Source: Geobacter sp.
GTDB lineage: Bacteria > Desulfobacterota > Desulfuromonadia > Geobacterales > Geobacteraceae
Assembly (NCBI GenBank): GCA_003574885.1
Contig: PJFC01000002.1
Span: forward strand, 62,001 to 126,000
DNA: 64,000 nucleotides
Reading direction: 5' to 3'
Shown: positions 1-64,000 of the stretch, in pieces
Layout: each line of letters begins with the position of its first letter
Numbering within the stretch: the first letter of the stretch is position 1
The notes under the pieces: generated by a model
Seen by the model: only the letters and a program-made list of their open reading frames with translations
What the model was told of the DNA's origin: nothing
Database searches by the model: none
Made by a program: the position numbers and the translations under genes

Positions 1-1181
1 ACCTGTTTCACCATCGCTTCGGTTTTGGCGCGGTAGGCCTCGTCCTGCTCCGTCAACGCCCCCGGCTCCTGAACGATGCCGTCGAAGTACTTGTTCACCA
101 TGGCGGTGGAGCGATTAAGCAGGTTTCCCAGGTCGTTGGCCAGGTCAGAGTTGATCCTGTTGACGAGGGCGGTATGGGAAAAGTCGCCGTCCAGGCCGAA
201 GGGGACCTCCCGGAGGAGGAAATAGCGGACGGCATCCACCCCGTAACGGTCGATGAGCATGTTGGGCTCCACTACGTTCTGGAGGCTCTTGCTCATTTTC
301 TGCCCTTCAACGGTCCACCAGCCGTGGGCGAAGACTTTCTTCGGCAGGGGAAGTCCGGCTGCCATAAGGAAGGTGGGCCAGTAGACGGCGTGGAAGCGGA
401 GGATGTCCTTGCCGATGAGATGCGCATCCACCGGCCAGAAGGTACCGAAGTTCCCCGTTTCGTCCGGGTATCCAAGGGCGGTTATGTAGTTGGTGAGGGC
501 GTCGAACCAGACGTAAATGACATGTTTCTCGTTACCTGGCACCGGAATCCCCCAGGAGAATGAGGTGCGGGAGATGGAGAGGTCGCGCAGCCCCTCCCGG
601 ACGAAGGAGAGTATTTCGTTGCGCCGGGATTTGGGTTGGATGAAGTCGGGGTTGGCCTCGATGTGGGCCAGGAGTTGTTCCTGGTACTTGCTCATCCGGA
701 AGAAATAGGATTCCTCCTTCAGTTTCTCCGTGGGACGATTGCAGTCGGGACATTTGAAGTCGATGAGCTGGGTCTCGGTCCAGAATGTTTCGCAGGGAGT
801 GCAGTACCAGTCCTCATACTCCCCAAGGTAGATATCCCCCTGGGCCAGGACCTTTTCGAACAGGTGGGTGACCCCTCTTTTGTGGCGCTCCTGGGTGGTG
901 CGGATGAAGTCAGTGTAGGATACGTCAAGTTTTTCCCAGAGGGACTGGAACCGCTTGACTACCCGGTCTGCCAGCTCAAGGGGGGTCTCTCCGGCGGTGT
1001 TGGCGGCCTTTTCTACTTTCTGGCCATGTTCGTCGGTGCCGGTCAGGAAAAAGACCTCGTATCCCTGGAGCTTTTTATAGCGTGACAGGACGTCGGCGGC
1101 CAGTGTGGTGTAGGCATGGCCGATGTGGGGGACATCGTTGACATAGTAGATGGGTGTGGTGACGTAAAATGTCCGGCTCAT
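1..1181 (-). CDS. metG: Methionyl-tRNA synthetase, 3' part beyond window
   Basis: Class I aminoacyl-tRNA synthetase that charges tRNA-Met in the cytoplasm. Translation from the ATG at 1181 shows the HIGH-type signature HIGH at residues 19-22, a four-cysteine zinc knuckle (CTPC then CPDC) near residues 126-147, and the KMSKS loop (QKMSKSLQN) around residue 300. About 393 residues are visible; the anticodon-binding and any C-terminal tRNA-binding domain lie outside the window. The start overlaps the stop of the upstream PSP1-type gene (ATGA), so the two are probably translationally coupled within the tmk-holB-ricT-metG order common in bacteria. Confidence 0.96.
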   Translation of the reverse strand, partial: MSRTFYVTTPIYYVNDVPHIGHAYTTLAADVLSRYKKLQGYEVFFLTGTDEHGQKVEKAANTAGETPLELADRVVKRFQSLWEKLDVSYTDFIRTTQERHKRGVTHLFEKVLAQGDIYLGEYEDWYCTPCETFWTETQLIDFKCPDCNRPTEKLKEESYFFRMSKYQEQLLAHIEANPDFIQPKSRRNEILSFVREGLRDLSISRTSFSWGIPVPGNEKHVIYVWFDALTNYITALGYPDETGNFGTFWPVDAHLIGKDILRFHAVYWPTFLMAAGLPLPKKVFAHGWWTVEGQKMSKSLQNVVEPNMLIDRYGVDAVRYFLLREVPFGLDGDFSHTALVNRINSDLANDLGNLLNRSTAMVNKYFDGIVQEPGALTEQDEAYRAKTEAMVKQ

Positions 1182-2116
1182 CGTTTCTCCTTTTTATCCT
1201 TGTCCCGGTTGTCATGCCGCCGGTCACGGCGTTCACGGCCGCCGCCTCGCCCTTCCTTTGTTTCCTGTGGAGTTTCCTTTCCCTGTTCCCGCGGCAGCTT
1301 CTTGGGGCGGTCCGTTATCTCCTCGGGCCTGATCTCTTCACCCTTCAGCACCACCTGCACATTTTCGTCGGTTCTAACCGTAACGGTGCCCTCCAGTACC
1401 CCCAGCTTGATCACTTCGCCTTCTACGGCACCATGCTTGACCCTTTTGCCGCACTTGGGAAGGCATTTCTTCAGGGTGCAGTAAGTTTCGTATTCGTAGG
1501 AGAGGCAGCAGAGAAGCCTGCCGCACTGGCCGGAGATCTTGATCGGGTTGAGGGCGAGGTTCTGCTCCTTGGCCATCTTCACCGACACCGGCTCGAAATC
1601 TCGCAGAAAGGAGGAGCAGCACAATTCCCGGCCGCAGATGCCGATTCCTCCCACCATCTTGGCCTCGTCGCGCACCCCGATCTGGCGCATCTCGATGCGG
1701 GTATGGAAGGCGTGGGCGAGGTCTTTTACCAGTTCCCTGAAATCGACCCGGCCGTCGGCGGTAAAATAGAAGATCGCCTTGCTGCCGTCGAAAAGATACT
1801 CGACCCGGACGAGCTTCATGTCCATGCCGCGATCTTTGATCTTTGTAAGGCAGAGGGCGCGGGCTTCCTTTTCTTTGACCGCATTTCGTGCCGCCGCTTC
1901 CAGGTCTTCGGGGAGCGCTTTGCGCGTGACATTCTTAAGCCCTTCGGGGACAACGCCTTTTTCGAATTCCCGGGGACCGACTACGACCGTGGCGATGCTT
2001 TTCCCTCTTTCGGTTTCGACAATTACCCTGTCGCCCGGTTTGAGATCGAGATTGCCGGCATTGAAGTCATAGAGCTTTCCGGCTGTATTAAACTGGATCT
2101 TGGCGATTTTTATCAA
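1178..2116 (-). CDS. ricT: PSP1 domain protein, RicT/YaaT family
   Basis: Protein of 312 residues with a PSP1 domain. It has the cysteine-rich signatures of the RicT (YaaT) family: GICGRELCC, then CGRLLCC, and a C-terminal CTLKKCLPKC. In Bacillus RicT belongs to the Fe-S-containing Y-complex that promotes mRNA maturation; the role in this lineage is not established. The chosen start is TTG at 2116, preceded by GGAGG about 4 nt upstream, and the homologous region begins there (LIKIAKIQFN). A longer reading frame to 2272 overlaps holB and has no family-like sequence. The C-terminal tail is rich in Arg, Lys and Glu and looks disordered. It lies between holB and metG and overlaps metG by 4 nt. 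Confidence 0.85.
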   Translation of the reverse strand: MIKIAKIQFNTAGKLYDFNAGNLDLKPGDRVIVETERGKSIATVVVGPREFEKGVVPEGLKNVTRKALPEDLEAAARNAVKEKEARALCLTKIKDRGMDMKLVRVEYLFDGSKAIFYFTADGRVDFRELVKDLAHAFHTRIEMRQIGVRDEAKMVGGIGICGRELCCSSFLRDFEPVSVKMAKEQNLALNPIKISGQCGRLLCCLSYEYETYCTLKKCLPKCGKRVKHGAVEGEVIKLGVLEGTVTVRTDENVQVVLKGEEIRPEEITDRPKKLPREQGKETPQETKEGRGGGRERRDRRHDNRDKDKKEKR

Positions 2117-2216
2117 AGTTCCTCCAGGGGAACGATCCCCTCTGCTTTGTTTATAGTGGTTCATCCAGGTGCGGCAAGGAGACGTCTCCTCCCAGAAAAT
2201 CAGAATAGGTGAGGAA

Positions 2217-3185
2217 TCATGCCTCGGCCAGGCGCATGAACATAACCTCAAGCGCCAGGCGGGTGTTGACATTACGGAACAGCGCGCGGCGGGTTGTCGC
2301 TACCTGCTCGATGAGAGTCATGAGGCTCGCTGCCGTGAAACGGGCCGCTCCCTGTTCCAGCAGGGGGAGCAGGTCCCGGTTGGAGATGTCCCCGCTTCCC
2401 TGCCGGAGGAAAAGCATATCCCGCAGGAGCGTGGTGATAAGCTCAAGCATCTCCTGGGCCTTCTCCTTGTCCGCAGCCAGTTCCTCAGCTGCGGCGAAAA
2501 GGGAGGCTATATTGTCCAGGGATAAGGAGAGCATTCTTTGCAGCAGGGATTGCCGCTCTTGCAGGACCGTTTCGCTGCTGACTTCCAGTGCCTTCTTCAG
2601 ACTCCCTCCGGCCAGCGCTGACGCGATACCGGCGGTTTCGGGAGGCGTTCCCTGGCCTATGAGATAGTCCTCCAGTGCAGGCTGGGGAATCGCCTGGAAC
2701 TGGAGCCTCTGGCAGCGAGAGATGATCGTCGGCAACACCCCCCCGGGGTTTGCAGTAATCAGGATAATGAGAGCGTTGCCGGGGGGTTCTTCGAGGGTTT
2801 TCAGCAAGGCATTGCCGGCGGCCGGATTGAGACGGTCCGCATTGTCAATGATGCATGCCTTCCTAGGGGCCTCGAAAGGGCGGAAGGCCATCTCCCGCTG
2901 TAACTCCCTGACCTGGTCGATTTTGATGAACGCACCGTCCGGTTCGATCAGATGGAGGTCGGGGTGCTGGAGGGTTGCCACCTTGTTGCAGGAGGGGCAA
3001 CGGCCACACCCTTCGCCCTTGTCATCACTGCAGAAAACCGATTGGACGAGGGCCAGGGCGGTTTTCCGCTTGCCGCACCCTTCGATGCCGTCGAACAGGT
3101 AGGCGTGTGCCAGCTTCCCTCCTGTCCAGGCACGCTTGAGAATGGCGATGCTTCTCTCCTGTCCGATGATGGTGTCGTAGACCAT
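2217..3185 (-). CDS. holB: DNA polymerase III delta' subunit
   Basis: Clamp-loader delta' subunit (322 residues) that helps load the sliding clamp at the replication fork. The N-terminal AAA+ fold shows a GxxGxGK P-loop-like segment (GIEGCGKRKT), the four-Cys zinc module CGRCPSCNK preceded by a Cys, the LLKTLEEPP motif and a sensor-type SRCQ. ATG at 3185 is taken as the start because GGAGG sits 6 nt upstream; a TTG one codon earlier is possible. The start shares one base with the tmk stop (TGATG), which implies coupled translation. Confidence 0.93.
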   Translation of the reverse strand: MVYDTIIGQERSIAILKRAWTGGKLAHAYLFDGIEGCGKRKTALALVQSVFCSDDKGEGCGRCPSCNKVATLQHPDLHLIEPDGAFIKIDQVRELQREMAFRPFEAPRKACIIDNADRLNPAAGNALLKTLEEPPGNALIILITANPGGVLPTIISRCQRLQFQAIPQPALEDYLIGQGTPPETAGIASALAGGSLKKALEVSSETVLQERQSLLQRMLSLSLDNIASLFAAAEELAADKEKAQEMLELITTLLRDMLFLRQGSGDISNRDLLPLLEQGAARFTAASLMTLIEQVATTRRALFRNVNTRLALEVMFMRLAEA

Positions 3186-3829
3186 CAACTTCCTCCGGGC
3201 AGTCTGGCGAGGATTGCCGCTTCGATCTCGACGGAGGTTTCCTCCACGCCTGCTGCGCCGTTAATGACAATGAACCGTTCCGGTTCGCGAGCTGCCAGTT
3301 CCAGGTAGCCGCTGCGAACCCGGCGATGGAATTCCATGGCTTCCAGTTCGAAACGTTCCTCCCGTGCGCCGGAGGTAGTGTTGATCCGTGCCATGGCCCG
3401 CTTCAGCCCGATTTCGACCGGGCAATCGAGGAGGACCGTAATGTCGGGGCGGATCCCACCCGTGGCGAGCACGTTGAGCCGGTCGATGGTTTCTCTGTCG
3501 AGTTGTCTCCCGTATCCCTGATAGGCGACGGTCGCATCGGTGAAACGGTCGCAGAGCACCACATGTCCGCAGGCCAGGGCAGGTTTGACGACTTCCGCCA
3601 TATGCTGGGACCGGGCTGCAGCGTAGAGGAGGAGTTCGGACAGGGGTGTCAGTGCACCGTTCTCCGCATCCAGGAGTATCCCCCGGATCTTGTCTGCGAT
3701 GGGGCAACCCCCCGGCTCACGGGTGGTGATAACGCCGTGGCCGATGGCTTTCAGACGGTCAGCCAGGATTCGTATCTGGGTGGTCTTGCCGCACCCCTCG
3801 CTGCCTTCGAATGTTATGAAGCAGGCCAT
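3185..3829 (-). CDS. tmk: Thymidylate kinase
   Basis: Phosphorylates dTMP to dTDP in thymidine nucleotide synthesis. The 214-residue length is typical. Visible motifs are the P-loop EGSEGCGKTT (about residues 8-17), TREPGG, the DR(F) motif followed by AYQGYGR, and an arginine-rich LID segment (SGAREERFE). The ATG at 3829 has GAGG 7 nt upstream; the frame extends upstream to 3886 but that part does not look like the family. It is the first gene of the minus-strand tmk-holB-ricT-metG group and is divergent from rnc. Confidence 0.95.
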   Translation of the reverse strand: MACFITFEGSEGCGKTTQIRILADRLKAIGHGVITTREPGGCPIADKIRGILLDAENGALTPLSELLLYAAARSQHMAEVVKPALACGHVVLCDRFTDATVAYQGYGRQLDRETIDRLNVLATGGIRPDITVLLDCPVEIGLKRAMARINTTSGAREERFELEAMEFHRRVRSGYLELAAREPERFIVINGAAGVEETSVEIEAAILARLPGGS

Positions 3830-3916
3830 GCCGGTCCTCACAGCTGAAAAATAAAAAATTATAGGAGAGGGGCGGGAATTAATCAAGATAAAAATCCAGC
3901 CAAAGCGGCATATCTA

Positions 3917-3945
3917 TTGATAAAATCTGCATCTTTGACTATACT
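3917..3945 (+). promoter_or_regulatory. Sigma-70-type promoter for rnc
   Basis: TTGATA (3917-3922), a 17-bp spacer and TATACT (3940-3945) match the sigma-70 consensus at 5 of 6 positions in each box. It sits about 60 bp before the rnc start. A second, weaker pair overlaps it (TTGACT at 3935 and TATAAC at 3960, 19-bp spacing). Confidence 0.6.
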
Positions 3946-4003
3946 CCCAAGGTTGTGCATATAACTGGGGAGAGTTTCCAGGTCAGGTCATACGGCGGAT
4001 TTT

Positions 4004-4723
4004 ATGAACATGCAGGACAGCGGGCGGCTGACAGGTCTGGAAGCCGCCATCGACTATACATTCAAGGATCGGCATCTGTTGTGCCAGGCCCTGACTCATC
4101 GCTCGTACCTCAATGAGGCCGGGGACCGTTCCCTGCTCGACAATGAACGGCTGGAGTTTTTCGGCGACACGGTCCTCGACTTCTTTCTGAGTGCGATCCT
4201 TCTGGAACGTTTTCCTGAAAGCCGGGAGGGGGAGCTCACCAGGGTGAGGTCCTCCCTTGTCGATGAGGAGAGTCTTGCCGGTATCGCCCTGTCGCTCGGG
4301 CTTGGAGAGTATTTGTTGCTGGGACGGGGGGAAGAGAAGAGTGGCGGGCGGGAGAAGCGCTCCCTTCTGGCCGATGCCTACGAGGCGCTCCTGGCCGCAG
4401 TCTATCTCGATGGGGGCATGCGACCGGCCCGCAGGCTGATCAGGTCCCATTTCGGACCTCTCCTGGTCGGGAAGGAACGCCCGCCGGGAGGGAAGGACCA
4501 TAAGACCGAATTCCAGGAACTGGTCCAGGCAAGATGGGGTAAAACGCCCCATTACGTCGTTACCGGTTCCGAAGGGCCCGATCACGAGCGCTCCTTCACC
4601 GTGGCTGCCATGGTTGGAGACGACGTCCTGGGGATCGGTGACGGTGGGAGCAAGAAAGAAGCGGCCCAGGCTGCTGCACGGAACGCACTGGTTCGCCTTG
4701 CAGGGGATAGCTTCACCGGATGA
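4004..4723 (+). CDS. rnc: Ribonuclease III
   Basis: Double-stranded-RNA endonuclease that processes rRNA precursors and structured mRNAs. The 239-residue protein has the signature NERLEFFGD at residues 47-55 with the catalytic acidic residues, the second acidic cluster in DAYEALLAAVYLD near 124, and a C-terminal double-stranded-RNA-binding domain ending with the GSKKEAAQAAA helix. The stop overlaps the next gene (ATGA at 4720-4723). Confidence 0.96.
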   Translation: MNMQDSGRLTGLEAAIDYTFKDRHLLCQALTHRSYLNEAGDRSLLDNERLEFFGDTVLDFFLSAILLERFPESREGELTRVRSSLVDEESLAGIALSLGLGEYLLLGRGEEKSGGREKRSLLADAYEALLAAVYLDGGMRPARRLIRSHFGPLLVGKERPPGGKDHKTEFQELVQARWGKTPHYVVTGSEGPDHERSFTVAAMVGDDVLGIGDGGSKKEAAQAAARNALVRLAGDSFTG

Positions 4724-5757
4724 GGCCAATAACAGTCCCTTTTTTTATTTCCCACCAGGGGTGCCCTAACCAGTGCGTCTTCTGCAACCAGGTAAGGATT
4801 GCCGGCACCGGCGGAGAGTTTCCCGACGGTGATGCCATCCGGGCAAAGGTCAGTGCCTACCGTGGCACGTCCGGGGGGAACCCCGTCGAGGTGGCCTTTT
4901 TCGGCGGCAGTTTCACCGCCATTCCTTTTGATTACCAGGAGCGGCTGCTCGGTGCGTTGCACCCCCTGCGGGAACGGGGAGAGGTGAGCGGTATTCGCAT
5001 TTCGACGCGCCCCGATGCCATTGACGGCGAACACCTAGCCTGGTTGCGGGGGATGGGAGTTGCTACCGTCGAGATCGGCATCCAGTCCATGGACGAGTCG
5101 GTCCTGGAACGGTCGGGACGTGGCCATACCGCTGCCCAGGTGGTAACCGCCTGCCGGCTTGTAAAGAAGGCGGGGATGGTTCTCGGTGCCCAGCTCATGC
5201 CGGGGCTTCCCGGTGATACGCCGGCCCTCAGCATGACATCGCTGCACGAGGTCCTTGCCCTTAATCCCGACTTTCTCCGGATCTACCCGACCCTGGTGAT
5301 TGCAGAAACGCGTCTGGCTGAACTCTATCGGGCGGGGGAGTACGTTCCTCTCTCCCTTGCCGGGGCGGTCACCCTCTGCAAAATGCTGCTCCGTGCCGCT
5401 CTTGCGGCTGAGGTGCCGGTGATACGGATCGGCCTGCAGCCCACCGCGGAGCTGGATTGCGAAGGAAGCGTGCTGGCCGGCCCCTATCATCCCGCGTTCC
5501 GGCAGCTGGTGGAGGGTGAGCTCTGTCTCGACCTTTGCCGGAAGCTGACAACCGGCCTGCCACGGGGGATGGGGGTGACGGTTTTCTGTGCTCCGGCCCG
5601 GGTGTCGGACGTGGCAGGGCAGCGCCGGTACAACCTTGAAGCGCTTCGGCGGGACGGGGTGCATGTCACGTCGATCATAGCCGATCCGGATCTTTCTCAC
5701 CATGATTTGCGGGTGGAGGCTGGGTCGGTCAGCCGCAGGGGGAACCTGCTTGTGTAA
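4720..5757 (+). CDS. Radical SAM protein, Elp3-like N-terminal domain
   Basis: Radical S-adenosylmethionine enzyme of 345 residues with the CxxxCxxC 4Fe-4S motif (CPNQCVFC) near residues 15-22. Further Elp3-like radical SAM features follow: [27 protein letters not shown], and [12 protein letters not shown]. It lacks a GNAT acetyltransferase domain, so it resembles the stand-alone Elp3-like or YhcC-like proteins whose substrate is not assigned. It overlaps rnc by 4 nt and is followed by era. The substrate cannot be told from sequence. Confidence 0.85.
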
Positions 5758-5827
5758 AGTATGTGAGAGTCGGGTGCCCCATTCCGCTCAGAGTACCCTC
5801 GCACCGCCGTTGTACGGCCCATTTCGC

Positions 5828-5845
5828 GCCGGCCGGTCGGCCGGC
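5828..5845. repeat. GC-rich palindrome in radical SAM-era gap
   Basis: Within the 182-bp gap between the radical SAM gene and era there is a perfect 8-bp inverted repeat GCCGGCCG / CGGCCGGC with a 2-nt centre. It could form a hairpin that ends upstream transcription, but no T-run follows. The reading frame of era extends across it without resembling Era, so it is treated as intergenic. Confidence 0.4.
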
Positions 5846-5939
5846 TTTGCTCCATGTTGCCTACAGCGCTGGAACTCGGGCACATTCGCTCCACGAAACA
5901 CCCAACTCTTACGGATTAAGATTAAGGAGAATTAGATAC

Positions 5940-6836
5940 GTGCCAACTGAACAATTCCGTTCCGGATTCGTTTCCATCATCGGTCGTCCCAACGTGGGGA
6001 AATCGACCCTTCTGAACCGCATCCTGGGCGAAAAGATCGTCATTACCTCGGACAAGCCACAGACCACGCGGAATCGCATCCAGGGGATTCACAACGTCCC
6101 CGGCGGTCAGATCGTCTTCATTGATACGCCGGGGATACACCAGGCCCGTTCCCGTCTCAACCGCTACATGGTGGATACGGCGCTCACCGCCATCCAGGGG
6201 GTCGATGCCATCCTGTTCCTCGTGGAGGCGAACGTCAGCCCGGCCGCCCAGGAGGGGTTTTTGCTGGAGACCCTGGCAAAAGCGGACGCCCCGGTTATGC
6301 TTGTCATCAACAAGATCGACCTGGTGGAGAAATCGCGGCTCCTGGAGCTGATCTCCGCCTATATGAACCTCTATCCGTTCCGGGAGATCGTGCCGGTCTC
6401 GGCCGGCAATGGCGACGGCGTGGAGCGCCTGGTGGAACTGGTGCGTGACTGTCTGCCGGAAGGGCCCCCTTACTTTCCCGACGATATTCTGACTGACGTC
6501 CCGGAGCGCTTCATCGTCACGGAGATTATCCGGGAAAAGGTGTTCCGCCTCACCCGCGACGAGGTCCCTTACTCCATCGCCGTGGGGGTGGACAGTTTCA
6601 CGGAACGCGAAGACGGCGGCCTCGTCTCCATCGCTGCCACCATCAACGTGGAACGGGACTCCCAGAAGGGGATCATCATCGGCCGCAGGGGTGAGATGCT
6701 TAAGAAGATCGGCATGCAGTCCCGGCAGGAAATCGAGCGGTTGCTGGATACGAAGGTGTTCCTCGAACTGTTCGTCCGCGTGCGGAAGGATTGGAGCGAG
6801 AGTCCGAGGATGCTGAAAGAATTCGGCTACGAATAA
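5940..6836 (+). CDS. era: GTPase Era
   Basis: Ras-like GTPase with a C-terminal KH domain that binds 16S rRNA and acts in 30S maturation. The 298-residue length is usual. Visible are G1 GRPNVGKST (residues 15-23), G3 DTPG, G4 NKID and the KH segment [15 protein letters not shown]. The start is GTG at 5940, with AAGGAG about 10 nt upstream; the open frame reaches back to 5763, but the added residues are not Era-like and would cross the palindrome. Confidence 0.95.
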
Positions 6837-6842
6837 ACGACT

Positions 6843-6957
6843 TCGCCAAAAGTCCGATTGCGGCGTTGCTCCCAGTCTTCGTCGTTGCGACGTAGCTCAT
6901 GCTACGCCTCACATCTCAGTCTGTTCGCGCCTTGCACTCGGAGCTTTTTGCTGTGTC
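6843..6957. repeat. Dispersed intergenic palindromic repeat, copy A
   Basis: Fills most of the era-der gap. The core is CGTAGC (6891-6896), TCAT, GCTACG (6901-6906), flanked by sequence of the pattern TCTTCGTCGTTGCGA on the left and CCTCACATCTCAGTC on the right. Similar cores occur near 45757, 60096 and (diverged) 48377, always between genes. Confidence 0.6.
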
Positions 6958-6989
6958 GTTGAGAGTCATAAAAACGTAAAGGAAGGTAC

Positions 6990-8306
6990 ATGAAACCTAT
7001 AATAGCAATCGTTGGTCGTCCCAACGTGGGGAAATCGACCCTGTTCAACCGTCTGGTGGGGCGCCGCAAGGCGATGGTGGACGATATGCCGGGGGTGACC
7101 CGGGATCGCAACTACGCTGAGGTGGACCGTTTCGACGTGCCGTTCATCCTCGTGGACACGGGAGGGTTCGAACCGGAGACGAACGACCGGCTCCTCCAGC
7201 AGATGCGTGAGCAGTCCCGGCTCGCCATGGACGAGGCGGACCTGATTCTGTTCGTGATGGACGGCCGGACCGGGCTTACCCCCGCTGACCGGGAAGTGGT
7301 GGAGATGCTCCGCCGGGTGGACAAGCCGGTATTCTACCTGGTGAACAAGGTGGATGGTGACAAGCTGGAGAGCGGCATCGGTGATTTCTATGCCCTCGGC
7401 GTCGACAATCTCTATCCCGTTTCCGCTGAGCACAATCGGGGGGTCGGCGACCTGATGGATGTAGTCCTTGCCGCCCTGCCGGTCGAACCATCGGAGGCGT
7501 CGGACGAGGAGGTGACCCGGATCGCCGTGGTCGGCCGACCCAACGTAGGGAAATCATCCCTGGTGAATCGTCTGCTCGGTTTCGAACGGGTGGTGGCCAA
7601 TCCCACCCCCGGCACTACCCGCGATGCGGTGGATACCCCGTTCATGTGGCACAAGAAGCGGTTTGTCCTCATCGATACCGCCGGCATCCGGCGCAAGGGG
7701 AAGACCACCGAGAAGATAGAGAAATACAGCGTCATGGATTCACTCCGGAGCATCGAGCGCGCGGATGTGGTGCTCATCGTTATCAACGCCGAGGAAGGGG
7801 TGACGGAGCAGGACAGCAAGATCGCCGGGTATGCCTACGAAGCAGGGCGGGGGTGTATCTTTGTTGTCAACAAGTGGGACACCCTTGAGAAGGAGAATGA
7901 CACCCTCGGCAGGTTCGTGGACCGGATCCGTACGGAGTTCAAATTTCTCCCCTTTGTGCCGATCGTCTTCGTTTCTGCCAAGACGGGGCAGCGGCTGGGA
8001 CGGATAATGGAAGAGGTAGTCAACGTCATGGAGCAGTATACCAAACGGGTCACCACGTCGGAACTGAACCGGATTTTCAGCGAGTCGACCGCCACCCACC
8101 ATGCGCCGCTTTTCCAGGGGCGGCGGGTGAAGTTCTACTTTGCCACCCAGGTTGCGACCCGCCCGCCGTCATTTGTCATCTTCACCAACCGTCCCGAAGG
8201 GATTCATTTTTCCTACGAGCGGTACCTGATGAATCAGTTCCGGGAGGCCTTCGGTTTTACCGGTACACCGTTGCGGCTCATGTTCAGGGGGCGGGAGCGA
8301 CGTTAG
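6990..8306 (+). CDS. der: GTPase Der (EngA), two GTPase domains
   Basis: Essential 50S-assembly GTPase with two tandem G domains and a C-terminal KH-like domain; 438 residues, the usual size. G1 motifs GRPNVGKST (residues 8-16) and GRPNVGKSS (near 184) mark the two domains, with DTGG and DTAG as the G3 motifs and NKVD and NKWD as G4. ATG at 6990 has AAGGA upstream. Two ribosome-assembly GTPases stand side by side (era, der), separated only by a repeat element. Confidence 0.96.
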
Positions 8307-8320
8307 GCTCCCGGATTCTT
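8292..8320 (+). terminator. Possible der terminator
   Basis: The inverted repeat CGGGAGC (8292-8298) / GCTCCCG (8307-8313) encloses the der stop codon and is followed by the T-rich GATTCTTCC. A second GC-rich hairpin lies at about 8331-8350. Neither has a clean T-run, so termination is only suggested. Confidence 0.3.
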
Positions 8321-8375
8321 CCGTAGTGCGAACCTCTCCGGGAGGGGAGGTGCCCCCCGTGGTGGCCTAAAGTGC

Positions 8376-8404
8376 TTTACTTGGCACCCCGGATAGGTTA
8401 TGAT
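8376..8404 (+). promoter_or_regulatory. Promoter of the Che-type operon
   Basis: TTTACT (8376-8381), a 17-bp spacer and TATGAT (8399-8404) form a sigma-70-like promoter 45 bp before the first gene of the operon. TGGCAC inside the spacer recalls a sigma-54 -24 element, but no matching GC follows at the right distance. Confidence 0.5.
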
Positions 8405-8448
8405 TAACGGCATTTTATCCCACTTCTCCATGTCCAGAATGATACCGT

Positions 8449-10224
8449 ATGAGCCTTGTAGGAAATCTTGAAGATCTGGGTCTCGGAGAGATCCTCCAAA
8501 TTGTCAGCCTGAGTCGTAAATCAGGCATGCTCACCCTCCACAGCCGTGGTCGCGAGGGGAAGGTATTCTTTCGCAGCGGCCAGGTCATACGTGCCAGCTC
8601 CAGCGTCTTCCATCAGAACCTGGGGGAGGTGCTTGTTCAGAAGAGTGTCATTGATCTTCCGACCCTCAAGAAGTCCCTTTCTTTGCAGGAGACTGAGGGG
8701 TTCCGGGAGCGGCTCGGGACGATTCTTATCAAACATTTCAATGTTTCCGCCGACGACATCGAGCAGGTGGTGCGGGAGCAGATCGAAAAAGTTGTCTATT
8801 CCCTCTTTGCATGGGCAGAGGGGACCTTCGATTTCGAACTTCAGGATAACGTTGCACCTATCGATGATACCCACCTTGACCCGGTTCAGTTCATGCTGGA
8901 CCAGGGACTCAATCCCCAGTTCCTTGCCATGGAGGGAACCCGTATTATCGATGAGCGTCGCCACCGTGGTGAAGCCATCGATGAGATGCCGGACGGGTAT
9001 TTACCTCCTGTCGTGCCAGAAGAGAGCGAGGACCTTACCTTCGATCTCATTCAGCCGGTTACCGCGCCTCCTTCACTCGCGGTAGAAGAAGCTGCAGTAC
9101 TCCCTTCTGCCGTGCCTGCCGTCGAATCAATGCCGGAAATGGCCTTGGTGCCGGCAGCAACGGAGCCCTGTGCGGCGCGGCAGCTGGTGCTGGTGGATGA
9201 CGACACGACGACTCGCGAGGTCATGGCGTCGTCCCTCAAGGAGCAAGGTTACGAAGTTTTCGATTTCGAGGGGAGTGAGGATGCCCTGATCAGGATCGAC
9301 ACGCTCTACCGGGAGGGGGGGCGTCCCTCCATCATCATCGACCTGATCATGCCCCGTATGGATGGTTCGGGGGTCCTGGGTGGGCTTGAGCTTCTCGATA
9401 TCGTCCACGTCAATTTCCCCGATTTACCGGTGCTGCTAGTGTCTGACTACAACAACAGCGACGCGGAACGGAAAGTCCGGGAGATGGGGTGTGACTTTGT
9501 CATGAAACCCCGCAAGACCGAAGTTGCGGACCCGGAAACGCTGACGGTCTTTGAATTCCGTCTGTTGAGGGAACTCCGCCGGGTGGAGGCGGGAGAGGGA
9601 CCGGCGGAATGGAGTGACAAGGTTAATATCGCCGATGAACTCCGCCTCGAGATGGGGGAAGAACTGGGCCCGGGGCGCGAACAGCAGGTGGCGCAGAGTA
9701 CCGGCATCTCCCTCCTTCGGGGGATGCTCGAAGAGCTTAATAACCCTTCCCTTGGCGGGGGGATAATCCTGCTGGTGCTCCGCTTTGCGTCGGAGTTCAT
9801 GAACAGGGCGGTCATTTTCATCGTCAAGCAGAACGAAATTGCCGGCCTTGGCCAGTTCGGTATCCAGGACAGCGAGGGGCTTGCCGATTCCAGAGTGCGC
9901 AACATGCGTATCCCCCGTGACGAGGATTCGTTGTTCGCCAGGGTTATTCAATCCCAGCAGCCCCTCAAGGTGAAGCCGGATGAGGGGGGGTGGAACCACT
10001 ACCTCATAGAGCGTCTCGGCGGCGAATACCCCGCAGAGGTGTTCGTCGGCCCGATTGTCAGCGAAGGGAAGGTTGTTGCCATCCTGTACGGCGACAATCT
10101 GCCGGAGTACAGACCGGTGGGAGATACGGACTCCCTTGAGATATTCCTTTCCCAGGCGGGAATCGCCATGGAAAAGGCGCTCCTGCAGCGCCGGCTGCAA
10201 GATAAAAGTCCGGAGGGACTGTGA
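8449..10224 (+). CDS. PATAN (DUF4388)-receiver-GAF-like signalling protein
   Basis: First gene of the Che-type operon, 591 residues. Residues 1-130 look like a PATAN/DUF4388 domain (GNLEDLGLGEILQIVSLS, then SGMLTL and GKVFFRSGQVI). About 130-240 is a Pro/Glu-rich linker. About 244-365 is a response-regulator receiver domain with the acidic pocket VDDD, the phospho-acceptor Asp near 298 (IIIDLIMP) and the conserved Lys in VMKPRK. The C-terminal ~200 residues resemble a GAF-type sensory domain. No Shine-Dalgarno sequence is evident before the ATG. The last 4 nt overlap the next CheY gene. The role is likely to relay or sense within the pathway; no effector domain is seen. Confidence 0.8.
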   Translation: MSLVGNLEDLGLGEILQIVSLSRKSGMLTLHSRGREGKVFFRSGQVIRASSSVFHQNLGEVLVQKSVIDLPTLKKSLSLQETEGFRERLGTILIKHFNVSADDIEQVVREQIEKVVYSLFAWAEGTFDFELQDNVAPIDDTHLDPVQFMLDQGLNPQFLAMEGTRIIDERRHRGEAIDEMPDGYLPPVVPEESEDLTFDLIQPVTAPPSLAVEEAAVLPSAVPAVESMPEMALVPAATEPCAARQLVLVDDDTTTREVMASSLKEQGYEVFDFEGSEDALIRIDTLYREGGRPSIIIDLIMPRMDGSGVLGGLELLDIVHVNFPDLPVLLVSDYNNSDAERKVREMGCDFVMKPRKTEVADPETLTVFEFRLLRELRRVEAGEGPAEWSDKVNIADELRLEMGEELGPGREQQVAQSTGISLLRGMLEELNNPSLGGGIILLVLRFASEFMNRAVIFIVKQNEIAGLGQFGIQDSEGLADSRVRNMRIPRDEDSLFARVIQSQQPLKVKPDEGGWNHYLIERLGGEYPAEVFVGPIVSEGKVVAILYGDNLPEYRPVGDTDSLEIFLSQAGIAMEKALLQRRLQDKSPEGL

Positions 10225-10586
10225 AAAAGATACTCATAACCGAAGATTCCCCAACCATGCGCTCTCTTTTGGCCTCCACCATCGAGTCCGTTGACGACTA
10301 CGAGATAGTCGAAGCATCCAGCGGTTTCGAGGCGCTCCGCCTGCTCCCCCGGGAAAAGGTGGATCTGATCATCACCGACATCAATATGCCAGACATCAAT
10401 GGCCTCGAACTGATAAGCTATGTGCGGAACAACCCCAACTATCGCCATATACCCCTGTTCATTGTCTCGACGGAGAGCAGTGAGAAGGACCTGGAAAAGG
10501 GGCTGGCGCTTGGTGCCAATGAATACCTGGTGAAGCCTTTCGACCCGGACAGACTGTTGGAGCTGCTTCGCACCTATCTTGCCTGA
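10221..10586 (+). CDS. cheY: CheY-like single-domain response regulator (first)
   Basis: 121-residue stand-alone receiver domain. Acidic pocket E8-D9, phospho-acceptor D53 (ITDINMP), T84 and K105 (LVKPF) are all present, so it should be phosphorylatable. It starts with GTG overlapping the previous stop (GTGA). It is probably a phosphoryl acceptor of the CheA encoded 58 bp downstream. Confidence 0.92.
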   Translation: MKKILITEDSPTMRSLLASTIESVDDYEIVEASSGFEALRLLPREKVDLIITDINMPDINGLELISYVRNNPNYRHIPLFIVSTESSEKDLEKGLALGANEYLVKPFDPDRLLELLRTYLA

Positions 10587-10644
10587 AGACGGGTGAGCGC
10601 CCCGTAACGAAATAACCACGATCATTCACTCAACGAGAGCACAC

Positions 10645-12702
10645 ATGAGCGGAAATAACGACAATATGGGAAAGGCTGTAAAGGACTTTCTCGCCGAAGC
10701 GGAAGAGATTGTCGACCAGTTGAGCCTGGATCTGGTCGGCCTCAGCGATTGCGCCGACACGGGGGATTGCAATCCGGATCTCATTAATTCCATTTTCCGC
10801 GGCGCCCATTCCCTCAAGGGACTGGCCGGCATGTTCGGCTTCACCGAGATCGCGGATCTGGCCCATAACCTGGAGAATCTTCTCGACTCTCTGCGTCTCG
10901 GCAAGGCGGAGCTCAGTCAGACCACTGTCAGCGTGCTGTTCGATTCCATGGAACTGCTCGGCTCCATGGTACGTAATGCCGGGACCGGCGTCAGTGATAC
11001 CCAGGGGATAGAGCGGGCCGTTTCCCGGATCAACTCCTGTCTCAGTGCGCCCCCTAAGGCAGACACTGTTTCTCCCCTGGCACGCCTCGGGATTTCAGAC
11101 AGGATACTCGGTGCCCTGACGGAGTACGAGGAGCATCGCCTCCTGGAAAATGTCAAGAAGGGGCGTAACATCTACTCCATCCACGCCTCATTCAGTCTGA
11201 TGACGTTCGATCAGGACCTGGGGGAGCTGACCGATCTGCTCAAGCAGGGAGGCGAGGTGGTCAGTACCTTGCCGAGTGCAGGCGGCGGCTTGGACGCGGG
11301 CATTGATTTCGAAGTCCTTTTCGGCTCCGAACTTGAGACCGCCGCGGTCACACTTCTTGTGGACAAGGATAATGTTATTGTTACCTGTCTTGGCGGAGCC
11401 GGGGAGGTGGCGGCCGACTCGACAGTCCCTGCCGCCGTGGCCGATGGTGGGGAAACGGTATCCGCACCGGGGGGTGAGGCTACCCCGGGAGCTGATAACT
11501 CGGTGACCGCCAAAAGCTTCAGCCGTACGGTACGGGTGGATATCGGCAAACTGGACGAGTTGATGAACATCGTTGGCGAACTGGTCCTTTCCCAGTCGAG
11601 CATCAACGAGTTTGTCGACAACCTGCGTCGGGATGGTCACACTTCACTGGCTGCCGGGCTTAGCAAAACGGCGAAGGTGCTTGAGCGCAAGCTTACCGAG
11701 TTGCAGAAGGGGGTCATGGAAATACGGATGATCCCCATAGGCCAGCTCTTCGAGAAGATGTCCCGCATAGTCCGGAAAGTTTCCCGTGAGCAGGGGAAAA
11801 AGGTGGAGTTGAAAACGTTTGGCGCCGACACTGAGCTGGACAAGCTGATTGTCGAGGATATTTCCGACCCTATGATGCATATCATCCGCAATGCCATAGA
11901 TCATGGTATAGAACCCCCCGACGAGCGTATCAGTCTCGGCAAGGACGAAAAAGGGGTCATCCGGCTTTCCTCGTTCCAGAAGGGGAACCATGTGGTTGTC
12001 GAGGTTGAGGATGACGGTCGCGGCATCGATGTGGAGCGAGTGAAGAAGAAAGCCCAGGAGAAGGGGCTGATCGGACCGGCGGATGTGTTGTCCGACAGGG
12101 AGGCAATAGACCTCATTTTCCTGCCCGGCTTTTCCACAAGCGATACGGTGAGCGAGATTTCCGGCCGGGGTGTTGGTATGGATGTGGTGAAGAGCAACAT
12201 CGCCGCCGTTTCCGGCATGGTTGATGTGGAAAGCCGTTTGGGAAGCGGTAGTACGATGACCATTACCCTTCCCATAACCCTTGCAATCATCAAGGCGCTC
12301 ATTATCTCCTCAGCGGGTCGTACCTACGCCCTTCCCATAACGTCGGTACTGGAAACCATCATGGTTGAGAACAGGGACATCCTCACCGTGGAAAAGAAAG
12401 AGGTTATCCAGTTGCGTGAGATCACCCTGCCTCTCCTCAGGCTTGATCGGTTTTTCGAGACCACGGGGATGTCCGACATTCTGGAAGGTTTCTACGTTGT
12501 AGTGGTAGGTGTTGCGGAAAAACGACTCGGCATAGTAGTGGACGATCTTGTTGGTCAGCAGGACATTGTCATCAAATCCATGGGCGAAACCTTCAAGGGG
12601 TTCAAGGGGATTTCCGGTGCCGCCGACCTGGGGGACCAGCGTACCATTCTTGTGCTCGACGTTGGGGGGATCATCAACGAAGCCATGCGGGGGAATGCCT
12701 GA
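10645..12702 (+). CDS. cheA: Chemotaxis-type histidine kinase CheA
   Basis: 685-residue hybrid-free CheA. An N-terminal Hpt (P1) domain has the phosphorylated His at residue 55 (RGAHSLKGLAG). A poorly conserved P2-like region follows at about 130-280. The dimerisation domain starts near 292 (VRVDIGKLDELMNIVGEL), the ATPase domain carries the N box (HIIRNAIDHG, near 412), G1 (DDGRGID) and G2 (GRGVGMD), and a C-terminal CheW-like domain covers about 545-680. All catalytic motifs are intact. It is the kinase of the whole cluster and should feed the receiver proteins encoded around it. Confidence 0.95.
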   Translation: MSGNNDNMGKAVKDFLAEAEEIVDQLSLDLVGLSDCADTGDCNPDLINSIFRGAHSLKGLAGMFGFTEIADLAHNLENLLDSLRLGKAELSQTTVSVLFDSMELLGSMVRNAGTGVSDTQGIERAVSRINSCLSAPPKADTVSPLARLGISDRILGALTEYEEHRLLENVKKGRNIYSIHASFSLMTFDQDLGELTDLLKQGGEVVSTLPSAGGGLDAGIDFEVLFGSELETAAVTLLVDKDNVIVTCLGGAGEVAADSTVPAAVADGGETVSAPGGEATPGADNSVTAKSFSRTVRVDIGKLDELMNIVGELVLSQSSINEFVDNLRRDGHTSLAAGLSKTAKVLERKLTELQKGVMEIRMIPIGQLFEKMSRIVRKVSREQGKKVELKTFGADTELDKLIVEDISDPMMHIIRNAIDHGIEPPDERISLGKDEKGVIRLSSFQKGNHVVVEVEDDGRGIDVERVKKKAQEKGLIGPADVLSDREAIDLIFLPGFSTSDTVSEISGRGVGMDVVKSNIAAVSGMVDVESRLGSGSTMTITLPITLAIIKALIISSAGRTYALPITSVLETIMVENRDILTVEKKEVIQLREITLPLLRLDRFFETTGMSDILEGFYVVVVGVAEKRLGIVVDDLVGQQDIVIKSMGETFKGFKGISGAADLGDQRTILVLDVGGIINEAMRGNA

Positions 12703-12772
12703 CAGCGGGGACCAGGGACAGGGGATCAGACCGGCACCGGTCCGGCTGGTGTCATTCGGGAGAGACGGAGCG

Positions 12773-13573
12773 ATGTACAAGGACTATTACGGTTTCAGGG
12801 AGAAACCGTTCAGCAAGACTCCCGACCCCCGTTTCCTCTATCTGAGCAATGGCCATCGGGAAGCGCTGGCGCGCCTCCAGTACGTGCTTGAAGAACGGGA
12901 GATGGCCCTGTTGACCGGCGAGATAGGGTGCGGCAAGACAACCATTTCCCGTGCCCTCATGGATGAGATGGGGGAAGGATACCGGTTCTGCTTCGTGTTC
13001 AATCCGCGTCTGACCGCAATGGAACTGTTGCGTGTCATTGCCCGGGGACTGGGTGTCGAATTCCCGTCGAACGCAAAGGATGACCTCCTGGGGGAGATAA
13101 CCGGCGCGTTGTACCGTTTTCATACCCAAGGGTGCCTGCCGGTGATCGTTATCGACGAGGCACAGCTGATACCGGACCGGGAGATCTTTGATGAAATCAG
13201 GCTCCTGACCAATTTTCAGCTGGATGACCACAACCTCCTCAGTATTGTTTTGATGGGGCAGCCGGAACTGAGGAGAATACTAGGTGCGCCGGTGTATGAA
13301 CCTTTCCGGCAGAGGATAGCCATGAATTACCACCTGCGCCCCCTTGACCTTGAGGAAACCCTGGAATACCTGGATTTCCGGATCGAAGTGGCAGGTGGCA
13401 GCCCGGGCATCTTTACTCCTGACGCGGTCCAGAGAATTTTCGAACTGTCGGGCGGCGTCCCCCGACGCATCAATATTATTGCCACCAATGCCCTCCTGGA
13501 AGGGTTCGGACGGAACGCTGCGATGATCGACGGTTCCATTATCGAGGATATGACCGCTGAGCTGGTGATCTGA
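12773..13573 (+). CDS. ExeA/GspA-like AAA ATPase
   Basis: 266-residue AAA ATPase of the ExeA type. It begins with the family hallmark MYKDYYGFREKPFSKTPDP, then Walker A GEIGCGKTT (near residue 44), Walker B VIVIDEAQ, a sensor segment VLMGQPEL and the arginine-finger segment RQRI. Homologues act with type II secretion or type IV pili by remodelling peptidoglycan, but this one lacks the C-terminal peptidoglycan-binding domain, so it is only the ATPase part. The start is ATG at 12773; the longer open frame overlaps cheA. Placement between cheA and cheW links it to this signalling system. Confidence 0.85.
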   Translation: MYKDYYGFREKPFSKTPDPRFLYLSNGHREALARLQYVLEEREMALLTGEIGCGKTTISRALMDEMGEGYRFCFVFNPRLTAMELLRVIARGLGVEFPSNAKDDLLGEITGALYRFHTQGCLPVIVIDEAQLIPDREIFDEIRLLTNFQLDDHNLLSIVLMGQPELRRILGAPVYEPFRQRIAMNYHLRPLDLEETLEYLDFRIEVAGGSPGIFTPDAVQRIFELSGGVPRRINIIATNALLEGFGRNAAMIDGSIIEDMTAELVI

Positions 13574-13591
13574 CGTGGAACGGGGAAGAGC

Positions 13592-14356
13592 ATGAACCTT
13601 GCGGATATCAGGAAAAAAGCGCAGGAACAGGTAAAGGGGAGTTCTCCCGTTGAGCCCTCGCCGGCGGCTATTTTCCCCGAATCACAGCCTGAAACAGCGT
13701 CTGTTCCTGAGGAAGCAGAACGCATGGCCAGCCTGCCTGAAACGGAGACATTTCCGGAGCAGATCGAGGATCTTTTTGCCGGCGAGGAACCCTCCGTTCT
13801 TCCGGCACCTGCGGCTGAAAAGCTGTCACAGAACTTCGATCCGCTGACGCAACTGCTGGCGGGACGCGAAACTTCGGGATGCGACGAAGACTCTGATTTC
13901 ATGACCGCTGCTCACGTGGAGACGCGCGAGTTCCAGGAGTTTCTCTTTTTCCGGGTGGCTGGTGAGAGTTACGCCGTCAACATCCTGGAGATAAAGGAGA
14001 TCATCAAACCACGGGAAGTGACGGAAGTCCCGCGGGTCCCCGGCTTTGTCGCCGGTATACTCTCTCTTCGCGGTATCATTATCCCCGTGTATGACATGCG
14101 TCTGCGTCTCGGTTTTCCCTCACAGGAGCAGACAGTCAAGAGCCGTATCATCGTCGTGAAGCGGCAGGATGAATTCAGCGGCCTCATGGTAGATGAAGTG
14201 GTTCAGGTTGTCCGGATCGAGACCGGGAGCATCGAGCCCCCGCCTGCCGTTCTCGATGGCATTGACCGGGATTTTGTCACTGGTCTGGGGCGATTTGGGA
14301 GCCAGATGCTCATTCTTCTCAAGATGGAGAAGATCCTCGACATAGCGCTACGTTAA
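13592..14356 (+). CDS. cheW: CheW-like adaptor with long N-terminal extension
   Basis: 254 residues. The first ~105 are Pro/Glu/Ser-rich and look disordered; about 110-250 is a CheW domain (FLFFRVAGESYAVNILEIKE, GILSLRGIIIPVYDMR, GLMVDEVVQVV). CheW couples CheA to receptors. A second, compact CheW lies 1 kb downstream, so the pathway may form two kinds of array or use the extension to recruit another protein. Confidence 0.9.
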   Translation: MNLADIRKKAQEQVKGSSPVEPSPAAIFPESQPETASVPEEAERMASLPETETFPEQIEDLFAGEEPSVLPAPAAEKLSQNFDPLTQLLAGRETSGCDEDSDFMTAAHVETREFQEFLFFRVAGESYAVNILEIKEIIKPREVTEVPRVPGFVAGILSLRGIIIPVYDMRLRLGFPSQEQTVKSRIIVVKRQDEFSGLMVDEVVQVVRIETGSIEPPPAVLDGIDRDFVTGLGRFGSQMLILLKMEKILDIALR

Positions 14357-14378
14357 GCTGGTTACGAAAGGAGCCGTC

Positions 14379-14750
14379 ATGCATAAGAACAGGATACTGA
14401 TAGTTGAGGACGAGGAGAGCCTTCTGAAACTTGAGAGCATCCTTCTCTCCTCAAAAGGGTACAACGTGACGGGGGTCATGGACGGGAGATCCGCCCTGGA
14501 CGAAATCAGCGCGAATCCGCCGGATCTGGTGATTCTCGACATCATGCTTCCTGAACTGGACGGATTCGAAGTCTGTCGCCACATCAAGGAAAATCCGGCG
14601 ACGAAAAACATACCGGTGGTAATGCTGACCGCGAAGAAAAACAGTCAGGATTATGCCCGTGGCATGGAGATGGGGGCTGATGCCTACATGACCAAGCCGT
14701 TCAAGTCTGCAAAGGTAATCGAAACAATTGAGGGGCTCCTTAACAAATAG
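14379..14750 (+). CDS. CheY-like response regulator (second)
   Basis: 123-residue receiver domain with the acidic pair E10-D11, phospho-acceptor D54 (ILDIMLPELDG), a Thr in MLTAKK and Lys in MTKPF. It resembles PilG/DivK-type receivers more than flagellar CheY. GGAG lies 8 nt before the ATG. It has no output domain. Confidence 0.9.
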   Translation: MHKNRILIVEDEESLLKLESILLSSKGYNVTGVMDGRSALDEISANPPDLVILDIMLPELDGFEVCRHIKENPATKNIPVVMLTAKKNSQDYARGMEMGADAYMTKPFKSAKVIETIEGLLNK

Positions 14751-14839
14751 CTGTCAGTGTGCTGTGCTTCAGGTAGGCTGCCCCGTTACCGGTTGCACTT
14801 CCCTGCGCCCACCTGTGCTCTGCGAGGATGTACGTTGCC

Positions 14840-15319
14840 ATGAACAGTGATATTAACGAAATTCAGGTTGCCTGCTTCCGGCTCGGTGATGATATTTACG
14901 CAGCTGACATCATGCGTATCAAGGGGATCATCCGGCCGTTGAAGTTGACCACTCTTCCCAAGGCTCCGGTTTTTGTGGAAGGAGTGATCAATCTTCGCGG
15001 AGACGTCATACCGGTTGTCGATCTGCGGAGCAGGTTCGACTTCCCCCGACGCGCCAACGACCAGAGCACTCGTCTGCTTATTGTCAAGGTTGCCTGCCAG
15101 TTGATCGGCCTGGTGGTCGATGAGGTGACGGAGGTGATAACGGTGCCGGTCAAGGATATCAAGCCGGCACCCCAGTTAGCCGCAGGGATTGGCGCTGAGT
15201 ACCTGGTAGGGGTCTGCCTGGTGAAGGAAAGCATGGTTATGCTTCTCAACCTGGATCGCATCATCAGCGCGCGGGAGGCCGACGAACTCGGACTCCTGGA
15301 AATGGCAAAGAAAGGTTAG
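14840..15319 (+). CDS. cheW: CheW adaptor (compact)
   Basis: 159-residue CheW with the standard double five-stranded barrel motifs (ACFRLGDDIYAADIMRIKG, EGVINLRGDVIPVVDLR, GLVVDEVTEVI). ATG at 14840 is preferred over an ATG at 14828, because GAGGA at 14824-14828 directly abuts the earlier start. A 90-bp gap after the previous gene shows no clear signal. Confidence 0.92.
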   Translation: MNSDINEIQVACFRLGDDIYAADIMRIKGIIRPLKLTTLPKAPVFVEGVINLRGDVIPVVDLRSRFDFPRRANDQSTRLLIVKVACQLIGLVVDEVTEVITVPVKDIKPAPQLAAGIGAEYLVGVCLVKESMVMLLNLDRIISAREADELGLLEMAKKG

Positions 15320-15353
15320 TGAGAGTGGTGTCCGTGAAAGGAATGATATCCCT

Positions 15354-16391
15354 ATGCTGATAGTTTGTCCGAGCTGTAAAACGCGTTTCAGTCTTGACGA
15401 TGGGAAAGTGGGGGCGGAGGGGATCAAGCTCCGTTGCAGCAAGTGCCGGGCGATTTTTCGCGTGGTACGTAAAGCCGCTCCGCCTTTGGAACAGGCCCCT
15501 GGGCAGCAGCCTGCACTTTCCCAAGCAGCGCCCCAGGAAGCAAAAAAAACAGCCCCATCGGCAGCCTCCGCTCCAGCTCCCGCGCCTGCCAATGACAGAA
15601 TAAAGGTGGTGGTTGCCCACGAGAGCGCTTCTTTCTGTGCGGCGGTCCAACGTGTCCTCGCTCCGGAACCCTTCGACGTGTTTATCTATAATGACGGTCG
15701 TGAGACCCTGAACGCCATCGAACAGTTGCTCCCCTCGGTCGTTCTGCTCGATGTGGCCCTCCCCTCGATGTACGGGTTCGAGGTGTGTGACGCGGTCCGA
15801 AAGAACCCGGCTCTTGCAACCGTAAAAACAATTCTTATCGCCTCCATCTACGACAAGACACGGTACAAGCGCTCTCCCAAGTCCCTCTACGGCGCGGACG
15901 ACTACATAGAGAAGCATCACATCCCCGACTCACTGGCGGCCATGGTGTACCGGCTTGTAGCTGGGCAGAAGCCGGTGGAGGCACCGTCCGACCCTGCTGT
16001 TATGGCCGAAGAGGAGGGTCATGTCTCATCCGAAGAACTGTCCCGCCAGGAAGTTGCTGAACAGGAGGCCACCCGTCAGGAACTCAGGAAGAATGAGGAA
16101 CTGGAAACATCCGTCGCTGTAGCGCCAAGCACACCCGAACTTGCCGAGGCCCACGTGAAGGCGAAGCGCCTGGCACGCATCATCGTGTCGGATATCGTTC
16201 TTTACAACCAGCCGCTTGTAGAGGAAGGAGTCCGCAACCGCAACCTGTTCAGGCTCCTGGCCGATGATATTCGCGAAGGTTCGAACCTCTATGAGCTGCG
16301 TGTCCCGGCGGAGGTACGTGCCGGAACCAACTACCTGAAGGATGCTTTTGACGAACTCATTGCCAAGAAACAAGTGGAGCTGGGGCTGTAA
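15354..16391 (+). CDS. Zinc-ribbon plus degenerate receiver protein
   Basis: 345 residues. The N-terminus is an MJ0042-type zinc ribbon (CPSCKTRF ... CSKCRAIF). An Ala/Pro-rich linker is followed by a receiver-like domain at about 84-205, with the phospho-acceptor position filled (LLDVALP) but the usual acidic pair reduced to AHE, so phosphorylation is uncertain. The C-terminal ~90 residues are conserved-looking and helical but unassigned. Such proteins occur in Deltaproteobacterial Che and pilus clusters. It is followed by the HEAT-repeat gene with a 2-nt gap. Confidence 0.75.
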   Translation: MLIVCPSCKTRFSLDDGKVGAEGIKLRCSKCRAIFRVVRKAAPPLEQAPGQQPALSQAAPQEAKKTAPSAASAPAPAPANDRIKVVVAHESASFCAAVQRVLAPEPFDVFIYNDGRETLNAIEQLLPSVVLLDVALPSMYGFEVCDAVRKNPALATVKTILIASIYDKTRYKRSPKSLYGADDYIEKHHIPDSLAAMVYRLVAGQKPVEAPSDPAVMAEEEGHVSSEELSRQEVAEQEATRQELRKNEELETSVAVAPSTPELAEAHVKAKRLARIIVSDIVLYNQPLVEEGVRNRNLFRLLADDIREGSNLYELRVPAEVRAGTNYLKDAFDELIAKKQVELGL

Positions 16392-16393
16392 CC

Positions 16394-18406
16394 ATGGAGA
16401 CTGGCGCGACGAAAAACGATATTCTGGTCGAAATGCTCCGCTCATCTGATGAAGAGGTGAGGAGACAGTCGATCATCGGCTTGGCAGGTCGTCCTCTGGA
16501 GGAGATAAGGGAGGGGATTTTTCTGGCACTTGGCGATTCCAGCTGGAGGGTCCGCAAGGAGGCGGTGGATCTGCTTCTTGGTGCAACCCCCGACGACGGG
16601 GTGATGGAAGAGTTGGTTCTCATGCTCAGGTCACACGACAATGCCGGTCTGCGCAACTCTGCGGTGGAAACCCTGGAGCGGCTCGGGCTCCTTGCCGTCC
16701 CCTGCCTGTCACGCCATGTCAACGATGCCGATCATGACGTACGCAAATTCGTCATCGACATCCTGGGAAGCATCGGGGACCCTTCTCCCGTGCCTCTTCT
16801 CATCGACGCCCTCGACGACGGTGATCCCAACGTGAGTGCGGCTGCGGCAGAGAACCTGGGGAAAATAGGAGACCCGCTTGCTGTCTCCCCGCTGGTCCAG
16901 GCATTGGGGAAACGGGATACCTGGCTGAGCTACACCATACTCGAGGCGTTGGGTAAGATCGGCAGGCCTTTGCCCATGACGGTCATCTCTCCCCTGGTGG
17001 AGACCAACCTCCTGAAGAAGGCGGTCTTTGACTGTCTCGGTGCTGTCGGTGATGCGGAGGCGGCTCCCCTTCTTGTCGAAGGTCTGAAAGAAAGGGTCCG
17101 CAATGCCCGGGAAGCAGCTGCACTGGCGCTCTTCAAGGTAAGGGAGCGGCTGGATGACACTGCTCGACGGCAGATTGACGTCAGACTGAGGGAACTTGCA
17201 GGCTCTCCTTTTGTGGAGGGGCTGCTGGCATCCTTCGGAACGGCGGAGAGGTCACTCCGGGAAGCGCTCGTCGTGCTTTTCGGCCTTATCGGGGACGAAC
17301 GGGCAGTCGGCTCTCTTCTGGAGGGATGCAGCGACGACCGGCTTCGCCGGCAGTGCATCCAGGCTTTTTCGAACATGGGGGATGGGGGGACTGCCAGTCT
17401 TGTCCGGAAGTTCGCCCATGCCGGTGATGACGAGCGCTGTTCCATTGTCTATGTGTGTGGCGAGCTCCGTTTCAAGGGGTGCGCGGCGATTCTTGGTGAG
17501 GGGATGCGGGACGGGAACCCCATGCTGCGAAGGACTGCAGTTCTGGCGTGCGGCAAGACCGGGCTAACGGAACTTATCAGGGACGCAGCCGATCTTCTGG
17601 ACGACCAGGTACCGGAGGTCAGGGAAGCTGCTATTGAGGCTCTGGCCCGCCTTGCGGGGGATGATGAACCGTCGGTTCAGGCGATTGCCCGGAAGATGGC
17701 CGTTGACGACCTGTCTGAACGGCGTCGCAATGCGGTTGTTCTCTTTGCCGCTCTCCGTGAAGCCGACCGGCTTGCCCTCCTCATGAAGGACGAGGATCTG
17801 CTGGTCCGTCGGGATGCGGTCAGTGCTCTTGCCGGTTTGCGGCTGCCGGACACTGCCGGCCATTTTGTCAAGGCGCTCATGGATGAGGAACCGGACGTGC
17901 GGATCGCGGCTGCAGGCGCGTTGGGAGATCTGGGGAAGGACGAGCACTTGGAGTCCCTTCTCCTTGCTCTCCAGGATGAGGACCCCTGGGTGCAGTGCAC
18001 CGTTTTGAAAAGCCTGGGGAAAATCGGCGGCGAACGGGCATTGTCTGCCGTCGTTGGTTCCATGGAGGGGGCCGACGGCCTGGTGATGATCTCCGCCCTT
18101 GAGGCGCTGGCGTCCATCGGTGGTGACGGGGCATTGGAACATGTGCGCCGTACCCTGGAGAATCCCGACGAGGAAGTGGTCAAGGCAGCTATCGAAATAC
18201 TCGCCGATATCGACACCTCTTCCCTCCTGGCGTGCCGTGAGAAAATCCTGGCCCATCCCCACTGGGATGTGCGCAGTACCTTCATCAGAGCTCTTGCCGC
18301 GAGGCTTGGGGATCAGGCAGTGCCTTATTTGCAGAAGGCTCTGGAGACCGAGTCCGATGACCTTGTAAGAGGTCAGATACGTGAAGTCATGGGCAGGTTC
18401 GAATAA
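16394..18406 (+). CDS. HEAT-repeat protein
   Basis: 670 residues made almost wholly of HEAT/PBS-lyase-like repeats: recurring patterns such as VRKEAVDLLLGA, DALDDGDPNVSAAAAENLGKIGD and LGDLGKDEHLESLL, about 20 units. This gives a superhelical protein-binding scaffold. No catalytic motif and no signal peptide are seen. The stop shares one base with the cheR start (TAATG), so it is firmly part of the operon and probably scaffolds the signalling complex. Confidence 0.88.
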   Translation: METGATKNDILVEMLRSSDEEVRRQSIIGLAGRPLEEIREGIFLALGDSSWRVRKEAVDLLLGATPDDGVMEELVLMLRSHDNAGLRNSAVETLERLGLLAVPCLSRHVNDADHDVRKFVIDILGSIGDPSPVPLLIDALDDGDPNVSAAAAENLGKIGDPLAVSPLVQALGKRDTWLSYTILEALGKIGRPLPMTVISPLVETNLLKKAVFDCLGAVGDAEAAPLLVEGLKERVRNAREAAALALFKVRERLDDTARRQIDVRLRELAGSPFVEGLLASFGTAERSLREALVVLFGLIGDERAVGSLLEGCSDDRLRRQCIQAFSNMGDGGTASLVRKFAHAGDDERCSIVYVCGELRFKGCAAILGEGMRDGNPMLRRTAVLACGKTGLTELIRDAADLLDDQVPEVREAAIEALARLAGDDEPSVQAIARKMAVDDLSERRRNAVVLFAALREADRLALLMKDEDLLVRRDAVSALAGLRLPDTAGHFVKALMDEEPDVRIAAAGALGDLGKDEHLESLLLALQDEDPWVQCTVLKSLGKIGGERALSAVVGSMEGADGLVMISALEALASIGGDGALEHVRRTLENPDEEVVKAAIEILADIDTSSLLACREKILAHPHWDVRSTFIRALAARLGDQAVPYLQKALETESDDLVRGQIREVMGRFE

Positions 18407-19284
18407 TGTTTTCCCTGGAACCGGACATGCCGATGGCGGAAGAGGATTTCCGTCTTATCCGCGATGTCATATACGCCCATTGCGGGCTTTTCTTCGACCA
18501 CGATTCCAAGTACCTTCTTGAGAAGCGGTTGGCCAGGCGCCTTGCGCTCCATCAGTTGGGCGGGTACAAGGATTACTACCACTTCCTCAAGTATAACCGG
18601 AAGAAGGACCAGGAGTTGTCCGATATCATGGACGTCCTGACGACCAACGAAACCTATTTCTTCCGGGAAATGTTCCAGCTCAAGGCTTTTACCGATGAGA
18701 TTCTGCCTGAATTGAAGAAAGCGAAGGAGAAACGGGGGGACCGCTCCCTTCGGATATGGAGTGCCGGTTGCTCCAGTGGCGAAGAGCCTTACACCATCGC
18801 TATGCTCCTCCTTGAAATGGGGGCTTGCAAGGACTGGCGCGTCGAGATCATCGGTACCGATATATGTCACAAGGTTCTCCAGCAGGCGCGCAAGGCGGTC
18901 TATGGCCGCTCTTCCTTCCGGACTACCGACGAGCAGTATATCAGACGTTTTTTTGTGGAGCAGGATGCCTCGTATCGTGTTGCGGACGAGGTCAAGGAGC
19001 TGGTGACTATCAGCCACCTGAACCTGTTTGATCAGAACAGGATGGCACTGCTCGGCAAAATGGACGTTATATTCTGTCGCAACGTCATCATCTACTTTGA
19101 CCAGATCGCCAAAAAGCGGGTTATTGAATCTTTCCACAAGTCACTGGATGATGGTGGATTCCTCCTGCTCGGTCATTCCGAGTCTCTGATGAATATATCC
19201 ACCGCCTTTTCCCTTCGGCACCTCCAGAATGACATGGTGTACCAGAAGCCGGCAGCTGGCAGCGGAGGATTCATATGCCCGTGA
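18406..19284 (+). CDS. cheR: Chemoreceptor methyltransferase CheR
   Basis: SAM-dependent glutamate O-methyltransferase that methylates chemoreceptors. 292 residues with an N-terminal helical domain and the catalytic domain: [18 protein letters not shown] (SAM binding), IIGTDI, and [11 protein letters not shown] functional CheR implies that a methylatable receptor exists elsewhere, since no receptor gene lies in this operon. It overlaps cheB by 10 nt. Confidence 0.95.
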
Positions 19285-20366
19285 TCAAGGTTGTGGTTGT
19301 CGATGATTCCGCGTATAACCGCCGTGCCATAACGAAGATGCTTGAGGGAATGGACAATGTTCAGGTCGTCGGGTATGCCGCTGATGGTGAAGAGGGGATG
19401 CGGCGCATCCTTGATCTGCGGCCGGATCTCGTGACCCTTGATCTGGAAATGCCGAAGATGGACGGCTTTACCTTGCTGCGCATCATCATGAATACGCGTC
19501 CCACGCCGGTAATCGTCATCAGTTCACGGAGCGAGGATGAGCGGGTGTTCAAGGCGCTGGAACTGGGCGCCGTTGATTTCATAGCGAAACCAACGACCGT
19601 CATTTCGGATCAACTCCTCAAAATACAGGAAGACCTGCAGGAGAAGGTCTGTAACGTCTTCAACCTTAATATGGCGGGAGTCAAGCGTCGAGGAGTGACC
19701 GATGTCACATCGGAAGTCCCTCCCCGTAAGAAAAAGAAAACTGCCCTTCCTCCGTCGGCGCGGTTGGGTCAGCCGAACATGGACGTGATCGCCATTGGTG
19801 CATCCACGGGAGGGCCACCGGCCCTGCAGAATATTCTCTCCGCGTTTTCGACACCCCAGCCTGTGGCAGTCCTCGTTTCCCAGCATATGCCCCCCGGTTT
19901 CACCAAGGCATTTGCCGAGCGGCTGAATCGAGGGTCGGCTCTTGAGATCAAAGAAGCAACCGATGGTGACTTGGTCAGGCCGGGGCGGGTTCTGGTGGCA
20001 CCGGGAGGCCTCAATATGGTTTTTCAGAAGCTTGAAAATGGTGAAGTTGTGACAAGACTGGCCAAGCCTTCGGCAGAGGACCGCTACGTCCCTTCTGTGG
20101 ATGTCATGTTCAATTCACTCGCCGGAATCTACGGGGAACGGGTGCTCGCCGTAGTCCTGACCGGAATGGGGAATGACGGCAGCCGCGGGGTGAGGGCGGT
20201 CAAGGAGGCCGGAGGTCAGGTGCTGGCTGAGTCGGAGGAGTCGTCGGTTGTTTTCGGCATGCCGCGGGAGGCCATCGCCACGGGAGTAGTGGACGGGGTA
20301 GCCCCGCTTGATCGGATGGCGCGGGAAATCATGTTCAGGTGTGGGCTCATGCCCGGCTTAGATTGA
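19275..20366 (+). CDS. cheB: Chemoreceptor methylesterase CheB
   Basis: 363 residues: N-terminal receiver domain with phospho-acceptor D56 ([10 protein letters not shown]) and C-terminal methylesterase domain with catalytic S177 (IGASTGGPP), H204 (SQHMPPGFT) and D301 (GMGNDGSRG). It removes methyl groups from, and deamidates, receptors when phosphorylated by CheA. The start is within cheR, with GGAGG 6 nt upstream. Confidence 0.96.
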
Positions 20367-20390
20367 CAAACCTACAGACAGGGGTGACGT

Positions 20391-21215
20391 ATGGCGACAG
20401 AAGATGACAAAGGACTTCACAGCAAGGCTGAGGAGTTTCTGCAGGCCTTCAAAAAAGGTGCGGAGTTCACCAGTGAGCTGATGCGCGAGAACGAACGTCT
20501 CCGCTACCGCGTCCTGCAGTTGGAAGAGTCAAGCCGGGCTACGGAAGGGCGTTCAGAAGCGTCGGAGGAAAGCCGCCGCCTGGAGGCACGAATTGCCGAA
20601 CTGGAACGGGAAAAGGAAGAGATTCTCGGGCGGATACAGGAAGTGGAGGAAGAAAATCAGGACTTCGCCACCCGCTATGTGGAGATAGAGCAGGAGAACA
20701 ATAACCTGGCCAACCTCTACATAGCCAGCTATCAGCTCCACTCCACCCTTGATTTCAGGGAAGTGCTGCAGATCATCACCGAGATCATCATTAACCTGAT
20801 CGGGGCGGAAGAATTCGCCATCATGCTCCTCGATGAAAAGACCAACGAACTGCAGGCGGTTGCAACCGAGGGGATTGACCGTGAAGATGTGCCGTCGGCG
20901 AAGATCGGTCAGGGAGTCATCGGTGGAGTGGCCAAGAGCGGCGAGAGCCATTTCGTCGAGGATGTCGAATCCTACGTGTCGGACCTGTCGTCTCCCATGG
21001 TCTGCATCCCCCTTCAGATAAAGGAGCACGTGATCGGTGTCCTCGTGATCTACAAACTCCTGCAGCAGAAGAGCAAATTCGATCCGGTCGATTATGAACT
21101 CTTCACGCTCCTGGCGGGGCATGCTGCCACGGCTATTTTCAGCTCCCGTCTTTATTCCGATTCAGAGAGGAAGCTGTCGACAATCCAGGGGTTTCTCGAT
21201 CTCCTGACCAGATAG
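20391..21215 (+). CDS. Coiled-coil GAF domain protein
   Basis: 274 residues. About 15-115 form a long charged coiled coil (ELMRENERLRYRVLQLEE through EQENNNLANLY); about 125-262 is a GAF domain (LHSTLDFREVLQIITEI, GIDREDVPSAKIGQGVIGGV). It is cytosolic with no output domain, so it probably acts as a soluble sensor or partner in the Che pathway. The ligand is unknown. Confidence 0.85.
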   Translation: MATEDDKGLHSKAEEFLQAFKKGAEFTSELMRENERLRYRVLQLEESSRATEGRSEASEESRRLEARIAELEREKEEILGRIQEVEEENQDFATRYVEIEQENNNLANLYIASYQLHSTLDFREVLQIITEIIINLIGAEEFAIMLLDEKTNELQAVATEGIDREDVPSAKIGQGVIGGVAKSGESHFVEDVESYVSDLSSPMVCIPLQIKEHVIGVLVIYKLLQQKSKFDPVDYELFTLLAGHAATAIFSSRLYSDSERKLSTIQGFLDLLTR

Positions 21216-21249
21216 TACGCCATTCATATTTAATTGGAGGGGATGACCT

Positions 21250-21627
21250 ATGGCAGAATATAAAGTCTTGATCGTTGAGGATTCACCGACAATGCGGCAG
21301 CTCATATCCTTTGCCCTTAAGCGTTTGCGGGGTATCCAGATATGTGAGGCCAACGACGGGGTGGACGGTCTGAAAAAACTTTCCGTTGAGAAATTCGACC
21401 TGATCTTTACTGACATCAATATGCCGATCATGGATGGCCTCAAGCTGGTCAGCCTTGTCCGCAATGACGCCAGCTACAAGGAGATACCCATCGTGGTCAT
21501 TACCACGGAGGGTGCCCAGGAAGACCGGGAGCGGGCGCTGGCTCTGGGGGCCAACGACTACATCACCAAGCCGATTCAGCCCAACCGGATTCTGGATGTG
21601 GCAAAGACGCTCTTAAAAATTGCCTGA
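21250..21627 (+). CDS. cheY: CheY-like response regulator (third)
   Basis: 125-residue receiver with E10-D11, phospho-acceptor D55 (FTDINMPIMDG), T84-type Thr in VITTEG and Lys in ITKPI. It is very like the first CheY of the operon. GGAGGGG precedes the ATG. It is followed after only ~20 bp by the 27-heme cytochrome gene with no terminator between them. Confidence 0.93.
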   Translation: MAEYKVLIVEDSPTMRQLISFALKRLRGIQICEANDGVDGLKKLSVEKFDLIFTDINMPIMDGLKLVSLVRNDASYKEIPIVVITTEGAQEDRERALALGANDYITKPIQPNRILDVAKTLLKIA

Positions 21628-21648
21628 GTGCGGAAGAGGGAGAACTTT

Positions 21649-23775
21649 GTGAGGCGCCTGCTCATTCTGCTGGTACTGCTCTGCAGTATTCCCGTGTTCA
21701 TCTATGCCAAAGAGTACAAGGTCGTCAGGTTTTCGACCGAAACTGCCGGTACCGTGGAATTCGACCACGACGTCCATCTGGCCAGGCTGGGGAATAGTTG
21801 TACGACCTGCCATAATTCCATCTACAGCGTGGCGAAGAAAAACCCTGCTGTCACCATGGCCGAGATGGAGAAGGGGAAGTCCTGCGGCGTCTGTCACGAC
21901 AAGCGTAAGGCCTTTGCTCTTGCAGACTGCGTGCGCTGTCACCGGGTTAAGGAAGTCCCCATCGAGATACCTGATTTCGGGACGCTGGTCTTCAGTCACA
22001 ACTTCCACCTGGGGATGTACAGTTGTGGCGATTGCCATAACAACCTGTTCAAGGCGGGACCTGACAATCCCCATTCTACCATGGCCCAGATGGAGCGGGG
22101 GGCCTCCTGCGGCGCCTGTCACGATGGCAAGACCGCCTTTACGGTCAAGGAAAACTGCACGAAATGCCACGCCGTCAAGGATATCTCCTTTGCCGCCGAT
22201 GCCCAGTTCAGCCACACCGTGCACCTGGCGATGTATGGTTGCGGCGACTGCCACAGTAAGGTCTTCGTTGCCGGTCCCAACAGCAAGCGCTACACCATGC
22301 AGGAAATGACGAACGGGCGATCATGCGGCGCCTGCCATGACGGCAAGACCGGTTTCTCGGTGCGGGGAGACTGCGGGAAGTGCCATAAAGGGGTGAAAGA
22401 GGTTAGCTTCAAGGCAGCGGATGCTCTCTTCAGTCACAAGTTCCACTTGTCCATCTACCGCTGCGCGGACTGCCACAGCGGCATCTTTGTCGGTGGTGCC
22501 GGCTCTAAACGGTACACCATGGCCGACATGGAAAAGTCCCGGTCCTGCGGTGCCTGCCACGACAGCAACATCGCCTTTTCCGTGGCGGGGAGTTGCAACA
22601 AGTGTCATACCGCCACCAAGGATATTACCTTTAACATCAAGGATGCGGGTACAGTGACTTTCAGTCACGATTTCCATAAGGGGATGTACGCATGTGACGA
22701 CTGCCACAACAAGGTGTTCCGCACCGGCAGTCAAAGCCGTCGCTATTCCATGTCCGAAATGGCAAAGGGACAGTCGTGCGGTGCCTGCCACGATGGGAAG
22801 ACAGCATTTACCGTCGCGGGGAACTGCGGTAAGTGCCATCCGGTCAAAGACATCACCTTTATCGACGATGCCAGCTTCAGTCACACCAAGCATCTTGAAA
22901 TGTACACGTGCTATGACTGCCACAACAAGCTGTTCAAGGCGGGGCCGGATAACACGCGCCATACCATGGGAGAAATGGAAAAAGGTATGTCGTGCGGGGC
23001 CTGCCACGACGGGAATACCGGATTCTCCGTCAAGGGTGACTGTAATAAATGCCACAAGACCACCATCGAGGTGACCTACAAAGTCCCGGAAACCGGGGTG
23101 ACCGTCTTTAGTCACAAGTTCCATACGGGTATGTACAAATGCACCGATTGCCATAATGGAATTTTTACTACCGGAAAGGCGGCGAAGCGCTATAAGATGG
23201 CCGACATGGAGCAGGGAAGGTCCTGCGGCGCCTGTCATGACGGGAAAATGGCCTTTACTGCCAAGGAAAACTGTACCAAATGCCACCCTGTAAAGGAGAT
23301 CATGTTCAAGGCGTCTGGTGCACGTTTCAGCCACAAATTCCACATCGAGGCATATAAATGCAGCGACTGCCATGACAAGATCTTCAGCCCGGGACTGTCG
23401 CCACGCAGGGCAACCATGCCGGATATGGAGAAGGGAAGGTCATGCGGCGCCTGTCATGACGGAAAAACGGCATTTACCGCCAGTGAAAACTGCGAAAAGT
23501 GCCATCCGGTGACAAAAGCTATACGCTACGAAATACCCGGAACGGTTGGCAATGCCCTCTTCAGTCATAAGGTCCACCTGGGGAGGGGATACACCTGTGC
23601 CGACTGCCACAAGAAACTCATCCCGACGGGTGTAGCGCGACGCCCGGTAACCATGAAGGCGATGGAGGATGGGAAATCGTGCGGCTCCTGTCACGGCTTC
23701 AGCATGGCTTTCAGCGTCAAGGATCAAAATAGTTGCGATCGTTGCCATCAACGGCGGTTCGTACCTGAGAAATAA
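21649..23775 (+). CDS. 27-heme c7-repeat cytochrome c, nanowire type
   Basis: Exported multiheme cytochrome of 708 residues. After a signal peptide (RRLLILLVLLCSIPVFIYA) it has nine consecutive ~75-residue repeats, each with three CXXCH motifs, 27 in all. A typical repeat reads FSHxxH, CxDCH, TMxxMExG, CGACHDGKTAF, CxKCH. This is the cytochrome c7 triheme architecture of the long chain-like 'nanowire' cytochromes known from Geobacter; extra His residues before each CXXCH can supply distal ligands, and the conserved Met before CGACH could ligate one heme per repeat. GTG at 21649 is preferred as the start because GAGGGAG lies 6 nt upstream; GTG at 21628 is possible. It sits at the end of the Che operon and is probably cotranscribed. 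A periplasmic electron-storage or wire role is inferred. Confidence 0.95.
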   Translation: MRRLLILLVLLCSIPVFIYAKEYKVVRFSTETAGTVEFDHDVHLARLGNSCTTCHNSIYSVAKKNPAVTMAEMEKGKSCGVCHDKRKAFALADCVRCHRVKEVPIEIPDFGTLVFSHNFHLGMYSCGDCHNNLFKAGPDNPHSTMAQMERGASCGACHDGKTAFTVKENCTKCHAVKDISFAADAQFSHTVHLAMYGCGDCHSKVFVAGPNSKRYTMQEMTNGRSCGACHDGKTGFSVRGDCGKCHKGVKEVSFKAADALFSHKFHLSIYRCADCHSGIFVGGAGSKRYTMADMEKSRSCGACHDSNIAFSVAGSCNKCHTATKDITFNIKDAGTVTFSHDFHKGMYACDDCHNKVFRTGSQSRRYSMSEMAKGQSCGACHDGKTAFTVAGNCGKCHPVKDITFIDDASFSHTKHLEMYTCYDCHNKLFKAGPDNTRHTMGEMEKGMSCGACHDGNTGFSVKGDCNKCHKTTIEVTYKVPETGVTVFSHKFHTGMYKCTDCHNGIFTTGKAAKRYKMADMEQGRSCGACHDGKMAFTAKENCTKCHPVKEIMFKASGARFSHKFHIEAYKCSDCHDKIFSPGLSPRRATMPDMEKGRSCGACHDGKTAFTASENCEKCHPVTKAIRYEIPGTVGNALFSHKVHLGRGYTCADCHKKLIPTGVARRPVTMKAMEDGKSCGSCHGFSMAFSVKDQNSCDRCHQRRFVPEK

Positions 23776-23807
23776 AGGGTTGGGAAACAGGACGTAATTT
23801 CGGAACC

Positions 23808-23829
23808 AGGGCGGCCCTCAGGCCGCCCT
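23808..23829 (+). terminator. Hairpin after the 27-heme cytochrome
   Basis: Perfect 9-bp stem AGGGCGGCC / GGCCGCCCT with loop CTCA, 33 bp after the stop codon and before leuS. No T-run follows, so it may be a weak terminator or an mRNA 3'-end stabiliser. Confidence 0.5.
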
Positions 23830-23853
23830 GCTGATTTATCGGGAGGGTACAGC

Positions 23854-26328
23854 GTGGAAGAAAAGTATGTTCCAAAAAATGTCGAAGAAAAGTGGCAACG
23901 GCACTGGGAGGTCTGCAAAAGTTTCAAGGCGACTGAAGACAGGGAAAAGCAGAAGTATTACCTGCTGGAGATGTTCCCCTATCCCTCTGGCCGCATCCAT
24001 ATGGGGCATGTGCGCAACTACTCCATTGGTGACGTGGTTGCCCGCTTCAAGCGGATGAAGGGGTTCAATGTCCTCCACCCCATGGGGTGGGATGCTTTCG
24101 GCATGCCTGCTGAAAATGCCGCTATCCAGAACAAGAGCCACCCCGCAACCTGGACTCACGAGAACATAGCGTATATGCGTGGCCAGCTGAAGAAAATGGG
24201 GCTCTCCTACGACTGGGACCGGGAACTGGCCACCTGTGACCTGGAATATTACGCGTGGGAACAGCGTATTTTCCTCCAGATGTTTGAGCGGGGGCTGGCA
24301 TACAAAAAGACGTCGTTCGTCAACTGGTGCCCGAAGTGCGAGACCGTCCTTGCCAACGAGCAGGTAGAGGATGGGGGATGCTGGCGTTGCGATAGCACTG
24401 TCCAGCAGAAGGAGCTGGAGCAGTGGTTCTTCCGGATCACCGACTATGCCGAGGAACTGCTTGAGTACACCGATAAGCTTCCCGGCTGGCCGGAACGGGT
24501 ACTGGTCATGCAGCGCAACTGGATCGGCAAGAGCTACGGCTGCGAGATCGATTTTCCTCTTGAAGGTAAGGCCGGGAACGTCAGGGTCTATACCACCCGG
24601 CAGGATACTATCTACGGTGCCACTTTCATGTCCCTGGCCCCCGAGCACCCCATGGCCCTGGAGCTTACCACTCCTGAACGCCGTGTCGAGGTTGCGGCAT
24701 TTGTCGACAAGGTAAAAAAGACCGACAAGGTGCGGCGGACCGCCGATGACCTGGAGAAGGAGGGTGTTTTCACCGGTTCCTACTGTATCAACCCCCTTAC
24801 CAAAGCAAAGATGCCCATCTATCTCGCCAACTTCGTCCTTGTGGAGTATGGCACCGGTGCGGTTATGGCGGTGCCGACTCACGACCAGCGCGATTTCGAG
24901 TTTGCCAAAAAGTATGAACTGCCGCTTCGGGTCGTAATCCAGCCTGACGGGGAGGCACTTGATCCTGCCACCATGACGTGTGCCTACACCGAGGTGGGTA
25001 CCATGGTCAATTCCGGTCCCTTTGATGGAATGCGCAGCGACGAAGCGAGGGAAAAGATAGCTGAACACCTGGACCGGGAAGGGATCGGCACGAAGACCGT
25101 CAATTTCCGCCTGAGGGATTGGGGCATATCCCGCCAGCGCTACTGGGGTAATCCCATTCCCGTTATCTACTGTGAAAGCTGTGGTGTTGTTCCCGTGCCG
25201 GAGAAGGACCTGCCGGTTGTCCTTCCCATGGATGTCGCGTTCACCGGGGAAGGGGGAAGTCCCCTGGCGAAGATCGACTCGTTTGCCAACGTAGACTGTC
25301 CACTCTGTGGCAAGCCGGCTCGACGCGAAACCGACACCATGGACACCTTCGTCCAGTCATCCTGGTATTTCCTCCGCTACTGCTGTTCCGATTTCACTGA
25401 CGGACCTATCGACAAGTCCCGCGCCCAGTACTGGATGTCCGTCGATCAGTATATAGGCGGGATCGAGCATGCAGTGCTCCATCTGCTCTATGCACGTTTC
25501 TTCACCAAGGTCCTGCGTGACCTGGGCTACGTTGATGTAGATGAACCGTTTACCAATCTTCTCACCCAGGGGATGGTTATCAAGGATGGCTCCAAGATGA
25601 GCAAGTCCAAGGGAAATGTGGTCGATCCCAATGCACTCATCGACAGGTACGGTGCCGATACGGCCCGGCTCTTTTCGCTCTTCGCCGCGCCGCCGGAAAA
25701 GGACCTGGACTGGAGCGACCAGGGGGTGGATGGGAGCTACCGGTTCATCAACCGTGTCTGGAAGCTCGTTGCCGAGGCGCTTCCCTTTATCAAAAACAGC
25801 GGTGCCATGGATCCGTCAACACTCTCCGATGATGCCCGAACTCTACGCCGAACGATTCATAAGACCATCCGGAAGGTGACGGAAGACCTGGATGAGCGGT
25901 TCCACTTCAATACCGCCATTGCTGCCGTCATGGAGCTGGTGAATGCCATCTATGCATTCGAACCGAAGAACTCGCCGGAGAATGCCGCCGTTCTGCGGGA
26001 AGGGGTGGAGAGCGTGGTTCTTCTCCTTTCTCCCTTTGTGCCCCACGTTACGGAGGAGCTCTGGGAAGCAATCGGCCACCAGGGAGGGGTAGAGGCGACC
26101 GGTTGGCCAACCTGGGACGAGGCAGCTACCGTGGACGAGGAACTTCTCATTGTCATACAGGTAAACGGCAAGCTTCGCGGCAAGGTTACGGTCCCTGCCG
26201 GTGCCGCAGAGGATGCGGTCAAGGAGGCCGCCTTTGCCGACGAAAGGGTGAAATCGTGGCTCGACGGGAAGCAGGTCCGCAAAGCGATATATGTTCCCGG
26301 CAAGCTTCTCAATATCGTGGTAGGGTGA
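23854..26328 (+). CDS. leuS: Leucyl-tRNA synthetase
   Basis: Class I synthetase charging tRNA-Leu, 824 residues, bacterial type. The HIGH-type motif is HMGH within [14 protein letters not shown]; the zinc/editing segments CPKCE...CWRC and CESCG...CPLCG are present, as is the CP1 editing domain with the [11 protein letters not shown] signature. KMSKS is exact (SKMSKSKGN near residue 582). The start is GTG at 23854 with GGGAGGG upstream. It leads the leuS-lptE-holA group. Confidence 0.97.
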
Positions 26329-26403
26329 AGACGGCCCCGGCAGTTTATACGGCGGTGGGTGCGTGAGTCAAGGCGTCTCCCGGGGCGCCTTTCAGAGGTT
26401 TTC

Positions 26404-26922
26404 ATGGTTCGTTACATCATGTGTTTTCTGCTGTTAACCGGCTGTCTGCTTGTTTCCGGTTGTGGCTACCAGTTGGCTAACCGGCCGGGGGGGGCATCCC
26501 CCCTCACGGGGAGGACCGTTGCCATACAGCTTTTTGCCAACAAGGTTTACCGCCCACATCTGGAGGCTGTCCTGACCCGGCAGATGGTGAATGAGTTTGC
26601 CCTGCGAAGCGGTGGCTCTGTCGTCTCCGAGGAAAAGGCCGAATTGCTGATTGAAGGTGCGGTGACCGGATACACGGTGGCCCAGATTGCCTATTCGGCA
26701 ACGGATGTATCCATGCAGAAACGGTTGACTTTGACTGCCGAGTCAACGCTCAAGGACCGTAAAAGCCAGAAGATCCTCTGGAAAGGGACACTTTCTCTCT
26801 TTCAGGATTACCCGTCAGTTGCGGATCTGGCCTTACAGCAGAATGCCCAGGATGCCGCCCTGGATGAAGTGTGCCGGCGTCTTGCCGAAGGCTTTTACGA
26901 CAGGATGAGTGCTGCGTTTTAG
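26404..26922 (+). CDS. lptE: LPS-assembly lipoprotein LptE
   Basis: 172-residue outer-membrane lipoprotein that plugs the LptD translocon for lipopolysaccharide export. A signal peptide ends in the lipobox LVSGC with the lipidated Cys at 20, directly followed by GYQLA, the family hallmark. The leuS-lptE-holA order is the same as in many proteobacteria. ATG at 26404 has AGAGG upstream; the open frame to 26359 lacks lipoprotein features. Confidence 0.88.
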   Translation: MVRYIMCFLLLTGCLLVSGCGYQLANRPGGASPLTGRTVAIQLFANKVYRPHLEAVLTRQMVNEFALRSGGSVVSEEKAELLIEGAVTGYTVAQIAYSATDVSMQKRLTLTAESTLKDRKSQKILWKGTLSLFQDYPSVADLALQQNAQDAALDEVCRRLAEGFYDRMSAAF

Positions 26923-26940
26923 GCAGTTTTACGAGGAGTA

Positions 26941-27984
26941 GTGACCAGGCTGATGAAACCGGATGAGTTTGCCAAGGCTCTTGAGAAGGGGGCGATCGAC
27001 CCCCTGTACTACCTGTACGGAGATGAGCCGTTTCTCGTGGAGCGGGCGGTGAAGCGTCTGCTGGAGCGGGTGGTCGATCCAGGATTCCGTGATTTCAATC
27101 TTACGGTCCTCTACGGTAATGAGTGCAAGGGGGGGGAAATTGTTGAGAACGCCCAGACTCTTCCCATGTTTGCCGAGTGGCGGGTGGTGCTGGTCAAGCG
27201 TGCCCAGGACATCCCTGCTGCGGCCCAGGAAATACTGACCGGCTACGTGCAGAATCCCTCTCCGTCCACCTGTCTCATCCTTCAGGGTGAGAAAATTGAC
27301 CAGCGCAAGAAACTTTCCGTCGAGCTGAAGAAGCACGGGACGCTCGTGGAGTTCAAGCGCCCCTACGAAAATCAGCTGTCCCCGTTTGTCCGCGAGGAGG
27401 CTGTGCAGCACGGCAAGAAGATCGAGCCTGCTGCCGCGGAATTCCTTGTCTACCTGACCGGGACGAACCTCCAGGAACTCTCCATGCAGCTGGACAAGGT
27501 AGCCACCTATATCGGCGACCGTCCGACCATAACGCTTGCCGATGTGAAGGCGGTGGTATCCGATACGCGGGTTGACAGCGTGTTCGAACTGGCCGATGCA
27601 CTGGGGAGGAAAAACCTTGAGCGGGCTTTGCGTAATCTGAACACGATCCTGCGGGACGGCGAAGAACCCATACGCCTGCTGGGGATGATCAGCAGGCATT
27701 TCCGCCAACTCTGGAAAGTGCTGGAGCTCATTGACCGAAAAACACCTCAGCAGGAGGTCGGTCGGCAGGTGGGAATCAACCCTTACTTTCTCACGGGGAT
27801 CATGGAGCAGGCGCGGAACTTTTCACGGGACGAACTGCGGGATATTTTCGGATTGCTTCTGGAGACTGACCTGGCGTTAAAATCGAGCGGCGGCAAGCCG
27901 GCCCTCCTGATGGAGCGCGTGGTGCTGCAGGTATGTCTGCCGCACGGTGTTCCGAAGCGGGAGACACGCAGGGCGGGAAGATGA
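26941..27984 (+). CDS. holA: DNA polymerase III delta subunit
   Basis: Clamp-loader delta subunit (347 residues), which opens the beta clamp. Typical motifs are YYLYGDEPFLVERAV near the N-terminus, VLVKRAQDIP, LDKVATYIGDR and the C-terminal helical domain with RLLGMISRHFRQL. The start is probably GTG at 26941, behind GAGGAG; an ATG at 26953 is the alternative. A bidirectional terminator lies at its stop codon. Confidence 0.93.
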   Translation: MTRLMKPDEFAKALEKGAIDPLYYLYGDEPFLVERAVKRLLERVVDPGFRDFNLTVLYGNECKGGEIVENAQTLPMFAEWRVVLVKRAQDIPAAAQEILTGYVQNPSPSTCLILQGEKIDQRKKLSVELKKHGTLVEFKRPYENQLSPFVREEAVQHGKKIEPAAAEFLVYLTGTNLQELSMQLDKVATYIGDRPTITLADVKAVVSDTRVDSVFELADALGRKNLERALRNLNTILRDGEEPIRLLGMISRHFRQLWKVLELIDRKTPQQEVGRQVGINPYFLTGIMEQARNFSRDELRDIFGLLLETDLALKSSGGKPALLMERVVLQVCLPHGVPKRETRRAGR

Positions 27985-28013
27985 AAAAAGGCCTCCGGAA
28001 AGAGGCCTTTTTT
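27984..28013. terminator. Bidirectional intrinsic terminator, holA/rpsT
   Basis: A run of A, stem GGCCTC / GAGGCC extended by A:T pairs to 12 bp, loop CGGAAA, then a run of T. T-runs on both strands serve the convergent holA and rpsT genes. Confidence 0.85.
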
Positions 28014-28043
28014 TATGGTGGTAAACGACTGACTGTTAGATGA

Positions 28044-28307
28044 TCAGCCGATTGTGTTGACAAGCTTGGTGAGACGTGAAACATTGCGGGAAGCTGTGTT
28101 TCGCTGGATAACACCTTTGGTGACAGCCGAATCGATTACCGGAATTGCGGCGACCAGGGCTTCCTTGGCAGCAGCAGCGTCCTTCAGTTCAGCGGCTTCA
28201 CGTACGCGTTTAATGAAAGTCCGCAGAGTGGAACGGACATGCTTGTTCCGGTCTGTTTTCTTCTCGGTTTGCTTGTTTCTTTTGATGGCCGACTTGTGGT
28301 TTGCCAA
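28044..28307 (-). CDS. rpsT: 30S ribosomal protein S20
   Basis: 87-residue basic S20 protein that binds 16S rRNA early in 30S assembly. The N-terminus [12 protein letters not shown] is diagnostic. It starts with TTG at 28307, behind GGAGG at 6 nt; an UUG start is also used by E. coli rpsT, where it matters for autoregulation, so the rare start here may have the same purpose (inference). Confidence 0.96.
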
Positions 28308-28359
28308 ACTGCACCTCCGTTGCTATGTCGTCATTGGTTAAGGTTTTTGAGAAAGGAAA

Positions 28360-28388
28360 TTTATAGCATCTTGCCGGTGTGCTGTCAA
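28360..28388 (-). promoter_or_regulatory. rpsT promoter
   Basis: On the minus strand: perfect -35 TTGACA (28388-28383), 17-bp spacer and -10 TATAAA (28365-28360), about 55 bp before the rpsT start. Among the best sigma-70 matches in the window. Confidence 0.75.
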
Positions 28389-28410
28389 GGTAAAATCATT
28401 GGGAAAGAGT

Positions 28411-28438
28411 AAAAAAAGGGCGGACCAAAGGTCCGCCC
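28411..28438 (-). terminator. Terminator of the porin-cytochrome operon
   Basis: Stem GGGCGGACC / GGTCCGCCC with a 3-nt loop, followed on the minus strand by seven T. It lies about 40 bp after the stop of the MtrB-like gene, after a short motif ending in CAACGAAGGA (plus strand) that recurs behind the octaheme gene. Confidence 0.85.
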
Positions 28439-28478
28439 ACATTACATCCAACGAAGGAAATGGTTGCTACGCCAGTTC

Positions 28479-30884
28479 TCAGAACTTGTAGCCGAGACCC
28501 AGGGACCCGGTGTAGGTGGTGCCGTCCTGGTCGCCGTAGACATATGCGGCATCATCCAGGAACTGGGAGAACCCTGCCTGGGCTGTCATGTAGAGACTGG
28601 GTGTGAAGTTGTAGGTTCCGCCAAGATTGCACTCAATCTGTTTATAGCTCAGATCTGAGTAGCTGCTGTACCGGGAAAGATTATCGGTCGAATAAAGCTG
28701 GTTCATAATGTAGTCGGCAGTGTTGATGGGAGAGAGGTAAAGTCCATTAATCTCAGCCGTAGCATCATTGTACATGGCGTTTGCGTGCAGCTTCAGCTTG
28801 TCGGTTGCCTGGTAAGTCGTGTTCAACGAAAGGGTATGCACATCGGTGTTGTACTCGAAATTGCCACATGTCGACCCAAACTGGGTCGATGGAATAACCC
28901 CCGCTCAGCCATCGTACCATCCCTGGCAAAAATCAGTCTTGGATGTCTGCTTCATGTAGTTGTAAGCGAGGGTTATGTTCATTTTGTCAACGGGCGCATA
29001 CCATAGGGAAATTCCCGGTGAATGGGTTTGCTGCTTCCAGGTGGACTTGTTGAGGTCGTTCTCCTCCAGCTTCACGCGGTAGTAGGCGGTTGTTGAAAAT
29101 CTTGCTGAAGGAGACCATGTGGCGGTGATTGTGCCTTCGTGAATACTGTCCGGCTGGTTGGAAAGGTCTGCAGTACGCTGGTCGTAGAATGAGACGCCAT
29201 AGGTCGGACCGCCACCTACCGTTGTTGCGAAGGGAGCAGCGACCGATGTCGTCGGGACCAGAGCGGCATCCGGAGTATGGAACGGGTTGTCGATATTCTT
29301 GTAGTTGTAGCCGAGACGCATCGAAAGCGTATTGGTCGGCCTGCTGCTGACCGATGCCTTTACCTGGTGTGTCCGGGTTTCTCCGAAATAATTATCGCTT
29401 CGGTCCTCGTTCTTGTATTCATAGCCCAGGCGCATGGTAGTCCGCTTGGCAAGCCGGTATACGGTATCCAGTCCCACCGTCGCCACATCCCTCGTTATGA
29501 CCGAATATCTTGTCGGCGACAGGGAATCAGTCGTTGGTGTAAATTGGTTGGGTACCGTACCGTAGGTAGCGACGTCAACGATCGGCAGTGTGTTGAAAAA
29601 TACCCTGACGTCGTCGTTTTCGAGCTTCTCAGCCTTTCCGCGCATGGTTATTGTCAGGTTTTTCGTGGGAGTCGCGGTTATCCTGCCACCGTATGCATCA
29701 TAGGATGTCTTTAGTTTATCCCTGTCCAGTGAAAAAATGCCTGGATCGCCGGACTTTGTGCTGTCAACGGTTGTGTTCACATAACTGGCCACCATGGTGG
29801 TGTTGCTCGGCAGGTCGAGCTTGGCCTTGACGACATGACTGTCCTTGTGTGAATCAGGGGTTACGTCATACCTGAGCCCGCCGTTGCGGTAGTCATTGAG
29901 TAGCCTGTTATCGAATGCCTGGGCGCCGGTCAGGTAATTTGCCGGGAAATTGGCAGCGGGTGAGAGTGCCGGGTCATAGGTCATCGTCGGGTCGGCTCCG
30001 TGCTCCCGGAACTGTCTGTTCATGTAGGAATAATTCAGGGTCAGGAGGCCGAACTTCCCGGTGACTCCGGTCGTTATGTCACGGGTGTTTTCGTTGATGT
30101 TTTTGCTCCCCCCGGTGACGTGACACGATGTGCATTTGCTCATGCCGATGGACTGCTCCATCCCCTTGCGGTCTTCGTTCCGGTAGGTGAAGTGGAACGT
30201 CACGTTCGGAAGCTGGGGGAGGGTAAAGTCGGAATGGCTCTTCCATTCCTTGCGCACAACTGAAAAATTGGCATTGGGGGTCAGATCTTCGCCGAATACC
30301 GAAGCCCGCCCTATCTGCTGGGCCGTGTATCCTGCCGTTGGAGCCCAGGAGTTGGCGACATATCGGGTTCCGGTGGCCGTATTAGTTATCAGGAAGCCCG
30401 GTACAAAGTTGGGGGTAATCGTATTGCTGCTTTCAAGGTATGCAGTATTGGCGCCTATAGCCGTCGGGGTTCCTGTAAAAGCTGAAGGTGGTTTGGGGAT
30501 TGCGGCGTCCAGATAGTTTATCTGGTCATGGTCAAGCCAATGCTGAAATACATCGTAGCTGAAACTCGATTTAAAGGCCCGCTTGACGTCTACTTTTGCA
30601 TGATGGGTCTGGTCCCTGGAGTCCATGAATCTGGAGTCACCATCCAGGGTGATGCCTGCTCCACTGACACTAAGGTCGACTTTACCATAGGGGTTGACCC
30701 CCGGTTTGGTTCTTATGGAGGAATACTCATTCACGCGTCTGATGTCGTCCGATACTGCCAGCCCTGCACCACCGGTTTCAATGGTCGCCTCCAGACCCTT
30801 TGAGGCCTGTTCCGCGAAAAGTGAAATCGGAGCGTAGAGTACCAGTACCGGCAAAACTATCAGCCATTTTCTGGATTTCTTCAT
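28479..30884 (-). CDS. MtrB/PioB-like outer-membrane porin with in-frame TGA (possible selenoprotein)
   Basis: Beta-barrel partner of a periplasmic multiheme cytochrome, of the MtrB/PioB decaheme-associated family. A signal peptide (MKKSRKWLIVLPVLVLYAPI...LFA) is followed by many alternating amphipathic strands; the C-terminus ends GLGYKF, a normal terminal aromatic outer-membrane signal. One CTSCH heme motif lies mid-protein. Codon 660 (28907-28905) is TGA; the frame continues unbroken for 141 codons that look like the same barrel, so the two parts are one gene. A SECIS-like hairpin follows the TGA, so selenocysteine is plausible; nonsense mutation or sequencing error is the alternative. Without readthrough the barrel would lose its last strands. 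ATG at 30884 has AAAGGAG upstream. It lies 30 bp behind the decaheme gene, which it probably houses. Confidence 0.8.
28871..28907 (-). promoter_or_regulatory. SECIS-like hairpin after in-frame TGA
   Basis: Minus strand: TGA (28907-28905), 15-nt spacer, arm TCGACCCA (28889-28882 read as its complement pair), loop GTT (28881-28879), arm TGGGTCGA. The 8-bp stem is perfect and CCA/TGG can pair beyond a small internal mismatch. Bacterial SECIS elements typically need an apical loop 16-37 nt after the UGA, a short loop with a G in the first two positions and an upper stem of 4-16 bp; all three hold here. A chance palindrome in coding sequence cannot be excluded. Confidence 0.5.
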
Positions 30885-30914
30885 ATCTGCTCCTTTACTC
30901 ATATTCAGTTCAGG

Positions 30915-31985
30915 TTAACGAGTAAGGCCCTTGGCTCCGTCGGGCCAGCCTCTAGATCCATCGGTGTTAACGGAAGGTGCTGTTTGCGAGGGGAGGTCGC
31001 TGCCATGGACCTGGGAATGGCAGACGGTGCATTTGGTGCCAAATGCTTTAGCCCATCCTTCAGCGCCGTGACTGCTCTCAAACTGAACCGAATTGGTTGC
31101 TGAGAGCGCTCCGCTTGGATTGGTGTTGGCATCGTAAGCCACGTTGCCGGGGGCGATGGTCGCGCCGGTCCTGATGGTATGGAAGTGGCTTTCGTGGCAC
31201 TGGAGGCAGAGGAATGGCTCGTTCTGCTTGAGGAGATTGTTTGCAACACTGCCGTGGGCGTCATGACAGATGGTGCAATCCTCCTGAACCGGGGCGTGTT
31301 CGAACACGAAGGGCCCCTGATACCGGCTGTGGCAGGTAAGGCAGAGGTCGTTCGCACGCTCCTCGGTCTTGAGACTCTTCTGCCCGGTGCCATGGGGTTG
31401 ATGACAGCTCGTACAGGTCATCTTCCCTTCCCGTATCGGGTGGTGTGAGGGGAACTCGGCCTTGGCCCGGTACTCCTGATGGCATGAGTAACAGAGATCC
31501 GGCTGGGGAAGCTTCAGACTGTGTTTGGCTTTCTTGCTCTGATGGATTTTGTGGCAGTCGGTACAGGTAACGTCATTGAGCGCGTGCTCATTGCCGGCCC
31601 ATTCCATGTGAGTGCCTGCTGAATGGCACTTGAGGCAGATTGCCGAGGCTTGATCCGGGGAGATGCTCGAGAAGGAGAGAATCTGGGCCGTATCACCTGC
31701 AGCTGCGTGGATGCTGCCGGCTCCGTGGCAGGACTCACATCCCTTGGTTCCACCCATTACCTCGAAGTCAGCAAGTTTGCCATGGATAGTGTCGGCAAAC
31801 GGTTCGACGATCTTCTCATGGCACTGGGCGCAGTCTTTGTCGCCAACGTACGTTGCGCCTTCGATCACCGGCAGTGTCAGGATCCGTTCCCTGATAGCCC
31901 CTGTGGCGCAGGCAGCGACTACTGTTGTCGCTGCCAGGAGCACGGCCAGCCGCACGGCACTGGTGTGCAAAATGTTTTTTCGCAT
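30915..31985 (-). CDS. Decaheme cytochrome c, MtrA/DmsE-like lipoprotein
   Basis: 356 residues with ten CXXCH motifs (CAQCH, CESCH, CLKCH, CTDCH, CYSCH, CTSCH, CLTCH, CTICH, CLQCH, CTVCH), spaced as in the MtrA/DmsE decaheme family. The signal ends in a lipobox-like VVAAC with Cys at 26, so it is probably a lipoprotein rather than a soluble periplasmic protein as in Shewanella MtrA. It should sit in the barrel encoded by the next gene and pass electrons across the outer membrane. No extracellular MtrC/OmcB-type partner is encoded beside it. ATG at 31985 has AAAGGAG upstream. Confidence 0.88.
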   Translation of the reverse strand: MRKNILHTSAVRLAVLLAATTVVAACATGAIRERILTLPVIEGATYVGDKDCAQCHEKIVEPFADTIHGKLADFEVMGGTKGCESCHGAGSIHAAAGDTAQILSFSSISPDQASAICLKCHSAGTHMEWAGNEHALNDVTCTDCHKIHQSKKAKHSLKLPQPDLCYSCHQEYRAKAEFPSHHPIREGKMTCTSCHQPHGTGQKSLKTEERANDLCLTCHSRYQGPFVFEHAPVQEDCTICHDAHGSVANNLLKQNEPFLCLQCHESHFHTIRTGATIAPGNVAYDANTNPSGALSATNSVQFESSHGAEGWAKAFGTKCTVCHSQVHGSDLPSQTAPSVNTDGSRGWPDGAKGLTR

Positions 31986-32155
31986 AACTGCTCCTTTCGT
32001 GATGCTGCTACTGCTGTGAATATCACGTCGAAGCCTGCTGATCTGCAGGCAAAGCCATACGCGCCCGTCACCTCCTTCCTTGCATTGGCATGAATGATGT
32101 ATGAATATCGTATCGTTACCTTCAGTAGGCACTCTAACCGCTATTTGGCCAACAA

Positions 32156-32191
32156 ATAAAGCGAATCATTCTTATACTGATATAAGCGAAT
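32156..32191. promoter_or_regulatory. Candidate LysR operator
   Basis: In the gap between the decaheme gene and the divergent LysR gene, two direct copies of AAGCGAAT (ending at 32166 and 32191) flank ATTCTTATA, and the latter with the second copy forms an imperfect inverted repeat around CTGA. Position and shape suit a LysR-type autoregulatory site; binding is inferred. Confidence 0.4.
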
Positions 32192-32224
32192 TTAATAGAT
32201 TGTGTTTTGTGGAGGGGAAAGGCT

Positions 32225-33151
32225 TTGGAAACCTGCTATTTGAAAACACTTTTAATCGTTGCGGAGACCGGCAGCTTCTCGAAAGCCGCGCATGAACTCC
32301 ATGTCTCACAGTCCGCGGTTTCACAGAGGGTAAAGTTTCTGGAAGACCGTTATGGCCACCAACTTCTCGATCGGTCCAGTCCGCAGCTCACGGCAACCGA
32401 GGTCGGGAGCCTGGTGATCAGGAAGGCAGAGAAAATTCTTGGATTGGAGCTTGAGTTGCAGGAAGAGATTCGTCAGGTGGGGAGGGAAAACCGATTGGCA
32501 CTTTCATGCACCCCCGCCTTCGGTATTGCGTACCTGCCGGGGATGCTTAACAGATTCATGCGCCAGAATTCCGATGTCGTGGACTTCAAATTCATCTTTT
32601 CGACGCCGGAACAGGCCATACGGGGATTACAGGAAAGAACTTTCGATGTTGGGGTTATTGAGCACTGCGGTGATCTGGAAATGTGCGATTTCAAGACCCA
32701 TACACTTCCCCAAGATGAACTGGTGTTCATCAGTTCTCCGGAGCTGGGGATTCCCGAAGGGCATGTCCCTGTCGAGGCTCTGCTGGGGCATCTGCTCTTT
32801 ACCCGTAAGGAGGGGTGCAGTTCCAGGAAGCTCCTGACGAAGAACATGGTGTCCATCGGACGTACTATCCATGATTTTGTCAAGGTGCTGATTTATGATG
32901 ATCTTCGTCTCACCGTACAAAGCGTTATGGGGGGTGAGGGGGTCTCATTCGTTTCCAGGAGTCTGGTGAAAGATCAGTTGCTCGGTGGTCAGCTGCGGGA
33001 GCACCGTGTCGATGGTTTCTGCCACAACCGTTTGCGGACTGTGGCGATAAACAGGAAGCGCGCTCTTGACCCGACCCTGAAGATGTTTGTCGAGTGCATT
33101 TTCGCCACGCTCCCCCAGCACGACGAGTGTAGTCTCAATGCTATAATATGA
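32225..33151 (+). CDS. LysR-family transcriptional regulator
   Basis: 308 residues. N-terminal winged helix-turn-helix (YLKTLLIVAETGSFSKAAHELHVSQSAVSQRVKFLE), followed by a LysR substrate-binding domain (LSCTPAFGIAYLPGML, DVGVIEHCGD). The start is taken as TTG at 32225 because GGAGGGG lies 7 nt upstream and the family pattern begins there. It is divergent from the decaheme/porin operon and convergent with the MCP gene, so it most likely controls the conduit genes. The effector is unknown. Confidence 0.9.
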   Translation: METCYLKTLLIVAETGSFSKAAHELHVSQSAVSQRVKFLEDRYGHQLLDRSSPQLTATEVGSLVIRKAEKILGLELELQEEIRQVGRENRLALSCTPAFGIAYLPGMLNRFMRQNSDVVDFKFIFSTPEQAIRGLQERTFDVGVIEHCGDLEMCDFKTHTLPQDELVFISSPELGIPEGHVPVEALLGHLLFTRKEGCSSRKLLTKNMVSIGRTIHDFVKVLIYDDLRLTVQSVMGGEGVSFVSRSLVKDQLLGGQLREHRVDGFCHNRLRTVAINRKRALDPTLKMFVECIFATLPQHDECSLNAII

Positions 33152-33183
33152 CGGTTTCTTTGTTTCTGAGGGGGCTTTCACTG

Positions 33184-35406
33184 CTATTCATCTGATGACG
33201 TCACCTTGAATTTACCCATTTCTTTCTGCATGAGCTCCATCTGCCCCGTCAGGCTTGCCACCGCTTCATCCATAACCTTGCTGGCCTGCAGGTTGATGGC
33301 TGACGATTGCTGGATATTTCCCACCGCCTGAACTATCTGTCCGCTTCCGCGGCTCTGTTCTTCAGTAGCGTTCTTGATCTGCTGGACCATGTCCGTCATG
33401 TCTTCGGCAGAGTGAGCAATGAAGATCCCTCCCTTGCTCTGTTCCCTGGTGGACAGCCGTACCTGACCGGTGAGCGTTTTCATCCGTTCCGAGGCCCCTG
33501 TTATCATGTCGCTCGCCGTGGACTGCTGCCGTGTAGCAGAGGCTATCTGACCGACCATCTCTGAAATACGTTCCATAGCCTCCCGTATCATCTGGCTCCC
33601 TCTCGCCTGTTCCTCGGTGGCGCGAGCTATGGAGTCCATCTGTTCTGATGTCCGTTCAACACCGTTGACAATCTGGTTCAAAGCCTCTCCGGATTTCAGT
33701 GAAAGCTGTTCGCCCCTGCTTATGCTCTGTTCCGCGTCCTTGATTGAGGAGACGGCCCGCTGGCTTTCTTCCTGGACGGCCTTGATGACCTGGGATATCT
33801 CCCGGGTGGAGTTGCTCGTCTGTTCTGCCAGTTCCTTAATCTCGTCGGCTACCACCGCGAACCCTTTGCCGTGCTCACCGGCCTGTGCGGCGATGATAGC
33901 GGCATTAAGCGCCAAGAGGTTTGTCTGGTCGGCGACGGAATCTATCACGGAGAGAATGGCGCCGATGTCCCGGGCACGGGTTGACAGAGACTCGATGGCA
34001 TCCGTCGTGATGCGGGAGGCACGCCGGATATCCGTGATGCCGGCGATGGTCGCGTCCACTGCGATCTGACCGCTTTCAGCGTCCTTGCGTACGGTTTGGG
34101 AGATGGCGGCGGTTTCCATGGCGTTCTGCTCTACTTCACGAATCGAAACGTTCATTTGATCGATGGAACAGGCCGTACTGGTGGCTTCATCCATCAGCAC
34201 GGCTGTGCTGGAACCTATCTGCCGTATGGAGGCTGCCATTTGCACAATAGAGGAACTCACCTCTTCCACCGCAGCATCCAGGGTTTCTGCGTTCAGTGCC
34301 ACTTCTTCAATGCTTGCCGCCATTTCAAGTGTAGACGACGACATTGCCGATGCTGACATGGAAAGGTTGTCCACATTGGTTCCCACTTCCCTGATAGTGG
34401 CACCGATCTCGATTACTGCGGAGGAAGTCTGGGCGACACCGCCGGACTGCATTTCAGCCGCACCGACGACTTGAAGTGATGCGGACCGTATGTCGGTTGC
34501 TATCTGGCTCAATTTATGGAGGGTAGTCATTGTCTGTGACACCATGGCCGACAACTTGTCCGCCATGGTGTTGTAGTCGGCGCAAAGTTTTGCCATCTCG
34601 TCGCCGGAATCGACCGCAACCCGTGCAGTAAGGTCCCCCTCCGCCCCGCGATGCAGGGCATTCACGATCAGGCTGATTTTACTGGTGATGCTTCGGGTTA
34701 TCAGCATCCCGAGCAGAATAGCCATTCCAGCTGACAGGACGATTACGGCCACGAAGGCCATGGTGGCGTTTTGCCTGATTTTTGCGGATTCCTTGTCAGC
34801 CTGTATCCTCTGGCTATCAACGGTGTCTGCCAAGTCGTCGATGTCGAGTTTGGCATTTTCACTTGATTCCATTATCTGCTTTCGGGCCAGGTTGTTAAGC
34901 CTGTCATCCGCCAGGGCATTCTTGGCTGCCTGGTCCACCACTCCCGGGGTAAGTCCTTTCAAGAGAGATGCCTTGTGCGCCAGGGTCTGTTCTGCAACCT
35001 TTTCAAACTCGGCCCAGCTCGTCAGTACTCCCTGGGCCTGTTTCTCTATCGTACTCCCCTTCTTCGCCGGGGGGACACCAAGCTTATTGTCCCCGTTCAG
35101 GATTACGGCAACATTCTTTTTGAATAGATCATTCTTCTTTCGGTAATTCTCCGTATATCTGTCAAATTCGGCTTTTTCCGTCCGTACCAGGGCCGCTTCT
35201 ACCAGGTTCACCCGGCAGGCTTTCTGGTTCATCTCCATCTGTAGAACTTGCTTTTCCTGGGCGGCAGAGGTCTTCATGATGGCGTTTACCTCGCTGCCGA
35301 CTCTGTTGATGGTCCGGATACCAAAAATACCCGTGAAAGCAACAATAGCGGCCATCAGGAAGAACGCTCCGATGAGCTTGGTCCCAAGTGAAAGGTTTTT
35401 GAGCAT
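33184..35406 (-). CDS. Methyl-accepting chemotaxis protein
   Basis: 740-residue transmembrane chemoreceptor. TM1 is at about 10-30, a ~185-residue periplasmic helical sensor follows, TM2 is at about 215-235, then HAMP and a long coiled-coil signalling domain. The hairpin tip is recognisable ([31 protein letters not shown]). It has no CheR-tethering pentapeptide. It lies among cytochrome genes, 10 kb from the Che operon, which has no receptor of its own; whether they work together cannot be told. Convergent with the LysR gene. Confidence 0.93.
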
Positions 35407-35608
35407 GTCTTCCCCTGCTTGATGTTGCTTGATGGTGAACTGATTTGCTCATTAACTTTAACCCTTTATCGATAGGAAATAAAGGGGGAATTGTGACCTA
35501 ATTGTAGTGGGATTCCATCGTGAAGGGTTTACGCGCTGATTGTCGGAGAAAGTTTCGATGTCATCACCGGCTTTGCCGATACTTCTGTCGTGCGTTTGAG
35601 TCATTAAA

Positions 35609-35640
35609 CAAAAAAAGGGGCGAACCTTCCGGTTCGCCCC
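35609..35640 (-). terminator. Terminator of the octaheme cytochrome gene
   Basis: Stem GGGGCGAACC / GGTTCGCCCC with a 4-nt loop, followed on the minus strand by eight T. It lies 22 bp after the stop codon. Between them is a short motif ending in CAACGAAGGA (plus strand), also found behind the porin gene. Confidence 0.88.
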
Positions 35641-35662
35641 ATCACATACAACGAAGGATTGA

Positions 35663-37048
35663 TTACCAATCCTCTTTCTGCTTCTCTATCAACTGATTGA
35701 AATAAATCTCAGGATTGGTCAGCTTTTTGATCTCCTTGTCTGAATAGCCGAGATCCTTGAAATTGATGACACCGTTCACTCCGTGGCAGTTGATGCAGTT
35801 AAGTGCCTTGGACTTTGTGACCAGGTGGTTGCTGCCGAAATAGATGGTCTGCCAGCCGGGAACGGCGTTTTTTGCAATGTCCGCAGGGTTTTTCATGCCA
35901 AGGGTCCGCGCAGCGGATTCAACCCCTGCACGTGCATTGCCATTTGACATGGGAGGGGCAAAGTCCATGGAGAGAAGATTACCGGTCTTTTTGTCGTAGA
36001 ACGCTTTCCCCATGTAAATCTTGAATGGATATATCTTGCTCTTTCCATCCTTGCGGCTTCCATTTGGTCCGATGAAGTGCTGCTCGTTACGGACGGTCTT
36101 GTTGTACCAAGCATACACCGGTGCGGTGGCGTTTGCTTCCTGCTTCAGTGTCGTCGGCTCGTAGAAACCGTCGCCGCCTTTTTCCCATACGGTGAAGTCT
36201 TTCGCTACGGCCCCGCCGGTTCGGGGGATATGGCAGGTCTGGCAAGCGATCTTGGAAGTATGGTTGTTGTAGGCAGCAGAAAGGCCTTTATGTGGTTTTT
36301 CGCCATGGCAGTCGGTACAGGCCACGCGAACCCCGTCATTGGCCCAGTTGTTCGGATCGAAACCGGTCGGGATTTTATGGTTTTTAGCCTTGTGACAATC
36401 CACGCAGACCATTCCCTTTGCTGCATGGGCGTCTGTTTCCTTGGTGAAGGAAAAGCCCCGCTTGACGAGCACGCCGCCACCAGCTGCCTCATGGCATACC
36501 ATGCAGTTTTTTACCGTCGGCTTGGCGATGGCAAGCGCCGCCTTGGTGCTCCGGTCCTGTCCCATGACGACCTGCCCTTTTTCATTCTTGAACGGTTTGC
36601 GCTGCCGGAAGTCGTAATCGGTTGAGTGGCAGACCAGGCAGTCAATGGCGTTTTCGGCCTCGGGTCCGGTACTCCCCACGTCGCTCACGTGGTTGCCCGG
36701 GTGGCAGGTGTTACAGCCGGTGAACTTGGATTTCCCCTCGGCGTTCTTGGGGATCTCTTTCAGGTTGTTGACAATGTCGTTCCCGTTGCACATGGTGTAG
36801 ATACGGTTTTTCATGCCGTATTCCTTCTTCGGGTCCAGGTTTGAAACATTGTCAACTTTTGAGGCGTGTTTCCAGTGCACCGAGTCGATAAAGCCTTTGG
36901 TGGTGCCGGGATGGCATTCTTCGCAGGTGGCTGGCCCCTTGTAGCCGTTTTTCTCGATCTCGCTCTTGCCCGGATGTTCTGCTCCCCATACGCCGGCTGC
37001 ACAGAGTACTGCAAGCAGGGCCGAAGAGATCGTCACCGTCAGTTTCAT
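35663..37048 (-). CDS. Octaheme c-type cytochrome, tetrathionate-reductase-like
   Basis: 461-residue exported cytochrome with a signal peptide (MKLTVTISSALLAVLCAAGVWGA) and eight CXXCH motifs (CEECH, CNTCH, CLVCH, CMVCH, CVDCH, CTDCH, CQTCH, CINCH). Heme spacing and the SVHWKH segment after the first heme resemble the octaheme tetrathionate reductase (OTR) family, whose physiological substrate is uncertain. Periplasmic location is expected. ATG at 37048 has AAAAGGAG upstream. It is a single-gene unit with its own terminator and AT-rich promoter region. The family assignment is moderate. Confidence 0.75.
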   Translation of the reverse strand: MKLTVTISSALLAVLCAAGVWGAEHPGKSEIEKNGYKGPATCEECHPGTTKGFIDSVHWKHASKVDNVSNLDPKKEYGMKNRIYTMCNGNDIVNNLKEIPKNAEGKSKFTGCNTCHPGNHVSDVGSTGPEAENAIDCLVCHSTDYDFRQRKPFKNEKGQVVMGQDRSTKAALAIAKPTVKNCMVCHEAAGGGVLVKRGFSFTKETDAHAAKGMVCVDCHKAKNHKIPTGFDPNNWANDGVRVACTDCHGEKPHKGLSAAYNNHTSKIACQTCHIPRTGGAVAKDFTVWEKGGDGFYEPTTLKQEANATAPVYAWYNKTVRNEQHFIGPNGSRKDGKSKIYPFKIYMGKAFYDKKTGNLLSMDFAPPMSNGNARAGVESAARTLGMKNPADIAKNAVPGWQTIYFGSNHLVTKSKALNCINCHGVNGVINFKDLGYSDKEIKKLTNPEIYFNQLIEKQKEDW

Positions 37049-37091
37049 GATATCTGCTCCTTTTTCTTGATAGGTTAAACTGCTGTTAATA

Positions 37092-37135
37092 ATTCGTAAA
37101 TTCATTGTATATAATATATTCATATAAACGAATTA
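37092..37135. promoter_or_regulatory. Inverted repeat upstream of octaheme gene
   Basis: AATTCGT (37092-37098) and ACGAATT (37129-37135) form an inverted repeat 30 bp apart in a very AT-rich stretch upstream of the octaheme gene. ATAAACGAATT resembles the ATAAGCGAATT motif near the LysR gene, so both may bind the same regulator. Confidence 0.35.
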
Positions 37136-37143
37136 ATGGTCGG

Positions 37144-37177
37144 AAAAAAATTGCAGCGCTTAAAAATCACTGCAATT
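37144..37177 (-). terminator. Terminator of the small exported protein gene
   Basis: AATTGCAG / CTGCAATT with a 13-nt loop, followed on the minus strand by seven T, about 30 bp after the stop codon of the 108-residue gene. Confidence 0.7.
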
Positions 37178-37207
37178 CAACGTATCGAATCTGAAACGTG
37201 CTGCGAC

Positions 37208-37534
37208 TCAGCAGCCGGCAGTTTTTCGGAACAGTTTGCTGACATTCTTGCCGTCGATGACCTCGTACTTGCAGCGAATCTCGTCACCAACAACGATGCG
37301 GTGGTCCTTGAACTTGTCAAGGGTCAGATCGTCGTTGATGGTAATTTCCACCAGTTTTTCGGTTTTGTTGTCTTTGAGGGTGGCGGTTGCAGTCTTGGCG
37401 TCCTTGCCGGCGATGTCGATTTTGGTGATGACGCCGACCATTTTGATTTCTTCGGCGCTGGCGACTTTGCTGAAGGACAGGACGCTGAGGGCTACGAGTG
37501 CGAACACAATCATTACTGCGACTGACTTTTTCAT
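37208..37534 (-). CDS. Small exported protein, unknown function
   Basis: 108 residues with a clear signal peptide (MKKSVAVMIVFALVALSVLSF...ASA). The mature ~82 residues are charged, with alternating beta-like stretches (IKMVGVITKIDIAG, KLVEITINDD, HRIVVGDEI), resembling a small OB- or beta-barrel fold, and one Cys at the C-terminus. No family is recognised. It lies between the octaheme cytochrome and a barrel protein and has its own AAGGAG site and terminator, so a periplasmic role with these is plausible. Confidence 0.75.
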   Translation of the reverse strand: MKKSVAVMIVFALVALSVLSFSKVASAEEIKMVGVITKIDIAGKDAKTATATLKDNKTEKLVEITINDDLTLDKFKDHRIVVGDEIRCKYEVIDGKNVSKLFRKTAGC

Positions 37535-37631
37535 TGTTATTCTCCTTTTTAACTTCGTGCTTACATCAGTACTTTAAATTGTACCCGATAAATTACAAGA
37601 CGGAAACAATTATTTGTTGGCTGATTGTAAT

Positions 37632-37656
37632 GCGAGGGGGCATTGAGCCCCCTCGC
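37632..37656 (-). terminator. Terminator of the DUF3373-like porin gene
   Basis: Perfect 10-bp stem GCGAGGGGGC / GCCCCCTCGC, loop of 5, located 9 bp after the stop codon. There is no T-run on the minus strand, so it may terminate weakly or protect the transcript end. Confidence 0.55.
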
Positions 37657-37664
37657 TACAAGGA

Positions 37665-39134
37665 TTAAAACTTCACTTCAAATGTTCCGTAGATATCCTG
37701 TGCTCTTTTGAGCGGTGTCATCAGCTGAATGCTTGATGCCGTCAGATCGGAAATTTTCGTGGATGAACCGACCCAGTTGTTGCTGCCTGTGTACTGGAAG
37801 TCATAGTACTGGTAGCCGAGACGGAAGAACACCTTGCTCAGGTAGGAAGAGATGGGCTCAAGCTTCAGTTCCTGGATCAGGTAGGCTTCGTAGACGTTGC
37901 CGCGGGTGCCGAGTTTGCTGGTCCACATGTCGTCGGCTGCCGGATCGAAGGGGATCCAGTTCTTGGAGCCGTAGTTATATTCGAGACCGAGCTTAGTCCT
38001 GGTTGAAGGGAGGTCATAGCGTGCGCCGACATACACACCATAGCCGGTTTTGTCTTTGGAGGCTTCAGGACCGGCAAAGGTTCCATTCAAAAGACCAAAA
38101 GCGCCGAATAAGCGATCTTGATTGGGGTGGGTTACGCTCAGTCCACCGCTTGCGAAGAGGTTGAGGTTACCCACGCCGACATTTTTCAGCGTGCTCAGGA
38201 GACCCATGCCGTACCAGTCGATGTCGCCAAGCTCGACGCTAGGAGCGTTGGGATTGTCGAAGATGTTCATGCCGCGATTCCACTGGAAATCGATCCGGAG
38301 CGGGTCGGTGTCGAGGGGAACGATCTGTACCCCAAGCATGTCGGTGTCCCGCAGGTTATTCTTGGTACTATACCCGGCATCAAAGCCGCGACCGTAGCAG
38401 AACTTGGCGTAGGCGCCGGGGAGTGCGTCGATGTCCGGTGCCCAGCCGAGGGTCATGCCGTCAAAGGCATAGTCGACAAGAAGGCCCGGAACACCACCGT
38501 TGCCCGGGCGCTCGTTGTTCTGCCGGACGTGGGTAGGGGAACCGGCGGTGGAGGGGCGGCGGCCGACAGAGAACCAGATCGGCTGCTCGGCGATGTTGCT
38601 CCAGGTGGCGAAGACCTGGTCGACGCGCAGGGCGCTATCGCTCGGGACGTGACCGATGCTGCCATCCATGACGTAAGACCTGTCGGCAAAGAATCCCGCA
38701 TTGGTAGCCGTGTCTGTCTGGCTTCCGCTGGTCTTGTACATGAGAAGACGGGCAGTGACCGTAACGTCTTTGGTGGCCTTTGCCTTCAGGTTGAGACCGA
38801 AGCGGTTTGTCATCAGTGCGTCGTTCTTGACTGTGGTTCCGTTTTGAGTAACGAATTGCGGATTGCCGGTGGCGTCAAAACCATTGAACACAGTAGAAGA
38901 GGCGGTGTGACCCTTCAGGGAATCTACTCTGAACCGATAGTCGCCGCCGATGGTGAGCCACTTGCCAATGGATTTACTCTCGGTAGTCTTGGTCTGCTGC
39001 TTCAGTGCCTCGACTTCCTTGGTCAGGTTGTCGAGCTTCTGCTGCAGGTCCTGCTCTGCAGCATAGGCGGACAGGGGAAGCGCAAGGCTTGCCACTGCAG
39101 CGCCCGTCATGATCGATCGAACAAATGTACGCAT
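37665..39134 (-). CDS. Outer-membrane beta-barrel protein, DUF3373-like
   Basis: 489 residues. A signal peptide (to about residue 26) is followed by a short coiled coil (LQQKLDNLTKEVEALKQQ) and about sixteen amphipathic strands, ending in FEVKF, a typical barrel terminus. The layout and sequence resemble the DUF3373 proteins found near cytochromes in Geobacter and related metal reducers. It may form the pore of another electron conduit or a solute porin. GGAG lies 5 nt before the ATG. Confidence 0.75.
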   Translation of the reverse strand: MRTFVRSIMTGAAVASLALPLSAYAAEQDLQQKLDNLTKEVEALKQQTKTTESKSIGKWLTIGGDYRFRVDSLKGHTASSTVFNGFDATGNPQFVTQNGTTVKNDALMTNRFGLNLKAKATKDVTVTARLLMYKTSGSQTDTATNAGFFADRSYVMDGSIGHVPSDSALRVDQVFATWSNIAEQPIWFSVGRRPSTAGSPTHVRQNNERPGNGGVPGLLVDYAFDGMTLGWAPDIDALPGAYAKFCYGRGFDAGYSTKNNLRDTDMLGVQIVPLDTDPLRIDFQWNRGMNIFDNPNAPSVELGDIDWYGMGLLSTLKNVGVGNLNLFASGGLSVTHPNQDRLFGAFGLLNGTFAGPEASKDKTGYGVYVGARYDLPSTRTKLGLEYNYGSKNWIPFDPAADDMWTSKLGTRGNVYEAYLIQELKLEPISSYLSKVFFRLGYQYYDFQYTGSNNWVGSSTKISDLTASSIQLMTPLKRAQDIYGTFEVKF

Positions 39135-39156
39135 ACGGTCTCCTTTTCATTGATAT

Positions 39157-39170
39157 TGGTGCTTGCACCA
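39157..39170. promoter_or_regulatory. Palindrome in porin 5' leader
   Basis: Perfect inverted repeat TGGTGC-TT-GCACCA, 23 nt upstream of the porin start and just downstream of its promoter. A related repeat GTGCC-AAT-GGCAC lies at 39250-39262. It may be an operator. Confidence 0.35.
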
Positions 39171-39183
39171 TGAAAACTTGCAG

Positions 39184-39212
39184 ATACTACTCGATTTTCT
39201 TTGTTTTGTCGA
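39184..39212 (-). promoter_or_regulatory. Promoter of DUF3373-like porin gene
   Basis: Minus strand: -35 TCGACA (39212-39207), 17-bp spacer, -10 TAGTAT (39189-39184), 50 bp before the start codon. Confidence 0.5.
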
Positions 39213-39488
39213 CCCCCTTTCCAATTGGATTCAATGTTGAAGTATGTGTGTGCCAATGGCACCTTCACGTATGGCTGTAAACTAGCTAGCTGTGATTATC
39301 GGTATATACAAAAATGCGAATATGCAAATGCTGCGCCCACTATATTTTGATCGTGTAAAAACAGTATCTTGCAGATTGCTGATAGATAATAAAACACTGT
39401 TTTCTTAATTGTTTCAGCTATTTGACGAGTCTGTGCCGGTTGTTTGGCGTTTTTGCCTTTCGGTCTTGTATACATAGAGGGAATTCAG
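39213..39488. other. Gene-free AT-rich gap between porin and miaB
   Basis: No coding sequence is supported on either strand. It holds the inverted repeat at 39250-39262 and a run of AT-rich sequence but no RNA gene that can be recognised. It marks the edge between the electron-transfer island and the miaB-cca housekeeping group. Confidence 0.6.
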
Positions 39489-39518
39489 TTGACGACAAAG
39501 GGATAAATTGCGTACTAT
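39489..39518 (+). promoter_or_regulatory. miaB promoter
   Basis: TTGACG (39489-39494), 18-bp spacer, TACTAT (39513-39518). If used, the start of transcription falls near the ATG at 39528, which supports the downstream GTG as the translation start. Confidence 0.5.
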
Positions 39519-39545
39519 TCCAAGACCATGCAGCAAAGGAGTAGT

Positions 39546-40871
39546 GTGAAACAGGACAAGCTGGTATACGTAGAAACCTTCGGCTGCCAGATGAACGTGA
39601 GTGATTCGGAAAAAATCGTCACGCTCCTCAGGGGCCTTGGTTATAATCCCACCACCGAATCTTCCCGGGCTGACCTCATCATCCTCAATACCTGCAGTGT
39701 CAGGGCAAAAGCGGAACAGAAGGTCTACAACCTCCTCAACAACTACAAGGGGCTGAAACGGCAGAACCGCAACCTCATCCTCGGGGTAGGTGGCTGTGTT
39801 GCCCAGCAGGAGGGGGAGCGGCTGCTGGCGAACGTCCCTCACCTCGACCTGGTGTTCGGAACCCATAATCTCCACCAGTTGCCTTCCCTGGTACGGGGTG
39901 CCGAAGCCGGGCAGCGCCAGGCTGAAGTTGCATTCATCGACACGGAGACCCGTCTCGGCCTCTTCCCGGTGGATGAGACGGAGGGGGGTGTTACCCGCTT
40001 TGTCACGGTCATGCAGGGGTGTGACAATTTCTGCGCCTACTGCATCGTTCCCCATGTCCGGGGACGGGAGATCAGCCGTCGTTCCGCGGACATACTGGAC
40101 GAGATCAATGCCATGGCTGCCAGGGGGGTGAAGGAGGTGACGCTTCTCGGCCAGAACGTCAATTCCTACGGGCTGAAAAGCCAGGGCGAGATGGACTTCG
40201 CCGGTTTGCTGCGTGAGGTGTCCTCCATAGACGGAATCGAGCGCATCCGTTTCACCACCTCCCATCCCAAGGATATCTCCCCCCGTCTTATCTCCTGTTT
40301 TGCCGCACTTCCGAAGCTCTGCAGTCATATTCACCTGCCGGCTCAGGCGGGGAGCGATAGTGTCCTCGCCCGGATGGATCGGGGGTACAGTCGTGCGGAG
40401 TACCTCGCAAAAATTGCAGATCTGCGGGCGGCCCGTCCCGACATCCATATCACCGGTGACATGATTGTCGGTTTCCCCGGCGAAACCGACGCCGATTTCG
40501 AACAGACCCTTTCTCTCATGGAGGAGGTGCGTTATGTCGACCTCTTCTCCTTCATCTATTCTGTCCGCCCCGGTACCAAGGCGGCAGAATTTGCTGACGA
40601 AGTCCCCCACGACGTCAAACAGGAACGGCTCCTGCGGCTCCAGAACCTCCAGCGGACCATGACGCTGGAACTGAACCGGAGCCTTGTGGGGAGTCGGCAG
40701 GAAGTGCTTGTGGAGGGGGTCAGTAAGCGGGGGGACCAACTGTACGGTCGCACCTCCGGCAACAGGATCGTTAACTTCGCCGGGGAAGAGGGGGTAATAG
40801 GCTCCCTTGTCCCGGTCACCATTACCCGTGCATATCAGAACTCCCTTCTTGGAGAACTACTGCATCCGTGA
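39546..40871 (+). CDS. miaB: tRNA-2-methylthio-N6-dimethylallyladenosine synthase
   Basis: Radical SAM methylthiotransferase that modifies A37 of tRNAs. The N-terminal domain binds a second 4Fe-4S cluster through Cys in FGCQMN, LNTCSVR and GVGGCVAQ; the radical SAM motif is CDNFCAYC near residue 158, and a C-terminal TRAM domain ends the protein. About 441 residues, the normal length. GTG at 39546 is preferred because AAGGAG lies just upstream; an ATG at 39528 is in frame but has no ribosome site. Confidence 0.95.
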   Translation: MKQDKLVYVETFGCQMNVSDSEKIVTLLRGLGYNPTTESSRADLIILNTCSVRAKAEQKVYNLLNNYKGLKRQNRNLILGVGGCVAQQEGERLLANVPHLDLVFGTHNLHQLPSLVRGAEAGQRQAEVAFIDTETRLGLFPVDETEGGVTRFVTVMQGCDNFCAYCIVPHVRGREISRRSADILDEINAMAARGVKEVTLLGQNVNSYGLKSQGEMDFAGLLREVSSIDGIERIRFTTSHPKDISPRLISCFAALPKLCSHIHLPAQAGSDSVLARMDRGYSRAEYLAKIADLRAARPDIHITGDMIVGFPGETDADFEQTLSLMEEVRYVDLFSFIYSVRPGTKAAEFADEVPHDVKQERLLRLQNLQRTMTLELNRSLVGSRQEVLVEGVSKRGDQLYGRTSGNRIVNFAGEEGVIGSLVPVTITRAYQNSLLGELLHP

Positions 40872-40928
40872 CCCGCTTTTACGGGTTCCCGAGTCCCGAG
40901 TCTCGAATTCCAGATTTTAGAGGTATAA

Positions 40929-41429
40929 ATGTCCCATGAGATGACGATTCACGGTTTTACCCTCGATTCCCTGGCCCACCGGCCGGTTGTGATCCTGAAG
41001 GACAGCGGCGACCGGAACACGGTTCCCATCTGGCTCAATGCCAACGAAGCGGTTGTCATGGCCGCCGAACTTGTCGGCCGTGACCTGGCCAGCCAGCGGA
41101 GAGGTGGCGATCTGCTCTCCTGTCTGCTGGAAACGCTCGGGATGGAGGTTTATCGGGTGGCCATCGAGGCGGTGCAGGATGGCATCTATCAGGCATCGGT
41201 TTGTTTCCGGCGGAACGGTGAGGATATCCGGGTGGAAGTGCGCCCTAGTGAGGCACTCCTGACCTCTCTCAAGTACAGGCTCCCGGTGCATGTTGCCGAT
41301 GAGGTAGTGCAGCAGGCATCCCGTCTCACCGATGGGGAAGACGAGTCGGCGCAGGAGACCGCCGCCCGCCGTTTTGCCGATTTCCTGGAAAACCTCGACC
41401 CAGCTTTAATGGGGAAGTATCCCATGTAA
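40929..41429 (+). CDS. Bifunctional nuclease (DUF151) domain protein
   Basis: 166 residues with the DUF151/BFN fold: RPVVILKDSGDRNTVPIW, EAVVMAAEL, then VRPSEALLTSLKYRLPVHVADEV, including the conserved PSEA(I/L) motif. The family is linked to nuclease activity in plants and is widespread but poorly studied in bacteria. In this lineage it follows miaB, in a tRNA/nucleotide gene group. Confidence 0.85.
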   Translation: MSHEMTIHGFTLDSLAHRPVVILKDSGDRNTVPIWLNANEAVVMAAELVGRDLASQRRGGDLLSCLLETLGMEVYRVAIEAVQDGIYQASVCFRRNGEDIRVEVRPSEALLTSLKYRLPVHVADEVVQQASRLTDGEDESAQETAARRFADFLENLDPALMGKYPM

Positions 41430-41503
41430 ACATCGGGAGTCGCAGTCAGTTACACAACCGCAACTGTACCTCTATCTTTACCTACACTTCAATGGAGCCT
41501 CCC

Positions 41504-42574
41504 ATGCGCAAAGAATCCTATAATTTTTTCCAGGACCTGCTGGCCGCCCCCAGCCCTTCCGGGTACGAACAGCCTGCCCAGCGGGTGTTCCGTGCCTATG
41601 TGAGCCCGTTTGCCCAGGTGAGCCAGGATGTGCTCGGCAACGTCTACGGTACCATATCGGCGAGCGGCACGGAGCTCCCCCGGGTAATGCTTGTCGGCCA
41701 TTCGGACGAGATTGGCCTTCAGGTGAAGTATATGGACGATAACGGTTTTCTCTTCTTCGGCGCCATCGGCGGGGTGGATGCCCATCTGACGCCGGGGCAG
41801 CGGGTCAACATCCATACGTTGAAGGGGGTTGTGCCGGGGGTGATCGGCAAGAAACCGATCCATCTTATGGAGCCCAAAGACCGTGAGACAGTGGTGAAGC
41901 TGGAGAGTCAGTATATCGATATTGGCGCGGCCAGTCGCAAGGAGGCCGAGGCGCTGGTCCGGGTCGGTGATCCGGTGACCTTTGCAGGAGGACTGGAGCG
42001 GCTCCATGGCGACCGGGTGACCTCACGCGGGTTCGACGACAAGGCAGGGAGCTTCGTGGTTGCGGAAGTTCTGCGTCAGGTAGCTGCCGCTACGAAAAAA
42101 CTTCCGGTGGAACTGGTGGGGGTGTCTTCGGTGCAGGAAGAGGTAGGCCTGCGTGGCGGCACGACGAGTGCTTACAACGTCAAGCCCGATCTCGGCATCT
42201 GTGTCGAAGTGGATTTCTGCACCGACCAGCCGGACGTTGACCGGAAACACAACGGCGACGTGGGGCTTGGCAAGGGGCCGATCCTTCCCCGGGGGGCCAA
42301 CATCAATCCGGCCCTGTTCGAACTGCTGGCCGATACCGCCGCGCGGGAGAAGATACCGGTCCAGTTTACCGGTATCCCCCGGGCGACCGGCACCGACGCC
42401 AACGTCATGCAGATCTCCCGCGGCGGAGTGGCCACCGCCCTGGTGAAGATACCCCTCCGGTATATGCATACCCCGGTGGAGGTGCTCTCCCTTACCGACC
42501 TGGAGAACGCGGTGAAACTGATTGCCGCCACTCTCTATCGTATCAAGGACAAGGCTGACTTCATCCCCAGTTGA
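41504..42574 (+). CDS. M42 family metallo-aminopeptidase
   Basis: 356-residue cytosolic dizinc aminopeptidase of the M42 family, also annotated glutamyl aminopeptidase or endoglucanase. Metal-binding and catalytic motifs are visible: GHSDEIG, SRGFDDKAG, VSSVQEEVGLRG, VEVDFCTDQPD, and the closing IPLRYMHTPVE. ATG at 41504 is preferred over the ATG at 41492, because GGAG lies 6 nt before the former. Confidence 0.9.
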   Translation: MRKESYNFFQDLLAAPSPSGYEQPAQRVFRAYVSPFAQVSQDVLGNVYGTISASGTELPRVMLVGHSDEIGLQVKYMDDNGFLFFGAIGGVDAHLTPGQRVNIHTLKGVVPGVIGKKPIHLMEPKDRETVVKLESQYIDIGAASRKEAEALVRVGDPVTFAGGLERLHGDRVTSRGFDDKAGSFVVAEVLRQVAAATKKLPVELVGVSSVQEEVGLRGGTTSAYNVKPDLGICVEVDFCTDQPDVDRKHNGDVGLGKGPILPRGANINPALFELLADTAAREKIPVQFTGIPRATGTDANVMQISRGGVATALVKIPLRYMHTPVEVLSLTDLENAVKLIAATLYRIKDKADFIPS

Positions 42575-42595
42575 GAAACACCCCTTTTAACTTGA

Positions 42596-44134
<1,539 letters not shown>

Positions 44135-44136
44135 GC

Positions 44137-45693
44137 ATGGACATACATAGCGAAAAGATCCTCATCCTCGACTTCGGCTCCCAGTACACCCAGCTCATTG
44201 CCCGACGGGTGCGGGAGGCCCATGTCTACTGCGAGCTGCACCCCTTCGACATGGAGCTGGCGGCGATCCGCGCCTTTGCTCCCAAGGGGATAATCCTCTC
44301 CGGTGGTCCCAAGTCGGTCTACGAACCGGGGGCACCGGCAGTTGCCGAGGAGCTCTTCGAACTGGGGGTGCCGGTCCTTGGGATCTGCTATGGGATGCAA
44401 CTGATGAGCCGCCATTTCGGTGGCGACGTTGTCCCCGCCGGCAAGCGGGAATTCGGTCATGCCGAACTCCTGGCCAAAGGCACGCCCGGGCCGCTCTTCG
44501 ACGGCTTTTTCGTCGAGGGGAACAGTCCTGTCTGGATGAGCCATGGTGACCATGTGTCGCGGGTACCTGCCGGTTTCGAGGTCGTGGCAGAGACTGCCAA
44601 TGCGCCGGTCTGTGCCATCCAGGATGTTTCCCGTCGGCTCTACGGCGTGCAGTTTCACCCCGAGGTGAACCATACCCCGCGGGGGGAAATACTCGTCGAT
44701 ACGTTTGTCCGGAAAGTCTGCGGCTGTACCGGCCGCTGGACTCCCGGCCAGATCATCGAGGATGCCGTGGAGCGGATTCGCTCCCAGGTCGGCGCGGACC
44801 GGGTCATCCTCGGCCTCTCCGGCGGTGTGGATTCGTCGGTGGCGGCGGCCCTTATTCATCGGGCCATTGGTGACCAGCTCACCTGTGTCTTTGTGGACAA
44901 CGGACTGCTCCGCCTCGCGGAGGGGGACCAGGTAATGGCGACCTTTGCCCAGAACCTGGGGGTGAAGGTGATCCGGGTCGATGCCGAGGAGCGCTTCCTG
45001 AAAGGGTTGGCTGGCGAGACAGATCCGGAGAAAAAACGGAAGATCATCGGCAGCCTGTTCGTCGACATTTTCGAGGAAGAGTCGAACCGGATCGAAGACG
45101 CCCGCTGGCTCGCCCAGGGAACGATCTATCCCGACGTCATCGAGTCGGCTGGTGCCAAGACCGGCAAGGCCCACAACATCAAGAGTCACCACAACGTGGG
45201 GGGACTTCCCGACTACATGAAGCTCAAACTCCTGGAACCTCTGCGGGAGCTGTTTAAGGACGAGGTGCGGGCAATCGGCGAGGAACTGGGTCTGCCTCAC
45301 CAGATGGTCTGGCGCCATCCTTTCCCCGGACCGGGCCTGGGGGTGCGGATACTCGGCGAAGTGAAGAAAGAGTATGCCGATATTCTGCGCCGGGCCGACG
45401 CCATCTACATCGAAGAACTCTACGCCGCCGATCACTATGAAAAGATCAGCCAGGCCTTTGCGGTCTTCCTCCCGGTGAAGAGCGTCGGCGTCATGGGTGA
45501 TGGCCGCACGTACGAATACGTCATTGCACTCCGTGCGGTGGAGACCAAGGACTTCATGACCGCCGGCTGGTACCCGCTTCCCTACGAGGATATGGCCCGC
45601 ATCAGCGGCCGGATCATCAACGAGGTAAAGGGGGTTAACCGGGTGGTGTATGATATAAGCTCAAAACCACCCGCCACCATCGAATGGGAGTAG
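44137..45693 (+). CDS. guaA: GMP synthase (glutamine-hydrolysing)
   Basis: Converts XMP to GMP. 518 residues: class I glutamine amidotransferase domain with nucleophile C84 (GICYGMQ) and His-Glu in FHPEV, an ATP pyrophosphatase domain with the PP-loop SGGVDSS near 228, and the C-terminal dimerisation domain ending PPATIEWE. It is directly coupled to guaB. Confidence 0.97.
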
Positions 45694-45702
45694 GGGGGAA
45701 CG

Positions 45703-45812
45703 ATGCTTTTCCGCCCTGGCTGCGTAAGTCGTCGGGATTCCTTGTGCGGCGTAGCGATGCTACGCCTTCGCGCAATCCCTCGACAGCCTTGCCAGGACGA
45801 AAAATCCACGTT
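45703..45812. repeat. Dispersed intergenic palindromic repeat, copy B
   Basis: Core GGCGTAGC (45748-45755), GAT, GCTACGCC (45759-45766), a perfect 8-bp hairpin inside a longer imperfect palindrome. It shares CTTGTGCGGCGTAGCG with copy C at 60080. It lies between guaA and gph and may serve as a terminator-like element. Confidence 0.6.
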
Positions 45813-45889
45813 CCCATAATGAATGACAATGGAGTGCAGTATAAATGAGGGGGCAGTCAGACATGACGGCCCCTTTTCAGTGTGAGGCT

Positions 45890-46540
45890 ATGTCAGAAAT
45901 CAAGCTTATAATCTTCGATCTGGACGGGACGCTGATGGATTCGCTGGACGACCTGACCGATGCTACCAACTACATGCTTGGCCTTGCGGGACGGCCGGTG
46001 CTGACCGCTGAAGGGGTACGGCAGCTGGTGGGGCAGGGGGCGCGTAACCTTGTAGAGCGGGCGCTTGTCAATGGGACGGAGGCCGAGGTGGAGCGGGGGA
46101 TTGACGCCTTCCTGACGTATAACGGGGCGCATCTGGCGGACCGGAGTCACCCCTATCCGGGCGTGCGGGAGACGCTGGATGCGTTGCAGGGGAGAGGAGT
46201 TCCCCTTGCGCTCATCTCCAACAAGAACGTCGCACTCTGTCAGGGCCTCCTCCGGATTTTCGGGCTCGACGGTTATTTTGCCGCAGTGCTTGGCGCCGAT
46301 TCACTCCCTTTCCGTAAACCGTCGCCGGAGCCGCTCCTCAAACTTCTGGCGGATTTCGGCGTGCCGGCAGCGAACACGGTCATGGTGGGGGACAGTATCA
46401 ACGATGTGGCGGCCGGCCGTGCCGCCGGGGTGACAACCGTCGGCTGTACCTACGGTTATGGCGAACTTGCCGAACTTGAAGATGCGGACTACCGTATAGC
46501 CGCCCTTCCTCTGCTCCTGGAGCTGCCGCTCTTCGACTGA
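45890..46540 (+). CDS. gph: Phosphoglycolate phosphatase-like HAD hydrolase
   Basis: HAD-superfamily phosphatase of 216 residues. Motif I FDLDGTL (nucleophile Asp), a helical cap, motif II SNK, motif III Lys in FRKPSPEP and motif IV MVGDSINDVAAGRAAG are all present, as in Gph/PGP enzymes that remove 2-phosphoglycolate. The exact substrate is uncertain. The frame is open upstream with ATGs at 45845 and 45863; 45890 fits the family N-terminus best, although its ribosome site is close. Confidence 0.85.
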   Translation: MSEIKLIIFDLDGTLMDSLDDLTDATNYMLGLAGRPVLTAEGVRQLVGQGARNLVERALVNGTEAEVERGIDAFLTYNGAHLADRSHPYPGVRETLDALQGRGVPLALISNKNVALCQGLLRIFGLDGYFAAVLGADSLPFRKPSPEPLLKLLADFGVPAANTVMVGDSINDVAAGRAAGVTTVGCTYGYGELAELEDADYRIAALPLLLELPLFD

Positions 46541-46571
46541 CCCGGCATTAAATTCCTTGTCCCATGATCTC

Positions 46572-46594
46572 AGCCCGTATGCGGGCTTTTTTTG
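46572..46594 (+). terminator. gph terminator
   Basis: AGCCCG / CGGGCT stem, loop TATG, and a run of T, about 30 bp after the gph stop. Confidence 0.8.
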
Positions 46595-46629
46595 TTGCCT
46601 GTGTATCGCGTGCAAGGTAAGCTTGCTCC

Positions 46630-47952
46630 ATGGAAGAAGGCACATTCACGACACTGCTTGAACGTGACGATATCCGCCAGCTGGTCCGGTTGGCAGCAGA
46701 TTGCCGGGTCAACCTCTATCTGGTGGGGGGAGGGGTGCGGGACCTTCTGCTGGGAAGGCCCAGCCAGGACCTGGATTTCGCCACGGAAGGCGAGTGTGTC
46801 GAACTCCCCCACCGCTTTGCCGCAACAGTCGGGGGGACGTTTTTCTGGCTGGACGAGGAGCGCCGGCATGGGCGGGTAGTGCGGGGCAGGGGGGGGAGGC
46901 AGGCGAGCTACGATTTTGTCCTGCTTCAGGGCGACACAATCGAAGATGATCTGGCCCTGCGCGACTTCACCATCAATGCTCTGGCTTTTTTCCTGAATGC
47001 TCCGGCACGCGGGCTTCTCGACCCCCTTGGGGGGGCAGTGGATTTGTCTGCGCGAATTATCCGGTCCTGTTCTCCATCAGCCTTTGCCGACGACCCGGTG
47101 CGACTGGTGCGGGCGATCCGGTTTGCGGCCACCCTCAAATTCGGGGTAGCGCCGCCGACCTGGGACCAAATGCTCACCACTGCACCGCTCCTTGAACAGG
47201 TGGCGGCGGAGCGGGTGCGGGACGAGTTTTTTAAAATACTGGCGGTTTCCGAAAGTGCATCCTTTCTTCGCCAACTGTCAGAAGCCGGTCTTCTTCACCG
47301 GATTACAGGCCAAGGCAGCGGCTGTTGCACGTTTGTAGAGGGCTTCGATCGGGTGGCCCGCCTGGAGCGGTTGGCAGCAGAACTGTCAGCTCGTTTCCCC
47401 ATCGATCATGAGCGATTAACTCTGCAGTTGGCAGTCGGCGTAGAAGATGGGATATCCTCTTCTTCCTTGCTGAAGTTGGCCGCCCTCGTCGGTCCTGTCG
47501 CAGCTGATGGAATTGATGCCCTGTCCGGAAAACTGCGGCTCGGCAACCGATCCCGACGCATGCTCCGGCTCCTCTGCCAGCCCAGGCTCCCCGTGGGTCT
47601 ACTGATTCCGCCGGAACGCCAAACCACTCGCACCATGTACCGCTTCTTTCGCGATGAGGCACCGGCAGGCCTGGAACTGGTCCTCCTCTCCCTGTCTGAC
47701 GGTGTCATTCCGCTCGATGTCGCTCTCAGGTTCGTGGAGTATTATTGCCACGACTATGATTCTGAGGGGGGAGACCTCTATCTATCCTGTGCCGACATTA
47801 TGACCCTTCTCGATACAGCTCCTGGACCATTAGTGGGAAAGGCCGCAGCCCTCTTGCGCGAGGCGGAGAGCCGCGGGATGGTCAACAGCACGGGAGAGGC
47901 GGAGGAATTTCTCCGGAAAAAGCTGTTGACAAACCGGGCGCCGATAGGCTAA
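46630..47952 (+). CDS. CCA-adding enzyme / poly(A) polymerase family protein
   Basis: 440-residue class II tRNA nucleotidyltransferase-superfamily protein. Motif A is LVGGGVRDLLLGRPSQDLDFAT, with the paired Asp, then ALRDFTINALAF (motif B) and the tRNA-binding motif with DDPVRLVRAIRFAA. Such proteins either add CCA to tRNA 3' ends or polyadenylate RNA; in Deltaproteobacteria separate CC-adding and A-adding forms are known, so the exact reaction cannot be assigned. Its 3' end carries the promoter of the tRNA-Gly gene that follows. Confidence 0.85.
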   Translation: MEEGTFTTLLERDDIRQLVRLAADCRVNLYLVGGGVRDLLLGRPSQDLDFATEGECVELPHRFAATVGGTFFWLDEERRHGRVVRGRGGRQASYDFVLLQGDTIEDDLALRDFTINALAFFLNAPARGLLDPLGGAVDLSARIIRSCSPSAFADDPVRLVRAIRFAATLKFGVAPPTWDQMLTTAPLLEQVAAERVRDEFFKILAVSESASFLRQLSEAGLLHRITGQGSGCCTFVEGFDRVARLERLAAELSARFPIDHERLTLQLAVGVEDGISSSSLLKLAALVGPVAADGIDALSGKLRLGNRSRRMLRLLCQPRLPVGLLIPPERQTTRTMYRFFRDEAPAGLELVLLSLSDGVIPLDVALRFVEYYCHDYDSEGGDLYLSCADIMTLLDTAPGPLVGKAAALLREAESRGMVNSTGEAEEFLRKKLLTNRAPIG

Positions 47953-47955
47953 AAG
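47926..47955 (+). promoter_or_regulatory. tRNA-Gly promoter inside upstream gene
   Basis: Perfect -35 TTGACA (47926-47931), 18-bp spacer and -10 TAAAAG (47950-47955), overlapping the last codons of the nucleotidyltransferase gene. The same -35/-10 pair precedes both riboswitch copies. Confidence 0.55.
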
Positions 47956-47970
47956 TAACATTCTTATTGA

Positions 47971-48045
<75 letters not shown>

Positions 48046-48057
48046 CAAACAAAAATC

Positions 48058-48092
48058 AAGGACTTAACCGATAACGGTTAAGTCCTTTTTTG
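48058..48092 (+). terminator. tRNA-Gly terminator
   Basis: 13-bp stem AAGGACTTAACCG with its complement, loop ATAA, then six T, immediately behind the tRNA. Confidence 0.9.
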
Positions 48093-48317
48093 TTGCATTT
48101 GATGTTTTGTTTCCGTTTGGATGTGAATGCCTCTGGATCAGGTCGGTTAAAACGTAAAGCGCCCATCCAGGTGCAATCCTGGACCCCTAGCAGAGATCAT
48201 CACCCTATGAAAATGAGGAAGGACTTTCGCTTGACAGTAAAATGATACGGCTGATTCCGTTCTTCAAATATCTGCTCAACACAGAGCCTGTCTGATGGTT
48301 GCTAAAAACAGCTAATT
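48093..48317. other. Gene-free stretch after tRNA-Gly
   Basis: No supported gene. It contains a small hairpin (TCCAGG-TGCAA-TCCTGGA near 48165) and only very short open frames (largest about 17 codons at 48241) that match nothing recognisable. No duplicate of the tRNA 3' end was seen, so integration at this tRNA is not shown. Confidence 0.5.
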
Positions 48318-48440
48318 TTAATTTCATATCAAAGCCCTATCTTCGTTGGCTTGTCTTCGGTTCCTCAACGTACTTCCGCGTACGTCTCGTCGCCTCAGCA
48401 TTAGCCGCCTTGAATGCGACGCAGATAACCGGCGGCCTCC
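48318..48440. repeat. Dispersed intergenic palindromic repeat, copy D (diverged)
   Basis: Contains ACGTAC (48368-48373), TTCCGC, GTACGT (48380-48385), with TCTTCG upstream and GTCTCGTCGCCTCAG downstream. The layout matches copy A although the core bases differ. Confidence 0.45.
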
Positions 48441-48619
48441 TCGTAAGCTTTCGGTAGAGTGCTGTGGCTATGACTGTCTTAAGAGTATTTAATTACGGTG
48501 ATGTGTAGATGAATATCGTCCTCAATATTGTTATATTACTTTAATACAACGGCATTGTACTAACAGGGTGTGTTAAAAAAAATTAAAAGAAAAATTCTTT
48601 GCTAAGTTAAAAAAAATTG

Positions 48620-48648
48620 TTGACATTTTTTTAAGTGCTCGGTAAAAG
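48620..48648 (+). promoter_or_regulatory. Promoter of riboswitch copy 1
   Basis: TTGACA (48620-48625), 17-bp spacer, TAAAAG (48643-48648), about 30 bp before the aptamer. The same boxes and spacing occur in copy 2. Confidence 0.65.
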
Positions 48649-48677
48649 AGTAACACTTAGTATGAATAAAGTAATAA

Positions 48678-48793
48678 CGTTCTCCGAACGGGCAAAACCA
48701 GAGTAATCTGGTGACGCAAAGCCACGGATCCTGAATAAAAGGATGGCCGGGTTGCCGAAGAGATGAGATATGCATCCAGGCAACCGGTTTTTA
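48678..48793 (+). promoter_or_regulatory. GEMM-I cyclic-dinucleotide riboswitch, copy 1
   Basis: A leading hairpin CGTTC-TCC-GAACG is followed by the aptamer 48691-48756: P1 GGCAA / TTGCC, P2 CCAGA-GTAA-TCTGG with a GNRA tetraloop, the invariant GACGCAAAGCC and a P3 stem with a GGAT tetraloop receptor. The P1 3' strand is also part of a terminator CCGGGTTGCC / GGCAACCGG (48747-48756 with 48779-48787) followed by TTTTTA, so ligand binding should prevent termination (ON switch). GGGC before AAAACC suggests c-di-GMP rather than the cGAMP-selective form known in Geobacter, but the specificity base needs a structural alignment. Confidence 0.9.
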
Positions 48794-48798
48794 CGGAC

Positions 48799-48844
48799 AA
48801 AAGGAGCACTCTCTTCTTCGGATGATGAGAGTGCTCCTTTTTTT
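48799..48844 (+). terminator. Second terminator of riboswitch unit 1
   Basis: Strong 15-bp stem AAAAGGAGCACTCTC with its complement, 13-nt loop, then T-run, directly after the riboswitch terminator. It is not predicted to be controlled by P1, so RNA that escapes the switch may still end here. Confidence 0.85.
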
Positions 48845-49002
48845 ATTTGTAGCTATGACTGTCATAAGTGTCCCTCAATTACTTTGACGTGTAGATGAAT
48901 ATCTTGCAGGATATCTATATCTAACTATTTACTACGTCGTCACAGCACTGGTCATTCAGTGTCAAAAAAATACTGACAGAGAAAAATCTTTTAAAAAAAT
49001 TG

Positions 49003-49031
49003 TTGACATCCTTTTAAGTGTTCGGTAAAAG
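49003..49031 (+). promoter_or_regulatory. Promoter of riboswitch copy 2
   Basis: TTGACA (49003-49008), 17-bp spacer, TAAAAG (49026-49031). Identical boxes to copy 1. Confidence 0.65.
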
Positions 49032-49060
49032 CGAAACAATTGGTTTGAAAAAAGTACTAA

Positions 49061-49176
49061 CGTTCTCCGAACGGGCAAAACCAGAGTAATCTGGTGACGC
49101 AAAGCCACGGATCCTGAATAATAGGATGGCCGGGTTGCCGAAGAGATGAGATATGCATCCTGGCAACCGGTTTTTA
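49061..49176 (+). promoter_or_regulatory. GEMM-I cyclic-dinucleotide riboswitch, copy 2
   Basis: Nearly identical to copy 1: aptamer 49074-49139 with GTAA tetraloop, GACGCAAAGCC and the P1 pairing, and expression-platform hairpin CCGGGTTGCC (49130-49139) / GGCAACCGG (49162-49170) followed by TTTTTA. The few differences fall in loops and one linker base, as expected of a functional RNA. It is the switch nearest to the surface gene cluster. Confidence 0.9.
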
Positions 49177-49181
49177 CCGAC

Positions 49182-49227
49182 AAAAGGAGCACTCTCTTCT
49201 TCGGAAGTAGAGAGTGCTCCTTTTTTT
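49182..49227 (+). terminator. Second terminator of riboswitch unit 2
   Basis: Same AAAAGGAGCACTCTC stem as in unit 1 with a slightly different loop and a seven-T run, 33 bp before the 54-codon ORF. Confidence 0.85.
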
Positions 49228-49259
49228 ATTTAATTTGCTGATGAATGCGAGGATGGGCA

Positions 49260-49424
49260 ATGGAAAATACTGTACGGAAGTCGGGTCTTGACCCGGATTG
49301 GAAGCTAAAGCTGACCGAGTGTCTGAAGGAGATCGGCCTACTCTCTGCGCCGTGTCTCCAGGTGACGGTCAATGTTGCCGATTACCGGGTGTCAGATGTG
49401 ACCAAGCAGGTGCGCCTGAAATAA
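49260..49424 (+). CDS. Possible small protein (54 residues)
   Basis: ATG at 49260 with GAGG 7 nt upstream; 54 codons, charged N-terminal half (DPDWKLKLTECLKEIG) and a beta-like second half (CLQVTVNVADYRVSDVTK). No signal peptide and no recognised family. It stands between the second riboswitch and another terminator, so it would be the first gene read when the switch is on. Codon use is unremarkable. It could be a real small protein or a remnant. Confidence 0.45.
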   Translation: MENTVRKSGLDPDWKLKLTECLKEIGLLSAPCLQVTVNVADYRVSDVTKQVRLK

Positions 49425-49524
49425 TTTCCTGACTTTCGCCGGCATGATACTGGAATAGAATTTATTTCTGCTGGCAGAATTGAATAGAAGAAAAGCGGTA
49501 AGTCTCATCCCTACGGGGCAAGTG

Positions 49525-49570
49525 AAACCCGCGCTATCAGTCGGATCATCGGCTATGGCGCGGGTTTTTT
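49525..49570 (+). terminator. Terminator or attenuator before the DUF11 gene
   Basis: 10-bp stem AAACCCGCGC / GCGCGGGTTT with a 23-nt loop and six T, ending 25 bp before the DUF11 start. It is the third terminator in series between the riboswitches and the large gene. A small CCC-TACG-GGG hairpin precedes it. Confidence 0.75.
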
Positions 49571-49595
49571 CATTTACGGAGTCACTCGGAAAACC

Positions 49596-52500
49596 ATGAA
49601 AAGTTTCTCACTTCGCTTCACTATCGTCATTGCTCTTCTGCTCCTGCAGCTGGGCGCAGCATCGCATGCACAGGCTGCTGGCGTGTTCTGTTCCAACTTC
49701 TCCGAAAGAGGCGTTCAAGGAGTCGTTGACGGCAATGACCCTGCCACCCTGTCAACCCTTCGAACCGCTTCCACGTTCGGAATCGACATGAACTGCACCA
49801 TCAAGAACTTTCCAGAGTCCATGGGCGGTTTCCCGATCACCAACATCAATTTCAACTTCCCCCAACAGCAATCCTACTACATCGCTTTCCTGAATGTTTA
49901 CTATTACGGCCACATGTCGTGCAACGACCCGACGCAGTCAGACTTCTGGATCTATTGGGCGCCTGGTGGATTCAACAACATCAGCCCTTCCTGTCAGGCG
50001 TTTATGGTGCCGGTGGATGCAGTCAGCAAGAAGAATCCACTGGGCCAGACTACTGCCGCTATCGGGGTCCCCTTTACTTACACAATTACCGTGCCGCTCC
50101 TGGGAAAACTGGATTCCACGGGTACCTTCCAGTATATGGCCAACGCTGACGACGCCACGGTAACAAATGTCGTTATCCCTGATGATCTTACCACGACAGG
50201 TGCGTCTCTCAGCTATGTAAGCAATAAGGCCTACCTGGTGAACCCGAGTACCGGCGCCAGAACTCTGCTGAACGGGGGGGTACCACTGGTGCTCGGGGCA
50301 AGCAGCACCTGGCTGGCCAATCACCCCGGCATTCAGTCAGATTCCACGAAGCACCTGGTCTTTTCGTATGAGTACAATTCGGCTCTTGCCTCGCTCCCGG
50401 CGGGAAGTAACGTTGAGATCGACCTTACCGTTGTCCTCGATAACAATACGACGAACTCGGCAGGAAAGCAGTTCAACAATACTGCCAACATGTGGTTCAA
50501 CAAACCGATAAATTCTACAAGCATGACTGATCTCGAGGCATGGCCCGGCTCGACACTGCCGATGACAGTTGTCGAACCCAATCTTACGCTCGCCAAGACG
50601 GGCTCGGCGGCGACCGTCAGCATTGGTTCGCAGGTGCAATATACGCTCGACGTCCAGAACAACGGGGGGAGCGATGCGTGGAACACCACGATCACCGACA
50701 ATTTCCCGGCCGGCATGAGCTCCTACTCCCCCGTGCCTACAGTCACCGCTCAGATCTTTTCGTCTGACGGCGTTACCCCGGTCTCGGCTCCGCTGGTGAA
50801 CGGTACCGATTTCAGCCTCACCTGGAGCGGCGGCGGCAGTTCTGCCGGGCAGCTCACCTTCACCATGCTCAATACGACCAAAATCGCTCCCACGCAGCAT
50901 CTGATCATCAAGTACCAGGCACAGATCGACAGCAGTGGTGTCATATCCGGCACGATGCTTACCGATACTGCCGGGGCCACCAGGTGGTTCAGCGCGAACA
51001 GCGCCTATCCGGGCCGTCGTGAGTACGACAGGACGATCACCGACGGCACGCCGGGCATAGTGGATTTCCAGGATGCCTACACTGTTAAGGCTTCCAGTTA
51101 TTATTTTCAAAAGACGGTCCGGGACCTGACCAGTGGCGACTACCCAGCCAGTACGGCCTTGCCGGGTGACAGACTGCGCTACACCTTACTGCTCAAGAAT
51201 CTTGGTGGGCCTTCGCTCAATGGCATCACCATCACCGACAGCTTACCCATGGGATTGGGTACGATTGCCAATGTCACCATCACTCCATCGGGCGGTTCAG
51301 CAAGTATCATTCAACCGAGCGGCGGGACTCCGGGCTCTATTGCCATCACAGGTCTGAATCTGCCTGGGGGATCGACCACCACTTCGCAGATTCAGATCGA
51401 CTTCGATGCCACGCTCGCTTCGAGCCTCATGAACGGCTCTGTTATCCTCAATCAGGCAAACCTTACCGGCACCGACGCGAACGGCAGAGCATGGTCCGGC
51501 CCCAGCGATGACCCGTACATCAACGGCACGGTGCCGTTCGGTTCCGGAGGGGATCCCACTCCGGTGACCGTCCAGGCACCCGGAGCGCTGACGCCGGCAT
51601 TCCAGGTCCTGAAGACGGTACAAGACGTTACGTCCGGCACTTCTACTGTCATGGCGGGCGATACCCTGCGCTACACAATCACGGTTAAAAACATCGGCAC
51701 TGACAATGCGACCGGTGTGACGCTGCGGGACCTGATTCCGGCGAATACGACCTACGTGGCCAACAGCACTATGCTGAACGGGGCGGCTGTTGCAGACACC
51801 AGCGCGGGGGACAGTGCGCTGCAGAACGGGATGTTCATCAATTCACCCGCGAATCTGACACCGGGTGCAATGCCCGCGCGCACGACGAACAATGTCGCCA
51901 CAATCACATTCCAGATCCAGATCAGCAAGAATGTGGTGGCCGGCACCCTCATCTCCAACCAGGGCTTTGTGGATGGTTCCGGCGCGACAAGCGGCCCCTT
52001 CCCCGAACAACCATCCGACAATCCTGCGACCCCTGTGCCGAACGATCCGACGACAGTTGTGGTGGGCAATCTGCCGTTGGTGTATGCCCTTAAGACCGTT
52101 CAGCTTGCCAGGGACGTCAATGGCAACGGTCAGGTCGACCCGGGCGACATGCTTCAGTACATCATCACGCTGACCAACTCGGGGGCGACTCCGGCGACGA
52201 GTGTGGTATTGACCGATGCGGTTCCTGCCAACACTACCTACGTGGCGAACTCGGTGCAGATGGACGGCGTGGCGGTGGCGGATCCCAGTCCTGGCGTACC
52301 GCCCCTCGCTACTGGCATAGCGGTAAGTGGAGGGACTCTGGCTGTAGGAGGGACGGGTGTCGTGACCTTCAAGGTCCAAGTGGATCAGGGAGTGGCTCAG
52401 GGGACGATCATCAGCAACCAGGGAAGTGTGGCTACCGCGCAATTGCCGCCGCTCCTGACCGATTCGGACGGCAACACGACCAACGGCTACCAGCCGACCG

Positions 52501-54755
52501 TTATCGCAGTTGGGAACACGCAGCAGCTCTCCATCACCAAGACTGTGGCGGTGGTTGGCGGCGGCGCCGCACTGCCGGGGAACGTGCTGGAATACACCAT
52601 CCAGGCCACCAACATCGGTACGGTTGCAGCCACGAACGTGATGATAACGGATGACCTGACCCCCCTCGCGAGTCAGGCCGTCTATGTCGCCGGCTCTGCG
52701 ACCATGAACGGCTCCGCGAACGGCGTGAGCTTTACATCGCCGGTTATCATTGCCAATTATGCAGCCACCTACGGCTCGCTCGCCCCGGAGGGATCCGTGG
52801 TTGTGCGGTTCCGTGTTACGCTGAACGGTACCGTGGCGACCGGGAGCGTTGTCACCAACACCGCCCGGGCCAGCTGGAATACCCCCGTTCAGACCACCAA
52901 TGGAAGCACCTCGGTCACGGTCGGCGGCATGCCGGGGAGTGGGAGCCTGAACGGCTTTGTTTGGCAGGACGTGAACTTCAATAACACCGTGGACAGCGGC
53001 GAGCCGACGCTCGCCAACTGGGGTGTGGACCTGTACGAGAACGGAAATGTGGTGGGGACGGTATCTACTGGCGCCGACGGCTCCTACCATTTCAGCGGCG
53101 TCGCGCCGAACGCCGGAACCACGATCAAGTACGAACTCCGCTTCCGCGCGCCGGGTGCAGGCGCCAATACGGCGATGCTCGGTTGGTGCAGCTCTCCCTT
53201 CACCAACGGCATGCAGCGCATTTCTAACATTATCGTAGGTGGAGGGGGTGTTCTGCAAAACCTGGACCTGCCGCTCACCCCCAATGGCGTGGTGTACAAC
53301 TCGGTCATGCGCACGCCGATAGCGGGCGCGTCACTGACCATGTTCCAGGCATCGAGCAAGATGCCGCTGGCCAGCAGCTGCTTCAACGACCCTGCGCAGC
53401 AGGGCCAGGTCACACCGGGCGGCGGTTACTACAAGTTCGACCTGAACTTCAGCGACCTGTCCTGTCCTTCCGGCGGAGACTACCTGATCCAGGTAACACC
53501 GCCACCCTCGGGCTACCTGTCCGGCGACTCGAAACTGGTTCCTCCGACTTCCAGCAGTACCACGGCGTCGTTCTCTGTCCTGGCCTGCCCCGGCACTTCG
53601 GCGGATGCCGTGCCGGGTACGTCCAGTTACTGCGAAGCCGAGGCTTCTTCCCTGGCTCCGGCCACATCGGTGCCGGCGGGGAAGGCTACGACGTACTATG
53701 AGCATATAACGCTGGATAACGTACAGCCGGGAAACAGCCAGATCTACAACAACCATATAGCCATCGATCCGACGCTCAACACGGCGGTCGCCATTACCAA
53801 GACCACTCCGCTCGTCAACGTGACGCGCGGCCAGATAGTCACCTACACGATAACCCTCAACAATACGCTGGGAGTTACACTGACAAACCTGAGCGTGCTG
53901 GACACCTTCCCGCTTGGCTTCAAGTACGTGTCAGGGTCATCCCGCATCGACGGTACCAAGATCGAGCCGGTGATGAACATGCGACAGCTGATCTGGAGCA
54001 TCGCCCAGCTCAGCAGCAGCACGACGCACACCATCACGTTCCTGATGATCGTCGGGTCCGGGGTTTCCGAGGGTGAATACGTGAACCTCGCACAGGTGAT
54101 GGACATTGCCACCGACAGCATCGCCTCCGGCGTCGCGTCCGCGACGGTCCGCGTGACGCCTGACCCGGACTTCGATTGCACTGACGTCATCGGCAAGGTG
54201 TTCGACGATGCCAATGCCAATGGCTATCCCGACGACGGCGAAAAAGGGCTACCCGGCGTGCGCATCGTCTCCGCCCGCGGGCTGGTCACCTCCACCGACG
54301 AGTTCGGACGGTTTCATATTACCTGTGCGACGGTCCCGGACGAGGACAGAGGCTCTAATTTCATTCTCAAGCTGGACGATCGCTCCCTCCCCACCGGCTA
54401 TCGGGTGACTGGCGAGAACCCGCAGGTACAACGCGCCACCCGCGGCAAGATGCTCCGCTATAGCTTCGGCGCCACCATCCATCACGTGGTCTCCCTTGAC
54501 ATCTCCGACGGCGTGTTCGAACCGAAGAGTCCGCGGCTGCGGACGCAGTGGCAGCCGAGGGTCGATCTGTTGCTGAAGAAATTGCGGAAATCACCTTCGG
54601 TGCTCCGGTTATCGTACCTGGCGGACATCGAGAACAGAGGACTTGTGGAGGACCGCCTGAAGGCGCTGAAGAATGAAATCACCGCAAAATGGGACGGCGG
54701 GTATCGCCTCACCATCGAAACTGAAGTTTTCTGGCGCCGCGGTTCGCCGCCATAA
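49596..54755 (+). CDS. Giant secreted protein with DUF11 and SdrD-B-like repeats
   Basis: 1719 residues with an N-terminal signal peptide (to about residue 28). DUF11-type beta-sandwich repeats begin near residues 329, 501, 668, 828, 978 and 1397 (patterns such as GDTLRYTITVKNIGT and VTLRDLIPANTTYVANS). SdrD-B/Cna-B-like domains lie near 1116 (GFVWQDVNFNNTVDSGEP) and 1529 (GKVFDDANANGYPDDGE), both with Asp-rich calcium-binding loops, as has DVNGNGQVDPGD near 833. The last ~60 residues form a separate charged domain. No LPXTG anchor or autotransporter barrel is present, so it is probably held at the surface by the outer-membrane protein encoded next. An adhesin or fibre role is inferred. Riboswitches and terminators lie upstream; the ribosome site is weak. 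Confidence 0.85.
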   Translation: MKSFSLRFTIVIALLLLQLGAASHAQAAGVFCSNFSERGVQGVVDGNDPATLSTLRTASTFGIDMNCTIKNFPESMGGFPITNINFNFPQQQSYYIAFLNVYYYGHMSCNDPTQSDFWIYWAPGGFNNISPSCQAFMVPVDAVSKKNPLGQTTAAIGVPFTYTITVPLLGKLDSTGTFQYMANADDATVTNVVIPDDLTTTGASLSYVSNKAYLVNPSTGARTLLNGGVPLVLGASSTWLANHPGIQSDSTKHLVFSYEYNSALASLPAGSNVEIDLTVVLDNNTTNSAGKQFNNTANMWFNKPINSTSMTDLEAWPGSTLPMTVVEPNLTLAKTGSAATVSIGSQVQYTLDVQNNGGSDAWNTTITDNFPAGMSSYSPVPTVTAQIFSSDGVTPVSAPLVNGTDFSLTWSGGGSSAGQLTFTMLNTTKIAPTQHLIIKYQAQIDSSGVISGTMLTDTAGATRWFSANSAYPGRREYDRTITDGTPGIVDFQDAYTVKASSYYFQKTVRDLTSGDYPASTALPGDRLRYTLLLKNLGGPSLNGITITDSLPMGLGTIANVTITPSGGSASIIQPSGGTPGSIAITGLNLPGGSTTTSQIQIDFDATLASSLMNGSVILNQANLTGTDANGRAWSGPSDDPYINGTVPFGSGGDPTPVTVQAPGALTPAFQVLKTVQDVTSGTSTVMAGDTLRYTITVKNIGTDNATGVTLRDLIPANTTYVANSTMLNGAAVADTSAGDSALQNGMFINSPANLTPGAMPARTTNNVATITFQIQISKNVVAGTLISNQGFVDGSGATSGPFPEQPSDNPATPVPNDPTTVVVGNLPLVYALKTVQLARDVNGNGQVDPGDMLQYIITLTNSGATPATSVVLTDAVPANTTYVANSVQMDGVAVADPSPGVPPLATGIAVSGGTLAVGGTGVVTFKVQVDQGVAQGTIISNQGSVATAQLPPLLTDSDGNTTNGYQPTVIAVGNTQQLSITKTVAVVGGGAALPGNVLEYTIQATNIGTVAATNVMITDDLTPLASQAVYVAGSATMNGSANGVSFTSPVIIANYAATYGSLAPEGSVVVRFRVTLNGTVATGSVVTNTARASWNTPVQTTNGSTSVTVGGMPGSGSLNGFVWQDVNFNNTVDSGEPTLANWGVDLYENGNVVGTVSTGADGSYHFSGVAPNAGTTIKYELRFRAPGAGANTAMLGWCSSPFTNGMQRISNIIVGGGGVLQNLDLPLTPNGVVYNSVMRTPIAGASLTMFQASSKMPLASSCFNDPAQQGQVTPGGGYYKFDLNFSDLSCPSGGDYLIQVTPPPSGYLSGDSKLVPPTSSSTTASFSVLACPGTSADAVPGTSSYCEAEASSLAPATSVPAGKATTYYEHITLDNVQPGNSQIYNNHIAIDPTLNTAVAITKTTPLVNVTRGQIVTYTITLNNTLGVTLTNLSVLDTFPLGFKYVSGSSRIDGTKIEPVMNMRQLIWSIAQLSSSTTHTITFLMIVGSGVSEGEYVNLAQVMDIATDSIASGVASATVRVTPDPDFDCTDVIGKVFDDANANGYPDDGEKGLPGVRIVSARGLVTSTDEFGRFHITCATVPDEDRGSNFILKLDDRSLPTGYRVTGENPQVQRATRGKMLRYSFGATIHHVVSLDISDGVFEPKSPRLRTQWQPRVDLLLKKLRKSPSVLRLSYLADIENRGLVEDRLKALKNEITAKWDGGYRLTIETEVFWRRGSPP

Positions 54756-54793
54756 ACGCTAAAAGTTACTCCCCCACTATGGAAAAGGGGGAC

Positions 54794-54946
54794 ATGAAAG
54801 CAGCAAAGTCACAACAACGATCCTCCTTCCTCCGTGTCATTGTGGCTACAAGTTATCCGGTTGTTACAGATGAAGCAGTGGCGGGAGGGTTTCGGGCTTC
54901 CCCCGACTGGATATCAGCCTCTTTGTATGAATGGGAGCAATGGTGA
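54794..54946 (+). CDS. Possible small ORF overlapping the OmpA-type gene
   Basis: 50 codons from ATG at 54794, with AGGGGG just upstream, ending in TGA at 54944-54946 that overlaps the GTG start of the next gene. The product is polar with no signal peptide or known family. The overlap would couple translation of the two genes. It may equally be a chance frame. Confidence 0.3.
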   Translation: MKAAKSQQRSSFLRVIVATSYPVVTDEAVAGGFRASPDWISASLYEWEQW

Positions 54947-57900
54947 AACGCTGGATCGTCCTTATATCTTTCCTATTTTTTTCGCTAGCCGGAGCTAAGA
55001 CCGTTGTCTGTGCTGAAACTGTGCCCGCAGAGACCGTGAAGACGGCCGCAGGAACGAGAGAGGCATCTGCCATCGGCGAAACGACCGAGCAGCACCTGCC
55101 GAAGGACCAGCCCTTTTCTGCCTGGCTCCTCGATCCGTCCATATTTGCGCAGGACCAGGGGGACCGCACGGAGAAACGTCGGGTTCCTGAAAAGGACGTG
55201 AAGACGGTCAAACTGACGAACGTGGTTCCTCCCATTCGTTTCCGTACGGGCGAGGCGGACATCCCTGCGGAGTATGTGAATCTTCTGCGGGACGTGCTCG
55301 ATAAGATGCGCGGTCGCCTCAACGTTCGCCTTCACTTCGTAGGTCATGCCGATCCCCAGGCCCTCAGTGGTCCCCTTAAAGCTAAATTCGGCGATAACAC
55401 CGGCCTCTCCCGGGAACGGGCGGGGACCGTCGCCGAATATTTCCAGCATGCCCTCGGACTTCCTGCCGAAGCCATCTCCTACGAAGGGAAGGGGGATACG
55501 CAGCCTATCGCCGACAATGACACCGAGTACGGCCGGGCACAGAACCGCCGGGTGGCGGTCGAGGTCTGGTATGACGAGATCGGCGAAAAGATGGTGGAGA
55601 AGGAAGTGATCGTCCCCGCCAAGGTGAACCGCGTCAAAGTCTGCCGTACCGAGACGGTCTGCAAGATGCGGTACAGGGAAGGCAATTCTCATCGTGCGCG
55701 ACTGAAGAACGTGGTTCCACCCCTGCACTACGACGCGGCCATGGTGATCGTGCCGGAGGAGTTCCAGCAGCAGATCAGGCAGGCGCTGCTCAACCTGCAC
55801 GGCAAGGAGCATATCGTTGTCAAGTTCATCGCCCATAGCGACAACACCCCGCTGGAAGGGCGTGACGAGCGTATCTACGGCGAACAGACGGGACTGTCAA
55901 AGGCGGTGGCCCGGCGCATTGCCCTCGCCGTCCAGGATGGGCTGAAGCTCCCGACCGTTGCGTTCGAAAGCGACGGCAAGGGGGCGTCTCAGCCCGTAGC
56001 CTCCAATGACACAACTCAGGGGAGGGCCATGAACCGGCGCGTTGAGGTTGAGTTCTGGCATGACGATCCGCTTCAGGAACTCCCCGATGATCCGCAGATC
56101 TGTCCGGAGGATGCGGGCGCCGAGATGGTCACGAGGGTCTATGACCCACCGTCGGGCGTGATCGCTCCGATCCTGTTCAAGGACGGGAACCCGGTTGTCC
56201 CTGACGGCTATGCAGCGCGTTTGCATCAGCTCATGGACGAGATCAAGGGGAAGGCGAACGTTCGGCTGCGCTTTATTGGCTACATCGCAAACGAGCGGCT
56301 GGACCGGCGTACCGCCGTGGACTACGGCGACGACATTGGCTGGTCCATGGCGCGTGCCCGCCGGGCCATGCTCGCGGTGAACGAGAAGATGGGACCGGGT
56401 GGAAAACAGGCGGAGGTCGAAGGACGGGGCTATGTCCAGTCCGCAGACCCGGTCACGACCGGGTTTACCGAGTCGATCGAATCGCGGGTTGTGGTTCAGG
56501 TCGTCTATGACGAGCGTGTCCCCTTCAATGACTATGAGGGGGTGGACATCACCCGCATGACCCGCGAGGTGAACACAGCCGATGCCTTCGCCCTCAATCT
56601 CATGCGCATCTCGGTGGACGGCAAGTCGGTTGACGACCCGAATAAGAGCATTCCGGACGTGGAACGCTGTATCGACGTTGCCCTCGATCACGCCGAAATC
56701 GAGTTCAAGTATGACAACCTGAGGGCGGAACCGCGGCTGAACGTGACTGCCTGGCCGCGCAGCATCAGCCATCAGGACGTGCCCGGATCTGCTTTCGCCG
56801 GGAACCTGGTTCGCTTTCTCCTCTACACCAACTACCACAGCTTCATCAAGCGGGCGGAGGTGAGGATCTTCGACGAAGGAACGTCCGTCCATGACAAGCC
56901 CCTGGCCGTCGTACCGATGAACGGCGAAGGGATGGCTGAATGGCGGGCCAATTTCCCCGCCTTCTCGGCCCCGGTCCGTGAACTCAAGTACCTGGCCCGC
57001 GTGTACGACGCGAACGACAATATCGACGAGACCACCCCTCAGCCGTTGTGGGTTGTCGACCGGATTGATCCGGCTATTGCCTCAGCTGACCCGGAAAAAG
57101 AGCTTTTGGCCGGCTACGGCGGAAGCCGCATTGCGCAGAGAAACATTCCACTCAACGGTGGAACCGTTCAGGCCTATGGCAGTGCTATTCCGTCTGAACA
57201 CCACGTCTGGCTGGCCGGCCACCCGGAGCCGGTTGACGCCACCGGGCGTTTCATCGCCGAAGAGATCCTGCCGAAAGGGATGCATACCGTCGAGGTGGCC
57301 GTGCTTGACAAGTCCGGCAACGGCGAACTTTTCCTGCGCGATCTGGAACTGAAGAAGAAAGACTGGTTCACGGTGGGGATCGCAGACCTGACCCTGTCGG
57401 CCAACAAGACGAGCGGCCCCGCCAATCTTGTCGCCCCGGACAAGCCACAGTACAACCACGACCTTAACGCCGAGGGACGGCTTGCCTTCTACACGAAAGG
57501 CCAGTTCGACAACGGCTGGGGGGTCACCGCCAGCGCCGATACGCGCGAAGGTAAGCTGGACGAGATCTTCAGCAACTTCATGGACAAGTCGCCTGACGCG
57601 CTCTTTCGGCGCATCAACCCGGATTACCATGTTCCGACCTATGGCGATGACAGCACGGTGGCGGAAGATGCCCCGACCAGCGGCAAGTTCTACGTCAAGG
57701 TGACCAAGGACGATAACTACGGCCTCTGGGGTAATTTCAGGGTGGGCTATACCGATAACGACCTGGCGCAGGTGGACCGGGGGCTGTATGGCGGAAACCT
57801 TCATTATCAGACCCTCGGCGTCACCGGTTTCGGCGAGAAGCGCTTCATGGTCGACGGATTTGCCGCCGATCCCGGGACGGTAGCCGGGCGCGACGAGTTC

Positions 57901-60033
57901 CGGGGGACCGGCGGCTCTCTCTACTTCCTGCGCCGGCAGGACATTCTTGAAGGGTCCGAGCGGGTGCGGATCGAGGTCCGGGACAAAGATTCAGGGATGG
58001 TGCTCGCCGTCAAGAACCTCACACCGGTGACCGATTACAACGTCGATTACCTGCAGGGGCGGATTCTCCTGACTCAGCCCCTCGACTCGACTGCGGCCGA
58101 CAACCTCTTGGTGCACAGCGATTCCACCGGCGGCAACCCCGTCTTTCTGGTGGCCCGTTACGAATTCACCCCCGGGGTACAGGATCTGAGCGCGATGACG
58201 TTCGGCGGCAGGGCCCATTACTGGATCGGCGACTATGTCAAGCTCGGCGTGACCGGCAACAACGGAAACGACGAGAGCCTGGCCGGTGGAGACGTGACTG
58301 TCCGCAAATCGGCTACCTCCTGGGTCAAGGTTGAAACCGCCCGCAGCCAGGGGTCGGATCTCTTTACCTCGAATTCGCTGGATGGCGGCTACAGTTCCAG
58401 CACCGTCCAGACTCCTGCTGATGGCAGCAAGTCTGCCATGGCCTACCGGATCGACGGCAGCGCAGGCCTGCAGGACTTCAACAAGAACTGGCGGGGCAAG
58501 CTCACCTTATACGCCCAGAAACTGGAGGCGGGGTACACGTCGCCCGGCCAGCTCGCGGCTCAGGACACCGAGCAGATCGGCGGCACGGCGGACATCCCCG
58601 TCACCGACCGCTTTGGACTTTGCTTTAAGGGGGACAAACGAACGGTTGTGAATGGCCTCGAAACGAAGGCTTACGAGCTGAACGGCAATTACCAGCTGGA
58701 TGATCACTGGACGGCGAGCCTGGGCGCTCGCCGGGACAGCCGCGAAGACCATTCGCCGGAGATTCCCCTGACCCAGGAGCAGGGGAACCGGACCGATCTG
58801 GTGGGGAAGGTGGCGTACGATTCCAAGGCGCGCTGGAACGGCTATCTTTTTGGCCAGAAGTCGGTCGAGACAACAAAAAATCGCGGGTCGAATGACCGGA
58901 TCGGCGCTGGGGGCGCCTATCGGGTAACCGACCGCATCAAAGTGAACGGTGAGCTCTCTGGCGGGGGCCTTGGACTTGCTGGCCGGCTTGGCACCGAGTA
59001 TCTCTACAGCGACCGGACCACGATCTACCTCAACTACGTGCTGGAGAACGAGCGGACGGACAACGGCGTGCAGGCCAACAAGGGTACCATGACATCGGGG
59101 TTCCGCAGTCGCTACTCGGACAGCGCCAGTGTCTACGGGGAAGAGCGGTATACCCATGGCGATGTTCCCACCGGTCTTACCCATTCCTACGGCGTCGATC
59201 TGGCGCCCACCGACCGTCTCAATCTCGGGAGCAAGGTGGAGTTCGGCACGCTGCAGGACAACCTCAGTGGCGCCAAGATCAAGAGGACCGCGGCAGGTGT
59301 GAATGCCGGTTACGGGTTCGCGAAACTGAAGCTGGCGAGTGCCCTGGAGTTCCGGATGGACGACGCCGAGCAGCTGGATACCAATTACGCCCGGCGCACC
59401 ACGTGGCTCTGGAAGAACAGTCTCAAGTATCAGCTGACCCCGGATTGGCGGATTATCGGCAAATTCGACTATTCCCAGAGCACGAGCTCGGAGGGTGAGT
59501 TCTACGACGGCAGTTACACCGAGGCGGTGTTCGGGTATGCCTACCGTCCCGTCAACAACGACCGGCTCAACATCCTCGTCAAGTACACTTTTTTCAGCAA
59601 CGTGCCGGCAGCGGACCAGGTCGGCGGTAGCGGCGCGTCCGCCATCGCTCTTCAGCGTAGCCACATCGCGTCGGTGGATGTCATGTACGATCTGACGCCT
59701 CAGTGGACCGTTGGCGGGAAATACGCATACCGGCTCGGGCAGGTTAGCATGGACAGGGTCAACCCTGAGTACTTCGACAGCCGTGCCCATCTGATCGTGG
59801 CACGTGTAGACTGGCATTTCATCCACCAGTGGGATGCCCTGGTGGAAGGTCGCCTGCTTGACCTGCCGGATGCCCAGGATCGTCGGAGCGGCGTGCTTCT
59901 GGGCCTCTACCGCCATCTGGGTGACCACTTCAAGGTCGGCGCCGGCTACAATTTCAGCGACTTTTCAGACGACCTGACCGACCTGAGTTATCGGCACCAG
60001 GGGGTCTTCATCAACATCGTAGGGACAATTTAA
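54943..60033 (+). CDS. OmpA-domain outer-membrane beta-barrel protein (giant)
   Basis: About 1696 residues. A signal peptide (KRWIVLISFLFFSLAGAKTVVCA) is followed by three OmpA-like peptidoglycan-binding domains at about 95-213, 255-375 and 405-530, each with GLS(R/K)xxA and a GRAxNRRVxVE-type ending (the third degenerate). About 540-810 are beta-sandwich linkers, and about 815 to the end is a large beta-barrel (LAFYTKGQFDNGWGVTASAD to the C-terminus). It probably anchors to peptidoglycan and forms a big outer-membrane channel for the DUF11 protein. GGAG at 54934 best fits the GTG at 54943; ATGs at 54931 and 54940 are alternatives. Confidence 0.85.
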   Translation: MKRWIVLISFLFFSLAGAKTVVCAETVPAETVKTAAGTREASAIGETTEQHLPKDQPFSAWLLDPSIFAQDQGDRTEKRRVPEKDVKTVKLTNVVPPIRFRTGEADIPAEYVNLLRDVLDKMRGRLNVRLHFVGHADPQALSGPLKAKFGDNTGLSRERAGTVAEYFQHALGLPAEAISYEGKGDTQPIADNDTEYGRAQNRRVAVEVWYDEIGEKMVEKEVIVPAKVNRVKVCRTETVCKMRYREGNSHRARLKNVVPPLHYDAAMVIVPEEFQQQIRQALLNLHGKEHIVVKFIAHSDNTPLEGRDERIYGEQTGLSKAVARRIALAVQDGLKLPTVAFESDGKGASQPVASNDTTQGRAMNRRVEVEFWHDDPLQELPDDPQICPEDAGAEMVTRVYDPPSGVIAPILFKDGNPVVPDGYAARLHQLMDEIKGKANVRLRFIGYIANERLDRRTAVDYGDDIGWSMARARRAMLAVNEKMGPGGKQAEVEGRGYVQSADPVTTGFTESIESRVVVQVVYDERVPFNDYEGVDITRMTREVNTADAFALNLMRISVDGKSVDDPNKSIPDVERCIDVALDHAEIEFKYDNLRAEPRLNVTAWPRSISHQDVPGSAFAGNLVRFLLYTNYHSFIKRAEVRIFDEGTSVHDKPLAVVPMNGEGMAEWRANFPAFSAPVRELKYLARVYDANDNIDETTPQPLWVVDRIDPAIASADPEKELLAGYGGSRIAQRNIPLNGGTVQAYGSAIPSEHHVWLAGHPEPVDATGRFIAEEILPKGMHTVEVAVLDKSGNGELFLRDLELKKKDWFTVGIADLTLSANKTSGPANLVAPDKPQYNHDLNAEGRLAFYTKGQFDNGWGVTASADTREGKLDEIFSNFMDKSPDALFRRINPDYHVPTYGDDSTVAEDAPTSGKFYVKVTKDDNYGLWGNFRVGYTDNDLAQVDRGLYGGNLHYQTLGVTGFGEKRFMVDGFAADPGTVAGRDEFRGTGGSLYFLRRQDILEGSERVRIEVRDKDSGMVLAVKNLTPVTDYNVDYLQGRILLTQPLDSTAADNLLVHSDSTGGNPVFLVARYEFTPGVQDLSAMTFGGRAHYWIGDYVKLGVTGNNGNDESLAGGDVTVRKSATSWVKVETARSQGSDLFTSNSLDGGYSSSTVQTPADGSKSAMAYRIDGSAGLQDFNKNWRGKLTLYAQKLEAGYTSPGQLAAQDTEQIGGTADIPVTDRFGLCFKGDKRTVVNGLETKAYELNGNYQLDDHWTASLGARRDSREDHSPEIPLTQEQGNRTDLVGKVAYDSKARWNGYLFGQKSVETTKNRGSNDRIGAGGAYRVTDRIKVNGELSGGGLGLAGRLGTEYLYSDRTTIYLNYVLENERTDNGVQANKGTMTSGFRSRYSDSASVYGEERYTHGDVPTGLTHSYGVDLAPTDRLNLGSKVEFGTLQDNLSGAKIKRTAAGVNAGYGFAKLKLASALEFRMDDAEQLDTNYARRTTWLWKNSLKYQLTPDWRIIGKFDYSQSTSSEGEFYDGSYTEAVFGYAYRPVNNDRLNILVKYTFFSNVPAADQVGGSGASAIALQRSHIASVDVMYDLTPQWTVGGKYAYRLGQVSMDRVNPEYFDSRAHLIVARVDWHFIHQWDALVEGRLLDLPDAQDRRSGVLLGLYRHLGDHFKVGAGYNFSDFSDDLTDLSYRHQGVFINIVGTI

Positions 60034-60049
60034 CATGTTGCTGAAAAAC

Positions 60050-60135
60050 AGCCATCTCGCCGCCGTCCTCGAACGCCACCTTGTGCGGCGTAGCGCTGTT
60101 ACGCCTCCGCGGGGCTTTCTGCGGGTGCGACGATC
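60050..60135. repeat. Dispersed intergenic palindromic repeat, copy C
   Basis: Core GGCGTAGC, GCT, GTTACGCC (60087-60105), with one G:T pair in the hairpin. CTTGTGCGGCGTAGCG is shared with copy B. It separates the OmpA-type gene from the next gene and may end or weaken transcription. Confidence 0.6.
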
Positions 60136-60225
60136 TGACTATTTTTGAGCAACCTGACTCCTTATGGGACTTGGAACAACCCTAGTTTATGGCCCGCAGG
60201 GGCACAACCAATCAAGGTGGCGCAT

Positions 60226-60789
60226 ATGTTCAAACTTCTCAAGGCGATCATTGTAGGGATTTCGGTGCTTATCTTTATCCTCCCGGCGTATGGAGCGGAA
60301 GCCCTCAAGGAACAGGGCACGGGTGCTCCCAAGGAACAGGGCACCGACGTTCCCAGGGAACAGAGCAAGGGGCTGGACGAGCAGGTGCAGGAGATCAAGA
60401 CGGATGTTCTCTCCATCGGGACGCAGCTGAACCAGCTGGAGGAGAAGCTGCTCTACCCGTCCGACACCCAGGTCGCTGTTTTCGTGTCGGTGGTCAAGGG
60501 CGAGAAGTTCCGGCTCGATGCTGTGGATATCGAGTTGGACGGTACCACTGTCGCCCATCACCTTTACACCTTCAAGGAGCTTGAAGCCCTGCAAAAGGGG
60601 GGAGTCCAACGCATCTACGTGGGTAACGTCAGGACGGGCGAACACATACTGCACGTGACTGTGCTGGGGAAAACCGAGGGGGGCTCGGACTTTCAGAAGG
60701 ACGAGAGATTCACGGTCGCTAAAGCTATCGGTCCCAAACTGGTTGGGGTCGTCCTGAACAGTAAAACCCTCACGCTGAAGGATTGGTAG
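60226..60789 (+). CDS. Small exported coiled-coil protein, unknown function
   Basis: 187 residues. A signal peptide (MFKLLKAIIVGISVLIFILPAYG) is followed by a short repeated polar linker (KEQGTG, KEQGTD), a coiled coil (LDEQVQEIKTDVLSIGTQLNQLEEKLL) and a beta-rich domain (VAVFVSVVKGEKFRLDAVDIELDG; HILHVTVLG). AAGGTGG lies 5 nt before ATG 60226; the frame extends upstream to 60145 without a signal. It sits between the OmpA-type and TPR genes, so a periplasmic accessory role in the same machinery is likely. Confidence 0.75.
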   Translation: MFKLLKAIIVGISVLIFILPAYGAEALKEQGTGAPKEQGTDVPREQSKGLDEQVQEIKTDVLSIGTQLNQLEEKLLYPSDTQVAVFVSVVKGEKFRLDAVDIELDGTTVAHHLYTFKELEALQKGGVQRIYVGNVRTGEHILHVTVLGKTEGGSDFQKDERFTVAKAIGPKLVGVVLNSKTLTLKDW

Positions 60790-60792
60790 CCC

Positions 60793-62799
60793 ATGTCCAG
60801 GTTGATGCTCATACTGGCGTGCCTGCTGTTCGCCACCTCTGCCCCGGCAGCCGATACTTACACGGCAAAAGGGTTGAAGGATGTCTACTTCGGGGAGGCG
60901 CTCTATCATGCCTACCAGGGGGAATGGTTCGACGCCATTGCCCGGCTCGACACCGAACTGGGGCAGTATCGCAGGCTCGACGAACCGGGCCTCGACACCC
61001 TCCATTTCCACATCAACCAGGCGGAATTCGGCGTGGGCGATTTCGAGCTCGGCTACCGGATGCATCTGCGGGCCGGGCGTGCCATTACCGCGGTTATCCA
61101 GGGGAACGTGGAAGAGCCGGTGCGCAATGACGCGATCTATCGATTGGCGCGACTCTACTTCCAGAAAGATCAACCGGAAGACGCCCTCCAAGCCATGGAA
61201 CGCCTGCACGGGACCGTACCCGCAGCCATTAGGGACGACATGGAATTTCTGCGGGGGGAAATCCTGATGGCGAACGGTTGTTTCCCCGAGGCGGCGCGTG
61301 TTTTCAAAGACTTGCAGAAGGTGAAGGGATTGGAAGGATTTGCCGGTTACAACCTCGGGATTGCACTGATAAGAGAAGGAAAGGAAAAGGAGGGGAGCGA
61401 GTCCCTGGAACGTGCCGGGCAGCTCCCCGGCGATACTTCGGCCGCATCGGCCATCAAGGACAAGTCGAATCTGGTCCTCGGCTACAAACTGCTGGATGGA
61501 AACGCCGGTGAAAATGCCAAGCTGGTCCTCGACCGGGTGCTGCTGAGCGGCCCTTTTTCCAATCGTGCCCTGCTCGGGTCGGGTTGGGCTGATGCCTCAC
61601 GAGGGCTGTACGAGCAGGCTCTCGTTCCCTGGAGCATCCTTGCGGGGCGCGAGGTCACCGATCCCGCGGTACAGGAAGCCCTTCTTGCCGAGCCGTACGC
61701 TTACGGCCAACTCAAGGTATATGGAAAAGCGGCACTACTGTATGGCAAGGCCCTGGACTCCTTCGGCAAGGAGGTCGACAAGCTCGTCGCCTCCGTTACA
61801 TCGGTCAAGGAAGGGAAATTCCTCAAGGCCCTGACGCGGGAAGAACTGAAACAGGATGCCGATTGGGTCGTCAAGCTGCGGAGCCTCCCGGAAGCACCCG
61901 AAACCTACTACCTCCTCGACCTGATGGCTTCCCAGGATTTCCAGGAATCACTCAAGAACTACCTCGACCTGAACGAACTGCAGAAGAAGCTTGTTGTGTG
62001 GGAAAGTGACCTTGATGCCTTCGAGGACATCATCAAACAACGCCGCGCATACTACGAGCCGCTCCTTCCCGTGATCGACCGTTCCTTCAGGGATCTCGAT
62101 GCACACATGCGTTTGCGCCTGGAGCAACGGGAACGGGTCCGCAAGCGTTTGAATGCCTTGCTGACAGCACCGCGCCCCGAGTACCTGGCGACTGCGGAGG
62201 AACGGATAGCTGCGGAGAAAATCGGACGCCTGGAACGGCCCATTGTTGCAAACGGCGGGACGGCGTCTGATGACATGAAAGAGCGGATCGAGCGTTTGCG
62301 GGGGGTGCTCCTCTGGAACATCAGGACCGACTACGACCAGCGTCTCACGGATGCGTACAAGGACCTGCGTGCCCTGAACGAAGCGGTGGACCAGTTGAAA
62401 AAACAGTACGAGTCCTTTGTCCGCACCCGACAGGCCGCCACGCAAAGCTATGAAGGGTATGACGACGTCATTCGAAGGGAGCGCAACCGGATTGCATCGG
62501 CACAGGAAACGGTGAAGGTCTTGATGGCGCGTCAGGGGAACATGCTTGAAACCATGGCCGTCACTGAACTGGACAGGCGGCGGGAACGGCTGGAACAGTA
62601 CCGGATTACTGCGCGTTTCGCCATAGCCGATAGTTATGACCGTGCCACCAGGGCACAGAGTGAAAAGAGCGTCGGTGCCGAGGCAGAGGGTGGTGGCAAA
62701 CGGACTGATAACGGCGTCGGGGCTCAGACCGTAAAAAGCGACGATAACAAGATTGAAAAGAGTGTTGGTAACCAGACTGAAAAGAGTGTTGGCAAATGA
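60793..62799 (+). CDS. Periplasmic TPR protein
   Basis: 668 residues with a signal peptide (MSRLMLILACLLFATSAPA). TPR-like helical repeats fill about 25-350 (ALYHAYQGEWFDAIARLDTE, RLARLYFQKDQPEDALQAM, AYGQLKVYGKAALLYGKAL); about 380-610 is a long coiled coil (LEQRERVRKRLNALL, ALNEAVDQLKKQYESF). The last ~35 residues are a low-complexity tail with repeated EKSVG. It is probably a periplasmic scaffold linking the envelope parts. It follows the small exported protein gene by 3 nt and overlaps the next gene by 4 nt. Confidence 0.8.
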   Translation: MSRLMLILACLLFATSAPAADTYTAKGLKDVYFGEALYHAYQGEWFDAIARLDTELGQYRRLDEPGLDTLHFHINQAEFGVGDFELGYRMHLRAGRAITAVIQGNVEEPVRNDAIYRLARLYFQKDQPEDALQAMERLHGTVPAAIRDDMEFLRGEILMANGCFPEAARVFKDLQKVKGLEGFAGYNLGIALIREGKEKEGSESLERAGQLPGDTSAASAIKDKSNLVLGYKLLDGNAGENAKLVLDRVLLSGPFSNRALLGSGWADASRGLYEQALVPWSILAGREVTDPAVQEALLAEPYAYGQLKVYGKAALLYGKALDSFGKEVDKLVASVTSVKEGKFLKALTREELKQDADWVVKLRSLPEAPETYYLLDLMASQDFQESLKNYLDLNELQKKLVVWESDLDAFEDIIKQRRAYYEPLLPVIDRSFRDLDAHMRLRLEQRERVRKRLNALLTAPRPEYLATAEERIAAEKIGRLERPIVANGGTASDDMKERIERLRGVLLWNIRTDYDQRLTDAYKDLRALNEAVDQLKKQYESFVRTRQAATQSYEGYDDVIRRERNRIASAQETVKVLMARQGNMLETMAVTELDRRRERLEQYRITARFAIADSYDRATRAQSEKSVGAEAEGGGKRTDNGVGAQTVKSDDNKIEKSVGNQTEKSVGK

Positions 62800-64000
62800 A
62801 GCGAATCCTACTCTTAGCCTTTGTTGTTCCGACTATGTTCACCGCCTGTCAATCGGGCGGCAGCAGGGATACCATTGCCCGGTTGCGGAATGTGAATATT
62901 GAGATCAAGGAAGAGACGATTCACGGCGGGCTCGAGGAAGCGATGGTGAGCTATCAGCGTTTTCTGGATGAAACTCCCGAATCGGCGCTGACTCCCGCGG
63001 CGATGCGTCGTCTTGCCGACCTGAAGATCGAGAAGGAATACGGCTACCTGACTGCGCCGGGGGCAACCCAGCCCTCACCCAGAGGGATTGAGCGGAGTAG
63101 TGCTGCGCTGAAGGCACCGGAACGTGCCCAGGACCCGAAGGTCTCTGCCGTTCGTCCGTCCGGGGTTCCGAAATCTCCCCAGGGCGAGTCGCAGGTGGAG
63201 TTTGAAAAAAGGGCGACTCAGAGCCCGCAGCTTGCCGCCACGGACGGAAAACCGGTGGGGAGTCCTGGAGTCGGTGCCGAAGAGTTGGAAAGGGGAGGGG
63301 CACTGGAGGCGATCGCACTTTACAAGAAGCTCCTGGAAAAATATCCGCACTACCCGGGGAACGACCAGGTCCTGTACCAGATGTCCCGTGCCTACGAGGA
63401 ACTGGGACAGGCTGAGGATGCCATGGACGTCATGGACCGGATGGTCCGGGACTTCCCGGATTCACGCTATATCGGCGAGGTGCGGTTCAGACGTGCCGAA
63501 TTCTTTTACGTCCGCAGGCGTTTCCTCGATGCGGAAGCGTCCTACAAGAGCCTCGTGGATATGGGAGTCTCGTCGCCTTACTACGAGCTCGCCCTGTACA
63601 AGCTTGGCTGGACTTTCTACAAGCAGGAGCTGTATGAGGATGCCCTGAAGCGGTTCATTGCGCTGCTGGACCGCAAGGTTGCGACGGGATACGATTTTGC
63701 CCAGACCAAGGACGACCAGGAACGGAAGCGTGTGGACGATACTTTCCGGGTCATCAGTCAGAGCTTCTCGTATCTTCACGGCGCCGACTCCGTGGTGGAG
63801 TACTTCGATACCAACGGCAAGCGGAGCTATGAGGACCTCGTCTACAGCAACCTCGGCGAATACTATTTTGACAAGCGCCGATACAGCGATGCCGCCAGCA
63901 CCTACAACGCATTCGTCAAGCGCAACCCATTCCACCGTGTCTCGCCGCAGTTTCACATGCGTGTCATTGAAATCCAGATGGCGGGCGGCTTCCCGAGCCT
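62796..64000 (+). CDS. TPR lipoprotein, 3' end beyond window
   Basis: At least 401 residues are visible. The N-terminus MKRILLLAFVVPTMFTAC looks like a lipoprotein signal with Cys at 18. A Pro/Ser-rich linker (about 90-165) separates an N-terminal helical part from TPR repeats starting near 167 (GGALEAIALYKKLLEKYPHYPGNDQVLYQMSRAYEELG, then DAMDVMDRMVRDFPDSRYI). Such lipoproteins occur in Deltaproteobacterial envelope and motility machines. The start overlaps the previous stop (ATGA). The gene is cut by the window end. Confidence 0.8.
   Translation, partial: MKRILLLAFVVPTMFTACQSGGSRDTIARLRNVNIEIKEETIHGGLEEAMVSYQRFLDETPESALTPAAMRRLADLKIEKEYGYLTAPGATQPSPRGIERSSAALKAPERAQDPKVSAVRPSGVPKSPQGESQVEFEKRATQSPQLAATDGKPVGSPGVGAEELERGGALEAIALYKKLLEKYPHYPGNDQVLYQMSRAYEELGQAEDAMDVMDRMVRDFPDSRYIGEVRFRRAEFFYVRRRFLDAEASYKSLVDMGVSSPYYELALYKLGWTFYKQELYEDALKRFIALLDRKVATGYDFAQTKDDQERKRVDDTFRVISQSFSYLHGADSVVEYFDTNGKRSYEDLVYSNLGEYYFDKRRYSDAASTYNAFVKRNPFHRVSPQFHMRVIEIQMAGGFPS

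Follow-up and report, generated by a model that had tools for sequence, protein, structure and literature searches.

The locus and its reading frame

The window (the whole 64,000-nucleotide stretch of Geobacter sp. DNA analysed here) carries on its reverse strand a gene for an outer-membrane β-barrel protein of the MtrB/PioB type, preceded by a gene for a decaheme cytochrome c and, divergently, by a regulatory gene (Table 1). Read directly, the barrel gene starts with the ATG at 30884 and is interrupted by a single in-frame TGA, codon 660 of 801, as the first-pass annotation had described. Downstream of this codon, 141 sense codons lead to the C-terminus SLGLGYKF and a terminal TGA at 28481-28479. 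Mechanical ORF calling splits the gene into a 665-aa ORF up to the internal TGA and a 120-aa ORF beyond it. In the ORF list of the window, TGA also terminates at least five other genes and is therefore an ordinary stop codon there.

Table 1. Features of the barrel-decaheme locus (positions in the window)
Feature	Position	Strand	Remarks
MtrB/PioB-type outer-membrane β-barrel gene, almost certainly for a selenoprotein	28479..30884	-	801 codons through TGA; GSU2204 family, NF041027
UGA codon 660, almost certainly encoding selenocysteine (Sec)	28905..28907	-	TGA in the same column in 45/50 distinct homologues, window included
Bacterial SECIS-like hairpin	28871..28889	-	8-bp stem TCGACCCA/TGGGTCGA, GUU loop; loop starts 23 nt past UGA
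Cys653, 7 residues ahead of Sec	28926..28928	-	Cys in 31/45 TGA sequences
CTSCH (residues 251-255), motif for haem c attachment within the barrel protein	30120..30134	-	Invariant in 8-sequence alignment
GSU2203-family (DmsE-like) decaheme cytochrome c gene, 10 CXXCH	30915..32132	-	NF041028, 469.7 bits (cut-off 325); directly upstream
Divergent LysR regulator gene (NCBIfam: multiheme cytochrome-associated)	32207..33151	+	NF041036, 416.2 bits (cut-off 210)

The barrel protein scores 629.8 bits against NF041027, the "GSU2204 family CXXCH-containing (seleno)protein" model (cut-off 350); the match stops at residue 659, so that the UGA is the very next codon. It also passes Pfam MtrB_PioB, PF11854 (53.1 bits; gathering cut-off 23), and misses the cut-off of TIGR03509, the model for MtrB/PioB decaheme-associated outer-membrane proteins (30.9 vs 240.05 bits). 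One Sec and the CXXCH motif are common to the GSU2204 family and the window protein, nothing speaks against membership, and the protein is almost certainly a selenoprotein of this already listed family. The first-pass annotation knew of no described MtrB-family selenoprotein, and in this it was mistaken. In addition to the named model, an MtrB/PioB family outer membrane β-barrel protein appears among the selenoproteins listed in PMC9312934 (2022), and a selenoprotein table in PMC13188914 (2026) names the GSU2204 family, NF041027, as an MtrB/PioB selenoprotein. (The Sec motif is entered as '-' in these tables, which give no role for it.)

The coordinates of the decaheme gene are those of its longest ORF; by inspection, translation probably begins at the ATG at 31985, with a lipoprotein-like start. 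The other neighbours of the decaheme-barrel pair are the LysR gene, which is divergent and upstream in one of the relatives (L022) as well, and unrelated genes across a strand change. The pair is not an MtrCAB-type three-part conduit: it consists of decaheme and barrel, with no gene for an extracellular cytochrome in the pair. A plasmid search returned no match.

Conservation of codon 660 and of the hairpin downstream

The Sec column is covered by 50 distinct sequences, the window's included (four duplicates were dropped, and some genomes are represented by two paralogues). The codon in this column is TGA in 45, TGC in two, and GGA, AGC and CCG in one each, the CCG row (L097) being a weak match with a weak alignment. 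The residue preceding Sec is Gly, and the base following the UGA is G, in all 45 TGA sequences. A scan of genome contigs yielded seven relatives (61, 56, 57, 33, 33, 29 and 33% identical to the window in the alignment), every one of which has TGA at the same codon. The family is rare within the window's order, where 6 of 141 genomes have a match at E 1e-15 (four matches span the TGA and two end at contig ends); an even draw from the phylum gives 49 matching genomes in 395 at the same E value, own genome included.

The first-pass annotation had suggested looking for Cys or TGA at this codon in homologues, and had named ordinary non-Cys sense codons unaccompanied by a hairpin as evidence against Sec. 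Three of the 50 sequences (GGA, AGC and CCG) are of the latter kind, the hairpin being scored by the strict pattern defined below; two of them form a separate clade and the third is the weak alignment. The 45 TGA and two Cys sequences are not of that kind.

Purifying selection acts on the codons downstream of the TGA: all six pairwise comparisons among four close sequences give pS values of 0.51-0.86 and pN values of 0.10-0.36. (In the first 12 codons past the TGA, pS is only 0.16-0.41, a value that comes from ~10 synonymous sites.) One TGA in a draft assembly might be a sequencing error or an inactivating mutation in a decayed gene, and a few homologues do have an additional in-frame stop (TAA in L063, TAG in L072) besides the conserved TGA, probably through error or decay. 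Persisting selection past the TGA argues against this explanation of codon 660 and the 44 other distinct sequences with TGA at this codon rule it out, making it exceedingly improbable.

The sequence on the 3' side of the TGA reads 15 nt (28904-28890), TCGACCCA (28889-28882), GTT (28881-28879) and TGGGTCGA (28878-28871), which bears out the spacer, perfect stem and loop of the first-pass annotation. By itself this hairpin is not exceptional: the 60-nt fold has an energy of -17.0 kcal/mol and z = -1.37, without significance against 200 shuffles, 19 of which fold equally well or better. A bSECIS screen with energy passes 44 of the 45 TGA genes, yet also 4 of the 5 non-TGA homologues, and a stricter pattern was adopted for that reason: a contiguous stem of at least 5 bp, a 3-6-nt loop carrying G in the first two positions, and a UGA-to-loop distance of 21-23 nt. 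(This pattern was fixed after the hairpins had been inspected, and its control is the in-frame positions of the same loci.) The strict pattern is found in 45/45 TGA genes, in 0/5 of the others and at 742 of 23,441 control positions (3.2%); the control rate rises to 18.9% when the spacing may be anything from 16 to 37 nt.

Covariation was assessed in 26 sequences of one spacing class. In these, pairing occurs in 93.4% of cells (86.5 +/- 1.1 after shuffling; 0/500 shuffles reach the observed value) and the covariation score is 0.286 (shuffled 0.133 +/- 0.021; 0/500), with a control slide of +1 still giving 0.172. Two of the five covariation measures, which count pairs or pair types, do not stand out from shuffles (169/500 and 81/500). 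Columns 23 and 33 pair as GC in 12 sequences, AU in nine, CG in three and GU in two; column 33 falls at the third position of a Gly codon and can vary without change to the protein. Judged from the aligned sequences, the hairpin is conserved and covarying, and the comparison lifts the case far beyond chance.

The genome of the window contains the Sec genes that the first-pass annotation had proposed to look for: tRNA-Sec with anticodon TCA (74.7 bits, cut-off 47), selA (616.7 bits, cut-off 267.9), selB (369.2 bits, cut-off 242.25) and selD (369.9 bits, cut-off 125), the last itself bearing an in-frame TGA. Co-occurrence with tRNA-Sec was set aside as a test of Sec: 34 of the 39 TGA genomes contain tRNA-Sec, as do 7 of the 8 genomes with other relatives, so that it has no discriminating power. 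Two relatives carry selB ~1.6-1.8 kb away from the porin gene (L022:14041-16097 and L023:14149-16059), and in L022 it is adjoined by tRNA-Sec.

The two homologues with TGC at the Sec column, L082 and L089, form a clade (support 0.998) that lies within the Sec forms (support of the next two nodes, 1.000) in a tree of 48 sequences (unrooted; midpoint rooting was used for drawing). This nesting implies that Sec was replaced by Cys, the likely history of the L082/L089 lineage. The Cys form L082 remains within NF041027 (354.6 vs 350 bits). L079 and L083, with neither Sec nor Cys, make up another clade (0.997). The locus of L089 (a paralogue in genome G185) has a further in-frame TGA at base 2293, ~90 codons earlier (RSGY-TGA-TKSG), for which a second Sec, an error and decay are candidate readings. 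The Sec-to-Cys clade provides natural pairs for testing what Sec contributes.

The UGA might also be decoded with no part for the Sec machinery, through leaky termination, a near-cognate tRNA or a reassigned code, and plain read-through would indeed yield a barrel as well. This is highly improbable: TGA is an ordinary stop of other genes in the window, and the hairpins at the bacterial SECIS position in 45/45 TGA genes, the complete Sec machinery and the Sec/Cys exchange among homologues all speak against it. With TGA in 45/50 homologues, a hairpin in every TGA gene and the machinery in the genome, the proposal that UGA 660 encodes selenocysteine is almost certainly correct.

The barrel, its decaheme partner and related systems

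An AlphaFold2 model of the barrel protein, built from 8 sequences, has a mean pLDDT of 52.9 and a pTM of 0.49; strands mostly reach 70-90, and residues 1-209 and the loops, that of Sec included, fall below 50. The best Foldseek match of the model is MtrB of the Mtr complex (6r2q_B; E 4.1e-12, TM 0.41/0.48), the next having E 1.7e-6. A sequence search of solved structures gave three matches (E 0.064-0.93), with no outer-membrane conduit among them. Shewanella MtrB is, like the window protein, a barrel paired with a decaheme, and is not known to contain Sec; the two differ in that structural alignment gives 13% identity and that the window pair comes without an MtrC-like gene.

In this weak model the barrel has ~25-26 strands, of which about the last five lie downstream of the UGA, and Sec 660 sits within a loop (residues 656-670) between strands 634-655 and 671-692. 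The C-terminal strand of such barrels usually ends in the periplasm. Counting back by strand alternation, the Sec loop and the CXXCH loop (residues 249-255) are therefore both predicted to be extracellular, and would lie roughly opposite one another on the barrel rim. The CTSCH motif suggests that a haem is attached to the barrel protein itself.

The pairing with the decaheme recurs among the TGA genomes. Of 39 such genomes, 37 have an NF041028 match as the same-strand neighbour of the TGA gene; in a 38th (G394) the match adjoins the N-terminal half of the split gene, on another contig, and in G373 the pieces are apart, at contig ends. NF041028 is absent from all 14 control genomes. The GC content of the locus of one TGA-bearing member (L055, in G177) is 0.38.

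A decaheme with a GSU2204-type protein, as in the window, is found in G. sulfurreducens, where GSU2203 is OmcK and where the expression data in PMC4070692 have GSU2203 and GSU2204 both up, 2.68x and 2.36x with hematite, and 1.65x and 1.53x with magnetite. The table in that paper labels GSU2204 a putative cytochrome, and the window is likened to GSU2204 by description; the link of the window pair to the Geobacter OmcK locus is probable. The OmcKL conduit of Candidatus Desulfofervidus auxilii HotSeep-1, a porin with an OmcK-like cytochrome that is comparable to the window pair, is reported to be expressed 4-fold above oetABI (PMC10553843). Its porin may be a member of the GSU2204 family; the words selenocysteine and selenoprotein do not appear in the paper's main text. 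Another electron-transfer protein with a predicted Sec comes from the bacterial group of the window: ExtKL of Geobacter is described in passages of PMC5877670 and PMC6148476 as a predicted multiheme cytochrome selenoprotein. In ExtKL it is the cytochrome, and in the window the barrel, that is the selenoprotein.

A literature search of partial coverage found nothing on the role of Sec in the GSU2204 family, and the main texts of PMC2398784 (apparently reference 61 of PMC13188914) and PMC5029168 do not contain the words MtrB, outer membrane or cytochrome. The present analysis adds to the existing records the conservation and covariation of the SECIS-like hairpin, the Sec-to-Cys clade, the adjacency of the decaheme, the predicted extracellular position of the Sec loop and the probable tie to the OmcK locus.

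A possible role for selenocysteine in an electron conduit

The conserved UGA, the conserved and covarying hairpin, the Sec machinery, the Sec/Cys exchange and the gene pairing can all be read from the sequences. What very probably explains them is insertion of Sec at UGA 660 in a barrel that serves as the sheath of a decaheme conduit. SelB, tRNA-Sec and the downstream hairpin would direct the ribosome to decode UGA 660 as selenocysteine; the last ~5 strands would then be synthesised and the barrel would close around the upstream-encoded decaheme, forming a two-gene electron conduit through the outer membrane. It is the adjacent decaheme that suggests conduit function. Sec would be placed in an outward-facing loop, on the same face as the CXXCH of the barrel, where a redox role at the outer end of the conduit is the leading candidate, held tentatively and with somewhat less than even confidence.

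The first-pass annotation had placed Sec between two Cys as its partners in a redox-active or metal-binding site. Such a site at Sec is possible; the flanking Cys are not conserved. Position -7 from Sec is Cys in 31 of the 45 TGA sequences, Ser in 12 and Trp in two, and a Cys 13 residues past Sec is present in four of the 45, confined to close relatives of the window. A purely structural Sec, forming a selenenylsulfide with Cys653 (or, as a variant in the close relatives, with the Cys 13 residues past Sec) to hold the outer loop in place and staying outside the electron flow, would suit the 31 sequences with Cys at -7. It is rather doubtful, in view of the 14 with Ser or Trp there and of the Cys forms, which have Ser (L082) or Ala (L089).

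Alternatively, Sec may be an axial ligand to the barrel's own CXXCH haem: both are conserved, and both are in loops of the same predicted face. The roughly opposite positions of these loops on a barrel of ~25-26 strands, as counted in the model, cast doubt on direct Se-haem ligation. Moreover, CXXCH is retained in L079 and L083, which have no Cys or Sec at the aligned column, and in L095, L096, L098 and L099, which have no aligned residue there, and the proposal is very unlikely.

The redox role can be taken further, with Sec as the catalytic site at which electrons leave a minimal conduit of two genes for minerals or partner cells. The decaheme would take electrons through the barrel, and the outward-facing haem together with Sec would replace the extracellular cytochrome of MtrCAB. 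This extension is speculative and, on present evidence, unlikely; if true, selenium would be needed for extracellular respiration and perhaps also for the OmcKL conduit in methane-oxidising consortia. More generally, a long-fixed Sec in an outer-membrane electron conduit would link selenium supply with the extracellular electron transfer of bacterial metal reducers and syntrophs. Routine annotation takes the UGA as the end of the gene, which can cost the last barrel strands, so these conduits may be on record as truncated.

Other cytochrome genes lie elsewhere in the window. At 35663-39134 an octaheme-type cytochrome (8 CXXCH) is found close to a barrel-like protein of DUF3373 (PF11853, 510.8 bits), and the two are perhaps another cytochrome-barrel set. 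A 715-aa protein encoded at 21628-23775 is made up of repeated cytochrome c7-type units (PF14522, 9 stretches, 556 bits).
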